A stretch of DNA of 64,000 nucleotides. Source: Hyphomonadaceae bacterium BRH_c29. GTDB lineage: Bacteria > Pseudomonadota > Alphaproteobacteria > Caulobacterales > Hyphomonadaceae. Positions within the stretch are counted from its first letter, which is position 1. Each line of letters starts with the position of its first letter. The notes beneath the pieces were generated by a model, which saw nothing but the letters and a program-made list of their open reading frames with translations, did not search any database and was not told the origin of the DNA. The position numbers and the translations under genes are program-made. The stretch is from positions 1-64,000 of the forward strand of contig LADW01000027.1 in NCBI GenBank assembly GCA_000961695.1, in the 5' to 3' direction. Positions 1 through 64,000 of the stretch are shown in pieces.

Positions 1-1
1 G

Positions 2-1357
2 GGCCTGTCGGACAAGGAGCGCCGCCGCACCTGGCGCGAGGTGGCGCATGGGCGCGCGCGCATCGTGATCGGCGCGCGCTCGGCCCTGTTTCTGCCGTTC
101 CGGAAGCTGAAACTGATCATCGTGGACGAGGAACACGATGGCAGCTTCAAGCAGGAAGACGGCGTGACCTATCATGCGCGCGACATGTCCGTGATGCGCG
201 GCAAGCTGGAGGAGGCAGTCGTGGTGCTGGCCTCGGCGACGCCGGCGCTGGAGACGATCGTGAATGCTGAGACCGGGCGCTATACGCGCCTGAAACTGGC
301 GGCGCGGCCGGGCGTGTCACGGCTGCCGGATGTGGATCTGGTGGACCTGCGCGCGGACCCGCCGCCGAAGGGCATGTGGCTGTCCTCGCGGCTGGTGCAC
401 GAGATGCGCGCGACGTTTGAGGCGGGCGAGCAGACGCTGTTGTTCCTGAACCGGCGAGGCTATGCGCCCCTGGTGATCTGCAAGGCGTGCGGTGAGCGGC
501 TGAAAACACCGGGCACGGAAAATTGGCTGACGGAGCATCGCTATTCCAACCGGCTGGTCTGCCATGTGACAGGCTATTCCATCCTCAAGCCGCAGATGTG
601 CCCGAAATGTGGGGCGGTGGACTCGCTGATGGGCGTCGGGCCGGGCGTGGAACGGGTGGCCGAGGAAGTGCGCGTGCTGATGCCGAAGGCGCGGATCGAG
701 ATATTTTCGTCTGACACTGCGCAGGGCGGGGATGCGACGCGCGGCATTGTCGAGCGGATGGAGCAGGGCGAGATTGACGTGCTGATCGGCACGCAGATCG
801 TGGCCAAGGGGCATAACTTCCCGAACCTGACGCTGGTGGGGGTGGTGGATGCCGATAGCGGCATGAAGGGCGGCGATCTGCGCGCGGGCGAGCGGACGTA
901 TCAGCTGCTGAGCCAGGTGGCGGGCCGGGCAGGCCGGGCAGAACGGCCGGGACGGGCGCTGGTGCAGACCTATGCACCGGACAATCCGGCCATGCTGGCG
1001 CTGGCCGATGGCGACCGCGATGGCTTCCTTCAGATCGAGCGGGATGTGCGGGCGGAGCTTGGCCTGCCACCGTTCGGACGGCTGGCGGCGGTGATCCTGT
1101 CGGCGCCGACGGCGGAGATGGTCGATGAGGCGGCCCGGGATGTGGGCGGCCTTGCGCCAAACGGGCAGGGCGTGGAGCTGTTCGGCCCTGCACCGGCGCC
1201 AATCACCGTGCTGCGCGGACGTCACCGGCGGCGGTTTCTGGTGAAGGCGCCCCGCAATGTGGACCTGCCGGCTTACATGTCGGTCTGGCTGTCGAAGATT
1301 AAGCTGCCTGCAGCGGTGAGGCTGTCTGTGGACATTGACCCGTATTCGTTTTTGTAG
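2..1357 (+). CDS. priA: PriA, primosomal replication-restart helicase (5' truncated)
   Basis: C-terminal ~450 residues of PriA, the 3'-to-5' DNA helicase that reloads the replisome at stalled forks. The reading frame is open to the window edge, so the N-terminal DNA-binding domain and Walker A lie outside. Visible are the DEEHD Walker B-type box near the start, the helicase motif III segment ASATPALE, the zinc-binding cysteines (CKACGERL ... MCPKCG) inserted in the helicase core, IGTQIVAKGHNF and the QVAGRAGR motif VI. The zinc region carries an extra TENWLTEHRYSNRLVCHVTGY stretch typical of alphaproteobacterial PriA. It precedes the atp operon, a common order in this class. Confidence 0.95.
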   Translation, partial: GLSDKERRRTWREVAHGRARIVIGARSALFLPFRKLKLIIVDEEHDGSFKQEDGVTYHARDMSVMRGKLEEAVVVLASATPALETIVNAETGRYTRLKLAARPGVSRLPDVDLVDLRADPPPKGMWLSSRLVHEMRATFEAGEQTLLFLNRRGYAPLVICKACGERLKTPGTENWLTEHRYSNRLVCHVTGYSILKPQMCPKCGAVDSLMGVGPGVERVAEEVRVLMPKARIEIFSSDTAQGGDATRGIVERMEQGEIDVLIGTQIVAKGHNFPNLTLVGVVDADSGMKGGDLRAGERTYQLLSQVAGRAGRAERPGRALVQTYAPDNPAMLALADGDRDGFLQIERDVRAELGLPPFGRLAAVILSAPTAEMVDEAARDVGGLAPNGQGVELFGPAPAPITVLRGRHRRRFLVKAPRNVDLPAYMSVWLSKIKLPAAVRLSVDIDPYSFL

Positions 1358-1384
1358 ACTTTCCAAGAACCGGGAGGGGCTTTC

Positions 1385-1741
1385 ATGATCAGAATCGCAC
1401 TTATCGCTTTTTGCGCGTTGCTCATCAGTGCTTGTGCGACAACTTCAAACGAGGCTTTGCCGCTCGAGCCGCTGAAGCCAGCGCCGGATGGGCGCGTAAA
1501 TCTGGTTCTTCACAGGGATGCGTTTTACCTGGCGCTGATTACGGCCACCATTCGCCTCAATGGGGTCGAGATCGGTAAACTCAAGAATAATCACTCGCTC
1601 AGATATTCCGCCGCGCCCGGAGAGTATGAGCTGATGGTGGATTGGCCGCTTCTTTCCGGTGAGAATGATATGACGCGGAAGGTCGTCGTTCCGGATGAAG
1701 GGGTTCTCGAACTCAACTTGACTGCGAGGTTCAGGAATTGA
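1385..1741 (+). CDS. Small predicted lipoprotein, DUF2846-like
   Basis: 118 residues with a short hydrophobic leader ending in an ISAC lipobox (Cys17), so probably a lipid-anchored envelope protein. A clear GGGAGGGG ribosome site precedes the ATG. The mature part is a compact beta-rich domain (VNLVLHRDAF...TIRLNGVEIGKL...APGEYELMVDW...LELNLTARF) reminiscent of the DUF2846/PEGA group of small lipoproteins. It sits 27 bp after priA on the same strand. Function unknown; the family resemblance is by eye only. Confidence 0.6.
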   Translation: MIRIALIAFCALLISACATTSNEALPLEPLKPAPDGRVNLVLHRDAFYLALITATIRLNGVEIGKLKNNHSLRYSAAPGEYELMVDWPLLSGENDMTRKVVVPDEGVLELNLTARFRN

Positions 1742-1875
1742 GCCCGCCTGAACAGGGGGCTGAGGCTTTGTCTCGGAGTTGGCCCCATTCTGTCTTTTGA
1801 TTCGCTCTCTGGCCGGTTGACAATGACGCTTCTGGGCGGGCCAGAATGCTGCCGGGAAGCATGTGGAGGGCGAAG

Positions 1876-2367
1876 ATGATCCGGAAATTCATGACACTGT
1901 GCGTTGCCGGGGCGGCTCTGTGCGGGCTTGCTGTGGCGGAACCTTCGCGCGCCGAGCAGATCGCGCGGGCCTATATGGACGCCTATTCCGCAGGGGACTG
2001 GGACACAATGGCGGCCTATATGGATGAGGACGTTGTTTTCGTGGACCAGACGAATCCCGATCCGGACTTCCAGCCTGAGTATCATGGCCCGGATGAAGCG
2101 CTGTCGATGCTGAGGGCTTTTGGCGATCAGTACGGCCTGATTGAGCTGGGATTCGATTTTCCTGTGATATTCGAAAGCAATAACCGGGTTGTCTTCTCAG
2201 GCTTTGTGAATTCCTACACGGCGCCGCCGGGGGCAGATTTTGCCTATAAATGGCATGCCCGGCAGGTGTCGGTGGTCACAATCGAGGGCGAAAAGGTCGT
2301 GCGCCACGAGGATTTTGCCGACTATGGTTCGCAGATGGTCACCCAGCTTCCGCGCCCCGCCGAATAG
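1876..2367 (+). CDS. Exported SnoaL/NTF2-like protein
   Basis: 163 residues from the ATG at 1876, chosen over an upstream in-frame ATG at 1846 because GGAGGGCGAAG lies directly before it and because the protein then starts with a clean signal peptide (MIRKFMTLCVAGAALCGLAVAE). The mature domain follows the NTF2-like pattern: AEQIARAYMDAYSAGDWDTMAAYMDEDVVFVD, then a beta sheet ending VVRHEDFADY. Such folds serve as small-molecule isomerases, hydratases or binding modules; no catalytic role can be assigned. Not obviously connected with the atp genes downstream. Confidence 0.65.
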   Translation: MIRKFMTLCVAGAALCGLAVAEPSRAEQIARAYMDAYSAGDWDTMAAYMDEDVVFVDQTNPDPDFQPEYHGPDEALSMLRAFGDQYGLIELGFDFPVIFESNNRVVFSGFVNSYTAPPGADFAYKWHARQVSVVTIEGEKVVRHEDFADYGSQMVTQLPRPAE

Positions 2368-2562
2368 GCGGATCCGGCCCGGCCCTGTAGCGGCCTGTCA
2401 TATTTGTCATTTCGCCGCAGACATTGGCGCGACGGCCATGTTGTCAGGTCAGATGACTGATGCTAAGCGGCGCACAGTTTCACGGGTGCGGGCATTTCAG
2501 CGCGCGGCCCTGATTGCTGTTTTCGGGCCACTCCGCCCACTTGCACATGGACGAACGAACCC

Positions 2563-3123
2563 TTGGCTGGATCTAAAACGACACATGCGAGCGAAGCTGC
2601 CCGGCGCTATGCGGGCGCGCTGTTCGACCTCGCGCAGGACAGTGGCGAACTCGCCAATGTAAACAAGGACTTCAAAGCCTTCGCCGAGATGGTGAAGGGC
2701 TCGAAAGACCTGCGCCTGTTGATGGATTCGCCGGCTTTCTCCCGCGAAGACAAGATGAAGGCGCTTGGCGCGCTGGCCGCAAAATCCGGTCTTGGCGCCC
2801 TGTTCGGCAAGTTCCTGGGCACGATGGCCCAGAATGGCCGCGCGCAGGATGTTCTCAGCGCCGAAATCGCGTTTGACGAACTTTACGCAAAACAACGTGG
2901 TGTGAAGCGCGCTCTGGTGCGCACCGCCAAGGAAATGACCGGCGCCGAGCGCCAGCGAATCGAATCGATCCTCGCCAAAGCCGTTGGCGGCGAGGTTGAA
3001 CTCACCAGCGAGGTTGATTCCTCGCTCATCGGCGGCATCCAGCTGCGCATCGGGTCTCAACTCGTTGACGCAAGCCTTGCCGCCAAACTGGAACGCATGA
3101 ACACCGCCATGAAGGGAGCATAA
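2563..3123 (+). CDS. atpH: F1Fo ATP synthase subunit delta
   Basis: 186 residues; the OSCP-like delta subunit that joins F1 to the peripheral stalk. N-terminal six-helix region [17 protein letters not shown] and the C-terminal [22 protein letters not shown] signature are typical. The only usable start is TTG at 2563: the frame is closed at 2464 and contains no ATG or GTG before conserved sequence, and no strong ribosome site is visible. First gene of the F1 operon, 7 bp before atpA. The 195-bp gap upstream (2368-2562) holds no gene I can support and should carry the operon promoter. Confidence 0.96.
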
Positions 3124-3130
3124 GAGCTCG

Positions 3131-4666
3131 ATGGATATTTCAGCAGCAGAAATTTCGGGCATCCTGAAGTCGCAGATCGAGAATTTTGGCGTTGAAGCCG
3201 AAGTCTCCGATGTCGGTCAGGTTCTGTCTGTCGGCGACGGTATCGCCCGCATCTACGGCCTCGACAGCGTCCAGGCTGGCGAAATGGTCGAGTTCTCGGG
3301 CGGCGTCAAAGGTATGGTCCTGAACCTCGAAACCGACAATGTCGGCGTCGTGATCTTCGGCGATGACCGCGAAATCAAGGAAGGCGACACCGTCAAGCGC
3401 CTCGACGAGATCGTGTCGGCACCCGTCGGCAAGGGCCTGCTCGGCCGCGTCGTGAACGCACTGGGTGAGCCGATCGACGGCAAAGGCCCGCTGAAAGACG
3501 TTGCTTCGCGCGAACGCGTCGACGTCAAAGCTCCAGGCATCATCCCGCGTAAAGGCGTGCATGAGCCGATGATGACCGGCATCAAGGCCATCGACGGCAT
3601 GATCCCGGTTGGCCGCGGCCAGCGCGAACTGGTCATCGGCGACCGTCAGACCGGCAAGACCGCTGTCTGCATCGACGCCATCCTGAACCAGAAGGCGACC
3701 AACGAAGCCGCCAAGTCTGACAAGGAAAAACTGTTCTGCGTGTATGTGGCCATCGGCCAGAAGCGCTCGACGGTTGCCCAGGTCGTCAAGACGCTCGAAG
3801 AGCGCGGCGCCCTCGACTACACGATCGTTGTTGCTGCGACGGCGTCCGAGCCGGCTCCGCTCCAGTATCTCGCACCGTTCACCGGCTGCACGATGGGCGA
3901 GTGGTTCCGTGACAACGGCATGCACGCGCTGATCATCTATGATGACCTTTCCAAGCAGGCTGTTGCGTATCGTCAGATGTCGCTGCTGCTGCGTCGTCCG
4001 CCGGGCCGCGAAGCCTATCCGGGTGACGTGTTCTACCTGCACTCGCGTCTCCTCGAGCGCGCAGCGAAAATGGGTGATGCGGCTGGCGCCGGTTCGCTGA
4101 CGGCTCTGCCGATCATCGAAACCCAGGCCAACGACGTGTCGGCCTACATCCCGACCAACGTGATCTCGATCACCGACGGCCAGATCTTCCTCGAAACCGA
4201 CCTGTTCTACCAGGGTATCCGCCCGGCTGTGAACGTGGGCCTCTCGGTGTCGCGTGTGGGCTCTGCCGCTCAGACCAAAGCAATGAAGAAAGTTGCCGGC
4301 TCGATGAAGGGTGAACTCGCCCAGTATCGTGAGATGGCCGCCTTTGCGAAGTTCGGTTCCGACCTCGACGCCGCCACCCAGCGCCTGCTGAACCGTGGTG
4401 CCCGCCTGACGGAACTCCTGAAACAGCCGCAATACTCGCCGCTGCTGATGGAAGAGCAGGTCATCGTGATCTACGCCGGTACGCGTGGCTATCTCGACAA
4501 GGTCGGTCTGAAAGACGTGACCCGTTACGAACAGGAGCTGCTGGCTCATGTTCGCGGCGCCAACAAGCCGCTGCTCGACAAGATCCGTCAGGAAAAAGCC
4601 CTCACGGACGATATCGAAGCCGAGATCAAAAAGGTTCTCGACGACTTCACTTCGAAGTTTGCCTGA
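3131..4666 (+). CDS. atpA: F1Fo ATP synthase subunit alpha
   Basis: 511 residues, normal length. Non-catalytic nucleotide-binding subunit of F1, forming the alpha3beta3 hexamer. Walker A is GDRQTGKTA (residues ~170-178), followed by [15 protein letters not shown], the [12 protein letters not shown] Walker B segment and the [23 protein letters not shown] signature. N-terminal beta barrel has [11 protein letters not shown]. Part of atpHAGDC; no anomalies seen. Confidence 0.98.
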
Positions 4667-4701
4667 GCCCGATAGACTGAGCACGAACTGGAAGGCCTGA
4701 C

Positions 4702-5580
4702 ATGCCCAGCCTGAAGGACCTTAAGAACCGGATCGCCAGCGTGAAATCCACGCGGAAGATCACGAAGGCCATGCAAATGGTGGCCGCGGCGAAGCTGAAG
4801 CGTGCGCAAGACGCCGCGACGGCCGCTCGTCCGTATGCCCAGCGTATGGCTGCGGTTCTCGCCAACCTGTCCGCTTCGGCGGGCGCAGGTGGCCCGAAAC
4901 TGCTGGCCGGAACCGGATCAGACCAGACCCACCTCGTCGTCGTCATGACGGCTGAGCGCGGTCTGGCCGGCGGGTTCAACGCCTACACGGTGAAGCTTGC
5001 ACGCCAGACGATCCGCGCGCTGCAGGATGACGGCAAGACCGTGAAGATCCTGTCCGTCGGTAAAAAGGGACGCGAATCGCTGAAGCGCGAATTCTCAGAC
5101 CTGTTCGTCGGCCATGTGGATCTGTCCGCCGTCAAAGGCGACAGCTTCACGTCCAACGCGATTGCCCTCGGCCATGACCTGACCAAGCGGTTTGATGACG
5201 GCGAGTTCGACGTGGCAACGCTGATCTACTCGCAGTTCAAGAACGTGCTGACCCAGGTTCCGACGGCCCAGCAACTGATCCCGGCGGCGGCACCTGCCGA
5301 TGCTGAAACGGTTGACCTGGCCGGCGCGATCTATCGTTACGAGCCGTCGGAAACGGCGATCCTCGAAACGCTGCTGCCGCGCTACATCACCACGCAGGTG
5401 CTGTCGGCCATGCTGGAAAGTTCTGCCGGTGAGCAGGCCAGCCGCATGACCGCCATGGACAATGCCACGCGCAATGCCGGCGAGATGATCGACAGTCTGT
5501 CGCTGCAGTATAACCGTGCACGCCAGGCTCAGATCACCAAAGAGCTGATTGAAATCATTTCGGGCGCTGAAGCGCTGTAG
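4702..5580 (+). CDS. atpG: F1Fo ATP synthase subunit gamma
   Basis: 292 residues; the central rotor shaft of F1. The N-terminal coiled coil begins [36 protein letters not shown], the Rossmann-like middle has [13 protein letters not shown], and the C-terminal helix ends with [21 protein letters not shown], the usual gamma signature. 35 bp after atpA, 39 bp before atpD. Ordinary member of the operon. Confidence 0.98.
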
Positions 5581-7044
<1,464 letters not shown>

Positions 7045-7057
7045 GCGGACAGGATAG

Positions 7058-7465
7058 ATGGCCGATAAACTCCACTTCTCGCTCGTGTCGCCCGCCAGAG
7101 AGCTTTTCTCTGGTGAGGTCGATCACGTGATTGCGCCGGGTACGGACGGTGAGTTCGGCGTCCTGGCCCATCACGCCCCCTTCATGACGACGCTGAAGAA
7201 CGGCGTTGTTCGCGTCCTTGAAGGCGACACGGTGAAAATGCGCATCTTCGTGCGCGGCGGCTTTGCGGACGTCACGTCTGCAGGCCTCACCATCCTCGCC
7301 GAAGAAGCCCGCATGCTGGATGGCGTCTCTGCCGGCGACGTGCAGGAAGAGATGGATGCGACGCTCCTGAAAATGCAGGCGCTGGACAAGGATGACTCTG
7401 TCCGCGCCACGCTGCAGGAACATTTCGATTATCTCGAAAGCCTGAAGGCCGTGCTGGTTCACTAA
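7058..7465 (+). CDS. atpC: F1Fo ATP synthase subunit epsilon
   Basis: 135 residues; epsilon subunit linking the rotor to the c-ring and modulating hydrolysis. The N-terminal beta sandwich shows SPARELFSGEVDHVIAPGTDGEFGVLAHHAPFMTTLKNG, followed by a short helical C-terminus, DDSVRATLQEHFDYLESLKAV. Last gene of the F1 operon, 13 bp after atpD and followed by a terminator hairpin. The Fo genes are not in the window. Confidence 0.96.
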   Translation: MADKLHFSLVSPARELFSGEVDHVIAPGTDGEFGVLAHHAPFMTTLKNGVVRVLEGDTVKMRIFVRGGFADVTSAGLTILAEEARMLDGVSAGDVQEEMDATLLKMQALDKDDSVRATLQEHFDYLESLKAVLVH

Positions 7466-7488
7466 GGCCGCTGCGCAAAACACCATAG

Positions 7489-7519
7489 AAAAACGCCGCT
7501 CCAACAGGGCGGCGTTTTT
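7489..7519 (+). terminator. Rho-independent terminator of the atp operon
   Basis: Perfect 11-bp stem AAAAACGCCGC / GCGGCGTTTTT with a 9-nt loop, ending in a T run, 24 bp after the atpC stop. The A-rich 5' arm lets it also work from the opposite strand, where it would end the convergent crotonase transcript. Confidence 0.88.
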
Positions 7520-7541
7520 GTTTGGGTGATGGAGGCGGCTA

Positions 7542-8333
7542 TCAGTCGCCGGTGAATTCCGGGTCTCGACCTTCGAAGAAGGCGGTGATGCCTTCGCGGA
7601 AATCGTCGGACCGCTGAAGGAGGGCGAAGGCTTCAAGGTCGCGGTGCCCGGTTGCCTTGGCGAGGGCGAGCGCGGCGACGTTGACGTCGTGTTTTACCAT
7701 TTTCAGGGCGGTTGGCGGCAGGCGCGAGGCGGCCTCGGCAATTTCGCGCGCCTTGTGCACGGCGGTGCCCAGCGGCACGACATGGTCTGCCAGGCCCCAG
7801 GTGAGGGCGGTGGCTGCGTCGATCTTCTCGCAGAGGCCCGCGATACGCTTGGTGCGGGCCGGGCCGACGAGAGCGACGAAGCGCGGGATGGAGCCCCAGC
7901 TCATGTTCATGCCGCGCTCAACTTCCGGCACATAGAAGGTGGAGTTCTCGGCAAAGACGCGCAGGTCGCAGGAGGTTGCCAGCGCCGCGCCGCCGCCGAC
8001 GCACCAGCCTTCGACGGCGCAGATGGTGAGGGCGTCGACATTCTCCCACGCCTCGCACATGCGCGGCCCCCGGCGCAGCAGAATGCGCCGCTCCTTCAGA
8101 GAGGATTTTGCTGCGGCTGTGCCTGCCGGGTCTTTCAGGTCTGCGCCCATGGAGAACTGGTCGTCGCGGCCGGTGAGGATGACGGCGGAAACTTCCGGTG
8201 CGTCATGGAATTGCTCGGCGGCCTCGGTCAGTTCCTGCATCAGCTGCTGGCTGAGCGCGTTGGCGCGCGAGCCCGTGTCGAAGCGCACGATGGCGATGCG
8301 GCCTTCGATCTCTGTCTGAACGAGCTGGCTCAT
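7542..8333 (-). CDS. Enoyl-CoA hydratase/isomerase (crotonase) family protein
   Basis: 263 residues of crotonase fold. The oxyanion-hole segments FSMGADLKD and GWCVGGGAALATSCDLRV are present, and PEVERGM occupies the place of the first catalytic glutamate (PEx2xG). By eye the second glutamate site (helix before the CEKIDA motif) is Arg or Lys, which would argue against plain hydratase activity. Translationally coupled (4-bp overlap) to the upstream DsbA-like gene. Exact CoA substrate not predictable. Confidence 0.85.
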   Translation of the reverse strand: MSQLVQTEIEGRIAIVRFDTGSRANALSQQLMQELTEAAEQFHDAPEVSAVILTGRDDQFSMGADLKDPAGTAAAKSSLKERRILLRRGPRMCEAWENVDALTICAVEGWCVGGGAALATSCDLRVFAENSTFYVPEVERGMNMSWGSIPRFVALVGPARTKRIAGLCEKIDAATALTWGLADHVVPLGTAVHKAREIAEAASRLPPTALKMVKHDVNVAALALAKATGHRDLEAFALLQRSDDFREGITAFFEGRDPEFTGD

Positions 8334-8986
8334 GCGGCGGCAGGCGGATGGTCGGCCGCGTGGCGGATGAAGCGGGCGAGCTTTTCTGCCGTCTCGGCAC
8401 CCTGCGCCGCGAACTGGCGATTGGCGATATAGGTCGGCACACCGGTGATGCCGACTTCGCGGAAGTATTGTTCTTCAGTGCGGACGGTGTCTACGTCTGC
8501 ATCCGTAGACAGAAGGTCTGCAACGATGGTCGGGTCGAGGTCGATCTGGCGGGCGATGTCGACCAGAACTCCGTGGTCGCCAATGTTGCGCCCGTCATGG
8601 AAGAAGGCCTGGAACAGGGCCTCCTTGGCGGCGGCGCCTTTGTCCTGGCCTTGCGCCCAGTGAACCAGACGGTGCGCGTCCAGGCTATTGGGGCGCCAGC
8701 TGATATTGTCAAAGCGATAGGGGATGTCTTCCGTCTCGCCATAGTCGATCAGGGCCTGACGCATCATGCCGGAACGTTCCTTGGCTTCCGGAGAGCTGAA
8801 CGCCTTGCGCATATAGTCCTTGTAGTCGACGCCGCCTGCCGGAATGGTCGGGTCGAGTTCGTAGGGGCGGAAGAGGAGCTGGACGTCAATGTCCGGCACC
8901 AACGCGATGGCGGACTCGATCCGCCGCTTGCCCAGCCAGCACCACGGGCAGACCAGATCGGAAACCATTTCAATGACAACAGACAT
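8330..8986 (-). CDS. FrnE/DsbA-family thioredoxin-fold oxidoreductase
   Basis: 218 residues from the ATG at 8984-8986. The reading frame is open further upstream, but the family begins MSVVIEMVSDLVCPWCWLGKRR, which fixes this start. CPWC is the redox motif of the FrnE/2-hydroxychromene isomerase-like DsbA group; the cis-Pro region is GITGVPTYIANRQFAAQGAE. No signal peptide, so cytoplasmic, with probable thiol-disulfide or glutathione-linked isomerase chemistry. Overlaps the crotonase gene by 4 bp, suggesting a two-gene operon. Confidence 0.88.
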   Translation of the reverse strand: MSVVIEMVSDLVCPWCWLGKRRIESAIALVPDIDVQLLFRPYELDPTIPAGGVDYKDYMRKAFSSPEAKERSGMMRQALIDYGETEDIPYRFDNISWRPNSLDAHRLVHWAQGQDKGAAAKEALFQAFFHDGRNIGDHGVLVDIARQIDLDPTIVADLLSTDADVDTVRTEEQYFREVGITGVPTYIANRQFAAQGAETAEKLARFIRHAADHPPAAA

Positions 8987-9078
8987 GGGGGCAAGCGTAT
9001 GCCCGACCGCGGTCGCACGCAACCAGCGGACCTTCACGTTTGATGTCATCGAGTTGACAGGTCGAATATAAACAGCTA

Positions 9079-9096
9079 ATTGTACAATCAATTGTA
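9079..9096. promoter_or_regulatory. Overlapping palindromes, probable MarR operator
   Basis: ATTGTACAAT (9079-9088) is a perfect 10-bp palindrome, and TACAATCAATTGTA (9083-9096) is a second inverted repeat sharing half of it. They lie in the divergent gap between the FrnE-like gene and marR, 18 bp before the marR start. Position and TTG/CAA half-sites fit an autoregulatory MarR-family operator; the binding is inferred. Confidence 0.6.
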
Positions 9097-9113
9097 TAAA
9101 TGGCTTGGTGCAG

Positions 9114-9599
9114 ATGAGTGATGTAAATTTCATAGATGGACACAGGCTGGGCGCCGCGTTTGTCGCGAACCAGGTGCGGCGGCTTGTCGATCTGATCGGA
9201 GAGCAGGGAAATGACATGCTGGAAGCGGCAGGGATCACGTTTCCATCGCGGACTGTCTCGACAGTGCTGTTCGTCGGCGAGCACCAGCCCGCCTCGACAG
9301 CGGACATCGCCCGCGCGCTCGAGCAACCGCATCAGGTTGCCACGCAGCGCGTGGACCTCCTGATCCAGCTTGGCATCTTCGAGCGCGTCGATGATCCCGA
9401 TGACGGTCGCCGCAAACTGCTGTGCCTGACGTCTGAAGGAAGCGATCAGCTAAAGGTCCTGACTGAACGGCTCGAAAAAGCCGGCCACGCCTTTGATGCG
9501 CTGTTCGCCGAAATCGGATGCGATTTGGCGGACGTTACCCGGCGCGCCACCGATGCCCTTCATAAAGCCCCCCTCCTCGCACGCATGAAAGCTCTTTGA
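9114..9599 (+). CDS. MarR-family transcriptional regulator
   Basis: 161 residues from ATG 9114; TTG 9105 is an alternative in-frame start. Winged-helix region: HQPASTADIARALEQPHQVATQRVDLLIQLGIFERVDDPDDGRRKLLCLTSEG, where DPDDGRRK is the classic MarR wing. Preceded by the palindromes at 9079-9096. Only 1 bp separates its stop from the metallo-beta-lactamase gene, so it very likely controls that gene and perhaps the divergent FrnE-like/crotonase pair. Confidence 0.85.
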   Translation: MSDVNFIDGHRLGAAFVANQVRRLVDLIGEQGNDMLEAAGITFPSRTVSTVLFVGEHQPASTADIARALEQPHQVATQRVDLLIQLGIFERVDDPDDGRRKLLCLTSEGSDQLKVLTERLEKAGHAFDALFAEIGCDLADVTRRATDALHKAPLLARMKAL

Positions 9600-9600
9600 C

Positions 9601-10548
9601 ATGATCAGACTTGCCGTCCCTCTGGTTTCCGCTCTGTTGTTTGCCAATATCTCTGCCTGCGAGACTTCGAGCCGCGCTGCTGACGCCGCGCCATCGGCAT
9701 TGTTCGAACAGGCCTGGAACAGCGGCATCGATCCGCATGAGGCGGCCTTTCAGGTGCAGGCCATCGATGCGAACACATATGTGCTTCGCCAGTCCTTACG
9801 GACCAGTTTCGAAGCGCCTTTCCTGTATCTGCTATTCGGAACCGACAAAGCGCTCCTGATTGATACAGGCGTTGAGGGAGTTGACCTACGCGCTGTGATA
9901 GACCGGCTGATCGATCAACACGCCGCGGCTGAGGGACATTCCTTTTCGCTCGTCGTCATGCATACGCATGGACATGGCGATCATGTCGGCGGGGATGCGG
10001 GCTTTGAGGGCCGGCCCGATACGGTGATTGTCGGGCATTCGGTTGAGGACGTGTCCGCTTTCTTCGGTATCACGGACTGGCCGGATGGAACCGGCACGCT
10101 CGATCTTGGCGGACGGACCATCGAAATCCTGCCGACGCCGGGACACCATCCTTCTCATGTCATGATCTTTGATGCTGCCTCGCATATCCTCTTCTCTGGG
10201 GACGCGATTTATCCCGGACGATTGTTCTTCGAGTGCGGCGAGGCTGGCGAATATGCGACCTCTATCGACCGGGTCGCAACATTCGCTGAGACTCATCAGA
10301 TCGACTGGCTGCTGGGCGGTCATGTGGAGATGAAGGCCAAGCCCGGCCAGGCCTTCGGGCAGCAGGGCAAATTGCGTCGCGGCGAACATGTGCTGGAACT
10401 GTCGGCGAGCGCCATTACGGATGTGCAGGCCGCCTTTGCTGGCATCGGCGACTATCCCCGCGTTACACCGTTTGCAGAGTTCATGCTTCTTCCGCACCCT
10501 GCCGATCCGCAGGGCAAATCGCCACCCGATTGGTGCAAGCCGTCATAA
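9601..10548 (+). CDS. Exported metallo-beta-lactamase-fold hydrolase
   Basis: 315 residues with an N-terminal hydrophobic segment (MIRLAVPLVSALLFANISAC) that may be a lipobox (NISAC) or signal peptide. The metal site is complete: HTHGHGDHVGG (HxHxDH), a His in LPTPGHHPSHV, the bridging Asp in LFSGDAIYP, and a C-terminal LLGGHVEMK. This is the general MBL-fold hydrolase pattern; substrate (lactone, thioester, beta-lactam or other) cannot be read from sequence. Cotranscribed with the MarR regulator 1 bp upstream. Confidence 0.85.
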   Translation: MIRLAVPLVSALLFANISACETSSRAADAAPSALFEQAWNSGIDPHEAAFQVQAIDANTYVLRQSLRTSFEAPFLYLLFGTDKALLIDTGVEGVDLRAVIDRLIDQHAAAEGHSFSLVVMHTHGHGDHVGGDAGFEGRPDTVIVGHSVEDVSAFFGITDWPDGTGTLDLGGRTIEILPTPGHHPSHVMIFDAASHILFSGDAIYPGRLFFECGEAGEYATSIDRVATFAETHQIDWLLGGHVEMKAKPGQAFGQQGKLRRGEHVLELSASAITDVQAAFAGIGDYPRVTPFAEFMLLPHPADPQGKSPPDWCKPS

Positions 10549-10551
10549 GGC

Positions 10552-11688
10552 CTACTTGTCGGGCTTAGGTTCTGTTTCCGTCGCGTTGGGGAAAACATAG
10601 CCGTCGCGTTCGAGGGTGCGTCGGATGTCGCTGGCGAGCCAGGTTTCCGGCAGGCCGCCACGGTGCGTGCCCGTTTTCAGCTCCAGCCCGAACGGCAGGG
10701 AGACTTTTTCAGGCTTTCCATGGGGCACGATGTCGGGCTCGGAAAAGATCGTGCTGGGCTTTGGCGCCGGGATCATCGCGGCGAGAGTGAAGCCGACGGC
10801 GACCAGTGCGCCGGTCCAGACGTTCGACTTGAACACGGCCAGCGCAGCGCCCTCGCCCTTGCTCTTGAGGCGGGAGACCTGCGCGGTGGCGTGGGCGAGG
10901 AAAGCGAGCGAGGTGATCGCGCCCATCCGTCCGGCGCCCTGCATGGCCGAGGCGGCGGCGATAAGGGCAGCCGCCAGGATGAAGAAGCAGAAGCTGTAGA
11001 GCACGGCATGCTTACCAAAGAGGCGCGCGGTGGACTTTACACCGATCAGGGCGTCGTCCTCGCGGTCCTGCAGGGCGTAAATCGTGTCATAGGCGACGGT
11101 CCAGCAGCCAAGACCGACATAGAGGATAATGGCCGGGACGCCCACGGTGCCGGCGGTTGCGACGCCGACCAGCACGCCCCAGTTGAAGGTTGCGCCCAGC
11201 CAGGCCTGCGGCCACCAGGTGACGCGTTTCATGAAGGGATAAGCGCCGACCAGCGGGATCGAGAGCAGGGCGACGATCTTGGCGTCCCCCGGCAGGCAGA
11301 GCCAGACGAGGAAGCCCAAGACAAGCTGGCCGCCCAGGAAGACATATGCCTCTCTCAGGGTGATGAGGCCGGCCGGAATGGGGCGCAGGGCCGTGCGCTC
11401 GACCTTGGCGTCGAAGTCGCGGTCGGTGATGTCGTTCCAGGTGCAGCCTGCTCCGCGCATGGCGACGGCGCCGATCAGGAACAGCGCTGCCCAGAGGAAG
11501 TCAGCGAGGTAAAGGCCCGTCGGGATGCGCGCGAAGGCGAGGCCGACGAGGCAGGGCAGGTAAAGCAGCCAGATGCCCACAGGCCGGTCCAACCGCGCCA
11601 GCATGGCATACGGGCGCACAGATGGCGGCAGGCTGGAAAGCCACCCCGGCAGGGCGCTGTCAGCGGGAGAAAACGGCGTCTCGGTCAT
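10552..11688 (-). CDS. ubiA: 4-hydroxybenzoate polyprenyltransferase with C-terminal extension
   Basis: 378 residues. Integral membrane enzyme that attaches the polyprenyl chain to 4-hydroxybenzoate in ubiquinone synthesis. First Asp-rich motif NDITDRDFDAKVERT, second motif YDTIYALQDREDDALIGVKSTA, and about eight or nine membrane segments. The final ~75 residues after the last helix (IPAPKPSTIFSEPD...) form a soluble tail with EKVSLPFGLELKTGTHRGG and WLASDIRRTLERDGYVFP; the usual family length is nearer 290-320. Stop codon is 3 bp from the MBL gene's stop (convergent). Confidence 0.92.
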   Translation of the reverse strand: MTETPFSPADSALPGWLSSLPPSVRPYAMLARLDRPVGIWLLYLPCLVGLAFARIPTGLYLADFLWAALFLIGAVAMRGAGCTWNDITDRDFDAKVERTALRPIPAGLITLREAYVFLGGQLVLGFLVWLCLPGDAKIVALLSIPLVGAYPFMKRVTWWPQAWLGATFNWGVLVGVATAGTVGVPAIILYVGLGCWTVAYDTIYALQDREDDALIGVKSTARLFGKHAVLYSFCFFILAAALIAAASAMQGAGRMGAITSLAFLAHATAQVSRLKSKGEGAALAVFKSNVWTGALVAVGFTLAAMIPAPKPSTIFSEPDIVPHGKPEKVSLPFGLELKTGTHRGGLPETWLASDIRRTLERDGYVFPNATETEPKPDK

Positions 11689-11782
11689 TGGAGCGGCTTA
11701 TAGCGTGGATTCCCCGATGGGACAGGGGAATGCGCGCATGAGGCGAATGGTTGCGAGACCGAGACGGTCTTGTCGTTCACAA

Positions 11783-11834
11783 GCACGCGGAAACCCTGAG
11801 GCGAAACTGCCAAGCCGTCAGGGCCTCCGCGTGC
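11783..11834. other. Long imperfect hairpin between lipoprotein gene and ubiA
   Basis: Arms GCACGCGGA (11783-11791) and TCCGCGTGC (11826-11834), then an aa/cc internal mismatch, then CCCTGA (11794-11799) and TCAGGG (11818-11823), with an 18-nt loop. There is no T run on either side, so a plain intrinsic terminator is unlikely. On the minus strand it lies just after the lipoprotein stop and before ubiA. Confidence 0.55.
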
Positions 11835-11849
11835 GTCCCCCAGCCTGTT

Positions 11850-12284
11850 TCAGTCCAGATCGGTACGCAGCGCGATCCAGACAGCCAGCTGGCCGTCCTT
11901 GGGTGAGAGCTGCATTTGGCCGTGCGTGCCGGTGCGGTCGAAAGAGATCAGCTTGTAGCCGGGCATGACCGTGCCGGAACTGTCGGAGGCGGCGAAGCCT
12001 GCTGCCTTGAGCTGGCTGATCAGGTCAGCGGTGAGGGCATCTGCGTCAGCGGTATTGCTGGCGGTCCCTTCCAGCGTGCGGGTCGGGGCGACTTCCTTGC
12101 AGGTCGTGAGGGATGTGCCGGGCGGAAGGGGGAAGTCGTCTGGCAGCCAGCCTGAGCAGCTTGCGCTCGCGGCCTTTGCGCCGGACTCACCAGCCACGGC
12201 TTCGCCCGCCGACTGTCCGCAGGCCCCCAGCGCGCCGCAGGCGGCAAGGCCCAGTGAAAGCGCGATCAGTTTGGTTTTCAGCAT
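11850..12284 (-). CDS. Predicted lipoprotein of unknown function
   Basis: 144 residues from ATG at 12282-12284, preceded by AGGAGAGAACGACC, a good ribosome site that rules out a longer frame. The leader MLKTKLIALSLGLAACGALGAC offers lipoboxes at Cys16 (LAAC) or Cys22 (LGAC). The mature part contains CSGWLPDDFPLPPGTSLTTCKE and a C-terminal alpha/beta segment, LISQLKAAGFAASDSSGTVMPGYKLISFDR, that suggests a small folded domain. I do not recognise the family. Confidence 0.65.
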   Translation of the reverse strand: MLKTKLIALSLGLAACGALGACGQSAGEAVAGESGAKAASASCSGWLPDDFPLPPGTSLTTCKEVAPTRTLEGTASNTADADALTADLISQLKAAGFAASDSSGTVMPGYKLISFDRTGTHGQMQLSPKDGQLAVWIALRTDLD

Positions 12285-12379
12285 GGTCGTTCTCTCCTGA
12301 AGTCGTTCAGTTCTCTCCACGAGAAAACTGCCGCGCCTCCGCCATTGTGGGACGAAGTTTCAGGACAGGTGGACAATGC

Positions 12380-13753
12380 TCAGGCGATCGAGACGGTCTT
12401 GCGGTTCATGAAGGCGTGCAGGCCATCGGCGGCGAGTTCGCGGCCATAGCCGGATTGCTTGATGCCGCCAAAGGGAAGGCGCGGATCTGAGGCGACCATG
12501 GAATTGACGAACGTTGCGCCGGCTTCCAGTTCGCGCACGGCCTGATCGATCTCGGCCTCATCCTTCGAAAACAGGACCGAGCCGAGGCCGTAGACGCTGC
12601 GATTGGCGCGGGCGATGGCGTCGTCGAGGCTGGTGACTTTCCAGAGATTGGCGACGGGGCCGAACATTTCCTCGTCCGTCGAGGGCGTACCGGAATGGGC
12701 GTCGGCGAGGATCTGCGGGGCGAACCAGGCGCCCTTGCCGGGCACGGTGCGCTCCTTGGTGAGGCGCACGGCGCCGCCTTTGAGAGAGCGATCGACCTGA
12801 TCGGCCAGCTCGTCGCGGATGGTCAGCGTGGCCAGCGGTCCGACATCGGTGTCGGCTTTCATCGGGTCGCCGACGGTCAGCGCGTCAAACGCGGCGGTGT
12901 AGCGCTTGGCGAACGTGTCGTAGATGTCGGCATGGACGAAGAAGCGCTTGCCCGCGATGCAGGACTGGCCGGAATTCTGGATGCGGGCGGTGACGGCATT
13001 TTTCACGGCGTTGTCGAGATCCGCCGACGGCATGACGATGAATGCGTCAGAGCCGCCGAGCTCCAGCAGGCTCGGCTTGATGGAGTCGCCCGCAATCGCG
13101 GCAACGCTGCGCCCGGCCGGGCCGGAGCCCGTAAGCGTGACGGCTCTCACCCGGTCGTCGCGGATGATGCCTTCGACTTCGCCAGAGCCGATCAGAAGTG
13201 TCTGGAAACAGCCATCGGGAAAGCCAGCACGGCGGAATACGTCCTCAATGTTGAGGGCCGAGCGCCAGACATTTGAAGCATGCTTCAACAGGCCGACATT
13301 GCCTGCCATCAGCGCCGGGGTGGCGAAACGGAAGACCTGCCAGAAGGGGAAGTTCCACGGCATCACGGCCAGAACAGGCCCCATGGGGAGGTGGCGCACG
13401 AAGGCGCGGTGCGCCTCGGTCTGGTAGGTCAGGTCCTGCATGTAGGCCGGGCCATGCTCGGCATAGTGGCGGCAGGCACTGGCGCACTTCTTCACTTCGG
13501 CTTCGGCCTGGGCGAGGGGCTTGCCCATTTCCAATGTGATGTCGCGGGCATAGTCGGCGGCCTTGGCCTCCAGTACGTCTGCAGCGAGGTTCAGCAGTTC
13601 GGCGCGCTCGCTCAGCGGCACGTTGCGCCATGACCGGAACCGGTCTGCGGCCTTGTCGAGCGCGGCTTCGATGCCCGCAGGAGTGAGCGGCGTGAAGGTT
13701 TCGAGCACGTCCCCATTGGCCGGGTTGATTGACTGAACTTCTTTGCCTGGCAT
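12380..13753 (-). CDS. NAD(P)-dependent aldehyde dehydrogenase, succinate-semialdehyde type
   Basis: 457 residues, the length of the short Sad/GabD-like ALDH branch. Catalytic Cys is in NSGQSCIAGKRFFV and the general-base Glu in LLELGGSDAFIV; VMPWNFPFWQVFRF is the cofactor/oxyanion Asn motif. The C-terminus PFGGIKQSGYGRELAADGLHAFMNRKTVSI matches the family end. Such enzymes oxidise succinate semialdehyde or related short aldehydes; substrate is an inference from overall pattern. Divergent from rsmE. Confidence 0.88.
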   Translation of the reverse strand: MPGKEVQSINPANGDVLETFTPLTPAGIEAALDKAADRFRSWRNVPLSERAELLNLAADVLEAKAADYARDITLEMGKPLAQAEAEVKKCASACRHYAEHGPAYMQDLTYQTEAHRAFVRHLPMGPVLAVMPWNFPFWQVFRFATPALMAGNVGLLKHASNVWRSALNIEDVFRRAGFPDGCFQTLLIGSGEVEGIIRDDRVRAVTLTGSGPAGRSVAAIAGDSIKPSLLELGGSDAFIVMPSADLDNAVKNAVTARIQNSGQSCIAGKRFFVHADIYDTFAKRYTAAFDALTVGDPMKADTDVGPLATLTIRDELADQVDRSLKGGAVRLTKERTVPGKGAWFAPQILADAHSGTPSTDEEMFGPVANLWKVTSLDDAIARANRSVYGLGSVLFSKDEAEIDQAVRELEAGATFVNSMVASDPRLPFGGIKQSGYGRELAADGLHAFMNRKTVSIA

Positions 13754-13802
13754 GCCGCGCTCCTGACTTAACCTTCTCTCTTCATAAGCCTATACCCCGC
13801 TC

Positions 13803-14573
13803 ATGAGTTCCACGCCCCGACTGTTTGTCACTGAAGATATATTTGAAGGTAAGACGATTGCGCTCGATGAGGGGCAATCGAATTACCTGCTGCGCGTCCT
13901 CCGCCTTGGCGCGGGCGCGCCTGTTCGCGTGTTCAATGGACGCCACGGCGAATGGGACTGCGAGATCGGCCCGGTGCAGGGCAAACGGGCGAGCCTTGAG
14001 CCGGTAAAGCAGATGCGGGCGCAGCCTGAATTGCCCGCCAGCGCGCCCATCCTGCTGTTTGCGCCGGTGAAAAAGGCCGAGACGGATTTTATCGTCGAGA
14101 AGGCGACCGAGCTGGGTGCGGCGCGGATCTGTCCGATCCTGACCGAGTGGACGCAGACGCGCACGGTGCGCCTCGACCGGTTCAACAAGATCGTGCTGGA
14201 GGCCTCTGAACAGACCGAGCGGCTGGACCTGCCGCAGGTGGAAGACCTGCAGCCGCTGGCGACAGCGCTGGAGGCGCTGCCGGGCGGTACTGTGGTGATC
14301 TATTGCGACGAAGCCGGTGACGATATGGATGCGCCATGGGGTGGTGATACGGGCCGGGCGGGGCCGATTGCGGATGTGCTGGCCACCCTCGGTGATGTGC
14401 CCGTGGCGATCCTGATCGGGCCGGAAGGTGGCTTCACCCCCGACGAACGCGCCTGCCTGCGCGGGCGCGACGATACGCGGCCCGTAAGCCTCGGCCCCCG
14501 CATCCTGCGCGCGGAAACGGCGGCTGTGGCCGCTCTGTCAGTCTGGCAGGCCCTGAAGGGGGACTGGCGCTAG
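13803..14573 (+). CDS. rsmE: 16S rRNA (uracil-1498-N3)-methyltransferase
   Basis: 256 residues. SPOUT-class enzyme that methylates U1498 of 16S rRNA. N-terminal PUA-like domain (NYLLRVLRLGAGAPVRVFNGRHGEW), then the SPOUT core with FAPVKKAETDFIVEKATELGAARICP and the SAM-binding knot LIGPEGGFTPDE ... VSLGPRILRAETAAVAAL. All signature segments intact. Its stop codon TAG is shared, through the palindrome CTAG, with the convergent gene at 14570. Confidence 0.95.
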   Translation: MSSTPRLFVTEDIFEGKTIALDEGQSNYLLRVLRLGAGAPVRVFNGRHGEWDCEIGPVQGKRASLEPVKQMRAQPELPASAPILLFAPVKKAETDFIVEKATELGAARICPILTEWTQTRTVRLDRFNKIVLEASEQTERLDLPQVEDLQPLATALEALPGGTVVIYCDEAGDDMDAPWGGDTGRAGPIADVLATLGDVPVAILIGPEGGFTPDERACLRGRDDTRPVSLGPRILRAETAAVAALSVWQALKGDWR

Positions 14574-15208
14574 TAAAACCAGCGCTTGATCGGTTTGGGG
14601 ACGGCGCCTTCCCAGCGGCGTTTCCAGTCGATGGCGAGGCCGACGCGGTGGTTGATCTTGCCGTCCCAGATCGGTTTCAGTCCCACTGACTGCAGCACGT
14701 CCAGCAGGCGCTGGCCGATGGCGATGGAGTCTTCCGGCGGGCCGTTCGGGTCGGCGCCACCATAGCTGATATAGAGGCTGCCGCTCTCAACGGCGCTTTC
14801 GGTGTCCTGCTGGTGGAAGAAGACGTAGCCTTTGGCGTCGCGTCCAGTCAGGTCTGCGAAATCGTCCATTTCGGCGCCGATCTCGGCCGCGCCGCATGTG
14901 CCGCAGCAGGTGAAGTGCTGACGGGCGACGATGTCTTCTTCTTCCAGCATGTCGAAAGCGAGTTCCAGACGGTCAAAATCGGTCAGGATCGGCCACTTGT
15001 CCTGGTCCTGCACCAGCGCGGAGACGGCATGGACCAGCGCGTTGCGCACCTCGATCTGGCGGTCGCGATCTGTAAGCGGGCTGCGGAAATCCTGCGCGTA
15101 ATCCAGAAGAATCTCTTCGATCTCCTCCAGCGGCTCATAGCCGCCGCGGACGTGCATGCGAGCCCACATTTTCAGGTCGTCGCGCTCATCTGTGGTCATC
15201 TTGGACAT
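14570..15208 (-). CDS. DUF6891-like protein of unknown function
   Basis: 212 residues from ATG 15208; a GTG at 15223 would add five residues. Acidic, cytoplasmic-looking protein with LKMWARMHVRGGYEPLEEIEEI at the N-terminus, a Cys pair in HFTCCGTCGAAEIGAEM and GYVFFHQQDTE ... LYISYGGA. This is the layout of the DUF6891 family, whose function is unknown. CC/C cluster could bind a metal (inference). Convergent with rsmE; divergent from gshA. Confidence 0.65.
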   Translation of the reverse strand: MSKMTTDERDDLKMWARMHVRGGYEPLEEIEEILLDYAQDFRSPLTDRDRQIEVRNALVHAVSALVQDQDKWPILTDFDRLELAFDMLEEEDIVARQHFTCCGTCGAAEIGAEMDDFADLTGRDAKGYVFFHQQDTESAVESGSLYISYGGADPNGPPEDSIAIGQRLLDVLQSVGLKPIWDGKINHRVGLAIDWKRRWEGAVPKPIKRWFY

Positions 15209-15312
15209 AGCAGGCTCATTCACTAAACGAATTCGTGAGAATAACGCGGTTGGCGGGGAAGCGAAACAACCTTATCTGCAATCCTTGTTCAGCATCCAGG
15301 GAGGGCTTCCGG

Positions 15313-16692
15313 ATGAGCACGCCAACGTCGGACATCGACGAGACCTCCGCGCGTATTGAAGACAAGCGTGAGCTTGTCGAATACCTGGAAGGCGGCAGCA
15401 AACCTGCGGCAGACTGGCGGATCGGCACGGAGCACGAGAAATTCGGCTTCCTGCGCGAGGGCCTGCGCCCGCTGCCGTATGACGGCAAGGCCTCTGTTCT
15501 GGCCATGCTGGAGGGCCTGCGCGACAAGTTCGGCTGGGATTCCATCATTGAAGGCGGCAAGCTGATCGGTCTGCAGCGCGACGGGGCCAGCGTGTCGCTG
15601 GAGCCGGGTGGGCAGTTCGAACTGTCCGGCGCGCCGCTGGAGACCATCCACCAGACCTGTACCGAAGTCGGCCGCCACCTCGAAGAGGTGCGCGAGATCG
15701 CTGACCCGCTCGGCATTTCCTTCCTTGGCCTCGGCGCCAGTCCGCTGTGGAGCCTTGCCGAGACGCCAGTGATGCCCAAGGGCCGCTACAAGATCATGAC
15801 GGAATACATGGACAAGGTCGGGCGCCTTGGCCGCCAGATGATGTTCCGCACCTGCACCGTGCAGACCAATCTCGATTTCGGCTCCGAAGCCGACATGGTG
15901 AAGAAGTTCCGCGTGTCGCTGGCGCTGCAGCCGCTGGGCACGGCGCTGTTCGCGAACTCGCCCTTCATGGACGGCCGCCCGAATGGTTTCCTGTCGTACC
16001 GCTCGCAGATCTGGACCGATACCGATCCGGACCGCACAGGCATGCTGCCCTTCGTGTTCGAAGACGGCATGGGGTTTGAGCGCTATGTCGACTATGCCCT
16101 TGATGTACCCATGTATTTCGTACGCCGCGGCGGGCAGTACCTGAACGCCAGCGGGCGCAGCTTCCGCGATTTCATGGACGGAAAACTGGACATCCTGCCG
16201 GGCGAGAAGCCGGCGATGGATGACTTTGTCGACCATCTCTCGACCATCTTCCCGGAAGTGCGCCTGAAGCGCTTCCTTGAAATGCGTGGGTCCGATGCCG
16301 GCCCATGGTCGCACCTCTGCGCCTTCTCTGCCTTCTGGACGGGGCTGCTCTATTGCCCCACCTGCCTCGATGCGGCGTGGGACCGGGTGAAGCACTGGAC
16401 GGCGCCCGAGCGCGAAGCGATGCGCCAGTCGGTGCGTACGCTGGGCCTGAAGACACCCATTCCGGGCGGCGCGACGATGCAGGATCTGGCCATGGAAATG
16501 CTGGACCTGGCCCGTATTGGCCTCAGCAACCGGAATAACCTCACGGCGTCTGGCGACAATGAAACGGGTTACCTGACCGAACTGGACGAGATCGCCCGTT
16601 CCGGCAAGACACCGGCTGAGCGCCTGCTGGAGCGCTATTACGGCGCCTGGAACCGTGACGTGCGCCACGTTTTCACAGAACAAGCTTATTAG
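15313..16692 (+). CDS. gshA: Glutamate-cysteine ligase (GCS2/plant-like type)
   Basis: 459 residues from ATG 15313, preceded by AGGGAGGG. Catalyses the first step of glutathione synthesis, ATP-dependent joining of L-glutamate and L-cysteine. Signature segments: DWRIGTEHEKFGF, LEPGGQFELSGAPLETIHQTC, MFRTCTVQTNLDF, FANSPFMDGRPNG, MRGSDAGPW. This is the alphaproteobacterial/plant-like lineage, not the E. coli type. Monocistronic by context. Confidence 0.93.
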   Translation: MSTPTSDIDETSARIEDKRELVEYLEGGSKPAADWRIGTEHEKFGFLREGLRPLPYDGKASVLAMLEGLRDKFGWDSIIEGGKLIGLQRDGASVSLEPGGQFELSGAPLETIHQTCTEVGRHLEEVREIADPLGISFLGLGASPLWSLAETPVMPKGRYKIMTEYMDKVGRLGRQMMFRTCTVQTNLDFGSEADMVKKFRVSLALQPLGTALFANSPFMDGRPNGFLSYRSQIWTDTDPDRTGMLPFVFEDGMGFERYVDYALDVPMYFVRRGGQYLNASGRSFRDFMDGKLDILPGEKPAMDDFVDHLSTIFPEVRLKRFLEMRGSDAGPWSHLCAFSAFWTGLLYCPTCLDAAWDRVKHWTAPEREAMRQSVRTLGLKTPIPGGATMQDLAMEMLDLARIGLSNRNNLTASGDNETGYLTELDEIARSGKTPAERLLERYYGAWNRDVRHVFTEQAY

Positions 16693-16800
16693 GGTACATC
16701 CTGCCTCTGAAAAGGCCCCGAAAAAGCAGAAACTGCCTTGAGCCATGCGACAGAGCAGGCTCAATATGCAAAATTCTGGGAAGCTGAGGGAGAGAAGCAG

Positions 16801-18396
16801 GTGACAGACAACGCAATTGCCGCCGGGCAGGGAGAAGAGAAGACCTTTCTGGGGCATCCGACGGGATTGTTCATCCTGTTCCTCACCGAGATGTGGGAGC
16901 GCTTTTCCTATTACGGGATGCGGGCCCTGCTGGTCCTCTACCTGACCAAGCACTTCCTGTTCGACCGCGAAGCCGCTTACGGCCTCTACGGCGCTTACAC
17001 GACGCTGGTCTACATCACCCCGGTGATCGGTGGTTATCTGGCTGACCGATACCTTGGCGCCCGCAAGGCGGTGACGATCGGAGCTGTGTTCCTTGTGCTG
17101 GGCCACCTCGGCATGGCGATCGAAGGCGACCCGGTGAAGCCCGGAGAAGTGGCCGATGGCAGCATTCTGAACGTCTTCTACTTCAGCCTCGCTCTCATCA
17201 TCGTTGGCGTCGGCTTCCTGAAAGCAAATATCTCGACCATTGTCGGCTCGCTCTACAAGAAGACCGACAAGCGTCGTGATTCCGCGTTCACCATTTTCTA
17301 TGTCGGCATCAATACTGGCGCCTTCCTTGGCGCACTGATCGCGGGCTATCTGGGGGAGACCTTTGGCTGGGCCTACGGATTTGGCGCGGCAGGCATCGGT
17401 ATGCTGCTGGGCCTGGTCGTCTTCGTCTGGGGCAAGCCGGCCCTGCGAGGCGCAGGTGAGCCGAGCAATCCTGTCCGCCTGGCGGCGCCAATGATGGGGC
17501 CGCTGAACCGCGAGCACTTGATCTGGCTTGGTGCCATCGCGTTGACGCTGATCGTCTGGTTTCTCGTGCGCAGTCAGGGCACGGTGAATATTCTTCTGCT
17601 GATCTCGATGACGCTGACCTATGGCTTCATTGTCTGGCGCGCCATCGCGAAGCTGAACCCCGACCAGCGTGGCCGAATCATCGTGGCGTTGGTGCTCATC
17701 TCCACCAACGTTCTGTTCTGGGGCCTGTTCGAACAGGCCGGCTCCTCGCTCAATATCTTCACGGATGAACACGTGGATCGCAATTTGCTTGGATGGGAAG
17801 TTCCGGCTTCCATGTTCCAGTCGATCAACGCGCTTTACATCATGACGCTTGGCCCGGTGTTTGCCGGCCTGTGGGTCTGGCTGGGGAAGAAAGGCTGGGA
17901 GCCGAGCGCACCGATGAAGTTTGCACTGGCGCTGTTGCAGCTGGGCCTCGGCTTCCTCGTGCTGGTCTTTGGTGCGTCCGGTGGCAGCATGACTCCGGTG
18001 ATCTTCATCTTCCTGATCTACCTGCTGCACACGACGGGCGAGCTTTGCATGAGCCCGGTCGGCTTGTCGGCCATGACGCGCCTGTCGGTCACCTCAATGG
18101 TGGGCCTGATGATGGGCGCCTGGTTCCTGGCTTCCGGTGCCGGTAACGCTGTGGCGGCACTGATTGCTCAGGCGACGGCTTCCGGCGGCGAAGGCGTTGA
18201 GCAGGTCCTGTCGGTTTATACCAAGGTCGGCTGGTTCGCGATTGGCGTCGCCGTGTTGTTCGCGATTGCGGCGCCGTTCCTGACGAAACTGATGCATCTG
18301 GATACGCTGGCGGATGATGACGCGAAAGATCTCGCTACCGTCGACACGTTCGGCTCGAACACTGATCCGGGTGTGCCGGACAAGACGCTCAGCTAA
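16801..18396 (+). CDS. POT-family proton-dependent oligopeptide transporter
   Basis: 531 residues from GTG 16801, preferred because AGGGAGAGAAG precedes it; a TTG at 16738 would add 21 polar residues and lacks a ribosome site. Major facilitator protein importing di- and tripeptides with protons. The POT hallmark ExxERF is in FLTEMWERFSYYGMRALLVLYL, and the PTR2 signature region follows (GGYLADRYLGARKAV). About 12-14 membrane segments. Followed by a terminator. Confidence 0.92.
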   Translation: MTDNAIAAGQGEEKTFLGHPTGLFILFLTEMWERFSYYGMRALLVLYLTKHFLFDREAAYGLYGAYTTLVYITPVIGGYLADRYLGARKAVTIGAVFLVLGHLGMAIEGDPVKPGEVADGSILNVFYFSLALIIVGVGFLKANISTIVGSLYKKTDKRRDSAFTIFYVGINTGAFLGALIAGYLGETFGWAYGFGAAGIGMLLGLVVFVWGKPALRGAGEPSNPVRLAAPMMGPLNREHLIWLGAIALTLIVWFLVRSQGTVNILLLISMTLTYGFIVWRAIAKLNPDQRGRIIVALVLISTNVLFWGLFEQAGSSLNIFTDEHVDRNLLGWEVPASMFQSINALYIMTLGPVFAGLWVWLGKKGWEPSAPMKFALALLQLGLGFLVLVFGASGGSMTPVIFIFLIYLLHTTGELCMSPVGLSAMTRLSVTSMVGLMMGAWFLASGAGNAVAALIAQATASGGEGVEQVLSVYTKVGWFAIGVAVLFAIAAPFLTKLMHLDTLADDDAKDLATVDTFGSNTDPGVPDKTLS

Positions 18397-18419
18397 GGGC
18401 GCGGCACTTCCAACATGCG

Positions 18420-18450
18420 AAAAGGGCGGCCCGATATGGCCACCCTTTTT
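18420..18450 (+). terminator. Rho-independent terminator after POT transporter
   Basis: AAAAGGGcGGCC (18420-18431) pairs with GGCCaCCCTTTT (18438-18449) with one C/A mismatch and a 6-nt loop, 24 bp after the stop and ending in T's. Could serve both convergent genes. Confidence 0.8.
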
Positions 18451-18479
18451 GATTTTGCGTTGCTTTGGCTCTACGCCGC

Positions 18480-18908
18480 TTAGCGATAGGGCGGGATGAA
18501 CGGATCGGTCGGCAGGCCGCGTTTCAGCCAGCCATCGCCTTTGGTCTCGTTGCCGCTCATGCCTTCGCTGATGTCGAAGACATGGGTGAAGCCGGCTTTT
18601 TCCAGCACGCTGGCAGCGGCTTTCGAGCGTGAGCCGCTCCGGCAGATGACTGCGATTGGCTGGTCGAGATCCCCCAGCACGGCGCCGCGCGCCTGGGCGA
18701 TGAAATCCCGGTCCTGCACGTTGATGCCGTGGCTGTCGCGGGGCAGGCCGGTCATGGCCCATTCCGTGGGCGTGCGGACGTCCAGCACGACCAGGTCGCC
18801 GCGTTGGACCATCTGCCAGGCGGAATCAGCCGGCAGGTCGCCGGGCTCAGCAAAGGCAGGAGCTGCCAGGAAAGCCGCTCCAATCAGGGCACCCATCACG
18901 AAACGCAT
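18480..18908 (-). CDS. Exported rhodanese-domain protein
   Basis: 142 residues from ATG 18908, which begins a clear signal peptide (MRFVMGALIGAAFLAAPAFA). One rhodanese domain: GDLVVLDVRTPTEWAMTGLP, DRDFIAQ, and the active-site loop ICRSGSRSKAAASVLEKAGF with its catalytic Cys. Periplasmic single-domain rhodaneses handle sulfane sulfur or cyanide; the physiological partner is unknown. Confidence 0.85.
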   Translation of the reverse strand: MRFVMGALIGAAFLAAPAFAEPGDLPADSAWQMVQRGDLVVLDVRTPTEWAMTGLPRDSHGINVQDRDFIAQARGAVLGDLDQPIAVICRSGSRSKAAASVLEKAGFTHVFDISEGMSGNETKGDGWLKRGLPTDPFIPPYR

Positions 18909-19036
18909 TGTATCACCGTCCTCTACGCACCGGACGTGCGGACGAGTCAGTCCGCATCCCTTCGTCCGATCATGGCGAGAAAGTGGCAAAACGATTCCGG
19001 CCGATCAAGACCTGATACGCGGATGTGACAGCAATT

Positions 19037-20440
19037 TTAGCCCGCACCGCCTACAGTCAGGGCACCCACCTTGAGGGTTGGCTGTCCGACGCCCACCGGA
19101 ACGGACTGGCCAGCCTTGCCGCACACGCCGACGCCGTCATCCATGGCGAAGTCGTTGCCGATCATGGAGACCTGCTGCAGCACGGTGGGCCCGTGACCGA
19201 TCAGGGTCGCATTCTTCACCGGCGCGACGACCTTGCCGTCTTCGACGAGGTAAGCCTCGGTGCACTGGAAGACGAAATTGCCGGACGTGATGTCGACCTG
19301 TCCGCCGCCGAAATCGACTGCCCACAGGCCGCGCTTGATGGAGGAGACGATTTCCTGCGGGTCCTTGTCGCCGCCCAGCATGACCGTGTTGGTCATCCGC
19401 GGCATGGTCTGCGACTCATAACTTTCGCGCCGGCCATTGCCGGTCGGTTGCTGGCCCATCAGGCGGGCGTTCAGCCGGTCCTGCATGTAGCCCTTCAGGA
19501 TGCCGTCCTCGATCAGCACGGTGCGCTGGGTCGGCGTGCCTTCGTCATCGAAGGAGAGCGAGCCGCGGCGTGCCTCGATGGAGCCGTCATCGATAATGGT
19601 GACGCCCTTGGCGGCGACCTGCTGACCGATCTGGCCGGCATAGACGCTGGTGCCCTTGCGGTTGAAGTCGCCTTCGAGGCCGTGGCCGACAGCTTCGTGC
19701 AGAAGGACGGCGGGCCAGCCCGGCCCGAGCACGACTTCCATCTCACCCGCAGGGGTCGGGATGGATTGCAGGTTGACCGACGCCTTGCGGATCGCGCGGC
19801 GGACCATGTCCTGCCAGCGCTCTGGGCGGATCCAGTCTTCATAGGCGGCGCGGCCTCCGGCGCCGGTGCCGGCCGATTCGCGGCGGCCATTCTCTTCCAG
19901 CACGACAGATACGTTGAGGCGTACCAGCGGGCGGATATCGGAGAATACCGCGCCATCGGGGCGCAGGATATCGACTTCCGTGTGACTGCCTGACAGGGAG
20001 ACGGAGACCTGCACGACGCGCGGGTCCTGCGCGCGGGTCCAGGCGTCGATCTCGGCCAGAAGGCCGGTCTTCACGGAGAAGTCCGGCGCTTCGGTCGGGT
20101 CAATTGGCAGGTAGAGGCGACGATTGGTGGGGACGGGGCCAGCTGCGAGTTGGCCGGAATAGCCGCGCTTGGCCTCGGAGGCTGTCGAGGCAGCCCGGCG
20201 AATTGCGTCCAGTGAAAGCTCGGAGGCATAGCCCGAGCCCTGCGCTTCACCCGCGACGACCCGCAGGCCAAAGCCCTGATCCGTGTCGAATGCGGCAGAC
20301 TTCAGCCGTCCATCGTCGAACACGAAGCTCTCGGAGCGGGAGCGTTCGACATAAAGGTCGCCATCGTCACCGCCGCGAACGGCATTGGCGAGGATGTCTG
20401 TGGCCTGGCGAAGATCAAAGGGAAGCGCGGTATCGGTCAT
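19037..20440 (-). CDS. tldD: Metalloprotease TldD
   Basis: 467 residues. TldD, with partner TldE/PmbA, forms a zinc peptidase that degrades unfolded peptides and processes some RiPPs. The HExxxH zinc motif is in LLHEAVGHGLEGDFNRKG, followed by GTPTQRTVLIEDGILKGYM, GQQPTGNGRRESY and the C-terminal FVFQCTEAYLVEDGKV. The partner gene is not in the window. Confidence 0.94.
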   Translation of the reverse strand: MTDTALPFDLRQATDILANAVRGGDDGDLYVERSRSESFVFDDGRLKSAAFDTDQGFGLRVVAGEAQGSGYASELSLDAIRRAASTASEAKRGYSGQLAAGPVPTNRRLYLPIDPTEAPDFSVKTGLLAEIDAWTRAQDPRVVQVSVSLSGSHTEVDILRPDGAVFSDIRPLVRLNVSVVLEENGRRESAGTGAGGRAAYEDWIRPERWQDMVRRAIRKASVNLQSIPTPAGEMEVVLGPGWPAVLLHEAVGHGLEGDFNRKGTSVYAGQIGQQVAAKGVTIIDDGSIEARRGSLSFDDEGTPTQRTVLIEDGILKGYMQDRLNARLMGQQPTGNGRRESYESQTMPRMTNTVMLGGDKDPQEIVSSIKRGLWAVDFGGGQVDITSGNFVFQCTEAYLVEDGKVVAPVKNATLIGHGPTVLQQVSMIGNDFAMDDGVGVCGKAGQSVPVGVGQPTLKVGALTVGGAG

Positions 20441-20516
20441 GCAGACTAGATGCGCGTACCCGGCAGGAGCGGCAAGGGGCGCGCGTGCAGTTTCCCCTAT
20501 GACCGGGCTTTGGATC

Positions 20517-21068
20517 TCAGTTTGATATGGTGAAGCGCGAGAGTTGCCATTCGGCGCGTTCGAACTCGGGGTTCAGCTCCAACGACTTCTGGAAATCCGC
20601 GTAGGCGCCGGCCACGTCGCCGGTATTCTCCTTAGCAATCGCCCGGTTGTAATAGGCGGCGTAGAGATCCTGGCTTTGCAGTTCCACCGCCTTGTCGAGC
20701 GACACAAGCGCTGCGGCGAAATCCTTCTGGAAGATCAGCGCCGCGCCTTCGTTCAGCCAGATCGCGCCAAGTTCCGGTTTCAGCTTCTTCGCGACGGCAT
20801 AATCAGACAGCGCTGCGTCATATTTGCCGGCCCGCATGCGCAGAACGCCGCGATTCGTATAGGTGGCAGCGCGATTCTCCAGTTTCATCACTTCGGCTTC
20901 GATGGCTTTGGTGCAGATGGCTTCGCCTTGCTGCGGGGAGACCCGCGCGAAATAGGCCGCTTCATAGCAATCGCTGGCGATTCCTCCGCCGATAACGGAC
21001 ACCTGAGCTGACGCAAAAGGGGCTGCGACGGCAAGAAAGCTTGCTGCAAACAGGGCAAAACGGATCAT
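20517..21068 (-). CDS. Exported TPR-repeat protein
   Basis: 183 residues with a signal peptide (MIRFALFAASFLAVAAPFASAQ). Two Cys flank the first helices (SDCYEA, EAICTKA). Then three to four tetratricopeptide repeats: AATYTNRGVLRMRAGKYDAALSDYAVAKKLKP, AIWLNEGAALIFQKDFAAALVSLDKAVEL, and LYAAYYNRAIAKENTGDVAGAYADFQKSLELNP. A periplasmic scaffold of unknown partner, divergent from the oxidase locus. Confidence 0.8.
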   Translation of the reverse strand: MIRFALFAASFLAVAAPFASAQVSVIGGGIASDCYEAAYFARVSPQQGEAICTKAIEAEVMKLENRAATYTNRGVLRMRAGKYDAALSDYAVAKKLKPELGAIWLNEGAALIFQKDFAAALVSLDKAVELQSQDLYAAYYNRAIAKENTGDVAGAYADFQKSLELNPEFERAEWQLSRFTISN

Positions 21069-21229
21069 GGTGGGCCTCCGGGGTGACGGGTTAACTTAGG
21101 GAGAGTGTACCACCATTGTGATAGAGCGACGACAGACTGCGACAATATTGAACGCGGAAAGTGGTAGGTTGCGGCTAATACGTATTGTAGATACAGGGGC
21201 AGAGATTCCAACGAGACGAGGATTCCTTC

Positions 21230-22195
21230 GTGCGACACCTTTTTGCCGCTATGAGCGCAGCGTTGTTCGCCGCTCCGGCCTTCGCCGCTATTCCACGGGA
21301 TGGCGCCCTCGGCTTCCAGCCCGCCGCAACCCGGATTGCCGAGCGTATTCACAGCTTCCACACGTTCCTGCTGTGGATCATCATTCCGACGACGATTTTC
21401 GTGTTGGCCCTGCTGTTGTGGGTGATCATTTTCCACAACAAGCGCGCCAACCCTACGCCGCGCAAATTCAGCCACAACACCCTGATCGAAGTGATCTGGA
21501 CCGTTGTTCCGGCGCTGATCCTCGTCGGCATCGCCAGCCAGTCCTTCCCGAACCTCTACTATCAGGATGTTCCGCCGAACCTTCAGACGGTTCAGGAGAA
21601 GGCCAGCAAGCTGCTCGCGGACGGCAAATCGGCCCAGTACGAGAGCTTCGTGAAAGAGTACAATCCGGACGCGGCTGCCAAGGGCTTCATTAACGTCAAG
21701 GCGCAGGGCAACCAGTGGAACTGGACCTACACCTACCCGGACATCGTCGATGACGCAGGCTATCCGTTGGAATTCGTGTCGAACCCGCTTCAGACCGGTC
21801 TGTCGACAGACTCAAAAGCGGGCGTCCGCAATCTGTCGGTCGATTATCCGATGGTTGTGCCCGCTGGCCGTTATGTCCGGTATTACACTGCGGCAGCTGA
21901 CGTGATTCACTCGTTTGCCGTGCCGTCCTTCGGTATCAAGACCGACGCCGTTCCGGGCCGCCTCAATGAAGGCTGGTTCCTGGTCGATCAGCCGGGCGTC
22001 TATTACGGGCAGTGTTCGGAACTGTGCGGCGTGAACCACGCCTTCATGCCGATTGAAGTCCGCGTTGTGCCGCAGGCGCAATTTGATCGCTGGTCCCAGC
22101 TGATGCTGGCCGGCGACTATGATGCTGCGCTCGCGTCTGTGCAGGCTATCGCTTCCGTCGAACCGGCGTCCAAGTTCGCCGCGATCACCAAATAA
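21230..22195 (+). CDS. ctaC: Cytochrome c oxidase subunit II
   Basis: 321 residues from GTG 21230. Signal peptide (MRHLFAAMSAALFAAPAFA), two membrane helices, then a periplasmic cupredoxin domain with the binuclear CuA site: His in DVIHSFAVPSFG and CSELCGVNHAFMP. Aromatic electron-entry stretch QGNQWNWTYTYP. Receives electrons from cytochrome c. First gene of the aa3-oxidase operon; the ~160-bp gap upstream should hold the promoter. Confidence 0.96.
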   Translation: MRHLFAAMSAALFAAPAFAAIPRDGALGFQPAATRIAERIHSFHTFLLWIIIPTTIFVLALLLWVIIFHNKRANPTPRKFSHNTLIEVIWTVVPALILVGIASQSFPNLYYQDVPPNLQTVQEKASKLLADGKSAQYESFVKEYNPDAAAKGFINVKAQGNQWNWTYTYPDIVDDAGYPLEFVSNPLQTGLSTDSKAGVRNLSVDYPMVVPAGRYVRYYTAAADVIHSFAVPSFGIKTDAVPGRLNEGWFLVDQPGVYYGQCSELCGVNHAFMPIEVRVVPQAQFDRWSQLMLAGDYDAALASVQAIASVEPASKFAAITK

Positions 22196-22219
22196 TCCCG
22201 AGAGAGAAGAGTACGTCCC

Positions 22220-23902
22220 ATGCCTATGGATGAAGTCGCCCTCGACCACGCCCACGACGATCACGACCACAAGCCCGGTTTCTTTACCCGCTGGTTGTTC
22301 TCCACCAACCACAAGGACATCGGTACGCTGTACCTGATCTTCGCGATGATCGCAGGGGTCGTGGGCTACACGCTGTCCGGCCTGATCCGCTGGGAACTTG
22401 CTCAGCCGGGTATCGGCCCGATGCTCTGGATCCAGACCCAGTTCTTTGGCCTGCAGGGCGACGATGCCATCCTGCACGCGAAACACTTCTACAACACCGT
22501 GATCACCTATCACGGCCTGATCATGATCTTCTTCATGGTCATGCCGGCCCTGATCGGTGGCTTCGGCAACTGGTTCGTGCCGCTGATGATCGGCGCACCG
22601 GACATGGCCTTCCCGCGCATGAACAACATCTCGTTCTGGCTGACGGTTGCGGCTTTCATTCTTGCCTGCGTCTCGATGTCGGTTCCGGGCAACTCGGCCG
22701 GTAACGGTTTTGGCGGCGGCTGGGTTCTGTACCCGCCGCTCTCCTCGACGACCGGTCACCCCGGCCCGGCGATGGACATCCTGATCCTGTCGCTGCACAC
22801 CGCTGGTATCGCCTCGATCCTCGGTGCCATCAACTTCATCGTCACCATCCTGAACATGCGCGCGCCTGGCATGACCATGCACAAGATGCCGCTGTTCGCC
22901 TGGGGTGTTCTGGTCACGGCCGTGCTGTTGCTGCTCTCGCTGCCGGTGCTTGCGGCTGCGCTGACCATGCTGCTGACCGACCGTAACTTCGGCTCGCAGT
23001 TCTTCAATCCGGCCGGCGGCGGTGACCCGATCATGTTCCAGCACCTGTTCTGGTTCTTCGGTCACCCCGAAGTCTACATCATGATCCTGCCGGCTTTCGG
23101 CATCATCAGCCACATCGTCTCGACTTTCTCGAAGAAGCCCATCTTCGGCTATCTCGGCATGGCTTACGCCATGGTGTCGATTGGCGTCATCGGCTTCGTC
23201 GTGTGGGCGCACCACATGTACACTGTGGGTATGAACGTTGACCTCAAGGCCTATTTCGTGGCCGCAACCATGGTCATCGCCGTGCCGACGGGCATCAAGA
23301 TCTTTTCCTGGATCGCCACGATGTGGGGCGGCTCGATTGAGTTCAAGGTCCCGATGCTCTGGGCCATCGGCTTCATCTTCCTGTTCACCGTTGGTGGTGT
23401 GACCGGCGTCGTGCTGGCCAATGCCGGCATCGACCACACGCTGCACGACACCTATTACGTGGTGGCACACTTCCACTACGTGCTGTCGCTCGGCGCCGTG
23501 TTCGGCCTGTTCGCTGGCTGGTACTACTGGTTCGAGAAGATGTTCGGCATCAAGTACAATGGCTTCCTCGGTGGCCTGCACTTCTGGCTGATGTTTGTCG
23601 GTTCGAACGTTCTGTTCTTCCCGCAGCACTTCCTGGGCCTGCAGGGTATGCCGCGCCGCTATATCGACTATGCGGACGGCTTCGCCACCTGGCACTACTG
23701 GTCGTCGATCGGCTATGCCATCACGATGGTTGCCACGCTGGTCTTCTTCATCGGTCTGGCTGAAGCCTTCATCCGCCGTCGGAAGGGTGTTGCAAATCCG
23801 TGGGGCGAAGGTGCCACGACGTTGGAATGGACGCTGCCTTCGCCGCCGCCGTTCCACCAGTATAATGAACTGCCACACGTCACGGCGAAGGGCGGCCACT
23901 AG
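22220..23902 (+). CDS. ctaD: Cytochrome c oxidase subunit I
   Basis: 560 residues, about 12 membrane helices. Heme-copper oxidase core: low-spin heme His in [23 protein letters not shown], CuB His and cross-linked Tyr in [18 protein letters not shown], the D-channel and K-channel regions, and heme a/a3 His pair in [17 protein letters not shown]. His/Asp-rich N-terminus [10 protein letters not shown]. Reduces O2 to water while pumping protons. Confidence 0.97.
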
Positions 23903-23933
23903 GCCCATCACCGCCTGACATAAGTCACCGCAG

Positions 23934-23959
23934 CGGCCTCTCGTTTGATCGGGAGGCCG
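23934..23959. other. Hairpin between ctaD and the next gene
   Basis: CGGCCTC (23934-23940) and GAGGCCG (23953-23959) form a 7-bp stem with a 12-nt loop. No T run follows, so it is at most a weak attenuator or processing site that could tune subunit I against downstream assembly genes. Confidence 0.35.
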
Positions 23960-23995
23960 TTCGCATTCGGAAGACCCGGAGGAAGGAGACACGTC

Positions 23996-24400
23996 ATGAA
24001 CATGCGCCTGCCCATCGTGATCGGCATGTATGCCTTCATCGTTGTGTTCCTGCCGCGCAATCCGGCGGTTGACCGGCTGTTCGACAAGGTCCGCATGATC
24101 GACCCGAACATCGCCATCAGCATTTCAGTTGTGGCGCTGGCACTCGGCGCGCTTGGCCTCTGGGTGATGTGGCGCCAGCCCAAGGGCCTGTTGCGCACAA
24201 AGCCCAGCCGCAAACTGGTCATCCTCAATTCCGGCTTTGTCGGCGTGGTCTTTGCGGGCGTGTTCGACGTGATGCAGAAGCTTTCCGGCTCGCCGACCGA
24301 TCTGATCAGCATCATCCTTGTGCCGATTGCTTTCATGATCGCCGAAGGCACGTATCTGGCGCTCGAATGGCGCCTGAACCGAAAATTTGATAGGGAATAA
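23996..24400 (+). CDS. Small multi-pass membrane protein in the oxidase operon
   Basis: 134 residues from ATG 23996, chosen for the strong GGAGGAAGGAG ribosome site just before it. Four hydrophobic stretches (VIGMYAFIVVFL, AISISVVALALGALGLWVMW, LVILNSGFVGVVFAGVF, IILVPIAFMIAEGTYLAL). No recognised family. Location between ctaD and ctaB suggests a role in oxidase assembly or heme handling, but that is only context. Confidence 0.6.
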   Translation: MNMRLPIVIGMYAFIVVFLPRNPAVDRLFDKVRMIDPNIAISISVVALALGALGLWVMWRQPKGLLRTKPSRKLVILNSGFVGVVFAGVFDVMQKLSGSPTDLISIILVPIAFMIAEGTYLALEWRLNRKFDRE

Positions 24401-24475
24401 CCGTTCCTGGCCGCTACGGCCCAATTGTCGCGCTGACACCGTGCCCCCCATACTCCATATCTGACCGGACCCAAA

Positions 24476-25429
24476 ATGACCGACGCCCCCGCCACCCCAC
24501 AGAAACGCTACGGCACCGCCGGCGACTATGTGCAGCTGCTGAAGCCGCGCATCATGATGCTGGTCGTGTTCACGGCCGTTGCTGGCCTGGTCGCGGCAAC
24601 CGGGGTGACCGGGCTGACGATGAACCCGCTGATGGCGGCGATTGCCGTCCTGGCCGTGGCGCTCGGCTCCGGCGCGGCGGGCGCGATCAACATGTGGTAC
24701 GATTCCGATATCGACCTGATCATGACCCGCACCTCGACGCGGCCTATCCCGTCCGGCGCTGTGCCGCGCGAAGAGGCCATCGCGATGGGCCTGATCATGA
24801 GCGGTGTGTCGGTGTTGCTGATGTGGCTCGCTTCGAACTGGCTGGCCGCCGCGTTGCTGGCATTTTCGATCTTCTATTATGGTGTGATCTACACGATGTG
24901 GCTGAAGCGCTCGACGCCTCAGAACATCGTGATCGGTGGAGGGGCCGGGGCGTTTCCGCCGGTGATCGGCTGGGCCGCCGTGACCGGCAACGTGCCGCTG
25001 GATGCGTGGATCCTGTTCGCCATCACCTTCTTCTGGACGCCGCCGCACTTCTGGGCGCTCAGCCTGTTGGCCCATTCCGAGTATGAAAAAGCCGGCGTGC
25101 CGATGCTGCCGGTGACCCATGGCGCCAAGGCGACACGCCTGCAGATGCTGCTCTATACGGTGGTGCTGGCGGGCGTTTCCATGACGCCGCTTCTGACGGG
25201 ACTTGGCGGCTGGATCTATGCTGTTGTCGCCGGCACCCTGAACCTCGTCTTCCTGTATCATGCCGTGCGCGTGTGGCGCTCGCATGCCGGCGACGCAGGC
25301 GCGCCGGGCACGGACCAGAAAATGGCGCGCAGCATGTTCCTGTTCTCGATCCTGTACCTGTTCCTCGTGTTCGCAGCCGTGATTGTTGAGCACGCGGCCG
25401 GGCTGCACTTCCCCCTGAAGGGCCTCTAA
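24476..25429 (+). CDS. ctaB: Protoheme IX farnesyltransferase (heme O synthase)
   Basis: 317 residues, UbiA-superfamily membrane enzyme that farnesylates heme B to heme O, the precursor of heme A. Motifs: DYVQLLKPRIMMLVVFTA, the Asp-rich NMWYDSDIDLIMTRTSTRPIPSG, and YTMWLKRSTPQNIVIGGGAGAFPP. About nine helices. Its stop is immediately followed by the next start (TAA then ATG), indicating translational coupling. Confidence 0.96.
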   Translation: MTDAPATPQKRYGTAGDYVQLLKPRIMMLVVFTAVAGLVAATGVTGLTMNPLMAAIAVLAVALGSGAAGAINMWYDSDIDLIMTRTSTRPIPSGAVPREEAIAMGLIMSGVSVLLMWLASNWLAAALLAFSIFYYGVIYTMWLKRSTPQNIVIGGGAGAFPPVIGWAAVTGNVPLDAWILFAITFFWTPPHFWALSLLAHSEYEKAGVPMLPVTHGAKATRLQMLLYTVVLAGVSMTPLLTGLGGWIYAVVAGTLNLVFLYHAVRVWRSHAGDAGAPGTDQKMARSMFLFSILYLFLVFAAVIVEHAAGLHFPLKGL

Positions 25430-25768
25430 ATGAGTAATGATCCGAAACCCGGCGAAGACGTTTTTCCGCAACCCGCGCAACTGGATGCCGAGGGCCGCGC
25501 TGCGCAGAAGCGCCGGAACATGTGGCTCGGGCTGGCGCTGCTTGGTTTTGTCGTCCTGGTGGGGCTGACCACGGCCGTGCGCCTGTCCGGATCGGACACG
25601 CGCAAAGCCGAATTCTATTACAATATGAAGAGCACGAGTGCGTCCGATGAGGCGCCGGCTTTGCCGCCCGGCATGACGCCGGACCAGGCTGCCCCGCCGC
25701 CGAATCTGTCTGAACAGCCGGTCGTGGAAGAAGACGTGATCATCGAAGAGAAGGCGCCTGAACAATGA
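25430..25768 (+). CDS. Single-pass membrane protein, CoxF-like position
   Basis: 112 residues. Cytoplasmic N-terminus, one membrane helix (NMWLGLALLGFVVLVGLTTAVRL) and a Pro-rich periplasmic tail rich in acidic residues at the end. It fills the place between ctaB and ctaG where alphaproteobacteria often encode a small CoxF-type protein; the sequence of that group is weakly conserved, so the assignment is by position. Starts directly at the ctaB stop and overlaps ctaG by 4 bp. Confidence 0.65.
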   Translation: MSNDPKPGEDVFPQPAQLDAEGRAAQKRRNMWLGLALLGFVVLVGLTTAVRLSGSDTRKAEFYYNMKSTSASDEAPALPPGMTPDQAAPPPNLSEQPVVEEDVIIEEKAPEQ

Positions 25769-26343
25769 AGCTTTCCAACGCAAAGGTCGCCGGGATTTCG
25801 GTGACGGTTTTCGCCGCCATGCTGGGCCTCGGCTTCGCTGCCAAGCCGCTCTACGGCACGTTCTGCGCGGTCACCGGATATGGTGGCACCACGCGCATCG
25901 CCACGTCGGCCCCGAAAGAGATTGTGGACCAGACAATCACCGTCCGATTCGACACGAACGTGGCTGATACGCCGCTGGTGTTCGAGCCGCTGCAGCGTTC
26001 CGAAGACGTCAAAGTTGGCCAGCATGGCCTTGCTTTCTTTGAGGTTTCCAATCCGACTGATAAGGAAATCCGCGTCATTGCGGCCTATAACGTCACGCCG
26101 CACTATTCCGGCAAATACTTCAACAAGCTGGAATGCTTCTGCTTCGATGAGCGGGTGATTGCCCCGCACGAGACGAAGAAATTGCCAGTGGTCTACTTCA
26201 TTTCACCCGACATTGTGGATGATCACGTGGCCGACAAGCTTGAGACCATCACGCTCAGCTACACATTCTACGAAAGTTCGAAATATAACGGTCCGAAAGC
26301 CCAGGCGGCTTCAGGTGCGGCGAATTCAGCCACGGGCGGCTGA
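25765..26343 (+). CDS. ctaG: Cytochrome c oxidase assembly protein CtaG/Cox11
   Basis: 192 residues. One N-terminal membrane helix then a periplasmic immunoglobulin-like domain that delivers copper to the CuB site. Copper-binding CFCF motif in LECFCFDERVIAPHE, preceded by VTPHYSGKYFNK; FCAVTGYGG near the N-terminus is also typical. Overlaps the preceding gene by ATGA. Confidence 0.95.
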   Translation: MKLSNAKVAGISVTVFAAMLGLGFAAKPLYGTFCAVTGYGGTTRIATSAPKEIVDQTITVRFDTNVADTPLVFEPLQRSEDVKVGQHGLAFFEVSNPTDKEIRVIAAYNVTPHYSGKYFNKLECFCFDERVIAPHETKKLPVVYFISPDIVDDHVADKLETITLSYTFYESSKYNGPKAQAASGAANSATGG

Positions 26344-26419
26344 AACTGTTGCACTTTCGGGCCGGAGCGGGCTAAACAGCTCAGAGATTCTAGGGATAAA
26401 TTCAAGGGGTCCGCCAGAC

Positions 26420-27292
26420 ATGGCTCACGGCGAAGTCAAACACGATTATCATCTCGTCAATCCATCACCATGGCCGCTGCTCGGCTCCATATCGGTGGTT
26501 GTTCTGGCGCTCGGTGCCGTCACCTTCATGAAGGGCCTTTTCGGTCTGGAAAAAGGCACGCCCTGGATCCTTGCGATCGGGTTCGCCATGGTCATCTGGG
26601 TCATGTTCGGCTGGTGGCGTGAAGTCATCAAGGAAGGCAAGATCGGCGACCATACGCCGGTTGTCTCGATCGGCCTGCGCTATGGCATGATCCTGTTCAT
26701 CGCATCTGAAGTGATGTTTTTCGTTGGCTGGTTCTGGGGCTTCTTCGAATTCGCCATCTTCCACACCGCTCGCGTCGGCGAGAACTGGGATGCCGCGAAC
26801 CCGCTTTACGCAGACGCGCTGTCCAGGTTCAAGGACTGGCCGCCGGTTGGCGTTCAAACCTTCGACCCGTTCCACCTGCCGCTGATCAACACGCTGGTCC
26901 TGCTCCTTTCGGGTACGACGGTCACCTGGGCGCACCATGCGCTGCAGCACGATGACCGGTCCGGCGCCAAGCTCGGCCTGCTGCTGACCATCCTGCTCGG
27001 CCTCGCCTTCACCTCACTGCAGGTCATCGAGTACAGCGAGGCCGGCTTCACCTTTGACGGCACGCTCTATGGTTCGGCCTTCTTCATGGCTACGGGCTTC
27101 CACGGCGCCCACGTCGTCATCGGCACGATCTTCCTGGCCATCTGCCTCATCCGCCTGATGATGGGCGGCATGTCGCCGAAGCACCATCTCGGCTTCGAGT
27201 TTGCGGCCTGGTACTGGCACTTCGTGGACGTGGTCTGGCTGTTCCTTTTCGCGTTCGTGTACGTCACGCCGTATCTCGCGCTCGGGCACTAG
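26420..27292 (+). CDS. ctaE: Cytochrome c oxidase subunit III
   Basis: 290 residues from ATG 26420; the reading frame extends far upstream over ctaG but family homology begins at MAHGEVKHDYHLVNPSPWP. Seven predicted helices; characteristic GLRYGMILFIASEVMFFVGWFWGFFE, VTWAHHALQHDDR, SAFFMATGFHGAHVVIGTIFL and YWHFVDVVWLFLF. Completes the three core subunits; followed by a terminator. Confidence 0.96.
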   Translation: MAHGEVKHDYHLVNPSPWPLLGSISVVVLALGAVTFMKGLFGLEKGTPWILAIGFAMVIWVMFGWWREVIKEGKIGDHTPVVSIGLRYGMILFIASEVMFFVGWFWGFFEFAIFHTARVGENWDAANPLYADALSRFKDWPPVGVQTFDPFHLPLINTLVLLLSGTTVTWAHHALQHDDRSGAKLGLLLTILLGLAFTSLQVIEYSEAGFTFDGTLYGSAFFMATGFHGAHVVIGTIFLAICLIRLMMGGMSPKHHLGFEFAAWYWHFVDVVWLFLFAFVYVTPYLALGH

Positions 27293-27326
27293 ACGGCCGC
27301 GCCAACCAAGCGCTGACTTTCAAGGG

Positions 27327-27364
27327 CCCGCCGGCGCGCTATCGCCCGGCGGGTTCTTCTTTTC
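27327..27364 (+). terminator. Terminator after ctaE
   Basis: Perfect 8-bp GC stem CCCGCCGG (27327-27334) / CCGGCGGG (27346-27353), 11-nt loop, then TTCTTCTTTT. Probably ends most oxidase transcripts, with read-through into SURF1. Confidence 0.78.
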
Positions 27365-27397
27365 CGGGCCTGTGTCCGGCGGCTGAAAGGGTCGAAC

Positions 27398-28087
27398 ATG
27401 TATTTCCGTCCGTATCCCGTCATGACGGTGCTGGGCCTGATCAGCCTCGGAATCCTTATCTGGCTCGGCAACTGGCAGTATGGGCGCTTTACCCAGAAGA
27501 TGGCGATCGATCAGCAGACGCCCGAGTGGACCATGCTGGACGGCGAGATCGTACCGGACAGTGAAATCGTGACCTATTTCTACGCCGGCGCGCGGGCAGG
27601 CTGGATGCGGGTCATCGCCGTCGATACGGGCGACAAGGTCGTCTATTCGCCGGTTGAGATCGCCTACCAGATCGAGCCGCCGCTGCCCTGCGAGGGCGAA
27701 GCCTGCGCGACCGGGCATGTGTCGGTGCGCGGTATCTACAAGCCGCCTTTCAAGCGCAATACGTTTACCGCGCCGGACAATGTCGAGAAGCGGATCTACT
27801 ATGTGCTCGACCCGCTCGAGTTCGCAGGCCTCCTGCCGGATCACATTGCTGCGCGTGTGGCACCGGACGTGTTCGAGCCGGAAGTCATCCGGACTGTGGA
27901 CGAAGCCGGCATGCGCATTGTGGACAATCCCTATGCACGCCTGCGCCTCGATGATGAGCTGCCACCACAGCGCCATTTCGGCTACGCGATTACGTGGTGG
28001 GGGCTGGCCATGGCGTTGATCGGCGTATATCTGGCCTTCCATTATCAGAAGGGCCGGCTCAGGTTTCGGAATGAGGGCAAATCGTGA
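27398..28087 (+). CDS. SURF1-family cytochrome oxidase assembly protein
   Basis: 229 residues with N-terminal (TVLGLISLGILIWLGNWQ) and C-terminal (ITWWGLAMALIGVYLAFHY) membrane helices around a periplasmic domain, the SURF1/Shy1 topology. LGNWQYGR is the family's start signature. It helps place heme a in subunit I. Overlaps thrC by 4 bp (GTGA). Confidence 0.88.
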   Translation: MYFRPYPVMTVLGLISLGILIWLGNWQYGRFTQKMAIDQQTPEWTMLDGEIVPDSEIVTYFYAGARAGWMRVIAVDTGDKVVYSPVEIAYQIEPPLPCEGEACATGHVSVRGIYKPPFKRNTFTAPDNVEKRIYYVLDPLEFAGLLPDHIAARVAPDVFEPEVIRTVDEAGMRIVDNPYARLRLDDELPPQRHFGYAITWWGLAMALIGVYLAFHYQKGRLRFRNEGKS

Positions 28088-29469
28088 AATACATTTCTAC
28101 ACGGGGCCAAGCTCCGTCTACTGACTTTGCGGGCGCTTGCCTTGCCGGTCTCGCGCCCGATGGCGGTCTTTATGTGCCGGAGACGTTCCCGCAGATCGCC
28201 CCACCGGCGAAGGGCGAGGCCTATCACGACGTTGCTGCGCGCATCCTGTCGGCCTTTGCCGGTGATGCGATCCCGGCGGACGACATGAAAGTCCTCTGTA
28301 AGCGCGCCTATGCCAATTTCTCGCACCAGTGCGTCGCGCCGCTGACCCAGTGGCGCCCGGACGCGTGGCTGATGGAGCTGCACCACGGCCCGACGCTGGC
28401 GTTCAAGGATGTGGCGATGCAGATCATCGCGCAGATCTATGACTATCTGCTCGGCAAATCCGGCCAGCGCATGATGATCACCTGCGCCACGTCCGGCGAT
28501 ACGGGCGGCGCGGCTGCTGCGGCCTTTGCCGGTGCGAAACATGCTGATCTCGTGATCCTGCATCCGCACGAGCGGGTCTCGCCGGTGCAGCGCATGTTCA
28601 TGACCACAACCGGCAGCCCGAACGTGATCAACCTCGCTGTCGATGGTGACTTCGACGATTGCCAGGCCATCGTGAAGGACATGTTCGGCGACCGTGAGTT
28701 TGTTTCCGCCGTGAACCTGTCGGGCGTCAATTCAATCAACTGGGCGCGCGTTGCGGCGCAGTCGGTCTACTACGCGATGGTGCAGGCCTCCCTTGGCGGC
28801 CCGCTGCGCTTCGTCGTGCCAAGCGGCAATATGGGCGATGCGCTGGCCGGTTATGTTGCCGCGCGCTGCGGTCTGCTGAGCGGCGGGTTCGAAGCGGTGT
28901 GCGCAGTGAACGCGAACGATGCCCTGGCTCGCCTGTTCAACACGGGCGTCATGGCCCGCCTGTCAGCCGTGGCCACGCCCAGCCCGGCCATGGATATTTC
29001 TGTGCCGTCCAACTTTGAACGCTTCCTGTTCGAGATGAGCGGCCGGGACGCCGAAGCCGTGCGTCAGGCCTACGACACCTACAAGCAGGCGGGGGAAACC
29101 CCCCTGCCGGAAGTGGCAATGTCACGGCTGAAATGCTCAGGCCTGTCCGCAGCGTCCGTCAGCAATGCTGAGACGATGGAAGAGATGAAGCGGTTCGAAG
29201 CAGAGACCGGTTGGCAGATCTGTCCGCATACGGCCGTTGGTACGTTCCATGCCCGCCGCCTGCCGGACGCCGATGTGAAGACGGTCGTGCTGGCCACAGC
29301 CGCCGCCTCGAAATTCCCGGAGACCGTGGAAGAGGCGACCGGCCGCAAGCCTGTGATGCCCGCGCGGGCCGAAGTGCTCTATGCGCGTGAGGAAGTGTTC
29401 GAACGGATCGCTCCTTCGCTGGCTGCCGTGCGGGCGCGGATCGAGCAGCACGCCGCCCGGAGCCGGTAG
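28084..29469 (+). CDS. thrC: Threonine synthase
   Basis: 461 residues from GTG 28084. PLP enzyme making threonine from O-phosphohomoserine, of the longer proteobacterial form. N-terminal KYISTRGQAPSTDFAGACLAGLAPDGGLYVPE, PLP-lysine in HHGPTLAFKDVAMQ, phosphate site TCATSGDTGGAAAAAF and VPSGNMGDALAGY. Coupled to SURF1, the common alphaproteobacterial order. Confidence 0.95.
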   Translation: MKYISTRGQAPSTDFAGACLAGLAPDGGLYVPETFPQIAPPAKGEAYHDVAARILSAFAGDAIPADDMKVLCKRAYANFSHQCVAPLTQWRPDAWLMELHHGPTLAFKDVAMQIIAQIYDYLLGKSGQRMMITCATSGDTGGAAAAAFAGAKHADLVILHPHERVSPVQRMFMTTTGSPNVINLAVDGDFDDCQAIVKDMFGDREFVSAVNLSGVNSINWARVAAQSVYYAMVQASLGGPLRFVVPSGNMGDALAGYVAARCGLLSGGFEAVCAVNANDALARLFNTGVMARLSAVATPSPAMDISVPSNFERFLFEMSGRDAEAVRQAYDTYKQAGETPLPEVAMSRLKCSGLSAASVSNAETMEEMKRFEAETGWQICPHTAVGTFHARRLPDADVKTVVLATAAASKFPETVEEATGRKPVMPARAEVLYAREEVFERIAPSLAAVRARIEQHAARSR

Positions 29470-29470
29470 C

Positions 29471-30040
29471 ATGCAGGCGCCCCTCCGCGAAACGCTGGTA
29501 ACGACAGAGCGGCTTGTGCTCGTTCCGCCGTTCAAGGCGGATTACGCGGAATGGGCGGACTTGCGCGAGCGCAGCCGGGCACATCTTGAGCCCTGGGAAC
29601 CTGTCTGGCCGGACGATGTGCACAGCAAGGCCGACTGGTCCCGTCGCCTGAAAGCCTGGCACCACGGCTGGCGCAAGGGCCGGGCGTATATTTTCCTGAT
29701 CCGGCGCCAGAACGACAACCGGCTGGTCGGCGGGGTGTCGATCACGAATGTCCGAACCTGGCCGGCACAGGCCGCAAACATGGGTTACTGGATCGGCGCG
29801 CCCTACGAAGGTAACGGTTATATGCGCGAAGCGGTCGGCACATTGTGCGCCTGGGCGTTCGAGATTCTGGACCTCTGGCGCATCGAGGCCGGCACGCTGC
29901 CGGGCAATGAACGGTCCCAGCGCGTACTCACTTCTGTTGGCTTCGAACGGGAAGGATTTGCCCGCGATTATCTGGAGATTGCCGGAAAGCGCGAAGACCA
30001 CATCCTTTTCGCCCTCGTCAGGCCGGGCCAGCGGAGGTAG
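29471..30040 (+). CDS. GNAT N-acetyltransferase, RimJ/RimL-like
   Basis: 189 residues from ATG 29471, one base after the thrC stop. Acetyl-CoA-dependent acetyltransferase of the RimJ/RimL type: TERLVLVPPFKADYAEWADLRERSR, GGVSITNVRTWPAQAANMGYWIGAPYEGNGYMREAVGTLCAWAF with the pyrophosphate loop, and LPGNERSQRVLTSVGFEREGFARDYL. Protein N-terminal alpha-amino acetylation is likely but the target is unknown. Confidence 0.85.
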   Translation: MQAPLRETLVTTERLVLVPPFKADYAEWADLRERSRAHLEPWEPVWPDDVHSKADWSRRLKAWHHGWRKGRAYIFLIRRQNDNRLVGGVSITNVRTWPAQAANMGYWIGAPYEGNGYMREAVGTLCAWAFEILDLWRIEAGTLPGNERSQRVLTSVGFEREGFARDYLEIAGKREDHILFALVRPGQRR

Positions 30041-30053
30041 ATTCCTCCCCATC

Positions 30054-31082
30054 ATGGCGCAATCTTCTGATATCAGCCCGCAGGGCAACTGGCACTGGAA
30101 CGCCCCGGCGAAGCGTCTGTTGATCGATGTGCAGCGCGGCGCCGACTTGTCGGAACTGTCCGGCGACTGGTCCATTGATGCTCTCGAACAGATGCTGGAA
30201 GGTCTCAGCCGGGGGCGGCTGGACCGGGCGTTTGAGGGCGGCGACGGGCCTGTGCGCTGCAATTTGCGTCTGTCGAGTGGGCGCAGCGTGCATCTGGTCG
30301 GCGCCTTCGTGGGCGAGTCCGAGGCACGCGGCATGCTGCTGAGCGGCGATGACTTCCAGGAAATCGATCCGTCCGATCTCAATCCGGGGCCGGATCTGGC
30401 ACCGGTTTTCCAGCCCATCGTGTCACTACGCAACGGGCAGGTTGCGGGCTTCGAAGCGCTGGCCCGTTGGGACGATGGCGACCCGAAATCGCCGCCGAGC
30501 CGTTACGAAGACGAGGCGCTGGCCTCAAACATGCTGATCCGCTCTGCCGAAGCGCTCGCGCGCCTGCGCGAAGTTACCGGCCGGGGCGATCTGTTCATGC
30601 ATGTGAACCTCACCGCGCGCGACCTCGCCAAGGGCACGTTGCCGGCGCTCGTTGAAGCGCTGATCAATGGCTACAATCTGCCGGACCGGTCGCTGAAGAT
30701 GGAGCTCACCGAGCAGGCTGCGCTGCGGGACGCAGACTATGCGCTGTCAGCGGCGCTGGCACTGAAGGCGGTCGGGGCGGGGCTGGTGCTGGACGATTTC
30801 GGCACCGGGCATTCCTCGTTCGCCTGGCTGGCAGACCTGCCGGCGGACAGTCTCAAGATCGATCACGGCCTGACGCGCCGCCTTGGCCAGCACCGTACCG
30901 ACACGATCCTCTCCACGATCACGCTTCTGGCCAGCCGCCTCGGCATGACCAGCACGGCAGAAGGCGTGGAGCGCAAGGAAGACGCCGCCCGCCTGCGCGC
31001 GCTCGGTTTCGATCATGTGCAGGGATTTGCGTTTGCCCGGCCGATGGATATCGAGTCCGCCATCCGCTTCATGCGCTACTGA
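30054..31082 (+). CDS. EAL-domain c-di-GMP phosphodiesterase with PAS-like N-terminus
   Basis: 342 residues. The C-terminal EAL domain (from ~residue 115) hydrolyses c-di-GMP; catalytic motifs are kept: FEALARW (134-136 EAL), HVNLTAR, KMELTEQ, LDDFGTGHSS, LKIDHGL and TAEGVE. The first ~105 residues (WHWNAPAKRLLIDVQ...LSELSGDWSIDALEQ...SGRSVHLVGAF) resemble a degenerate PAS sensor. The only Shine-Dalgarno (GGAGG 30033-30037) lies 16 bp from the ATG and can pair with CCTCC 30044-30048. Confidence 0.9.
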   Translation: MAQSSDISPQGNWHWNAPAKRLLIDVQRGADLSELSGDWSIDALEQMLEGLSRGRLDRAFEGGDGPVRCNLRLSSGRSVHLVGAFVGESEARGMLLSGDDFQEIDPSDLNPGPDLAPVFQPIVSLRNGQVAGFEALARWDDGDPKSPPSRYEDEALASNMLIRSAEALARLREVTGRGDLFMHVNLTARDLAKGTLPALVEALINGYNLPDRSLKMELTEQAALRDADYALSAALALKAVGAGLVLDDFGTGHSSFAWLADLPADSLKIDHGLTRRLGQHRTDTILSTITLLASRLGMTSTAEGVERKEDAARLRALGFDHVQGFAFARPMDIESAIRFMRY

Positions 31083-31643
31083 TCAGGCGTTTCCGGGATC
31101 GACCTGAAGCCGCCCGCTTTCGATGCCCAACCGGCCAAGCGCATGGCGCCATTTGCTCTCGTGCGCGCTGGAGAAGATCAAATCCGGATCCATATCGGAG
31201 ACCAGCCAGGCATTGTCCGCCAGTTCCGCCTCCAGCTGGCCCGCGCCCCAGCCGGAATAGCCGAGCGCCAGCACGCTGCGCCGCGGCGGTCGGGATGAGC
31301 CCATGGCCTCAAGTATGTCTCGTGTGGCGGTCATACAAATCTCGCCCTCGACGGGCAGGGTGGCGCCTTCGCTGTAGACGTCATCGGTGTGCAGCACGAA
31401 GCCACGATCAGAGCTGACCGGCCCGCCATCCAGCACGAATGTGTCCGGCACGTCGGTTTCGATCGGCACGTCCAGCTGTTCCAGTAGTTGCGGCAGACGC
31501 AGGTGGGCCATCGGCTTGTTGAGCACGATGCCCATCGCGAATTCGGGAGAGTGCGCACAGACCAGGATGACAGAACGGGCAAATCGCTTGTCGCCGATGC
31601 CGGGCAAGGCGATCAGAAGCATGCCTGTCAGGTCTGTGTCCAT
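31083..31643 (-). CDS. YqgE/AlgH family protein
   Basis: 186 residues from ATG 31643 (GTG 31664 is an alternative). Family DUF179: GMLLIALPGIGDKRFARSVILVCAHSPEFAMGIVLNKPM, VLDGGPVSSDRGFVLHT, LALGYSGWGAGQLEAELADNAWLV. Function not established; linked in other bacteria to alginate or redox regulation. Its stop (TGA read on the minus strand) abuts the EAL gene stop in TGATCA. Confidence 0.93.
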   Translation of the reverse strand: MDTDLTGMLLIALPGIGDKRFARSVILVCAHSPEFAMGIVLNKPMAHLRLPQLLEQLDVPIETDVPDTFVLDGGPVSSDRGFVLHTDDVYSEGATLPVEGEICMTATRDILEAMGSSRPPRRSVLALGYSGWGAGQLEAELADNAWLVSDMDPDLIFSSAHESKWRHALGRLGIESGRLQVDPGNA

Positions 31644-31767
31644 GGGGCGCGGATATCCTTCCACGCCAAGGCTGGGGGATCAGGACCTGTTTGGCAAGGG
31701 CGGTATTCCTTGCGTCGATGCTTCAGGCCACCTATTTCCATGGTCAAACCTGCAGGGAGAAAAGCAG

Positions 31768-32250
31768 ATGAGCATCAAGGTTGGCGACAAGCTTCCGGAC
31801 GCAACTTTCATGGAAATGACCGCAGACGGTCCCGCACCGCTCAGCACGGCTGACGTGTTCGGGGGCAAGACCATCGCCCTCTTCGCGGTTCCGGGCGCCT
31901 ACACGCCGACCTGCTCGGCCAAGCACCTGCCGGGCTTCGTCGACCATCTCGATGATTTCAAGGCCAAAGGCGTGGACGAAGTGGTCTGCACCTCGGTCAA
32001 CGACGTCTTCGTCATGGGCGCCTGGGGCAAGAGCGCCGGCGCAGATGGCAAGGTGCGCATGCTGGCTGACGGCAACGGCACATTCGCCAAAGCGCTCGGT
32101 CTTGAAATGGATGGTTCGGGCTTCGGCATGGGCCAACGCTCGCAGCGCTACTCCATGATCGTCAAGGACGGCACGGTTGCAGAGCTCAACGTCGAGCAGG
32201 GCGGTGAATTCAAGGTTTCCAGCGCCGACTACATGCTCGGACAACTTTGA
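31768..32250 (+). CDS. Peroxiredoxin, Prx5/hybrid type
   Basis: 160 residues from ATG 31768, with GGGAGAAAAG before it. Thioredoxin-fold peroxidase: KVGDKLPDATFMEM, active site FAVPGAYTPTCSAKHLPGFVDH with the peroxidatic Cys, and SVNDVFVMGAWGK. Only one other Cys (VVCTSVND), the usual Prx5 position. Reduces hydrogen or organic peroxides with glutaredoxin or thioredoxin. Confidence 0.92.
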   Translation: MSIKVGDKLPDATFMEMTADGPAPLSTADVFGGKTIALFAVPGAYTPTCSAKHLPGFVDHLDDFKAKGVDEVVCTSVNDVFVMGAWGKSAGADGKVRMLADGNGTFAKALGLEMDGSGFGMGQRSQRYSMIVKDGTVAELNVEQGGEFKVSSADYMLGQL

Positions 32251-32289
32251 AAAATAAGCGCTAACGCCTCTTAACGAAATCAGTCCATG

Positions 32290-32324
32290 ATCGGCGTGCC
32301 TCGGGGACAGGCACGCCGATTTTG
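32290..32324 (+). terminator. Terminator after peroxiredoxin gene
   Basis: Perfect 11-bp stem ATCGGCGTGCC (32290-32300) / GGCACGCCGAT (32310-32320) with a 9-nt loop, followed by TTTG; 40 bp downstream of the stop. Confidence 0.85.
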
Positions 32325-32391
32325 TTCGTTTCTTATTGAAAAACGGCAAGCCCTCCCCACGTCTATTGAACGCAACAAAGGAGAGGGACTC

Positions 32392-33342
32392 ATGGACCCA
32401 ATTTCGAGCGTGTTTCTGCTGATTGCCGCGGTGGGCCTCATCGTCATCCTGTCATCGGTAAAGCAGGTACCGCAGGGCTATAACTGGACGGTCGAGAATT
32501 TCGGCCGCTACACACGCACACTGAACCCTGGCCTGCATCTCCTGATGCCGATCTACCAGAAGGTCGGCCGCAAGATGAACATGATGGAAACCGTGCTGGA
32601 CGTGCCCCAGCAGGAAGTCATCACCAAGGATAACGCCATGGTGTCGTGCGATGCCATCGTCTTCATCCAGGTCATCGACGCCGTCGCGGCGGCGTATGAG
32701 GTGAACAACCTTCATAACGCGATCCAGAACCTTGCGCTGACCAATATCCGTACCGTTGTCGGCTCGATGGACCTCGATGAGGTGCTTTCGAACCGTGACG
32801 ACATCAACGCGCGCCTGCTGCACGTGATCGACGCGGCGACCAATCCGTGGGGCGTGAAGGTCACGCGGATCGAGATCGCCGATCTCAGCCCGCCGGCCGA
32901 CATCACTGAAGCGATGAACCGCCAGATGAAGGCCGAGCGCCTGAAACGTGCGGAAATCCTGACGGCGGAAGGCGACAAACAGTCTGCCATCCTCAAGGCG
33001 GAAGGCCAGAAGCAGGCCAAGATCCTTGAAGCTGAGGGCCGCCGTGAAGCTGCCTTCCGTGATGCCGAAGCCCGCGAACGCGAAGCCGAGGCAGAAGCCA
33101 AGGCGACGGCGGTTGTCAGCGAAGCCATCGCCAAGGGCGACGTCAACGCGATCAACTACTTCCTCGGCCAGGCCTATGTCGAAGCCTTCGGCAAACTGGC
33201 GACGAGCCCGCAGCAGCGGACCGTCATCATCCCGGCCGAATTCTCAAGCATCATCGGCGCTATCGAAGGCATCAAAGGCCTCACGGGCGCCGCGAAAGAG
33301 GTCCAGGTGCAAAGCGGCGCCGTGCCGCCGACCCGCACCTAG
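32392..33342 (+). CDS. SPFH/band-7 protein (slipin/QmcA-like)
   Basis: 316 residues from ATG 32392 with AAAGGAGAGGG upstream. N-terminal membrane anchor (SSVFLLIAAVGLIVILSSV), then the band-7 domain (VPQGYNWTVENFGRYTRTLNPGLHLLMPIYQ ... EVITKDNAMVSCDAIVFIQV) and an Ala/Glu-rich coiled coil (AERLKRAEILTAEGDKQSAILKAEGQ, region ~180-245). Forms large ring assemblies in membrane microdomains. Pairs with NfeD downstream. Confidence 0.93.
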   Translation: MDPISSVFLLIAAVGLIVILSSVKQVPQGYNWTVENFGRYTRTLNPGLHLLMPIYQKVGRKMNMMETVLDVPQQEVITKDNAMVSCDAIVFIQVIDAVAAAYEVNNLHNAIQNLALTNIRTVVGSMDLDEVLSNRDDINARLLHVIDAATNPWGVKVTRIEIADLSPPADITEAMNRQMKAERLKRAEILTAEGDKQSAILKAEGQKQAKILEAEGRREAAFRDAEAREREAEAEAKATAVVSEAIAKGDVNAINYFLGQAYVEAFGKLATSPQQRTVIIPAEFSSIIGAIEGIKGLTGAAKEVQVQSGAVPPTRT

Positions 33343-33415
33343 GCGGCCATCTTCTTCCAGCGTCCCGGACTGACCCGGGGCGCCGGATAGACTTCCTGCT
33401 GAAGGGACACATACA

Positions 33416-33892
33416 ATGATGGAAGAGATCTTCACTCACCTGACCGTCTGGCACTGGCTGGCTTTTGGTCTTGTCCTGCTGGGCATCGAGATGATGACCG
33501 GGACGTTCGACTTCCTGATGATCGCGATTGCTGCCTGGGCGTCTGCCGCGTTTGCCTGGCTTGCTCCGGACAGCCTGGCCGGCTGGGAAGGTCAGCTGTT
33601 CTTCTTCGGCGGGGCCGCCATCGTTATGGTCGTGTTCGGGCGTACCTTGCTCAGCGGCCTGCGGGGCAAAGCTGAAGAACACCCGACCCTCAACAAACGG
33701 ATGGCCAGCCTTGTCGGCCAGCGCGGCGTGGCCTCAGCCGATTTCTCAGCCTCCGGCGAAGGAAGGGTCAAGATCGGCGACACGATGTGGGGCGCCGAAA
33801 CCGTTGAGGGGTCTGAGACTGTCCGGAGCGGTGACGCTGTGGTGGTCGAGGGCGCGCGTATGAACACGGCCCTCGTCCGGAAGAGCAGCTAG
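33416..33892 (+). CDS. NfeD-like membrane protein
   Basis: 158 residues: three hydrophobic segments near the N-terminus (LAFGLVLLGIEMMTGTFDFLMIAIAAW, LFFFGGAAIVMVVFG) and a C-terminal OB-fold NfeD domain (MASLVGQRGVASADFSASGEGRVKIGDTMWGAE ... VRSGDAVVVEGARMNTALVRK). NfeD proteins act with SPFH partners; the 73-bp spacing after the slipin gene fits that pair. Confidence 0.88.
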   Translation: MMEEIFTHLTVWHWLAFGLVLLGIEMMTGTFDFLMIAIAAWASAAFAWLAPDSLAGWEGQLFFFGGAAIVMVVFGRTLLSGLRGKAEEHPTLNKRMASLVGQRGVASADFSASGEGRVKIGDTMWGAETVEGSETVRSGDAVVVEGARMNTALVRKSS

Positions 33893-33901
33893 GCTTTCAG
33901 A

Positions 33902-35434
33902 TCAGTGCGCGTCTTTGATGAAGGCGCGCACGTCATCTGATAGTTTGATGCCGTCCTGTTGGGTCAGGTACATCATATGCCCGGCGTCATAGTAATCGAA
34001 CTGGACCCGGTCGAGCACGACGCCGTTCTTGTGAAGTGCCATTTCAGCCCCGAAGAACGGCGTGGCCAGATCGTACCAGCCAGTGGCCAGCATGACTTTC
34101 AGGTCCGGGTTCTCACGCATGCCTTTGCCAAGCCACGGCGTGACATTGACATAAGCCGGCCAGCCGCCGCCATCCACGCTCCAGTTCCACTGTGAACCCG
34201 GCTCGCCGGTCAGCACCTTGTAGGGGCGGGTGAAGTCCACTTTCAATTCGCGGGTCAGATAATCATTGATCGCGGCGACATAGGCGACATCCATTCCGTA
34301 GCCGGACGGGTCATTCTCCGGAGAGTCCGCCGTGCCTTCGCTGTCGACGCCTTTGTAGCGGCCATCGAAACGGCCGACGGTGTAGCCCTCATCGCGTAGC
34401 AATTCCTTGCGATAGCGGGTCGGGTCGACGCGCAGCTTGGCCTGCTCGATCCACTTTGCCGAAACGCCGAGATAGTCGCTCATGTCGGCGGCGATTTCGC
34501 TTTCCTGCATCGACGTCAGCGTTGAGCCGCGGATCAGCGCAGGGGCCAGCGTGTCGGTGGCATAGTCGCGGGCATCCTTCACGAAGGCGTCGAAATCATT
34601 GTTCCAGCGCGTCTTGTTGGCCTTGCCGTGATACCAGGCGATGGCCGCTTCGGTGGGGAAGAAGGCGATATGGGCTGAGTCATTGCCCGGTGCGAAACGG
34701 GCGTTCTGGAAGTCCAGGATCGCCGAAATCAGGATCACGCCGTTGAGGCCAATGCCGTTCCAGCCGCCCTGCAGCTTCTCGGTCAGTGCTGCCGCACGCG
34801 TGGTGCCATAGCTTTCGCCGGCCAGGAATTTCGGGCTGTTCCAGCGTCCATTCTCGGTCAGCCAGAGGCGGATGAATTCGGCGATGCTGTCGGCGTCTTC
34901 GTTCACGCCGTAGAATTCCTTGCCCTTCGTATCGCCCAGCGGACGGGAATAGCCGGTGCCGACGGGATCGATGAAGACGAGGTCCGTTACATCCAGCAGG
35001 GAGTTCTGGTTGTCCTGCATCGTGTAGGGCGGGGCGCCGACGCCGGTGGCATCGGACGGCGTGATGACCTGCTTCGGACCAAACGCACCCATGTGCAGCC
35101 ACAGCGACGCAGAGCCAGGTCCGCCATTGAAGATGAAGGTGACCGGGCGTTGGGCCGGGCTGGCAACATCGCTGCGAACATAGGTGACTGAGAAGATCGA
35201 CGCGGTTGGCTCATCCTTCTCGTCGCGCAGATAGGTCTCGCCTGCGATGGTCTTGTACTTGATTGTCTCACCGCGCAGCTTGAATGCGTGGTCTGAGGTG
35301 AAGACCTTCGGCTCCGGAATGTCGGCCTTGGCGGCGGGTGTGGCGGCGGGTCTGGCAGGCTCTTCTGCGAAGGTGGGCGCAAAGGCTGGCCCCATGGAGA
35401 GGGCAAAGCCCAAAGCAATCAACCAATTCCGCAT
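33902..35434 (-). CDS. Exported S10-family serine carboxypeptidase
   Basis: 510 residues with signal peptide (MRNWLIALGFALSMGPAFA). Alpha/beta-hydrolase peptidase: oxyanion region FIFNGGPGSASLWLHMG, nucleophile in LAGESYGTTRAA, Asp in LATGWYDLATPFFGAE, and His in YYDAGHMMYL. FIDPVGTGYSRPL is also typical of bacterial S10. Releases C-terminal residues from peptides in the periplasm or outside; could feed the POT transporter (inference). Confidence 0.92.
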   Translation of the reverse strand: MRNWLIALGFALSMGPAFAPTFAEEPARPAATPAAKADIPEPKVFTSDHAFKLRGETIKYKTIAGETYLRDEKDEPTASIFSVTYVRSDVASPAQRPVTFIFNGGPGSASLWLHMGAFGPKQVITPSDATGVGAPPYTMQDNQNSLLDVTDLVFIDPVGTGYSRPLGDTKGKEFYGVNEDADSIAEFIRLWLTENGRWNSPKFLAGESYGTTRAAALTEKLQGGWNGIGLNGVILISAILDFQNARFAPGNDSAHIAFFPTEAAIAWYHGKANKTRWNNDFDAFVKDARDYATDTLAPALIRGSTLTSMQESEIAADMSDYLGVSAKWIEQAKLRVDPTRYRKELLRDEGYTVGRFDGRYKGVDSEGTADSPENDPSGYGMDVAYVAAINDYLTRELKVDFTRPYKVLTGEPGSQWNWSVDGGGWPAYVNVTPWLGKGMRENPDLKVMLATGWYDLATPFFGAEMALHKNGVVLDRVQFDYYDAGHMMYLTQQDGIKLSDDVRAFIKDAH

Positions 35435-35523
35435 GATAAATACCCCATTGTTTCAATTTGGGCGGACCCTAGCAGCCAGACGCTCTGCTGCAAGACCGGC
35501 CTTCAGCCGGGGACTCGTGGCCA

Positions 35524-35560
35524 AACGAAAAACGCCGGCATCGCGAGACGCCGGCGCTTC
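35524..35560 (-). terminator. Terminator of the M23-bactofilin operon
   Basis: Read on the minus strand, CGCCGGC (rc of 35550-35556) pairs with GCCGGCG (rc of 35533-35539), followed by TTTTTCGTTT. An outer AACGAA/TTCGTT pairing strengthens it. Starts ~24 bp after the bactofilin stop. Confidence 0.8.
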
Positions 35561-35579
35561 GTTCCAGATGGAATAAGGA

Positions 35580-36104
35580 TCAGGACGCGGTCGGCGAGAC
35601 ACCGAAACCAGGCGCGACGTTTGGCGTGGCGCTGGCGGACGGCTTGGCGTCGCTGACGGCGGCGCGCGGCGTTGCGTCTTTCAGCGGGTCATCCGAGTGC
35701 TTCACCTGGCCTTCGAACACGGCGTTCGACTGAATCTGCAGTGACGAGTGGACGATGTCCCCCTTCACGTGCGCACCCGTTTCAAGCTCGACTTTGCGAG
35801 CGCGGATGGAGCCTTTGATGCGGCCCTTCACTCTGACGACTTCGGCTTTCACTTCGCCAGTGATGTGACCGGATGCGCCGATTGTGATGTCGGTTGCGGC
35901 CACGTCACCATCGACGGTGCCGTCGATCTGGAGCGCGCCCTCGGAAATCACCGAGCCGTTGATCTTCATATCAGCGCAGATAATCGAAGCTGCCCGGGCG
36001 GCCGGCTTCGAAGCGGCGCCGCGAATGGCATCGACGGAGGGTTGGACCTTTGCCGGCTCAGGAGCCGGGGGCGGTGTGCTGTGTTTGTTACTCTTCGTGA
36101 ACAT
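35580..36104 (-). CDS. Bactofilin
   Basis: 174 residues. Central DUF583 beta-helix (~40-140) made of short repeats: MKINGSVISEGALQIDGTVDGDVAATDITIGASGHITGEVKAEVVRVKGRIKGSI..., flanked by Pro/Ala-rich disordered tails. Bactofilins polymerise without nucleotide into membrane-associated filaments that localise wall enzymes. Overlaps the upstream M23 peptidase gene by 17 bp, the known partnership in curved or stalked alphaproteobacteria. Confidence 0.93.
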   Translation of the reverse strand: MFTKSNKHSTPPPAPEPAKVQPSVDAIRGAASKPAARAASIICADMKINGSVISEGALQIDGTVDGDVAATDITIGASGHITGEVKAEVVRVKGRIKGSIRARKVELETGAHVKGDIVHSSLQIQSNAVFEGQVKHSDDPLKDATPRAAVSDAKPSASATPNVAPGFGVSPTAS

Positions 36105-37317
36105 GACGGCCTGCTTTCAGGAATTCTATTGGATCATAAGGTTTGCCGTTAAACCAGACTTCGAAATGAAGGTGGTCCCCCGTGCTTCGACCGGTTGTAC
36201 CCATCTTGCCCACAAGATCGCCGACCTCCACGGTATCACCCTTTTTTACAGTAGTTCCGCTGAGGTGGCCATAGCGCGACTTGAAGCCGTGCCCATGGTC
36301 GATTTCCACGAGGCGCCCGTACCCGGAACGGGGGCCTGCGTAGCTGATAACGCCGGGGCCAGCGGCGACAATCGGCGCGCCATGGTACGCAGCCATATCG
36401 ATGCCATTGTGCCAACCCGGGCGCTTTTTGAAAGGATCGACGCGAACGCCGTAATTACTGGTCAACCGGTAGGGCACGCCGACCGGAATGCCGAGCGGCA
36501 GCGAGGAGACGATATCCTCGTAATACACCATTTCGGCGACGCGGGCCTGGGTTTGGGCCAGGCGGTTGTAGAACGTGGCGTCAGCCAGTGAGAGCCCGGT
36601 GAGATCACGTCCCGCCGTTGCATTCGCGAGCGAAATGAACGGGCCGCCGGTTTCGCTGCTGGCGATAATGCGGTTGGAACCGATTGTGGTGAGAGCAAGA
36701 ATTCCGCGCGCGCGTTCGGTGCGTTCGGTCGCGATTTCCTCGGCTTCGTCGAGGATCCGCTCCTGGTTCATCTTGAGGGATTTGACCGAGCCGCGCGAAC
36801 TGGCGGTTTCGAACTGGGCGGTGATGCGGACAGGTTCACGCGACTGGCGCGAGTCAGCTTCTTCGATCGAGGCCTCGACGAGAAGCGCGGAGCCATCCCC
36901 CTTCAGCGAAGAGGTTTCGAGGTCATCCTCGCCCTTGAGCTGCTTGTAGAGATCTTCGAGAGACTTCTGGCGTTCTTCCCACTCAACCGTTTCTTTCTGG
37001 AACGCGTCGGTGCGTTCTTCCAGCAATGAACGGGAGAGGGCGTCCTTGGCGCGAAGTTCCTGCACCCAGCGCTCATACTTGGCGAGTTCGCGGCCATCGG
37101 GATTGCCGGACAGGGCGCTGCTGCTGCCGCCGAGCACGAAACTGCCGGTCGCAAAAATCGTCCAACCAACAATCGCTGTTACACCGGCAGCAAAAATTGC
37201 CTGCTGCCACGGGGACACAGAAATATAGCGGACGGTGCCGCCGCTGCGGTGGTAAATTTGACGCTCAGGGAAGGCTTTATTGAAGGCAGCCTTCAGATTC
37301 GAGCTCCACTTAGCCAT
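36088..37317 (-). CDS. M23 peptidoglycan endopeptidase with coiled coil
   Basis: 409 residues. One membrane helix (~30-55), a periplasmic coiled coil (~70-230, e.g. RSLLEERTDAFQKETVEWEERQKSLEDLYKQLKGE), then a LytM/M23 domain with zinc ligands in GWHNGIDMAAYHGAPI and GDHLHFEVWFNG. Cuts peptidoglycan cross-links at a site set by the cognate bactofilin. Stop overlaps the bactofilin start, implying coupled synthesis. Confidence 0.92.
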   Translation of the reverse strand: MAKWSSNLKAAFNKAFPERQIYHRSGGTVRYISVSPWQQAIFAAGVTAIVGWTIFATGSFVLGGSSSALSGNPDGRELAKYERWVQELRAKDALSRSLLEERTDAFQKETVEWEERQKSLEDLYKQLKGEDDLETSSLKGDGSALLVEASIEEADSRQSREPVRITAQFETASSRGSVKSLKMNQERILDEAEEIATERTERARGILALTTIGSNRIIASSETGGPFISLANATAGRDLTGLSLADATFYNRLAQTQARVAEMVYYEDIVSSLPLGIPVGVPYRLTSNYGVRVDPFKKRPGWHNGIDMAAYHGAPIVAAGPGVISYAGPRSGYGRLVEIDHGHGFKSRYGHLSGTTVKKGDTVEVGDLVGKMGTTGRSTGDHLHFEVWFNGKPYDPIEFLKAGRHVHEE

Positions 37318-37514
37318 TCAACGCCACCCGTAGACCGGAGAAATTAGCCCCCGCTGCAGTAGGTACTACAGCAAGTTTCCCAAACCCTTGGGCACAATAC
37401 ATACCGATTTCGATACGTGACGGAACCCCTTGGGCACAGAATTCATGTAAATTTTCGCTCATGAGGGTAAAAGGCTTGTTAAGCATGAGAAAATTCCGTG
37501 CAGAGCGTCTGAAA
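37318..37514. other. Intergenic region with promoters for M23 gene side
   Basis: About 200 bp without an open frame I can support, lower in GC than the genes around it. CCCTTGGGCACA and CCTTGGGCACAGAATT occur about 40 bp apart (near 37384 and 37429), with a shared CCCTTGGGCACA core, a short direct repeat that might be a regulator site for the divergent-side M23-bactofilin operon. Confidence 0.35.
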
Positions 37515-37985
37515 TCAAGGTGCGGATTTTACTGCGGTGAGCACCTCTTCAGCATGTTCCTTTACACGCACTTTGCGCCAGATTCGGATTACCTTTCCGT
37601 CAGGTCCGATCAAAAAGGTTGAGCGCTCAATTCCCATATAGGTCCGGCCGTAGTTCTTCTTCTCCACCCAGACCCCGTAAGCCTCACAAACCGTGCCGTC
37701 TTCATCGGAGCCGAGCGTGATTCCGAGGTCGTGTTTGCCGGCAAACTTGTCGTGCCGGGCCATGGTGTCCCGCGACACGCCGACGACTGCGGCGCCGGCT
37801 TTGGCAAAGTCCTTGGCGAGGTCGCTGAAATCCTTCGCTTCAGTGGTGCAACCGGGCGTGTCATCCTTCGGGTAGAAGTAGAGAACGAGGGTCTGGCCCT
37901 TGAAGTCACCGAGCTTTATGGGGCCTTGCGTTGAATCCATGCTGAAATTCGGGGCGCGGCCGCCTTCTTTGAGTCCGATTGCCAT
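37515..37985 (-). CDS. bcp: Thioredoxin-dependent peroxiredoxin, Bcp/PrxQ type
   Basis: 156 residues. YFYPKDDTPGCTTEAKDFSDLAKDFAKAG holds the peroxidatic Cys; the usual resolving Cys five residues later is absent here (AKD in place of ACx), and the only other Cys is in GTVCEAYGVW. So it may act as a one-Cys or atypical enzyme. The rest (RTYMGIERSTFLIGPDGKVIRIWRKVRVKEHAEEVL) matches Bcp. Detoxifies hydroperoxides. Confidence 0.93.
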   Translation of the reverse strand: MAIGLKEGGRAPNFSMDSTQGPIKLGDFKGQTLVLYFYPKDDTPGCTTEAKDFSDLAKDFAKAGAAVVGVSRDTMARHDKFAGKHDLGITLGSDEDGTVCEAYGVWVEKKNYGRTYMGIERSTFLIGPDGKVIRIWRKVRVKEHAEEVLTAVKSAP

Positions 37986-38045
37986 GTAATCCTCCTATGG
38001 TGCGGTCCGGCTGCACTGCCTATACCAGACACAGCGCTGAACGGC

Positions 38046-41000
38046 GTGTATCTCAGGATCCGACTTGTACGGAGCGTGCCCTTGGTCCGCCAGACCGCCT
38101 CACACATTATTCTCGAGTTGCTCGGCGGCCTGATCCTGTTGGTCCTTGTTGCGGCGGGTCTGCTGGCGGCGCGCCTCTATAGCGGGCCCATGGACCTGTC
38201 CATGTTCAAGGACGACCTTGAGCGGGCCATGACCGAAGCACGCGACGGACGCGAGGTGCGTCTGGGCAGCGTCCAGCTCGAATGGTCGGCGGCGGACAAG
38301 CGCCTGCATATTTCCGGCACGCGTCTGCAGATGCTGGACGTGAAAGGCAATCTCAGCGCCGAAGCAGACCACGCCAATATCGTTCTGTCGGGCTCGTCCC
38401 TCGTGCTGGGCAATATCGAAGTGCTTCGCCTCGACCTGGATGGGGGCTGGGTGAACATCGACCAGGAGAGCCCGACAATCTGGTATGTCGGCGGCGAGCC
38501 GATGCCGGCGATCCCGGTCGGCAAGCTTCCGGAGACGCCGCAGGAGTGGCTGCAGCGCGCGAATGAAATCCTGCCGCCCCTGCTACTGGCGCTGGAAGAG
38601 GGCGAACAGCGCTACGCGCTCGAATATCTCGGGTTCAACGGGTTCGAGTTCCGCGTGCGTGACGCCAACCAGCAACCGATCCTGAATGTCTCCGATTCCA
38701 ATGGGCAGATCTCCCGTGAGGCCGATGGTATTTTGGTGAGTGTTGCCGGCAGCGGCGCAGGCGCCGGTCTTCCGGGCGGGCTTGCGGCCACCTTGCGGTC
38801 CTACACAGCCGAAGGCCGGCTGCATGCTGAGTTCGCCGTCGCCGACTGGCCGTTGGCAGACCTGGCCGCCCGGTTCGGCGCCGAAGTGGACGCGTTTGCC
38901 GGACTGCCTGCGGATGCCGATGTCTCGCTTGATTACGCGCGCGCGACAGGCGTCGACCAGATCGCCTTTCATTCCAATATGGGCCAGGGCCATGTGCCCT
39001 TCGCTGGTGGCCTAGATGTCGAGGGGCTGGACGTCACCGCAACCTATCTCGCCAATGACGACACGCTTCGGCTGGACCTGACAGGCCAGAAGGTTGGCCC
39101 GGCGAGTGGTCAGGCCACTTTGACGCTGAAGAACATCCTTCAGGGCGAAGCCGCACACGAGATCGAACTGGCGAGCGACGACCTCACGCTGGATCTGACG
39201 CCAATGTTCGAGGGGCCTCTGACGCTGACAGGCCTCAAGGCGACCGGTCTGCTGGCCGTCAATGCGCTGCAGCTCGACGATCTGGACCTCAAATTCACGC
39301 AAGGCGACGCGGGTTTCCACCTGACCGGAGCCATCGGCATGACGCCCGACAAGCAGCCGGGTGAACCCCCAATCCTCGCCAGCCTTTCGCTGGAGACCGA
39401 GGGCACCGTATCCAAGGATACGGTGCTGGCATTCTGGCCGGTGAAGCTGGGCGATGGCGGTCGCAGGTTTGCAGAGAACAATATTGAAGCCACCGCCCTG
39501 CATGACATCAAGGCTCATATCGACCTGACGCGCGACAGTTTCGGCAAAGATGGTTTTCTGCGTGATGACGATCTTGAACTCACATTTGCGGCAGATGGCG
39601 CATGGGTGAAGTTCATGTCGGACCTGCCGGCGGTCGAGAATGGTGTCGGCACAGGCCGGCTGACAGGCAACTCATTCCGCGCAACGCTCGATTCCGGCGA
39701 ATATGGCGGATGGGACCTGGACGAGGCCTCTTTTTCTTTGCCGGCGTTCAATGACCGCGGCGGAGACTTCCGGGTCTTCGCGCGCGGGCATGGCCCGGTT
39801 TCCTATGTCATCAAGACCCTCGCGGATTCACGCCTCAAGGTCGACTTCGACCCCTCGCGCCTGTCCGGCAATTCGGAGATGACGTTCGAACTGTTCCGCC
39901 CGACTCTGGATAATGTTCCGGATGAGGACATCCGCTACACCGTGATCGGAACGGTGAAAGATGCGGGCCTGAAGGATGCGGCGCTCGGCTTTGACCTGAC
40001 CGAAGGCGCGGCGAAAGTGAATGTTGACCAGAAGGGCATGACAATTTCCGGCTATGGAAATCTCGGTCCGTCGCCGGTCCAGTTCACCTGGCGCGACGCG
40101 TTCAATGATGGCGGCAAGCCGTCTCTGCTCTCGGCCAGCAGCATCGTGACGCCGGATTTCCTGAACGAATTCGGCGTCCTGGGCCGGGCTTATCTTTCGG
40201 GTGAGATCCCGATCGAGGTGCAGGCAGAAATCGGTGATGGCATGCAGATCGAGGCGGATGCTGCCCTCGATCTTGGCGAGTCGCGGCTGGATCTGTCCGA
40301 GATCGGCTGGGTGAAGGCACGCAACAAGCCCGCCAAGGCATCCGTGCACTATAAAGGCCTGAAAGAGGGTTATGCCGCCACGATCGTGCTGCATGCGGAC
40401 GATGCCTATCTCGATGGTGACTTTACGCTGGGCGGAGACTCCAAGCTTGTCTCGGCCACGCTGCGCCGGGCCTATCTCAAGAACAAGGCCGATGTTGGTG
40501 GAACCGTGACGCGCCAGGGTGGCACGCTCAATATCGGCCTGACCGGCACGTATCTCGACCTGTCCGGCCTGATGCCCGGCGTCGGTGCGATTGGCGACGC
40601 GGATACAGGCAGCAAGACGCCGCTGAGTGTCACGGCGAATGTCGACACGCTGACCCTTCGTCCCGGCCTCGACATGACAGAGGCAAGTGTCTCCATGGCG
40701 TCAGGCGCCAAAGGCATCGAGACGTTCGAGGCGACCGGCCTTGCGGCAGACGGCTCGCCCTTCAAGGCCAAGTTCGACACCCATGGTGGCCAGGCGGCAA
40801 CCATCCATGTCGCCAGCGGAGATGCTGGCTTTATCGCCAGCGCGTTCCTCGGGATCGACTATCTGGAGGGCGGCCAGCTGGAGCTGGACGGCACGCTGCC
40901 CAATGGCGACAAGCCAGCCAGATTCAATATCGGCATCACCAATACGCGCATGCGCAATGCGCCCTTCCTGACGCAGATCCTGTCGCTGGCATCGCTGCGC

Positions 41001-41462
41001 GGCCTGGCCGATACGCTGGGCGGGGAAGGCGTTCTGTTCTCGCGGATCGACATTCCGCTGACCATCGCGGGTGAACGCTATGTGGTTGACGGCGCAAAGG
41101 CACAGGGGCCGGCGCTGGGGCTGACAACGAATGGCTTCTTTGACTCCAAGAGTAGCAAGATTCAGTTCGACGGCGTGCTGGTGCCTAGCTTCGGCATGAA
41201 CTCCGCACTCGGATCAATCCCGATCATTGGTGACCTCGTGGTCGGCCGTGACGGGGAGGGCGTGTTCTCGCTGACCTATGCCGTGCGCGGCACGATGGAA
41301 AAAGCCAACGTGTCGGTGAACCCGCTGTCAGCGCTGGCGCCGGGCGTCATCCGACGCATCTTCGAGAACCCGTCAGATACGACCATTCCCGAGGCAAAGC
41401 CCCGCGCGCCGGACGAGCCGATCCCGTCCGAGCTCGCACCGATCCCGGACGAGGAATTCTAG
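38046..41462 (+). CDS. Large AsmA-like/DUF3971 envelope protein
   Basis: 1138 residues, GTG start at 38046 (GTG 38076 is an alternative). One N-terminal membrane helix (ELLGGLILLVLVAAGLLAARLYSG), then a long repetitive beta-rich periplasmic body (DUF3971-type) and an AsmA-like C-terminal region (~850-1090: FKAKFDTHGGQAATIHVASGDAGFIASAFLG, RMRNAPFLTQILSLASLRGL). Related to YhdP/TamB bridge proteins thought to move lipids between membranes. The last 30 residues are Pro/Glu-rich. Convergent with tyrS one base away. Confidence 0.85.
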   Translation: MYLRIRLVRSVPLVRQTASHIILELLGGLILLVLVAAGLLAARLYSGPMDLSMFKDDLERAMTEARDGREVRLGSVQLEWSAADKRLHISGTRLQMLDVKGNLSAEADHANIVLSGSSLVLGNIEVLRLDLDGGWVNIDQESPTIWYVGGEPMPAIPVGKLPETPQEWLQRANEILPPLLLALEEGEQRYALEYLGFNGFEFRVRDANQQPILNVSDSNGQISREADGILVSVAGSGAGAGLPGGLAATLRSYTAEGRLHAEFAVADWPLADLAARFGAEVDAFAGLPADADVSLDYARATGVDQIAFHSNMGQGHVPFAGGLDVEGLDVTATYLANDDTLRLDLTGQKVGPASGQATLTLKNILQGEAAHEIELASDDLTLDLTPMFEGPLTLTGLKATGLLAVNALQLDDLDLKFTQGDAGFHLTGAIGMTPDKQPGEPPILASLSLETEGTVSKDTVLAFWPVKLGDGGRRFAENNIEATALHDIKAHIDLTRDSFGKDGFLRDDDLELTFAADGAWVKFMSDLPAVENGVGTGRLTGNSFRATLDSGEYGGWDLDEASFSLPAFNDRGGDFRVFARGHGPVSYVIKTLADSRLKVDFDPSRLSGNSEMTFELFRPTLDNVPDEDIRYTVIGTVKDAGLKDAALGFDLTEGAAKVNVDQKGMTISGYGNLGPSPVQFTWRDAFNDGGKPSLLSASSIVTPDFLNEFGVLGRAYLSGEIPIEVQAEIGDGMQIEADAALDLGESRLDLSEIGWVKARNKPAKASVHYKGLKEGYAATIVLHADDAYLDGDFTLGGDSKLVSATLRRAYLKNKADVGGTVTRQGGTLNIGLTGTYLDLSGLMPGVGAIGDADTGSKTPLSVTANVDTLTLRPGLDMTEASVSMASGAKGIETFEATGLAADGSPFKAKFDTHGGQAATIHVASGDAGFIASAFLGIDYLEGGQLELDGTLPNGDKPARFNIGITNTRMRNAPFLTQILSLASLRGLADTLGGEGVLFSRIDIPLTIAGERYVVDGAKAQGPALGLTTNGFFDSKSSKIQFDGVLVPSFGMNSALGSIPIIGDLVVGRDGEGVFSLTYAVRGTMEKANVSVNPLSALAPGVIRRIFENPSDTTIPEAKPRAPDEPIPSELAPIPDEEF

Positions 41463-41463
41463 C

Positions 41464-42714
41464 CTAGACCGGCTTCACCAGCGCGTGACGCTTTTTGCCT
41501 GCGGACAGCTTGATCGTGCCATCAACAATGTCGGCCTCTGACAGCGTGGCGTTCTGATCCGTCACCGCCTTGTCGTTCACCTTCGCGGCGCCCTGCTTGA
41601 TCAGACGGCGCGCCTCGCCATTGGACTCCGTCAGGCCCGCCGCCGTGAAGGCCGCTGCCACGAGATAGTCCCCGGAAAGCTCCGTAGACGGAATTTCTAC
41701 CGTCGGCAGCGCTTCTGCCGTGCCGCCACCGGCAAACACAGCTGCCGCCGCCGCTTCGGATTCCTTCGCCGCTGCTTCGCCATGCAGCAGGGTCGTGGCG
41801 GCATTCGCCAGCGCGACCTTGGCCTTGTTGATCTCGGCGCCTTCGAGTTTCTCCAGCGTCTCGATCTCTTCCAGCGAAAGCTCGGTGAACAGGCGCAGGA
41901 AGCGGCCGACATCGGCGTCTTCGGAATTGCGCCAGAACTGCCAATATTCGTAGGGGCTCTTGCGGTCTGCATTCAGCCAGACAGCACCATCGGCCGTCTT
42001 GCCCATCTTGCCGCCGGAAGCGGTCGTGATGAGGTGCGCCGTAATGCCGAACACGTCGCCGCCTGCGGCCTTGTGCACGAGGTCCACGCCGCCGATGATA
42101 TTGCCCCACTGGTCCGATCCGCCGAGCTGAATGCGGCAGTTCTGCCGGCGGAACAGTTCGAGGAAGTCATAGGACTGCATCAGCAGGTAGTTGAACTCGA
42201 GGAAGGTGTAGGGCTGCTCGGCGGCCAGACGCCGGGCGACCGTGTCCTGCTTCACCATCGTGTTGATGGTGAAATGCACGCCCACTTCGCGCAGCATCTC
42301 AATATAGCCAAGTTTGCTCAGCCAATCGTCATTATTGACCATGATGGCGTCGGTCGGACCGTCACCGAAGGTCAGGAATGGCATGAAGGCTTTCTTGATG
42401 CCGGCAATGTTGGCCTCGATCTGCTCATTGGTGAGCAGCGGGCGGGACTTTTCCTTGTCGGTCGGGTCGCCCACTTTCGTGGTGCCGCCGCCCATCAGGA
42501 CGACCGGCTTTCCGCCCGCCTTCTGGAAATGGCGCAGCATCATGATCTGAAGCAGCGAGCCGACGTGAAGGCTGTCCGCCGTCGCGTCGAAGCCGATATA
42601 CGCAACCGGAACGCCCGCCGAGCAATAGGCGTCAAGCTCGGTCTCGTGCGTGACCTGCTTGATGAAGCCGCGCGACTGCAACGTCTTCAGGAATTCCGAC
42701 TTGAATTGGCTCAT
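41464..42714 (-). CDS. tyrS: Tyrosyl-tRNA synthetase
   Basis: 416 residues from ATG 42714; the frame is open upstream but the family begins MSQFKSEFLKTLQSRGFI. Class I synthetase with HVGS in place of HIGH (DATADSLHVGSLLQIM), tyrosine site QSYDFLELFRRQNCRIQLGGSDQWGNI, KMGKTADG as the KMSKS loop, and a C-terminal S4 RNA-binding domain (EARRLIKQGAAKVNDKAV). Confidence 0.96.
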   Translation of the reverse strand: MSQFKSEFLKTLQSRGFIKQVTHETELDAYCSAGVPVAYIGFDATADSLHVGSLLQIMMLRHFQKAGGKPVVLMGGGTTKVGDPTDKEKSRPLLTNEQIEANIAGIKKAFMPFLTFGDGPTDAIMVNNDDWLSKLGYIEMLREVGVHFTINTMVKQDTVARRLAAEQPYTFLEFNYLLMQSYDFLELFRRQNCRIQLGGSDQWGNIIGGVDLVHKAAGGDVFGITAHLITTASGGKMGKTADGAVWLNADRKSPYEYWQFWRNSEDADVGRFLRLFTELSLEEIETLEKLEGAEINKAKVALANAATTLLHGEAAAKESEAAAAAVFAGGGTAEALPTVEIPSTELSGDYLVAAAFTAAGLTESNGEARRLIKQGAAKVNDKAVTDQNATLSEADIVDGTIKLSAGKKRHALVKPV

Positions 42715-42764
42715 TTTCTCGTGTCTCCGTGAAGGCAGCGCGCCTAGCATGGAAAGAGGCCTCC

Positions 42765-43892
42765 TTGAACACTGCGATTTCAGATTCAGAGCCAAAATGG
42801 GTTGCCGGCTTCATGTCGGGCACTTCGCTGGACGCCGTGGACGCGGCTCTGATCCTGACCGATGGTCGCAAAGTGCTGGAGTTCGGCGCCACCGCAGAGC
42901 GCAAATATGCCCCGCAGGAACGCCGGATTCTGCAGGAAGCGACGGATGTCGCCCGCGCCTGGAACTGGTCCGGCCCCGCGCCAGGGGCCGCATTCGAGGC
43001 TGCGAAGGCCGTCATCACGCAGACCCATGCTGAGGCCATGGCGCAGCTTCTCTCTGGCTGGAGAGGCCCCGCGCCGGTGCTGGCCGGGGTGCATGGGCAG
43101 ACCGTCCTGCATCGCCGCCCGGTGGCCGGACGGACCGGGGCGACGCTTCAGCTGATTGATGCACCCGCCATGCGCGAAGCACTGGGTGTGCCGCTGGCCT
43201 GTGACTTCCGCACGGCAGATGTGGCCGCTGGCGGGCAGGGCGCGCCACTCGCCCCGGCCTATCATTCGGCTTTGCTGGAACATCTCGGCGAAGGCGCCGC
43301 CTGTGTGCTGAACCTCGGCGGCGTGGCGAACATCACCGCGAAACTGTCAGACGGCACGCTGATCGCCTTCGATACAGGCCCTGCCAACGGCCCGATCGAC
43401 GAGTGGGTCGAGGGTCACGGGGCCGGCACGCACGATTTCGGTGGGCATCTCGCGCTAGCGGGTAAGTCGGACGAAGACCTGCTGGAACGCCTGCTGCAGC
43501 ACGACTGGTTCACCGAACCGGCGCCCAAATCGCTCGACCGCTATGATTTCAGCGCGGCCATGGCGCAGGGCATGTCTCTGGAGAATGGCACGGCGACACT
43601 AACCGAATTTTCGGCCCGGGCTGTGGCGATGGGCGTGGCGCTGCTGCCGGAAGTGCCTTCGCGGGTCATCGCGTGCGGCGGCGGGCGGCACAATCCGGCG
43701 CTGATGGATGCCCTGACGCGCGCGCTGCCGTGCCCTGTCTACAGCGCAGAGGGCGTCGGCTGGCGCGGTGACAGTATTGAAGCGGAGGCGTTTGCCTTCC
43801 TTGCGGCCCGAACGGCGCGCGGCCTGCCCATCAGCTGGCCCGGCACGACAGGCGTGCCGGAGCCAATGACAGGTGGCATAGTGCTGGCCTAG
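42765..43892 (+). CDS. anmK: Anhydro-N-acetylmuramic acid kinase
   Basis: 375 residues from TTG 42765, which has AAAGAGG five bases upstream; GTG 42729 is an alternative adding 12 residues. Phosphorylates and opens 1,6-anhydro-MurNAc in peptidoglycan recycling. Motifs: GFMSGTSLDAVDAAL, GVHGQTVLHRR, CDFRTADVAAGGQGAPLAPAYH, VLNLGGVANIT, DTGPANGPIDEW and ACGGGRHNP. Its TAG stop shares CTAG with the convergent hydrolase. Confidence 0.95.
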   Translation: MNTAISDSEPKWVAGFMSGTSLDAVDAALILTDGRKVLEFGATAERKYAPQERRILQEATDVARAWNWSGPAPGAAFEAAKAVITQTHAEAMAQLLSGWRGPAPVLAGVHGQTVLHRRPVAGRTGATLQLIDAPAMREALGVPLACDFRTADVAAGGQGAPLAPAYHSALLEHLGEGAACVLNLGGVANITAKLSDGTLIAFDTGPANGPIDEWVEGHGAGTHDFGGHLALAGKSDEDLLERLLQHDWFTEPAPKSLDRYDFSAAMAQGMSLENGTATLTEFSARAVAMGVALLPEVPSRVIACGGGRHNPALMDALTRALPCPVYSAEGVGWRGDSIEAEAFAFLAARTARGLPISWPGTTGVPEPMTGGIVLA

Positions 43893-44566
43893 TCGCCTTC
43901 GGCTTCGAGACGCAGCTTCTCTTCTGCAGCAGCGAGGCGGCGCAGCAGGTATTCCTCGCAGGACTCGATCAGATCGTCGCGGCGGTCCACATAGAAGTGG
44001 TTGGCGCCGTGGATCGTTGCGCGCTCGATCTCTTCGCCCTTCTGGACGCGGACCTTGGTGAGGGCGCGCTCGACGTCTTCCGGAGCTGACACGGCATCCT
44101 TGTCGCCTGAGACGATCAGGCCCGATGCCGGGCAGGGCGCCAGGAAGGAGAGGTCATAGTGGTTTGCCGGCGGCGAGATGGCGAGGAAGCCGTCAATCTC
44201 CGGGCGGCGCATCAGCAGCTGCAGCGTGATCCAGGCCCCGAAAGAGTAACCGGCACACCAGACATAGCGCGGGCTTTCCGAAATATTCTCAATGTAATCA
44301 AGAACATAGGCGGCGTCTTCGAGTTCGCCAATGCCCTGGTCATACTGGCCCTGGCTGCGGCCGACGCCGCGCGAGTTGTAGCGCAGCACGCCAAACCCGT
44401 GTTTCTCGAACATCTGGTACAGCATGATCGTGATCGGATCCTGCATCGTGCCACCGGCTTTCGGGTGGGGATGAAGAATCAGCGCAATCGGCGCGCCCGG
44501 ATAAGGCGGCTCTGTATAACGCGCTTCGATACGACCCTGCGGCCCCGGAATGATGAGTTCTGCCAT
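43889..44566 (-). CDS. Alpha/beta hydrolase (dienelactone hydrolase-like)
   Basis: 225 residues from ATG 44566; an extended open frame upstream is antisense to iscS and not real. Fold motifs: ALILHPHPKAGGTMQDP, YNSRGVGRSQG, nucleophile CAGYSFGAWITLQ, VSGDKDAVSAPEDVE (Asp) and IHGANHFYVDRRDDL (His). This cytosolic type is often found beside suf genes in alphaproteobacteria; here it is divergent from them. Substrate unknown. Confidence 0.88.
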   Translation of the reverse strand: MAELIIPGPQGRIEARYTEPPYPGAPIALILHPHPKAGGTMQDPITIMLYQMFEKHGFGVLRYNSRGVGRSQGQYDQGIGELEDAAYVLDYIENISESPRYVWCAGYSFGAWITLQLLMRRPEIDGFLAISPPANHYDLSFLAPCPASGLIVSGDKDAVSAPEDVERALTKVRVQKGEEIERATIHGANHFYVDRRDDLIESCEEYLLRRLAAAEEKLRLEAEGD

Positions 44567-44635
44567 GCCTGCCTCGAAATTTCGATTGAAGGGCGGGGTG
44601 ATAAGCCAAACAGGGACTGAAATGCAAATTTTTCT

Positions 44636-44649
44636 GCAGGTGCACCTGC
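44636..44649. promoter_or_regulatory. Perfect 14-bp palindrome upstream of suf operon
   Basis: GCAGGTGCACCTGC lies 16 bp before the first suf start, in the divergent 99-bp gap between the hydrolase and iscS genes. Its position would block the suf promoter or leader. It does not look like an obvious IscR, RirA or Fur box, so the binding factor is open; chance occurrence in high-GC DNA is possible. Confidence 0.4.
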
Positions 44650-44665
44650 GGCCCGCAGACGCTAT

Positions 44666-45820
44666 ATGGGCCTCATGATCTATGCAGACCACAATGCGAC
44701 CAGCCCGCTGCGCCCGGAAGCACGCGAAGCCATGCTCGCCGCTTACGACATGGGGCCGGTCAATCCGTCCTCCGTCCATACGGCGGGGCGGGCCGCACGC
44801 GGCGTGGTCGAGCGGGCGCGGGCAACCCTTGGCGGCGCCATTGGCAGCCGCGCCGAAGACATTGTCTTCACCTCCGGCGGCACCGAATCCGACAGCCTCG
44901 CCGTGCATGGCGCCGTCGCGGGCCTTGGCGGCAAGTGCACGCTGATCGTCTCCGCGCTGGAACATGAGGCCATCGGCAAGGCTGCGGCCCATTCCGGCGT
45001 ACCCATGGAGACGGCCTATCTCACCTCCGCCGGAACCGTGGACCTGGACGACCTCGCCGCCCGCCTGAGTGCCTGGGACCATGCGGCCAAGGGCACGCCG
45101 GTCCTGTGCCTCATGCTGGCCAACAACGAGACCGGCATCATCCAGCCCGTCGCTGAAGCAGCTGCCCTTGTGCGCGCGGCAGACGGCCTGACGATTTGCG
45201 ACGCGGTGCAGGGCCTCGGCAAGGTTCCGGTCAATGTCGGCCTGCTGGGCGTCGATTACCTGTCGCTGACCGCGCACAAGATCGGCGGACCGCAGGGCGC
45301 AGGCGCCCTCTGGCACCGGGCAGGCGCCCCGCTGAAGGCCGTCCAGTATGGCGGCGGACAGGAACGCGGGCTCCGCTCTGGCACCGAAAACGTTGCCGCC
45401 ATCGCCGGCTTTGCTGCCGCCGTGGAAGCCGCGCTGCGCGACATGCCGAAATATCAGGCGCTTGGCCCCCTGCGCGACGCCATGGAAGCCCGGCTGGAGG
45501 CTGAAGGCGGCGTCATCGTCACCGGCAAGGCCTCGCCGCGTCTTGCGGGCGTGTCGAACTTCGCAAAGCCCGGTTTTCCGGCGGAAACACAGGTCATGGC
45601 GATGGATCTGGCGGGTGTCTGCGTCTCCGCAGGCTCGGCCTGCTCGTCCGGCAAGGTCAAGCGCAGCCTGGTCCTGATGGCCATGGGCGCGGACGATACC
45701 CTTGCAGAATCGGCAATCCGCACCAGCTTTGGATGGAGTACACTGCCGTCAGACTTTGACGGCGTTGCCGATGCATGGCTGAAGGCAGCCGGGCGCATCA
45801 GCGCAAAGGAACAGGCATAA
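44666..45820 (+). CDS. Cysteine desulfurase, IscS/NifS-like
   Basis: 384 residues; ATG 44675 is an alternative giving the common [11 protein letters not shown] start. PLP enzyme releasing sulfur from cysteine as enzyme persulfide. PLP Lys in [17 protein letters not shown], active-site loop [26 protein letters not shown]. Class I (IscS/NifS) pattern, distinct from the class II SufS later in the same operon. Stop overlaps the sufB start by one base. Confidence 0.92.
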
Positions 45821-47382
45821 TGGACTGCTGCGGCGGAACAGACGAACATGAGGACGATTGCACCGAAGTGATCGTCAAAGAGGGCATCGACGCGAAAACC
45901 GTCGAGGCCGCGAAGGCGCTTGAGTCCGAGAATTATTCTGCCGGCTTCTCCACCACGATCGACATGGAGTTCTCGCCGAAGGGCCTGTCGGAAGACACGA
46001 TCCGGTTCATTTCGGCGAAGAAGGAAGAGCCGGACTGGCTGCTGGAATGGCGCCTCGCCGCCTATCGCCGCTGGCTGACCATGGAAGAGCCGACCTGGGC
46101 CAAGGTCCGCTATTCGCCGATCGACTATCAGGCCTATTATTACTACGCCGCGCCCAAGTCCGGCGCGAAATATGAGTCCATCGACGACGTGCCGCAGGAA
46201 ATCCTCGACACGTATGCAAAGCTCGGCATCCCGCTGCGCGAGGCCGAAGTGCTGCTGGGCGTGGAAGGCGCGGCTGAAACCGCCGCCGCCGCCCGCGAGA
46301 AGCCGCGCGTTGCCGTCGATGCCGTGTTCGACTCTGTCTCTGTCGCCACCACGTTCCGCAAGGAACTGGAAAAGGCCGGCGTGATCTTCATGTCGATCTC
46401 CGAGGCTGTGCGCGACCATCCGGAGCTTGTGAAGAAATATCTCGGCAGCGTCGTTCCGCAGTCGGATAACTTTTTCGCCACGCTGAACAGCGCCGTCTTT
46501 TCGGATGGCACGTTCGTCTATGTGCCCAAGGGCGTGCGTTGCCCGATGGAGCTGTCGACCTATTTCCGTATGAACGCGGAGAACACGGGGCAGTTTGAAC
46601 GTACCCTGATTATCTGCGATGAGGGGGCTTATGTCTCCTATCTCGAAGGCTGCACCGCGCCGATGCGGGACGAGAACCAGCTCCACGCCGCTGTGGTAGA
46701 ACTGGTCGCTCTCGACGATGCCGAGATCAAATACTCCACCGTCCAGAATTGGTGGCCGGGCGACGAAGACGGCAAGGGCGGCATCTATAATTTCGTGACC
46801 AAGCGCGGCGACTGCCGAGGTGCGCGCTCGAAAATCTCCTGGACACAGGTCGAGACAGGCTCAGCCGTGACGTGGAAATACCCGTCCTGCATCCTGCGCG
46901 GCGATGACAGCGTGGGCGAGTTCTACTCCATCGCCGTCACCAATGGCCGCCAGCAGGCCGACACCGGCACAAAGATGATCCACCTCGGCAAGCGCACGCG
47001 CAGCCGGATCATCTCCAAGGGCATCTCGGCCGGCAAGTCAGACAACACCTATCGCGGCCTCGTCTCGATCAACAAGCGGGCCGAAAAGGCGCGTAACTTC
47101 ACCCAGTGCGACAGCCTGCTGATCGGCGGACGCTGCGGCGCCCACACCGTGCCTTATGTCGAGAACCGCCGCGCCGATGCGCAGCTGGAGCATGAGGCAA
47201 CCACCACCAAGCTCTCCGAAGACCAGCTCTTCTACGCCCGCCAGCGCGGCCTCGGTGAGGAGCAGGCCGTGGCCCTCCTGGTCAACGGCTTCGTCCGCGA
47301 AGTGCTTCAGGAACTGCCGATGGAGTTCGCGGTGGAGGCCCAGAAGCTGCTCGAAGTGAGCCTTGAGGGCAGTGTTGGGTAA
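45820..47382 (+). CDS. sufB: Fe-S cluster scaffold SufB
   Basis: 520 residues from ATG 45820 (TAATG junction with iscS). Core of the SufBC2D scaffold. Conserved blocks: [76 protein letters not shown], and [22 protein letters not shown]. The first 16 residues, [16 protein letters not shown], hold three Cys and several acidic/His residues, unusual for SufB. Confidence 0.96.
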
Positions 47383-47767
47383 GGAAGCCTTCTCCCGCTG
47401 GCTCGCCGCCTATGCCGCGGCGCTCTCGAACGGGAACTGGACGAGCTGCGCCAAACTCTTCACCGAAGACGCCATCTTCCTGCCGACACCCTTCGACAGC
47501 CCCGTGCGGGGCGGAGACCGGATCTCAGCCCACCTTCAGGCCGCCTGGTCCCGGTTCGACCGGGTGGATTTCACCGCCGAAGCCATTGCCCCCGGCTGGG
47601 CCCATTGGCATGTCGCCGCCGGGCTCGATGTATTGGAGGAGTCCGTACGGTTCGATGGCCTGCTGAACGCCGAATTTACAGGCGCTGAGGCTTGTACACG
47701 GCTGGTTCTGTGGACAGAAAGCCTCTCCCCCCACGAAGACGACATTCTGGCCCAGCGGGACGCGTAG
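47372..47767 (+). CDS. NTF2/SnoaL-like small protein within suf operon
   Basis: 131 residues from GTG 47372; TTG 47363 and TTG 47375 are alternatives, the last having GAGGG five bases upstream. It overlaps the sufB 3' end in another frame. Sequence [53 protein letters not shown] fits an NTF2-like fold; W-rich middle. No signal peptide. Placement between sufB and sufC suggests a role connected to Fe-S assembly, but no such function is known to me. Confidence 0.7.
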
Positions 47768-47900
47768 GACGCTCCAGGCCTGTCGGCCCTGTTTCCCTGC
47801 GTTTTTGGCCGGACGCCTGTTGGACAGATTAGCCGTTCTCCACACCCCATTCCTGACCTAAGGGCTTTCCCTGAGGCCCGGTCGGCCCTACATCCGCCCC

Positions 47901-48656
47901 ATGTTGAAGATTGAGAACCTGACCGCCACTGTCGGCGACGACGCCAAGCAGATCATCAATGGGCTGACCCTTGAGGTGCCCGCCGGTGAAGTGCACGCCA
48001 TCATGGGCCCGAACGGGGCCGGCAAGTCGACCCTGTCCTACGTGCTGACCGGCCGGAACGGCTATGAGGTCACCGGCGGCAGTGCGACGCTGAACGGCGA
48101 GAACATCCTCGGCATGGCGCCGGAAGAGCGCGCCGCCAAGGGCATGTTCCTGTCCTTCCAGTACCCGGTCGAGATCCCCGGCGTGCCGGTGATGACCTTC
48201 GTGCGCACGGCCATGAACTCCCAGCGCAAACTGCGCGGCGAGGCCGAGATTTCCGCGCCGGACTTCATCAAAATGTCCCGCGACATCGCCAAGACGCTGA
48301 AACTTGATCCCGAGATGCTGAAGCGTCCGGTCAATGTCGGTTTCTCGGGAGGCGAGAAGAAGCGGCTCGAAATCTATCAGATGATGATGCTGGAGCCGAA
48401 ATTCCTGATCCTCGACGAGACCGACTCAGGCCTCGACATCGACGCGCTGAAGACGGTCGCCGAGGGCGTCAACGCCATGCGCGCGCCGGATCGGGGCATG
48501 CTGGTGATCACCCACTATCAGCGCCTGCTGGACTATATCAAACCGGACAAGGTGCACGTGCTGGCCGCTGGCCGCATCATCAAGACCGGCGGACCGGACC
48601 TCGCCCACCGCCTCGAAGCCGAAGGCTATGACGGCGTTCTGGGAGAAGCGGTGTGA
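47901..48656 (+). CDS. sufC: Fe-S assembly ATPase SufC
   Basis: 251 residues, ABC-type ATPase of the SufBC2D complex. Walker A GPNGAGKSTLSYV, Q-loop FLSFQYPVEIPG, signature GFSGGEKKRLEIYQM, Walker B FLILDETDSGLDIDA and switch His in VITHYQRLL. No membrane domain. Overlaps sufD by 4 bp. Confidence 0.97.
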   Translation: MLKIENLTATVGDDAKQIINGLTLEVPAGEVHAIMGPNGAGKSTLSYVLTGRNGYEVTGGSATLNGENILGMAPEERAAKGMFLSFQYPVEIPGVPVMTFVRTAMNSQRKLRGEAEISAPDFIKMSRDIAKTLKLDPEMLKRPVNVGFSGGEKKRLEIYQMMMLEPKFLILDETDSGLDIDALKTVAEGVNAMRAPDRGMLVITHYQRLLDYIKPDKVHVLAAGRIIKTGGPDLAHRLEAEGYDGVLGEAV

Positions 48657-49876
48657 CCACCGCCCTGCGCGACCTGATCACCAACCCCAACGCGGCGGAG
48701 CTGGAGCTCCTCGCGCGCTATGGCATGTTGCCGGAAGATGCGCGCCGGGCTCGCGCGTTCGAGGCCTTTGCGAAAGAGGACCTGCCGCACCGCCGCATCG
48801 AAGGCTGGCGCTGGACGGACGTGAAAGCTGCCCTTCAGGTCATTGAAACGCCTCCCAGGATCACCGTCGCTGACACCCTGATCACGGATAATGCCCTCGT
48901 GTTCACGTTCACGCCCACAGGATTTACCTGGCCGGAAGACCTTCCCGAGGGCATCCGCGTGCTGGCCAAGCCTGAGGCGCAGGCCTTTGGCGGGGCCGAA
49001 ACCATGCCGCTCGGCGCCCTCGCTGCGGCGCTCTCCGGCGGCGGGAAGCGCCCCGGCACGCTGATGATCGAAGTGGCCGGAACAGACCTGCCGCGCCTGC
49101 ACTTCCAGTTCAGCGGCGCAGGCGAGGCGAACTTCGCCCGCATCCAGATCCTCGTGCGCCCGGGCGCCTTTGTCGCGGTCAGTGAATCCTATCTCGGCGG
49201 GGCAGGCTTTACCGCTTCGCTCCTGGAGTATTCATTACAGAAGGGTGCTGTCCTCTCGCGCACGGTCTACCAGCGTGCCAGCACGGCAGAAGTGCTCGCC
49301 TCCACGGCGTCCGTCCAGCTCGACGAGGGCGCGGCATACACCCAGACGACCCTTGCTTTCGGGGCCAAACTCGCCCGTCTTGAAACGCGCGTCAGCCATC
49401 AGCAAGCCGGCGCGAAGGCGACGCTGAACGCCGCCTATCTCTGCGCGGCGGGCCACCATGCCGACATCACGACCGACGTGCGCCACGGCGCCCCAGCCTG
49501 CGTCACACGCCAGGTCACCAAGGGCGCCGTGCTGGACGGCGGCCGCGGCGTGTTCCAGGGCAAGTTCCTGGTCCCCCGCAATGTCGGCCAGAAGACCGAC
49601 GCAGACATGCAGCACAACGCGCTGTTGCTGGAGGAAGGCGCCGAAGTCTTCGCCAAGCCGGAGCTGGAAATCTACGCCGACGACGTGGAATGCGCCCACG
49701 GCAACACGTCCGGCGCGCTGGATGCGAACCAGATGTTCTACATGCGCCAGCGCGGCATCGCCGAAGACGAGGCGCGGGCCCTGCTGACCGAGGCCTTCAT
49801 TGCTGAAGCGCTGGAAACCGCTGGCGATTTGGAAGACGTGCTGCGCGAGCAGGCGCGGGCCTGGCTGGCGCGATGA
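48653..49876 (+). CDS. sufD: Fe-S cluster assembly protein SufD
   Basis: 407 residues from GTG 48653. Beta-helix partner of SufB: N-terminal helices (LPHRRIEGWRWTDVKAAL), SufBD core with ITTDVRHGAPACVTRQVTKGAVLDGGRGVFQGKFLVPRNVGQKTDADMQHNALLL, and the C-terminal VECAHGNTSGALDANQMFYMRQRGI. The heterodimer with SufB builds the nascent cluster. Overlaps sufS by ATGA. Confidence 0.95.
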   Translation: MTTALRDLITNPNAAELELLARYGMLPEDARRARAFEAFAKEDLPHRRIEGWRWTDVKAALQVIETPPRITVADTLITDNALVFTFTPTGFTWPEDLPEGIRVLAKPEAQAFGGAETMPLGALAAALSGGGKRPGTLMIEVAGTDLPRLHFQFSGAGEANFARIQILVRPGAFVAVSESYLGGAGFTASLLEYSLQKGAVLSRTVYQRASTAEVLASTASVQLDEGAAYTQTTLAFGAKLARLETRVSHQQAGAKATLNAAYLCAAGHHADITTDVRHGAPACVTRQVTKGAVLDGGRGVFQGKFLVPRNVGQKTDADMQHNALLLEEGAEVFAKPELEIYADDVECAHGNTSGALDANQMFYMRQRGIAEDEARALLTEAFIAEALETAGDLEDVLREQARAWLAR

Positions 49877-51096
49877 GCACGCTGCTGGACATCGACGCCA
49901 TCCGCGCGGAATTCCCGATCCTGTCCCGTCAGGTGAATGGCTATCCGCTGGTCTATCTGGACAATGCAGCCAGCGCGCAGAAGCCTGACGCCGTGATCGA
50001 CGCGGTCGCCAACCAGTCGCGCACGGCCTATGCCAACGTGCACCGGGGCATCCACACGCTCTCCAACGAGACGACAGAGGCCTATGAGGCCGCCCGCGAG
50101 ACGGTGCGCAGCTTCGTCAACGCCCCGGCGGTTGAGAACATCATCTTCACCAAAGGCTCGACCGAGGGGATCAACCTCGTCGCTTCGGCTCTGGCGGGTG
50201 AGATACAATCGGGCGATGAGATCGTGCTCTCGGTCATGGAGCACCATTCCAACATCATCCCCTGGCACTTCCTGCGTGAGCGCCACGGCGCTGTGCTGCG
50301 CTGGGTGGGCCTGACCGATGACGGCGCACTCGACATGGCGGCGCTGGCCGAAGCCATCGGGCCGAAGACCAAATTCGTCGCCATGACGCACATGTCCAAC
50401 GTGCTGGGCACGGTGACCGACATGGCAAAAATCGTGCGTCTCGCGCATGCCGCTGGCGCGCAGGTGCTGGCTGATGGCAGCCAGGCCGCTGTGCATGTTC
50501 CGGTGGACGTCCAGGCCCTCGGCATCGACTGGTATGTCATGACCGGCCACAAGCTCTACGGCCCCACCGGCATTGGCGCGCTCTACGGCACCGCTGAGGC
50601 GTTGGACCGGGCGCGGCCCTATCAGGGCGGCGGCGAGATGATCGAGATCGTCACGCGCGACCGGGTGACCTACAACACCGCCCCGCACAAGTTCGAAGCC
50701 GGTACGCCGCCAATCCTGGAAGCCATCGGCCTGGGCGCAGCCCTCAAATGGATGCGCAATCATCCGGCTGAGGCCGTTCATGCGCACGAGATGGCGCTCT
50801 ATCACCGTGCTGTAGACGGTCTGCGCGGCATCAATGGCCTGCGGATCCATGGCGAAGCGCCGGGCAAGGGCGCTGTGCTGACCTTCAGCCTGGAAGGCGC
50901 CCATCCGCACGATATTGCCCAGATTCTGGACCGCTACGGCGTCGCCATCCGCGCAGGCCACCATTGTGCGCAGCCCCTGATGGAACATCTGGGCGTGCCC
51001 TCGACAGCGCGGGCCTCCTTCGCCATCTACAACACACTCGCCGAGGTCGACGCCTTCATTGAAGCGCTCGCCAAGGCCCGGAAAATGCTGGTATAG
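49873..51096 (+). CDS. sufS: Cysteine desulfurase SufS
   Basis: 407 residues, class II cysteine desulfurase. PLP Lys in VMTGHKLYGPTGIGALYG, active Cys in IRAGHHCAQPLMEHLGV, and NVHRGIHTLSNETTEAYEAARE. Sulfur donor for SufBCD; SufE is not in the window. Second desulfurase of this operon after the IscS-like one. Confidence 0.96.
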   Translation: MSTLLDIDAIRAEFPILSRQVNGYPLVYLDNAASAQKPDAVIDAVANQSRTAYANVHRGIHTLSNETTEAYEAARETVRSFVNAPAVENIIFTKGSTEGINLVASALAGEIQSGDEIVLSVMEHHSNIIPWHFLRERHGAVLRWVGLTDDGALDMAALAEAIGPKTKFVAMTHMSNVLGTVTDMAKIVRLAHAAGAQVLADGSQAAVHVPVDVQALGIDWYVMTGHKLYGPTGIGALYGTAEALDRARPYQGGGEMIEIVTRDRVTYNTAPHKFEAGTPPILEAIGLGAALKWMRNHPAEAVHAHEMALYHRAVDGLRGINGLRIHGEAPGKGAVLTFSLEGAHPHDIAQILDRYGVAIRAGHHCAQPLMEHLGVPSTARASFAIYNTLAEVDAFIEALAKARKMLV

Positions 51097-51104
51097 GTGG
51101 CTCA

Positions 51105-51488
51105 ATGGCCGACGACATGACCTCCCCCAACATCGACGCCGCTGCTGAAACTGCAGCGCCTTCCGCGATTCCACAGGATGAGCTGAACCGGATCACCGAC
51201 GCCTTGATCGCGTCGTTCAAAACGGTGTTCGACCCGGAAATCCCAGTCGACATCTATGAGCTGGGCCTGATCTACAAGGTGGATATTGATGATGACCGCA
51301 AGGTCGATATCGAAATGACCCTCACCGCGCCAGGCTGCCCGGTCGCCGGTGACATGCCGGGCTGGGTGGAAACAGCCGCCCGCACGGTCGAAGGCGTTAC
51401 GGATGTAGAGGTCCAGCTGACCTTCGATCCGCCGTGGGACCCCTCCCGCATGTCCGATGAAGCGCGCCTTGCGCTGAACATGCTTTAA
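51105..51488 (+). CDS. sufT: SUF-system maturation protein SufT (MIP18/DUF59)
   Basis: 127 residues; disordered Ala-rich N-terminus then a DUF59 domain: FKTVFDPEIPVDIYELGLIYKVDIDD, MTLTAPGCPVAGDMPGWVETAA with the conserved Cys, and VEVQLTFDPPWDPSRMSDEARLAL. Acts in transfer of Fe-S clusters to client proteins. 8 bp after sufS. Confidence 0.92.
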   Translation: MADDMTSPNIDAAAETAAPSAIPQDELNRITDALIASFKTVFDPEIPVDIYELGLIYKVDIDDDRKVDIEMTLTAPGCPVAGDMPGWVETAARTVEGVTDVEVQLTFDPPWDPSRMSDEARLALNML

Positions 51489-51523
51489 TTGAAAGGACAG
51501 GGCCGAGTCCCTATCTTTCCTCC

Positions 51524-51883
51524 ATGGCCAGAAGACCCAGACCCAAACCCGTGAAGCTGACTGACGCCGCTGCGATGCGCGTCAAGGAGATCATGGAAGA
51601 ACGCGGCGCAGGTTATCTGCGTGTCGGCGTGAAGAATGGCGGCTGCGCCGGCATGGAATACGTCATGGACTATGCCATGGCGCCCGAAACGCTCGACGAA
51701 GTGGTCGAGGACAATGGCATCACCATTCTGATCGACGCGAAGGCCGTGCTGTTCCTGCTCGGCAGCGAGGTCGATTTCGAGATGACCCCGCTGCACGAGA
51801 AGTTTGTGTTCCGGAACCCGAACCAGACAGACGCCTGTGGCTGCGGCGAAAGCGTGACGATCGTCCCGGCGGTCGCCGACTAA
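51524..51883 (+). CDS. sufA: A-type Fe-S carrier SufA/HesB family
   Basis: 119 residues. The three cluster-ligating cysteines are present: VGVKNGGCAGMEYVMD and the C-terminal DACGCGES. KLTDAAAMRVKEIMEER is the family start. Carries assembled clusters to apo-proteins. Last gene of the suf operon. Confidence 0.95.
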   Translation: MARRPRPKPVKLTDAAAMRVKEIMEERGAGYLRVGVKNGGCAGMEYVMDYAMAPETLDEVVEDNGITILIDAKAVLFLLGSEVDFEMTPLHEKFVFRNPNQTDACGCGESVTIVPAVAD

Positions 51884-51918
51884 GCCCGCTTATCTGAACT
51901 TCATTCGCTATTCTTCAC

Positions 51919-52524
51919 CTAATCGAAGATCGACATGTCGAACTTCCCTCCATTCGTGATGGGGCAGGTCTTGGCGAATGATACGAACACTTTGTCTTTG
52001 CCCGGCAGGTTGAGATCATAGGTCTTGCCCTGAAATTTCAGGGTCACCTCTTCCCCTTTGACCACAGCATTGAAGATGCGCCGCGGCACGGCCGGGTCGA
52101 ACGGGATGATCTTGGTGGAATCCGGGTGGTACCGGAACCGCTCGGCTTGCTTCTTGCCACCAACGGTGAGGATGCCGGATGCCGTCAGGATGCGCAGGGA
52201 ATGGTCCGGCGCGTCCTCATAGGTGTTCTCCGGATCGATCTGGAACCCCAGCGACAGCGAGTTCTGACCCTTGGAATTGGCCTGGCAGTTCAGAATGGTG
52301 ATCGGTCCGGCCCCGCCTGACGACTGGATCATGCGCGAGAAGCTGTAAAAGTCCGCGCCATGTCCGGCGTCTGCGCCATCGGCAGACCAGATCCGGTCGG
52401 GATCCTGCTTCCAGTGCGGTACGGTGGCTTCGGCTGGGGCAGGCGGTGTGTCCGCCAACGCCCCAAGGGACAAGCCCAGCGCCGTGATCGTAGCCAGTGC
52501 TGCCGCGCGCAAATTCAGAATCAT
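51919..52524 (-). CDS. Exported protein of unknown family (paralogue A)
   Basis: 201 residues with a signal peptide (MILNLRAAALATITALGLSLGALA). Mature part has two Cys, in ITILNCQANSKGQ and FAKTCPITNG, likely a disulfide. It shares architecture and several blocks with the next gene: CQAN, (Q)A(E/K)FRY.P, (R)(I/V)FNA.V.G, and FAKTC near the end. I recognise no family. Predicted periplasmic beta-rich protein. Confidence 0.75.
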   Translation of the reverse strand: MILNLRAAALATITALGLSLGALADTPPAPAEATVPHWKQDPDRIWSADGADAGHGADFYSFSRMIQSSGGAGPITILNCQANSKGQNSLSLGFQIDPENTYEDAPDHSLRILTASGILTVGGKKQAERFRYHPDSTKIIPFDPAVPRRIFNAVVKGEEVTLKFQGKTYDLNLPGKDKVFVSFAKTCPITNGGKFDMSIFD

Positions 52525-52605
52525 GGGCGTGCTCCCTCCATCATGTCACGGATAGGGAGCACACTCCGGCAAGTCGCGTCAATGCGCCTAAAGGTTGCTT
52601 GCGCC

Positions 52606-53127
52606 TCAGCTTCCCGACTGTTCTCGCAGTGTTGCACAGGTCTTCGCGAACGCCTTGAATGTCATGTCCGGCGCGGGAAGGTCGGCCTGGATGTCCGTTT
52701 CACGCTTCATGTCGATATTCAGGGGTTTACCCAGAACCGCCGCATTAAAGACCTTCGCAGCGAAAGCGTGTGACCGGATCTCCACAAGATCAATCGCTGG
52801 GACATAACGGAATTTGGCCTGTTGCGATGCTTCGTCTCCGACGGAGATGGTCGCATCTGCGGATCGCCCATAGGGTGCATTTTTGGCGAGCAATTCCGGT
52901 AGCGAGCCGGGCGAGAGCGTGATCGCGCTCGAAAGGTCGCCATTCGCCTGACAGGTCAGCATGACGCCGTGCTCGTTGGTATCCTGCGTATAGATCGCTC
53001 GCGGTGCAGCCGCGTCCTGACCTTTCCAGGCCATCCACTCAGTTGCAGAAGCCGGCAAGGCCGCCGAAAGCCCAGCCATAAGGCAGCAGACCGCAGCCGG
53101 CGCGAGAGTTCGTTTCAAAGTCATCAT
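52606..53127 (-). CDS. Exported protein of unknown family (paralogue B)
   Basis: 173 residues from ATG 53127; further upstream start codons precede no signal peptide. Leader MMTLKRTLAPAAVCCLMAGLSAALPASA. Shares MLTCQANGDL, QAKFRYVPA, KVFNAAVLGKPL and FKAFAKTCATL with the neighbouring gene, so the two are a diverged tandem duplication. The IS481-family copy sits about 100 bp upstream and may have changed its promoter. Function unknown. Confidence 0.72.
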   Translation of the reverse strand: MMTLKRTLAPAAVCCLMAGLSAALPASATEWMAWKGQDAAAPRAIYTQDTNEHGVMLTCQANGDLSSAITLSPGSLPELLAKNAPYGRSADATISVGDEASQQAKFRYVPAIDLVEIRSHAFAAKVFNAAVLGKPLNIDMKRETDIQADLPAPDMTFKAFAKTCATLREQSGS

Positions 53128-53226
53128 CCTGATCCCGATTTGGCCCCCGGAATCACCTAAGCAATTATTGAATATCAATAATTACGCATCGAGTAAAGAT
53201 ATTACTTTCCGTCAAGATTGCGCTGG

Positions 53227-53232
53227 CCTAGG
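53227..53232. repeat. Left target-site duplication CCTAGG
   Basis: CCTAGG directly flanks the left inverted repeat and recurs at 54268-54273 beside the right one. The NCTAGN target is the known preference of IS481. Confidence 0.85.
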
Positions 53233-53256
53233 TGTGATCTTTCAATAGGTTGTCCA
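53233..53256 (+). repeat. Left inverted repeat of the IS
   Basis: TGTGATCTTTCAATAGGTTG plus TCCA; mismatches to the right end at positions 5, 6, 7, 9 and 14. Confidence 0.88.
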
Positions 53257-53315
53257 TTCGGGCCTGATCGGGGAGATTGATGTTGTGAGACGTCAACTCC
53301 AGGAAAGGACACCGA

Positions 53316-54272
53316 ATGGACATCCATGAGAATGCCCGAACCACGCCCCATAGTCGAGCCGAGATGGTCCGGCGTGTGATTGAGGAAGGCGCAAGCAGGA
53401 GCGCCGTCGCCAAAGCCTTCGGCGTGTGCTGCAAGACTGTCAGCAAGTGGGTAGACCGCTTCCTTGCGGAAGGGCCCGAGGGCCTCAGGGAGCGCTCTTC
53501 GCGTCCGCACCGGCTGTATCGCCCGACGCCCGGTACGATCGTGGACGCGGTCATCAAGCTACGTCGCCAACGCTTGCCGGGACACGAGATCGCCCACCGA
53601 TGCAAGGTTTCGCCAGCCACAGTCAGTCGTATCCTGCGCGCCGTAAGGCTCAGCCGGGCCAGAGATCTCGATCCGCCTGAACCGCCCCGCCGCTACGAGC
53701 ACCCAAATCCCGGTGACATGATCCATATCGACATCAAGAAGCTCGGGCGCTTCGGGCGTCCCGGGCACCGCATCACCGGAAGCAGGAAGAGCAAGTCCAT
53801 CCATAGCGGCATCGGCTGGGAGTATGTCCATGTCGCCGTGGATGACGCCTCACGCGTCTCCTTCAACCAGATCCATCCCGACGAAAAAGCCCCCAGTGCC
53901 GTCGACCACCTGAAGGCCTGCGTGGCTTACTACAAGCGTCTGGGTGTCGCCGTCCGGCGGGTGATGACAGACAATGGCGCGTGCTATCGTTCGACCGCCT
54001 TCAAAAATACCTGTCGTGAGCTCGGCCTCAAACATGTCCGGACCAAACCCTACACGCCGCGGACAAACGGAAAGGCCGAACGCTTCATCCAGACCGCCCT
54101 CAGGGAATGGGCTTACGCCAGGTCCTACAATACCTCAGACCAGAGGGCCGCCTGCCTCGCAGGCTGGACACATCGATACAACTTCCATCGACCCCATGGC
54201 GGCATTCAACATCAAACTCCCATCAGTCGACTCGGTCTAACCGTGGACAACCTGTTGAGACTCCACACCTAG
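53316..54272 (+). CDS. IS481-family transposase
   Basis: 318 residues. N-terminal helix-turn-helix (RRVIEEGASRSAVAKAFGVCCKTVSKWVDRFLAEG), second HTH (GHEIAHRCKVSPATVSRILR), and an rve integrase core with DDE acids in MIHIDIKKLGRF, RRVMTDNGACYRS and NGKAERFIQT; C-terminal YNFHRPHGGIQHQTPISRL. The last codons read through the right end and the TAG stop (54270-54272) lies in the CCTAGG target duplication, not in the element itself. Confidence 0.95.
   Translation: MDIHENARTTPHSRAEMVRRVIEEGASRSAVAKAFGVCCKTVSKWVDRFLAEGPEGLRERSSRPHRLYRPTPGTIVDAVIKLRRQRLPGHEIAHRCKVSPATVSRILRAVRLSRARDLDPPEPPRRYEHPNPGDMIHIDIKKLGRFGRPGHRITGSRKSKSIHSGIGWEYVHVAVDDASRVSFNQIHPDEKAPSAVDHLKACVAYYKRLGVAVRRVMTDNGACYRSTAFKNTCRELGLKHVRTKPYTPRTNGKAERFIQTALREWAYARSYNTSDQRAACLAGWTHRYNFHRPHGGIQHQTPISRLGLTVDNLLRLHT
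54244..54267 (-). repeat. Right inverted repeat of the IS
   Basis: Reverse complement begins TGTGGAGTCTCAACAGGTTG; it encodes the last residues of the transposase. Confidence 0.88.
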
Positions 54273-54273
54273 G
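54268..54273. repeat. Right target-site duplication CCTAGG
   Basis: Second copy of the target. Its CTAG core reads TAG on both strands and is the stop of both the transposase (+) and plsC (-). Confidence 0.85.
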
Positions 54274-55075
54274 CCTTGGCATAGCCGGCAGGGTTTTCCG
54301 CTGTCGGCTTGGCTTCCATGCCCTTGGGCGGATCCGGGATGAGCGTGGCGCGCTGGACCTGCGTGCCACGGCCTTCAGCGACCAGTTCGGCTGTGCGCTG
54401 CTCGATGGCTTCCATGAGGCGGTTCATGAATTCGTCCTTGGGCAGGTCCCACGGGATCGGCTCAAGGAATTCGATGACCGCCGTGCCGGGGCGTTTCTCT
54501 TTCTCCTGCTGCTGCCAGTAGAGGCCGATATTCGTCGCGACGGGCACAACGGGGACCTGCATGGCCTGCGCCATGTGCCAGACGCCCGGCTTGTAGCGGA
54601 AACAATAGTCGATCGGGGCGAGGTGGCCTTCCGGATAGATCAGGATGCGCCGGCCATCGGCCTTGGCGCGCTCCATTCCTTCGCGCAGGGATGCGGCCTT
54701 GCGCTCTCCGCCGCCGCACGTGTCGATCACGATGGCGCCCAGCTTGCGCAGGATGCCGCCGACGAGCGGGATCTTCTCCAGATGGTCACCCGTCACGAAG
54801 GAGAGATTATCGACCTCGGGATAGACGAGATAGCCGTCGCCCCAGCTCTGGTGCTTGGAGGCGACAATGAAAGCGCCCTCGGGGAGCTTGCTGCGCCCGC
54901 GCACGTCCTTGCGGATACCGGCGACGAGACGGAGGTTCAGGTTCATCGCCCGCGTGTAGCTGCGGATGATGGCCCGCACGGGCGTGTGGCCCGGCAGGAT
55001 CAGGAACGGCACCGAGGCCAGCACATAGAAGACCGAGAGAGTGTAATAGACAAAGGTGAACAGGGCTGCGCGCAC
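54269..55075 (-). CDS. plsC: 1-acyl-sn-glycerol-3-phosphate acyltransferase
   Basis: 268 residues. Makes phosphatidic acid from lysophosphatidic acid. N-terminal hydrophobic anchor (FTFVYYTLSVFYVLASVPFLIL), catalytic HX4D motif in VASKHQSWGDGYLV, GERKAASLREGMERAKADGRRILIYPEGHLAPID (FPEGT-type block). Its C-terminus ends GYAKA and its stop is in the IS target CCTAGG, so the insertion left the reading frame intact. Confidence 0.92.
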   Translation of the reverse strand: MRAALFTFVYYTLSVFYVLASVPFLILPGHTPVRAIIRSYTRAMNLNLRLVAGIRKDVRGRSKLPEGAFIVASKHQSWGDGYLVYPEVDNLSFVTGDHLEKIPLVGGILRKLGAIVIDTCGGGERKAASLREGMERAKADGRRILIYPEGHLAPIDYCFRYKPGVWHMAQAMQVPVVPVATNIGLYWQQQEKEKRPGTAVIEFLEPIPWDLPKDEFMNRLMEAIEQRTAELVAEGRGTQVQRATLIPDPPKGMEAKPTAENPAGYAKA

Positions 55076-55113
55076 GGCGAGTCTCCTTCTTGTCCGTTTC
55101 GCTTTGGGTGGGG

Positions 55114-55722
55114 TCAGTCTGACTTCAGGACCGCGACAACTGCCCGCGCCAGGGCAGGGGCATGCTGGGTCAGCGGGCCGGGCAGGCGATTGTAGATCTT
55201 GTTCTGGCCGGCCTGCATCACAACGCCGAGCGCCATGGCAGCCTTCAGGGCCGGATCGCCCTTCGGAAGTGCGCCTTCCTGCATCAGGGAGTCGATGATC
55301 CGCTCGGTGATCGAGACGGGATCGTCGTCACGCCGTTTGTCGTAAGGCAGGTAGCGGTTCAGCGACACAAGGTGGAAGGAGAATAGAAGGAAATCCTCAT
55401 CAGCGAGCTCACAATAGGCTCTCACGGCGGCCTGGATCTTCTCTTCCAGCGTGCCGCTGCCAGACAGCGCCTCGTGCATCATCTGACCGAGACGATTGTG
55501 GGTTTCCATGAAAAGACTGAGCGCCAGCTGGTCCTTGCCCTTGTAGTGGCGATAGAGCGCACCTTCTGAAACGCCTGCCTTTTCAGCGATTTCCCGTGTG
55601 GTTGCAGCGTCAACGCCCTCATGAACGAACAGTTTCAGCGCTGCCCGCTCAATTTTTGGGCGCGCGTTGCGTGCGCGGGCCTTTTTTTCACCCGGCTTGG
55701 ATGCTGCAGTGTTTCTTGGCAT
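55114..55722 (-). CDS. TetR-family transcriptional regulator
   Basis: 202 residues. A basic N-terminal tail (SKPGEKKARARNARPKIERAALKLFVHEG), then HTH ATTREIAEKAGVSEGALYRHYKGKDQLALSLF, and a helical ligand domain. 38 bp upstream of plsC on the same strand, so it may regulate plsC/fatty-acid metabolism as well as itself through the repeat at 55773-55788. Confidence 0.9.
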   Translation of the reverse strand: MPRNTAASKPGEKKARARNARPKIERAALKLFVHEGVDAATTREIAEKAGVSEGALYRHYKGKDQLALSLFMETHNRLGQMMHEALSGSGTLEEKIQAAVRAYCELADEDFLLFSFHLVSLNRYLPYDKRRDDDPVSITERIIDSLMQEGALPKGDPALKAAMALGVVMQAGQNKIYNRLPGPLTQHAPALARAVVAVLKSD

Positions 55723-55772
55723 ACAGGACTCCCAATTCGCTCAATTGGTTAGCACGGGCGATAAATTATTGC

Positions 55773-55788
55773 AAGTGATCATTCACTT
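55773..55788. promoter_or_regulatory. Inverted repeat, probable TetR operator
   Basis: AAGTGATCATTCACTT: 6-bp arms AAGTGA/TCACTT with a TCAT centre, 51 bp before the tetR start. AGTGA/TCACT half-sites are common for TetR-family repressors of lipid metabolism; binding is inferred. Confidence 0.6.
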
Positions 55789-55999
55789 ACTAATGCGAGC
55801 CTGTTTTTCAATAAAAAAGCACCCGAGCTGCTGGGCAAGTCACACTTCGTTTTGCTGCCGACTTTTGAAGGCACTTCCCGTGGGCGATCCGGTCCTCGAC
55901 TGTTCGTCTCCGGCGTTCCTCGACTACGGAATACCGCTTGCTCGCCGCAAATGGGCTGACCCAGTCAAGACTATTGTCCGGCCGACGGACGCGTAGGCC
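55789..55999. other. Intergenic region with no supported gene
   Basis: About 210 bp between the tetR operator and purS. No conserved open frame or RNA element seen. Contains an AT-rich stretch near 55805-55820. Confidence 0.4.
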
Positions 56000-56245
56000 T
56001 CAGGCCTGAAAATCGATGCGGTAGCTTTCGATTACCGTATTGGCGAGCAGCTTCTCGCACATTTCCTTGACGCGGGCATTGGCGTCCGCCTCGCTGAGGC
56101 CATCATCCAGGTCGAGTTCAATGACCTTGCCGATGCGAGCGCCTTTGACTTCCTTGTAGCCCATGCGCGTCAGCGTGTCGGCGACTGCCTTGCCTTGCGG
56201 GTCCAGCACGCCGTTCTTCAGGGCAACATGCACAATGGCTTTCAT
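56000..56245 (-). CDS. purS: FGAM synthase subunit PurS
   Basis: 81 codons, 81 aa including the start at ATG 56245 less the stop (80 residues). KAIVHVALKNGVLDPQGKAVADTLTRMGYKEVKGARIGKVIELDLDD is the family core, and EKLLANTVIESYRI the end. Bridges PurL and PurQ in phosphoribosylformylglycinamidine synthase. Downstream of purC on the same strand; purQ and purL are not in the window. Confidence 0.95.
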   Translation of the reverse strand: MKAIVHVALKNGVLDPQGKAVADTLTRMGYKEVKGARIGKVIELDLDDGLSEADANARVKEMCEKLLANTVIESYRIDFQA

Positions 56246-56338
56246 CCGGTGATCTCCTGGCCGGGTGTCCGAGTCGCGCTCCATCTAGCGCAATTGCAGC
56301 GCTATTGGAACATTGCGAGCCGCATTGAAAATCAGGCG

Positions 56339-57112
56339 TTATTTGCCGCCGTTGAAGCTGACGACATTGTCGGTCTCACCGGATTCCTTGATGATTCCGA
56401 GGCGCCGGGCAACTTCGGCATAGGCCTCCGTCACGCCACCCAGGTCACGCCGGAAACGGTCCTTGTCCAGCTTCTCGCCGGATTCGAAATCCCAGAGACG
56501 GCAGGAGTCCGGGCTGATTTCGTCGGCCAGCAGAATGCGCGACAGCTCTGCATCGCCTTCGAAATAGCGGCCGAATTCCAGTTTGAAGTCGATCAGGCGA
56601 ATGCCCACTGCAGCGAACAGGCCCGACATGAAGTCGTTCACGCGCAGGGCGAGGGAGATCAGGTCGTCATATTCCTGCGGGCCGGCCCATCCAAAGGCAG
56701 CGATATGCTCCTCCGTCACCATGGGATCGTGCAGCGCATCGTCCTTGTAGTAGAATTCCACGATCGGGCGGGGCAGAACCTGGCCTTCCTCGATGCCGAG
56801 GCGTGTGGACAGCGAACCGGCGGCCACGTTGCGCACGACGACTTCCAGCGGGATGATCTCGACCTTCTTGATCAGCTGCTCGCGCATGTTGAGGCGGCGG
56901 ATGAAGTGCGTCGGAATGCCGACACCGGCCAGACGGGTCATCATGAACTCGCTGATGCGATTGTTCAGAACGCCTTTGCCGTCGAGCACTGCGCGCTTCT
57001 GGGCGTCAAAAGCGGTGGTATCGTCCTTGAAATACTGAATAAGAGTGCCCGGTTCGGGACCCTCATAGAGAATCTTGGCCTTGCCTTCATAGACGACGCG
57101 CCGCTTGTTCAT
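56339..57112 (-). CDS. purC: Phosphoribosylaminoimidazole-succinocarboxamide synthase
   Basis: 257 residues. SAICAR synthase of purine synthesis: [58 protein letters not shown] and [14 protein letters not shown] are the family signatures. 93 bp upstream of purS, probably one transcript. Confidence 0.97.
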
Positions 57113-57295
57113 GGATTAACACCCCTTTCATGGGCCCCTATAATGGGTAAGGAACAGCCGCCCTGGAACGGAATCGCAGCAGCCCCACCACTTGCTGCCC
57201 CTGTTACGCCAATCCGTCGCGGGAAACAATTATTGCACACACCTATGGGGGGACTCTATATCGCCCTGAGGTTCTGGATATCGAAAGGTCCTGAG

Positions 57296-57616
57296 ATGAG
57301 CACATTCAATGATCGGGAGCGCGCCGAAGAGGCGCGGTATGCGCTCACCGAGGAGCAAAACTTCAAGGTTATGGCGCGCCGCAACAAGCTGCTGGGCCTT
57401 TGGGCTGCTGGCCTGATGGGCATGGGCGAGGCAGATGCCGACGCCTACGCCAAGACCGTGGTTCTGTCGGATCTGGAAGAAGCGGGCGACGAAGACGTGT
57501 TCCGCAAGGTCCGCGCCGACCTCGACAAAGCCGAAACGGGCACCAGCGACGCGGATATCCGCGAGCAAATGGCGCTTCTTCTGCCGGAAGCCCGCTCGCA
57601 GATCATCGAATCCTAG
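57296..57616 (+). CDS. F1-ATPase inhibitory subunit zeta (DUF1476)
   Basis: 106 residues from ATG 57296; the open frame extends far upstream over purC and is not real there. Family start MSTFNDRERAEEARYALTEEQNFKVMARRNKLLGLWAAGLMG is the DUF1476 pattern, shown in Paracoccus to be an F1-ATPase inhibitor. N-terminal inhibitory segment then a four-helix domain. It would block wasteful hydrolysis by the F1 encoded at 2.5-7.5 kb. Followed by a strong terminator. Confidence 0.9.
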   Translation: MSTFNDRERAEEARYALTEEQNFKVMARRNKLLGLWAAGLMGMGEADADAYAKTVVLSDLEEAGDEDVFRKVRADLDKAETGTSDADIREQMALLLPEARSQIIES

Positions 57617-57639
57617 CTGGATAGCGAATCCGAATTCAG

Positions 57640-57676
57640 AAAAGCGCCGCTCCTTGACGGGGCGGCGCTTTTTTTA
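57640..57676 (+). terminator. Terminator after zeta-subunit gene
   Basis: AAAAGCGCCGC / GCGGCGCTTTT stem of 11 bp (57640-57650 with 57662-57672), 11-nt loop, then a T run. Could also end the convergent GH16 transcript. Confidence 0.88.
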
Positions 57677-57692
57677 TGCGCTCTGGCTTAGT

Positions 57693-58757
57693 TCAGCGGG
57701 GCGGGAATTGCGTACCTTGTTCGAACACATCGGAACAGCGGCGCGTATTTTCGCCCAGCGGCGTGAAGGACAGACAGGAATAATAGGCTGAGCCGCGATC
57801 GCCGAAGTCAGGCGCACCGTGCCATTGGCGCATGCCCTTCTTGCCAGTCCAGTTGCTGATGATGATGCGGCCGGGGTTTTCCGGCAGGTTCTGGTCGCCT
57901 TCCGGTGTTTTGTAGATCAGCTTGCCGTCAACATACCAGCTGATGCCTTCGGGCTTCCAGTCAAAGGCATAGAGGTGGTCTTTTTCCGAGGCATCGAAGG
58001 GCAGCTTGATCCTTGCGTGGTTTCCCGTCTTGCCGTTGTGGAAATAGTTCAGCTCGATGATGTCGGTATCCTTGCCGAGGAATTCGATGTCGATCTCGTC
58101 ATGAGGTTTGCCGAAATAGGGGCCGGTATAGGTGAAGAAGGCCGAGACCAGGCCGGAGCCTTTTGACGGGCGCATGATCGTCTCGTAGCGGCCATAGCCG
58201 TATGTGCCCTGAATCTGCATTTCGCCGAGCGCATAGGGTTTGGCCGGGTTGCCCGTCGGGGTGACGTCGAGGCGAACGCCGTCCGGTCCGAACGTGACAT
58301 TGTCCGGGTTCCAGTCACCGCCCTGGAAGGCATGTTCGTTGTCGTTGGCGTACGCCGAGACGATGTAGCGGTCCGGCTGCATGCCGTCGCCCATCAGGGC
58401 GATGAACCCATCGCCCGATTCCAGAATCGGGGCATCCGGCAACAGCGTGTAGGGGCCTTCCCTCAGCGGCTCTGTTTTGGTGAACGTGTTAACCTGGGCG
58501 TCCTGGCTCCATGGGATCACCGGATCCATGTCTGCGATCACGGGCGCGCGCTTGTGAGTCACCGTCGCCGACGGGTCAGACGTATGTGACTGTGCGATCA
58601 TGAACACGCCAAGGCACAGGGCAAACGCTCCCACCGCCGCCAGGACGAGGTTGCGGGCTTGCCAGTCCTGTGAGGATGGCGTCTGGCTGTGATCTGTTGT
58701 GTCTGTTGCCATTGCTCGGTCCGATCTCATATCGGGCCATCGCAAGAAACGGGCCAT
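57693..58757 (-). CDS. Membrane-anchored GH16-family glycoside hydrolase
   Basis: 354 residues. One membrane helix (~36-56, LVLAAVGAFALCLGVFMIAQ) then a periplasmic jelly-roll. Active-site EIDIEFLG with E221, D223, E225, preceded by YGYGRYETIMRPSKGSGLVSAFFTY; typical of GH16 beta-1,3/1,4-glucanases, ExsH/ExoK-like glycanases. Likely trims an exopolysaccharide. Start overlaps the stop of the cyclo-ligase gene by one base (TAATG); ATG 58712 is an alternative. Confidence 0.9.
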   Translation of the reverse strand: MARFLRWPDMRSDRAMATDTTDHSQTPSSQDWQARNLVLAAVGAFALCLGVFMIAQSHTSDPSATVTHKRAPVIADMDPVIPWSQDAQVNTFTKTEPLREGPYTLLPDAPILESGDGFIALMGDGMQPDRYIVSAYANDNEHAFQGGDWNPDNVTFGPDGVRLDVTPTGNPAKPYALGEMQIQGTYGYGRYETIMRPSKGSGLVSAFFTYTGPYFGKPHDEIDIEFLGKDTDIIELNYFHNGKTGNHARIKLPFDASEKDHLYAFDWKPEGISWYVDGKLIYKTPEGDQNLPENPGRIIISNWTGKKGMRQWHGAPDFGDRGSAYYSCLSFTPLGENTRRCSDVFEQGTQFPPR

Positions 58758-59374
58758 TAGCCCTGTTTGAGGGCTGCCATATTGCGCATCATGAACAGCG
58801 GAACGGACCCAATGGGCGTGATTGCCCAGTCAAGCGGCTGGTCGTGCGGTTCAGTCGGTACTGCGTCGATCTGTTGGGCGGCATAGGCAACCGCGCAGGC
58901 AAAGGCGCGACCGTCCGATCTTAACGTTTGCAGCGCCGTATCGTAGTGGCCTTTACCATATCCAAGGCGGTTGCCCTTGGCATCAAACGCCAGAAGCGGC
59001 GTCAGGATGAGGGTCGGGTGCACTTCCGGGGCATCTTCGGACGGTTCGCTAAGGCCGAAGGGCCTGCGCTCCAGCGGTTCCCCAAAGCTCCAGAGGCGCC
59101 ACGATATCCCGCCGTCCGATAACATGCGCGGCAGACAGAGTTCGGCTCCAGCATCGGCCAACCGCTTCATCAGCGGCATCGGGTCCAGCTCTTCATTGAT
59201 GGGGACGTAGCCCGACACGACCGGACCGTAGCGCTCCAGCAGCTTCATCGGGAACAGCCTAGCGACCTTCTCCGCCGCATCCGGATCACGAGCGGCTGCC
59301 TCGGCGCGGAGGGTCCGCATCCGGTGACGCAGCTGAATCTTGTCGGGTGGGAGCGAAGTCATGCGGTCAGCCAT
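58757..59374 (-). CDS. 5-formyltetrahydrofolate cyclo-ligase
   Basis: 205 residues from ATG 59374 (GTG 59398 and ATG 59362 are alternatives). Converts 5-formyl-THF to 5,10-methenyl-THF with ATP. Motifs: IQLRHRMRTLRAEAAA, VSGYVPINEELDPMPLM, and the substrate loop LLAFDAKGNRLGYGKGHYDTALQ. The gene lies just downstream of the 6S RNA, the widely conserved ssrS-ygfA order. Confidence 0.94.
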   Translation of the reverse strand: MADRMTSLPPDKIQLRHRMRTLRAEAAARDPDAAEKVARLFPMKLLERYGPVVSGYVPINEELDPMPLMKRLADAGAELCLPRMLSDGGISWRLWSFGEPLERRPFGLSEPSEDAPEVHPTLILTPLLAFDAKGNRLGYGKGHYDTALQTLRSDGRAFACAVAYAAQQIDAVPTEPHDQPLDWAITPIGSVPLFMMRNMAALKQG

Positions 59375-59436
59375 AGACGGGTGCGACCGGTGCGTCACGT
59401 CCCCTTGGACGCGCGGCCGTGGATTGGAAGGTTAAG

Positions 59437-59603
59437 TGCACAAGAACCACATGCGCCGCTGGGCATATTCACTCCCGTCAACCTAGAGACTAGGTGGGTG
59501 CCAGGTGAGGCAGGACCACGGCCCTGCCCAGAATGCCGGCTCCCTGACGGAAATTAAGGTCGCCGGAGATCAGTCCCTTTGCGAACGCCGCAGCCCTTGT
59601 GCA
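59437..59603 (-). ncRNA. ssrS: 6S RNA (ssrS)
   Basis: On the minus strand TGCACAAG and CTTGTGCA close a ~167-nt rod. Inside, the 5' side shows GCGGCGTTCGCAAAGGGACTG (like the E. coli GTTCGCAAG...CCAGTCC region), an apical hairpin GGCAGG/CCTGCC, and the 3' bubble contains the small hairpin ACCTAG-TCT-CTAGGT then AACGGGAGTG and AGCGGCGCA, features of alphaproteobacterial 6S RNAs. It lies directly upstream of the cyclo-ligase gene. 6S binds sigma70 RNA polymerase in stationary phase. Ends are approximate. Confidence 0.8.
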
Positions 59604-59644
59604 GGTCCAGATGTAGGCCTGATTGGTCCGGATTGTAAGCGGGA

Positions 59645-60715
59645 TTATTCTGAAGCCGCTGCAATGTCGAAAGCGATGAGAAGCGTGCGTTGTTTCGGAT
59701 TGAAGTTATCGTCCGAGACGATCCAGATCCGGGTGACGCCGTTGCCGAGGTCCTGCGCTGTGATGCCCTCGTAATTGTCTACGGCCAGTGGGCGGGTCAG
59801 AGTGATTTCCGTCTCGCCGCCATTCCAGCTGACCACATTACGGTTGCCGCGGATCGGGTCATAGCTGCGGAACAGCCAGTACGTCTGATCCACACCGCCA
59901 ATGCGCGCGGCATCGAAGCCGACAAAGGCATATCCAGAAGGGTTCGGCGCCATATCGCTCGTCCAGCCGGCGTTATCCATGCCGACAACCGCGCCGATGG
60001 GGGACTTGCCATCCTCGACCGTTTCAAAGCCGTAGAGGATGTTGCCGTCCGGCGTGACGGTCAGGGCTTCTGCGCCGCGGTTCTCGTCAACGATGCGGCC
60101 TGCATAGGTACCCGGCAGGGCGCTGATGCCGGCTTCCCGCGCTGCGGCGCCGCATGCGTTCAGCGCAAAGGCAGAGACCCTGTGCGTGCGTTCAAAGCTG
60201 ACAATTGCAAGACCGTCCCGAACGGCCAGGCCTTCGGCATCGCCCACGGCCTTGCCTTGAAGCAGATTGCCGTCCGCGCCTAGAATGTAGACGAACTTGC
60301 CTGTGCCGTCAGGAATCCCGTTCTTCATGCCAATCCAGGCAAAGGCGCCATCGTCTACCACGGTGAGCAGGTTTCCGTCCTTGTCGAGGGCGAGGTCCGA
60401 TAGGCCACCGAAGCTGGCATTGTCAGAGGTGAGTTCCCAACCGCCCGCATATGTGACGCCATCCGGCAGACGGCTGGCCACCTCGTCAGCCGGGCCGAGA
60501 TCGATTGGTGTGGCGGAGATGGTGAGCGGGATCGGGGCAGCATAGTCCGTCCCGGCAGGGCAGGAGGCCTGCGCCAAAGTTGCGGCGACGGTGTCCAGCG
60601 TCCAGGTTGCGGCCGTATCCGGCATCGCAACGACGGGCTCCTCCGGAAGTTTGGCTGTGCCTGCGCAGGTTGCAAGCAGGATCAGGGAAGCAAACAGACT
60701 GGTGCGGCGGAGCAT
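59645..60715 (-). CDS. Lipoprotein with phytase-like esterase domain
   Basis: 356 residues. Lipobox LATC at Cys17 after MLRRTSLFASLILLA. The body is a beta-propeller-like domain of the 'esterase-like activity of phytase' type (PF13449): GGLSDLALDKDGNLLTVVDDGAF, DAEGLAVRDGLAIVSFERTHRV, ALTVTPDGNILYGFE and YEGITAQDLGNGVTRIWIVSDDNFNPKQRTLLIAFDI. Phosphomonoester or ester hydrolysis outside the inner membrane is the family expectation. Divergent from hxlR. Confidence 0.85.
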   Translation of the reverse strand: MLRRTSLFASLILLATCAGTAKLPEEPVVAMPDTAATWTLDTVAATLAQASCPAGTDYAAPIPLTISATPIDLGPADEVASRLPDGVTYAGGWELTSDNASFGGLSDLALDKDGNLLTVVDDGAFAWIGMKNGIPDGTGKFVYILGADGNLLQGKAVGDAEGLAVRDGLAIVSFERTHRVSAFALNACGAAAREAGISALPGTYAGRIVDENRGAEALTVTPDGNILYGFETVEDGKSPIGAVVGMDNAGWTSDMAPNPSGYAFVGFDAARIGGVDQTYWLFRSYDPIRGNRNVVSWNGGETEITLTRPLAVDNYEGITAQDLGNGVTRIWIVSDDNFNPKQRTLLIAFDIAAASE

Positions 60716-60820
60716 CGGAACCTCATGTTTGATAGTGATTTACCTCCGACTTGCGGCAAATTCGTGAAGGCTTCGCGAACACGTCTGGATTTCAAATGCG
60801 AACCCATTCAGGAATGAGAC

Positions 60821-61285
60821 ATGACGCAGATTCCCCTCGCCCGCCGTTCGCCGGTACAGCCCGATGTTTGCAATCTCGCCAAGGCCATTGATGTGGTCGG
60901 GGATCGCTGGACGCTGCTGATTCTCCGCGCCGCGCTCTACGGCGTTCGCCGGTTCGACGACTTTCAGTCCGAGCTTGGTTGCCCGCGCACCGTGCTTTCC
61001 GGCCGCCTGAAAAGCCTGGTCGATGACGGCCTGCTGACCAAGCGCAGCTACAAGTCGCCCGGCAAGCGCGCGCGGCCGGAATATGTGCTTTCGCCTATGG
61101 GATTGTCGCTGCGACCGATCCTGATCGGGCTTACGCAATGGGGAGATGCCTGGCTCGGCAAAGGTGAGACCCCGCCGATCAGCTTCACCAAGGCGGGCTC
61201 CAAGTCAGCGATCCGGGCGGCGTTTGTGGATATTGAAGGGCGTGAAGTGCGGCCCGATCAGATCCGCCCTGTCTTGCGGGGATGA
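60821..61285 (+). CDS. HxlR-family transcriptional regulator
   Basis: 154 residues. Winged-helix HxlR pattern: DVCNLAKAIDVVGDRWTLLILRAALYGVRRFDDFQSELGCPRTVLSGRLKSLVDDGLLTKR, then YVLSPMGLSLRPILIGLTQWGDAWL. The N-terminal Cys in PDVCN is the redox-sensing position in some HxlR proteins. Likely acts on itself and the divergent esterase gene. Confidence 0.9.
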   Translation: MTQIPLARRSPVQPDVCNLAKAIDVVGDRWTLLILRAALYGVRRFDDFQSELGCPRTVLSGRLKSLVDDGLLTKRSYKSPGKRARPEYVLSPMGLSLRPILIGLTQWGDAWLGKGETPPISFTKAGSKSAIRAAFVDIEGREVRPDQIRPVLRG

Positions 61286-61382
61286 TTTGTGCAGCAGGCT
61301 GGATTTTCGGCCTTGCAAAGGACCACGCTATGCGCTTATTCACGCCTCTCGGCAGCCCCGGTTGCCGAATACCCATTAGGAC

Positions 61383-61457
61383 GCGGGCGTAGCTCAGGGG
61401 TAGAGCACAACCTTGCCAAGGTTGGGGTCGAGAGTTCGAATCTCTTCGCCCGCTCCA
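61383..61457 (+). tRNA. tRNA-Gly (anticodon GCC)
   Basis: Acceptor arms GCGGGCG (61383-61389) and CGCCCGC (61447-61453), discriminator T and encoded CCA. Anticodon arm CAACC TTGCCAA GGTTG with GCC in the loop; T arm GAGAG TTCGAAT CTCTT. Its 3' end is the presumed attachment site for the integrase 127 bp downstream. Confidence 0.96.
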
Positions 61458-61538
61458 GAGAAAATCGCAAAAAGACAAACATAATCAAAGCCCTACTGGG
61501 CTACAAAGGCGCGTTCGCTTGACGATCGCCGGATTTTT

Positions 61539-61568
61539 CCCTACAAAAAGCCCTACGGAATTCCCTAC
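61539..61568 (+). repeat. Three phased CCCTAC repeats (12-bp spacing)
   Basis: CCCTAC occurs at 61539, 61551 and 61563, exactly 12 bp apart, and once more at 61491. They lie between the tRNA and the integrase start, where arm-type integrase sites are found. Role inferred. Confidence 0.55.
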
Positions 61569-61583
61569 AAGAGGGATTGGGTT

Positions 61584-62978
61584 GTGGACAGAACGAACCG
61601 GCATCTGAAGCAAAAACTCGGCTACTGGCACTACCAGCGCCGCGTCCCGAAACGCTATGCGCCGTTCGATCCGCGCGGCGTGATCGAATGCTCCCTGCGT
61701 ACCAAATCGCTCGAGATCGCGCGCATGCGGCGGGACGCGATGGAAGAGTCCGACGACCTCTACTGGGCGATGCTGGCCGGCACAGCCGGAGATGCCGGCT
61801 CACCAGAGAACCTCGCCTTCCAGCTCGACCAGGCCCAGCGTCGCTACAAGGCCGCCCAGACCCGAGCGCTAGCCCGCGGGTTCGTCTATGCCCCGGTCGA
61901 GCAGCTGGCGAGCGAGGCCGACCTCGGCGAACTCGTGGCCCGCATCCGCCGCGTCGACGCCGCAGACAGGGGCCGCCCGAGCCCTACTGAAAAGGTCGAG
62001 GCCGATGCCCTGCTGGGCACGGTCCCGCCGCCGCCGGTCACGGTCTCGGCCGCCTTCGAGATCTATTGCTCGGACATCGCAGCCAGCGAACTTATCGGCA
62101 AATCTGAAACCCAGATCCGGGCCTGGAAGAAAACCAAGCGGCGGGGCGTGCAGTATTTCATCGACGTCGTCGGCGACCGGAACATGCGTGACATCACCCG
62201 GCAGGACGCCCAGCAGTATTATAACTGGTGGAAAGACCGCGTTGTGCCGAAGCCGGGCCGTGAGGCGCTGAGCACCAAGACGGCCAACCGGGACGTCGGC
62301 AACATGCGCCTTCTCTACAGCGCCTACTTCAAATATATCGGCGAGGAAGACCGGCCGAACCCGTTCCGCAACCTTGCTTTCAAGGACCGTCAGTCGACCG
62401 ACGTGCCACCGTTCGAGGATGCGTGGGTGCGCTCGCGGATACTGGCGCCTGGCGCGCTCTCAGGCCTCGTCGGCGGCGCGGACCTCATCCTCTACACGCT
62501 CATCGAGACCGGTTGCAGGCCAGGCGAAATCGCAAACCTCCTGGAAGAGGACATCCACCTCAAGGCCAATGTGCCTTACATCTCGATCCGGCCTAAGAAG
62601 GACCGTGAGATCAAGACCGTGTCTTCGATCCGGGACATCCCGCTGGTCGGCGTCGCGCTGGAAGCCATGCGGCGCGCGCCCAAAGGGTTCCCGCATTATC
62701 GCGACAAGCCGGACCTTCTTTCAGCCAACCTGATGACGGCGCTCAAGTCGCGCGGGCTGTTCCCGACGCCGGCCCACAAGGTTTACTCGCTGCGGCATTC
62801 ATTTGAGAAGCGCATGCAGGAGGCGGAGCTGGATTACGGGTTCCGGTGCATGATCATGGGGCATGCGAATTCGCGGCCTGCATACGGCGATGGTGGGTCG
62901 ATGGAGTACCGGCGTGATCAGTTGTTGAAGATTGCGCATCCGGTGCCGGCGGCATGGGTGAGGGAGCTTTCATCATAA
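61584..62978 (+). CDS. Tyrosine-type site-specific integrase (DUF6538 N-terminus)
   Basis: 464 residues from GTG 61584. N-terminal DUF6538-like segment (GYWHYQRRVPKRYAPFDPRGVIECSLRTKSLEIARMR), SAM-like core-binding region (~155-255), and catalytic domain with R312 (TGCRPGEIANLL), K near 338, YSLRHSFEKRM (R404, H405), IMGHANSRPAYG with H427 and probable nucleophile Y434. The first His of the HxxR motif is Tyr401. It abuts tRNA-Gly, so it should insert an element at the tRNA 3' end. Confidence 0.93.
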   Translation: MDRTNRHLKQKLGYWHYQRRVPKRYAPFDPRGVIECSLRTKSLEIARMRRDAMEESDDLYWAMLAGTAGDAGSPENLAFQLDQAQRRYKAAQTRALARGFVYAPVEQLASEADLGELVARIRRVDAADRGRPSPTEKVEADALLGTVPPPPVTVSAAFEIYCSDIAASELIGKSETQIRAWKKTKRRGVQYFIDVVGDRNMRDITRQDAQQYYNWWKDRVVPKPGREALSTKTANRDVGNMRLLYSAYFKYIGEEDRPNPFRNLAFKDRQSTDVPPFEDAWVRSRILAPGALSGLVGGADLILYTLIETGCRPGEIANLLEEDIHLKANVPYISIRPKKDREIKTVSSIRDIPLVGVALEAMRRAPKGFPHYRDKPDLLSANLMTALKSRGLFPTPAHKVYSLRHSFEKRMQEAELDYGFRCMIMGHANSRPAYGDGGSMEYRRDQLLKIAHPVPAAWVRELSS

Positions 62979-63462
62979 TGGCTCGGTGGGTCTTGCCGTC
63001 CGCCACAACGCGCGAAGACCAGCTGTGTCAAAAAGGCCATCGTAGTGATGTCCAATCGTGCCCCAATTGCCCAGCGGAGAAAAAAGTATTGATGTGCTCA
63101 CACTCGGCGTACTTCCTATAGTTGAGGTGCCCGGTAAGGTTTGGACGAATGACTCAATGCTCTGGCGTGCAGCGTCAGATCTGGTGCGCACCCTTTTTGA
63201 ACCGTGTGCGTTGTCTTTGTTCCGGTTCACTCGTGGCGGCTGAGGGCGTGTCGAATGACAGCGGCACTTACGTCTTGGCAGCCGAAAGCGGGTGGCCACC
63301 GAGGCAACCTTAAGGCAATATCTCCAAGGATTTAGATTTGCTGGCTGCGATTCGCTGATCTCGGGAAAAGTCTCTTGTATTCAAAGTACTAGAGTGCTGT
63401 AAACTGAATATTAGCGCTTTAAGTATGCAAATGACCAACAATCAATCAATGAATGCACGACG
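62979..63462 (+). other. Lower-GC intergenic stretch inside the island
   Basis: 484 bp without a supported gene. Short frames exist (a 61-codon one at 63058-63243 and a 108-codon minus one at 62973-63299), but neither resembles a known protein or has a clear ribosome site. The last ~120 bp are AT-rich and probably carry the promoter for the ATPase gene. No tRNA or clear repeat seen. Confidence 0.4.
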
Positions 63463-64000
63463 ATGTCTAACACGAAGCAAATTCTGGCTCTTTTGAGGAG
63501 CCGCGCCGAAGGGGACGACGAGCAATTTTACTCGATCATTCTTCAGGTTGCCGCCTCTGAAGCACGCCAAGGGCACCGAACTACTGCTGAGGAGCTTCGC
63601 GCAGCGGTTGATGCGGCGAGAGCTAAGCGCTCGGGCGGAGCGAGCGTTGCAATTCCATTCTCCAAGCCGCGCGGTGATCTTGAAACACTTATTGAACTGC
63701 GGGCGCCGCGTACCAAGCTTGAAGATGTGGTGCTTCATCAAGACGTTCTGAATCGTCTTCAAGATGTCATCCGGCAACAACAGAAGCGCGATTGGCTGCG
63801 TGAACATGGAAAGACCCCAAACAGAACCATTTTGTTTTTGGGGCCGCCTGGTTCAGGAAAAACAATGACTGCAGAAGCTCTTGCCGGTGAGTTGCGGCTT
63901 CCTCTGTTTGTTGTCAGGCTTGAAAGCCTCATTACCCGCTTCATGGGCGAAACAGCAGCCAAGCTTCGTCTAGTGTTTGATGAAACGTTGCGAAAGCGCG
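63463..64000 (+). CDS. AAA+ ATPase, IetA-like (3' truncated by window end)
   Basis: 179 residues visible, open at the window end. N-terminal helical region (KQILALLRSRAEGDDEQFYSIILQVAASEARQGHRTTAEELRAAVD), then LEDVVLHQDVLNRLQDVI and Walker A GPPGSGKT (127-134), continuing LAGELRLPLFVVRLESLITRFMGETAAKLRLVFD, an AAA+ core. This N-terminus followed by an AAA core is what I associate with ATPases encoded beside subtilisin-like (S8) proteases, including IetA of the Agrobacterium IetAS system, which has anti-phage and plasmid-exclusion roles. The partner would be beyond position 64000. Codon use is less GC-biased than the rest of the window, consistent with transfer. Confidence 0.72.
   Translation, partial: MSNTKQILALLRSRAEGDDEQFYSIILQVAASEARQGHRTTAEELRAAVDAARAKRSGGASVAIPFSKPRGDLETLIELRAPRTKLEDVVLHQDVLNRLQDVIRQQQKRDWLREHGKTPNRTILFLGPPGSGKTMTAEALAGELRLPLFVVRLESLITRFMGETAAKLRLVFDETLRKR

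Follow-up and report, generated by a model that had tools for sequence, protein, structure and literature searches.

A probable toxin-antitoxin pair of the pTiC58 IetAS type as exchangeable cargo of a trb-type integrative conjugative element

The ietA-ietS genes of the Ti plasmid pTiC58 were reportedly described by Yamamoto et al. in 2009 as an incompatibility and toxin-antitoxin pair. Like the locus described here, the sgiA-sgiT genes (S026-S025) of Salmonella genomic island 1 (SGI1) combine both protein families in the same order and lie on a mobile element that integrates, a likeness drawn from family and order; unlike the element described here, SGI1 is mobilisable and not self-transmissible. 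Expression of SGI1 sgiT is reported to lower transformation of E. coli 100- to 1000-fold, an effect relieved by sgiA, and deletion of sgiAT took SGI1 carriers from 40% to 9% without selection when an IncA/C plasmid was present; the same report describes sgiAT as stabilising SGI1 in the presence of this helper plasmid (PMC5006074). Against stabilisation, that report also describes no post-segregational killing by SGI1 sgiAT under its own promoter, and no SGI1 loss upon sgiAT deletion without the IncA/C plasmid (PMC5006074). The sgiAT promoter is described as strongly active in Salmonella and without SOS control (PMC9927553), and statements in two further papers call the mechanism of ietAS undescribed or unknown (PMC9958689; PMC11878078).

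The window analysed here is a stretch of 64,000 nucleotides that ends inside an open frame of 179 residues (63463-63999). A preliminary description had read this truncated frame as the ATPase of an IetAS-type pair, placed after an island integrase. The contig runs for 7138 bases beyond the window, to 71138, and reading on over these 7 kb completed the pair that the window had cut in half. As that description had anticipated, an S8 peptidase frame lies directly 3′ of the ATPase gene, on the same strand and 12 bases away. The gene order is tRNA-Gly, integrase, ietA-ietS, DUF736, trbI-trbG-trbF:

61383..61457, plus strand: tRNA-Gly (gcc), attL of the element (ARAGORN)
61584..62978, plus strand: tyrosine integrase with N-terminal DUF6538, 464 aa (Pfam)
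63463..64000, plus strand: ietA (AAA+ ATPase), the part within the window; the frame runs on to 64464, 333 aa
64477-66972, plus strand, past the window: ietS (S8 (subtilisin) peptidase), 831 aa
67486-67806, minus strand, past the window: DUF736 gene
within 68043-70982, minus strand, past the window near the contig end: trbI, trbG and trbF

The whole ATPase matched Pfam AAA (PF00004, E 1.8e-30) and PADLOC IetA (E 5.2e-71, 238 bits), and the 831-aa frame matched Peptidase_S8 (PF00082, E 1.2e-53) and PADLOC IetS (E 3.9e-30, 102 bits). The 179-residue piece already gave E 2e-38 against PADLOC IetA, and its N-terminal 85 residues by themselves gave E 2.2e-4. A match to IetA by the ATPase only is weak evidence, since an FtsH-like protein of the host, included as a control, also matches PADLOC IetA through its AAA core (E 2.2e-36, 124 bits). 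The identity is settled by the S8 peptidase gene that adjoins ietA, a neighbour that the FtsH-like host locus lacks, and we are practically certain that the two genes form an IetAS pair. Other AAA families matched far less well than IetA: the best non-IetA model in PADLOC was TRIP13, with 51 bits against 238 for IetA, and DolB and mad8 were likewise far below IetA; in NCBIfam the IteA model led with 191 bits, followed by FtsH with 103, and PAN was also far below IteA.

Both proteins retain intact motor and protease residues, namely Walker A (127-134), Walker B (D185/E186), pore-loop F160, sensor N229 and arginines R240/R241 in IetA, and the catalytic triad D281/H319/S555 with oxyanion N436 in IetS. 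The structure predicted for an IetA with 69% identity resembles the threading motors of the proteasome, FtsH and Vps4, and the features of threading AAA+ motors (proteasome Rpt, PAN, FtsH, Vps4) are all found: an aromatic residue preceding glycine in the pore loop, arginine fingers, Walker motifs and the fold. Three helices in the model (2-16, 19-35, 39-57) precede the AAA domain, and a match to an MIT domain, the N-terminal three-helix domain of the Vps4 type, was absent among the matches listed, which mainly cover residues 69-331. This conserved threading-motor anatomy provides a concrete mechanistic hypothesis for IetAS.

To which branch of the family the pair belongs was assessed by phylogeny and by model scores. 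The trees of IetA and IetS were concordant and placed the window pair together with the pair of the K84 plasmid in a 27-row clade (support 100 and 99), which received 100/99 in a careful IetA tree of 32 rows. The trees comprise 42 rows of pairs hand-chosen from fetched loci, 32 of which entered the careful tree; most truncated or contig-end pairs were excluded, the frame-changed L062 was kept, 7 of 34 viral pairs were included, and the grouping of L073 with L068-L072 is possibly spurious. Identity between the window and K84 pairs is 49% for IetA and 42% for IetS. The K84 pair has, as reported, 100.0% DNA identity over 3501 bases with NC_003065.3, a 214,233-bp replicon of A. fabrum C58 that we take to be pTiC58. 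The pTiC58 genes likewise consist of an AAA+ ATPase followed by an S8 peptidase on one strand and fall in the same clade in both trees, whereas they lie on a plasmid rather than on an integrative conjugative element, and about half of the residues differ. Judged by these relationships, the window pair belongs to the pTiC58 clade, a branch that others report as a toxin-antitoxin and stability system. Besides plasmids and an integrative mobilisable island, where it was known, IetAS of the pTiC58 type is thereby also found on a conjugative element equipped with trb genes of its own.

The preliminary description had further proposed a defence role, and IetAS is listed as anti-phage in both PADLOC and NCBIfam. 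The listed systems share with the window pair the two domains and their order, and both models match it significantly, but the pair falls far under the cut-offs of the NCBIfam IteA/IteS equivalogs (NF042959, NF042956), with 191 of 510 and 36 of 900 bits. The pTiC58-type pair is likewise below them (199 of 510 and 40 of 900 bits), as are all other members scanned (L040, L056, L060, L072, L073), the best being the G080 variant (L073) with 287 of 510 and 350 of 900. On PADLOC IetS the window pair obtained 102 bits and the pTiC58-type pair 86, compared with 991 for the G080 variant and 700 for the G064 variant, and the high scorers on these models fall in other tree groups than the window pair. 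The G080 variant resembles the window pair in adjoining DUF736 and trb genes 86-96% identical to those of the window element, but its IetA is only 34% identical and lies outside the 27-row clade, and its element sits at tRNA-Arg with the orientation reversed relative to trb. We therefore file the window pair as pTiC58-type IetAS and not as an anti-phage equivalog. The "anti-phage" label for the pTiC58 branch rests on the family name, because the founding plasmid-stability pair itself misses the curated cut-offs.

A phage-defence module, in which infection would upset IetA or activate IetS and the resulting protein cleavage would abort the infection, is compatible with stabilisation of the element, and we consider it a possible but tentative reading. 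In its favour, a table in one review places ietAS beside functional phage proteins among the things changed in escape (PMC10286901), and in P. aeruginosa isolates with Pf phages the presence of IetAS in the Pf genome is reported to go with resistance (PMC11878078); lysogens of the IetAS-bearing Pf phage were reportedly not obtained, which leaves this resistance a correlation (PMC11878078). Relatives are also found in 34 viral contigs of IMG/VR, where defence cargo is commonly carried, with IetS identities of up to 49% over nearly the full length. The low scores of the window and pTiC58-type pairs on the equivalog and PADLOC IetS models speak against defence, although no other scanned member reached the equivalog cut-offs. 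Since the nearest characterised relative is the toxin-antitoxin and incompatibility pair of pTiC58 and the scores lie far under the anti-phage cut-offs, the proposed defence role is retained as possible only. In several of the viral contigs (L347-L350, L361, L365, L366) no more than a few hundred bases separate IetAS from the end of the contig, which could reflect a prophage edge or, alternatively, a trimming artefact.

The carrier is probably a trb-type integrative conjugative element, of which the integrase, the tRNA and the trb genes were seen and the right end is tentative; the "island" of the preliminary description thus takes a more specific form. Its integrase (DUF6538, E 5e-7; Phage_integrase, E 8e-6 and 26.1 bits, just below the cut-off of 27.1) begins 126 bases beyond tRNA-Gly. 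Integrase relatives (E <= 1e-40) were found in 71 of the 299 genomes of the order, and tRNA-Gly (gcc) adjoins all four of the checked relatives with 76-93% identity. At 20 loci of the corresponding tRNA in the genus, each read on for a further 1.2 to 1.5 kb, the integrase came next in 3, the window included. A tentative right end lies on another contig, at C95:25703-25716, where 14 bases repeat the end of the tRNA exactly; a coupling-protein gene is ~1.2 kb away, and a homologue of the chromosomal flank (64% identity) is nearby. The assignment is tentative because the distance to the flank exceeds that in the empty site of G001 by ~1.6 kb, and because the coupling gene could belong to a second trb-type element on host contig C8 (L165, 1303-11547), whose TrbI is 92% identical and which carries an RND efflux pump gene (Pfam ACR_tran) near DUF736. 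When the host genome was searched with 28-base and 19-base patterns for another copy of the tRNA-Gly end, only the tRNA itself came up. Where trb genes lie near IetAS at three other loci (L056, L063, L072), Pfam detected no integrase in four large adjoining frames.

We compared the stretch between trbI and the integrase in 27 elements, selected by eye among the matches listed; two additional loci, L042 and L159, were spanned only from DUF736 to the integrase. This slot measured 0.7 to 14.5 kb (median 4.7 kb); it was near-empty (under 1 kb) in 6 elements, contained IetAS in 2 (the window and L040) and contained other genes in 19, only some of whose contents were identified by Pfam. These included an oxidoreductase (L135), a RelA/SpoT-domain protein (L142), a TonB receptor (L139) and an endonuclease-family protein (L153). 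IetAS also occupies the slot in L042, which is nearly identical to L040, and both of these elements use tRNA-Asp. Their pairs have the opposite orientation relative to trb and an IetA 65% identical to that of the window, which suggests that IetAS was acquired separately by the two kinds of element. Under an even spread, and with the genome size set at 3.5 Mb, 0.005 IetA-like places would be expected in 130 kb of slots; since the window itself was the starting point, the independent find amounts to one lineage. The GC3 of ietA (0.54) and ietS (0.525), ~0.53 for the pair, stands apart from that of the integrase (0.81) and trb genes (0.73-0.79). IetAS as a constant part of the element was ruled out, as slot content varies between relatives, and the pair is exchangeable cargo adjoining the element's integrase. 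The slot of L159 (1317-5059), whose integrase is 93% identical, holds a DUF2806 gene and a gene for an 839-aa protein that had no match in Pfam or PADLOC. In G185 (L171 7393-8643), a 416-aa protein with partial similarity to IetA (113 bits) is encoded on the far side of trbI.

An order-wide search (E <= 1e-30) yielded 40 IetA-like places in 38 of 299 genomes, and S8 sequence followed immediately 3′ on the same strand at 37 of them, including N-terminal remnants only in G274 and G028 and a frame change in G222. Two of the remaining three lie at contig ends and one, in G003, has no S8. Among 107 loci from IetA scans of genome and viral contigs, 5 of which had no IetA frame for scoring, S8 was paired in 13, all with IetA of at least 125 bits; no pair was detected at two loci that also reached 125 bits (L258, L261), and no locus below that value was paired. 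The viral IetS scan found IetA upstream in 33 of 34 loci, the other starting at a contig edge. Class-wide, IetA was present in 9 of 376 genomes (E <= 1e-60), IetS in 10 and both in 7. IetA occurred without an intact IetS in G568 (no S8 seen) and G658 (a 51-residue IetS remnant), IetS only was seen in G417 and G635, where the upstream sequence was not or barely in view, and the IetS match of G630 adjoins an IetA of another clade. The pairing was already known, as a published GenBank survey reports that SgiT homologues always adjoin SgiA homologues, mostly near genomic-island genes (PMC5006074). In G003 (L054 8041-9143) the expected place of ietS, adjoining an intact ietA, is taken by an IS3-type transposase pair with the Pfam domains HTH_Tnp_1 and rve. 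Directly upstream of the IetAS pair of G083 (L041 11255-14198) lie two HipA-family genes (Pfam), possibly forming with it a cluster of toxin-antitoxin genes.

This distribution bears on whether IetAS might be a housekeeping unfoldase-protease machine for FtsH-like quality control, with no toxin-antitoxin function. The kinship of the AAA core of IetA with FtsH, PAN and Cdc48 would fit such a machine, but the patchy spread in the order and the class, the occurrence of relatives on plasmids (IetS, 437 records at E <= 1e-10; IetA, 625 records at E <= 1e-20, a number that may include other AAA proteins) and the foreign GC3 make it very improbable. We give still less credence to decaying cargo without function: IetS is truncated, frame-changed or lost in six relatives, but both frames are intact in the window, with all catalytic residues present, and close relatives show purifying selection where it was measurable.

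With the two-gene layout, the intact motor and protease residues, the near-constant pairing and the location in the element as direct observations, we interpret the locus as probably a toxin-antitoxin pair of the pTiC58 type that is exchangeable cargo of a trb-type integrative conjugative element. By homology, IetS would be the toxin and IetA the antitoxin. We lean towards stabilisation of the element as the main selected role, and element maintenance is better supported than defence because of the kinship with the pTiC58 type. IetS would be a cytosolic protease, toxic to the cell unless held in check, and IetA, as a threading motor similar to those of the proteasome, FtsH and Vps4, may keep it unfolded or otherwise inactive. 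If the element is lost, or if a rival element or a phage disturbs the balance, IetS would be set free and cells would be killed or stalled; the element would in this way be inherited stably, and phage defence may come as a further benefit. A scan of the sequence 5′ of ietA found no consensus promoter, which we count against the toxin-antitoxin reading.

A toxin-antitoxin pair predicts that IetS may be found broken beside an intact IetA. We found six such cases (G274, G028, G003, G222, G658 and viral L377) and no clearly broken IetA with an intact IetS; in two ambiguous cases the match lacks the first 45 residues of IetA (G362) or the first 136 of IetS (viral L372). The excess is not significant because IetS is 2.5 times longer (0.71 to the sixth power = 0.13, calculated by hand), and the count is biased since most cases were found via the IetA search. 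With few cases and these biases of gene length and search, we rejected the excess as proof of toxin-antitoxin behaviour.

It is also conceivable, though in our judgement unlikely, that IetAS modules act as weapons between sister elements. In such a competition, closely related trb elements would exchange, at one of their ends, IetAS modules from clades that do not cross-neutralise, and an IetA that disarms only its own IetS would let an element exclude or outlast one of another type. This contest would be testable within one strain, as the host has the second trb element on C8 and a search of its assembly with the window IetA found no second IetAS. Elsewhere in the window, a 6S RNA (Rfam, 56 bits) maps to 59440-59599 on the minus strand, just upstream of a minus-strand frame (58757-59398) that we take to be a 5-formyltetrahydrofolate cyclo-ligase gene, presumably the known neighbourhood of 6S RNA.
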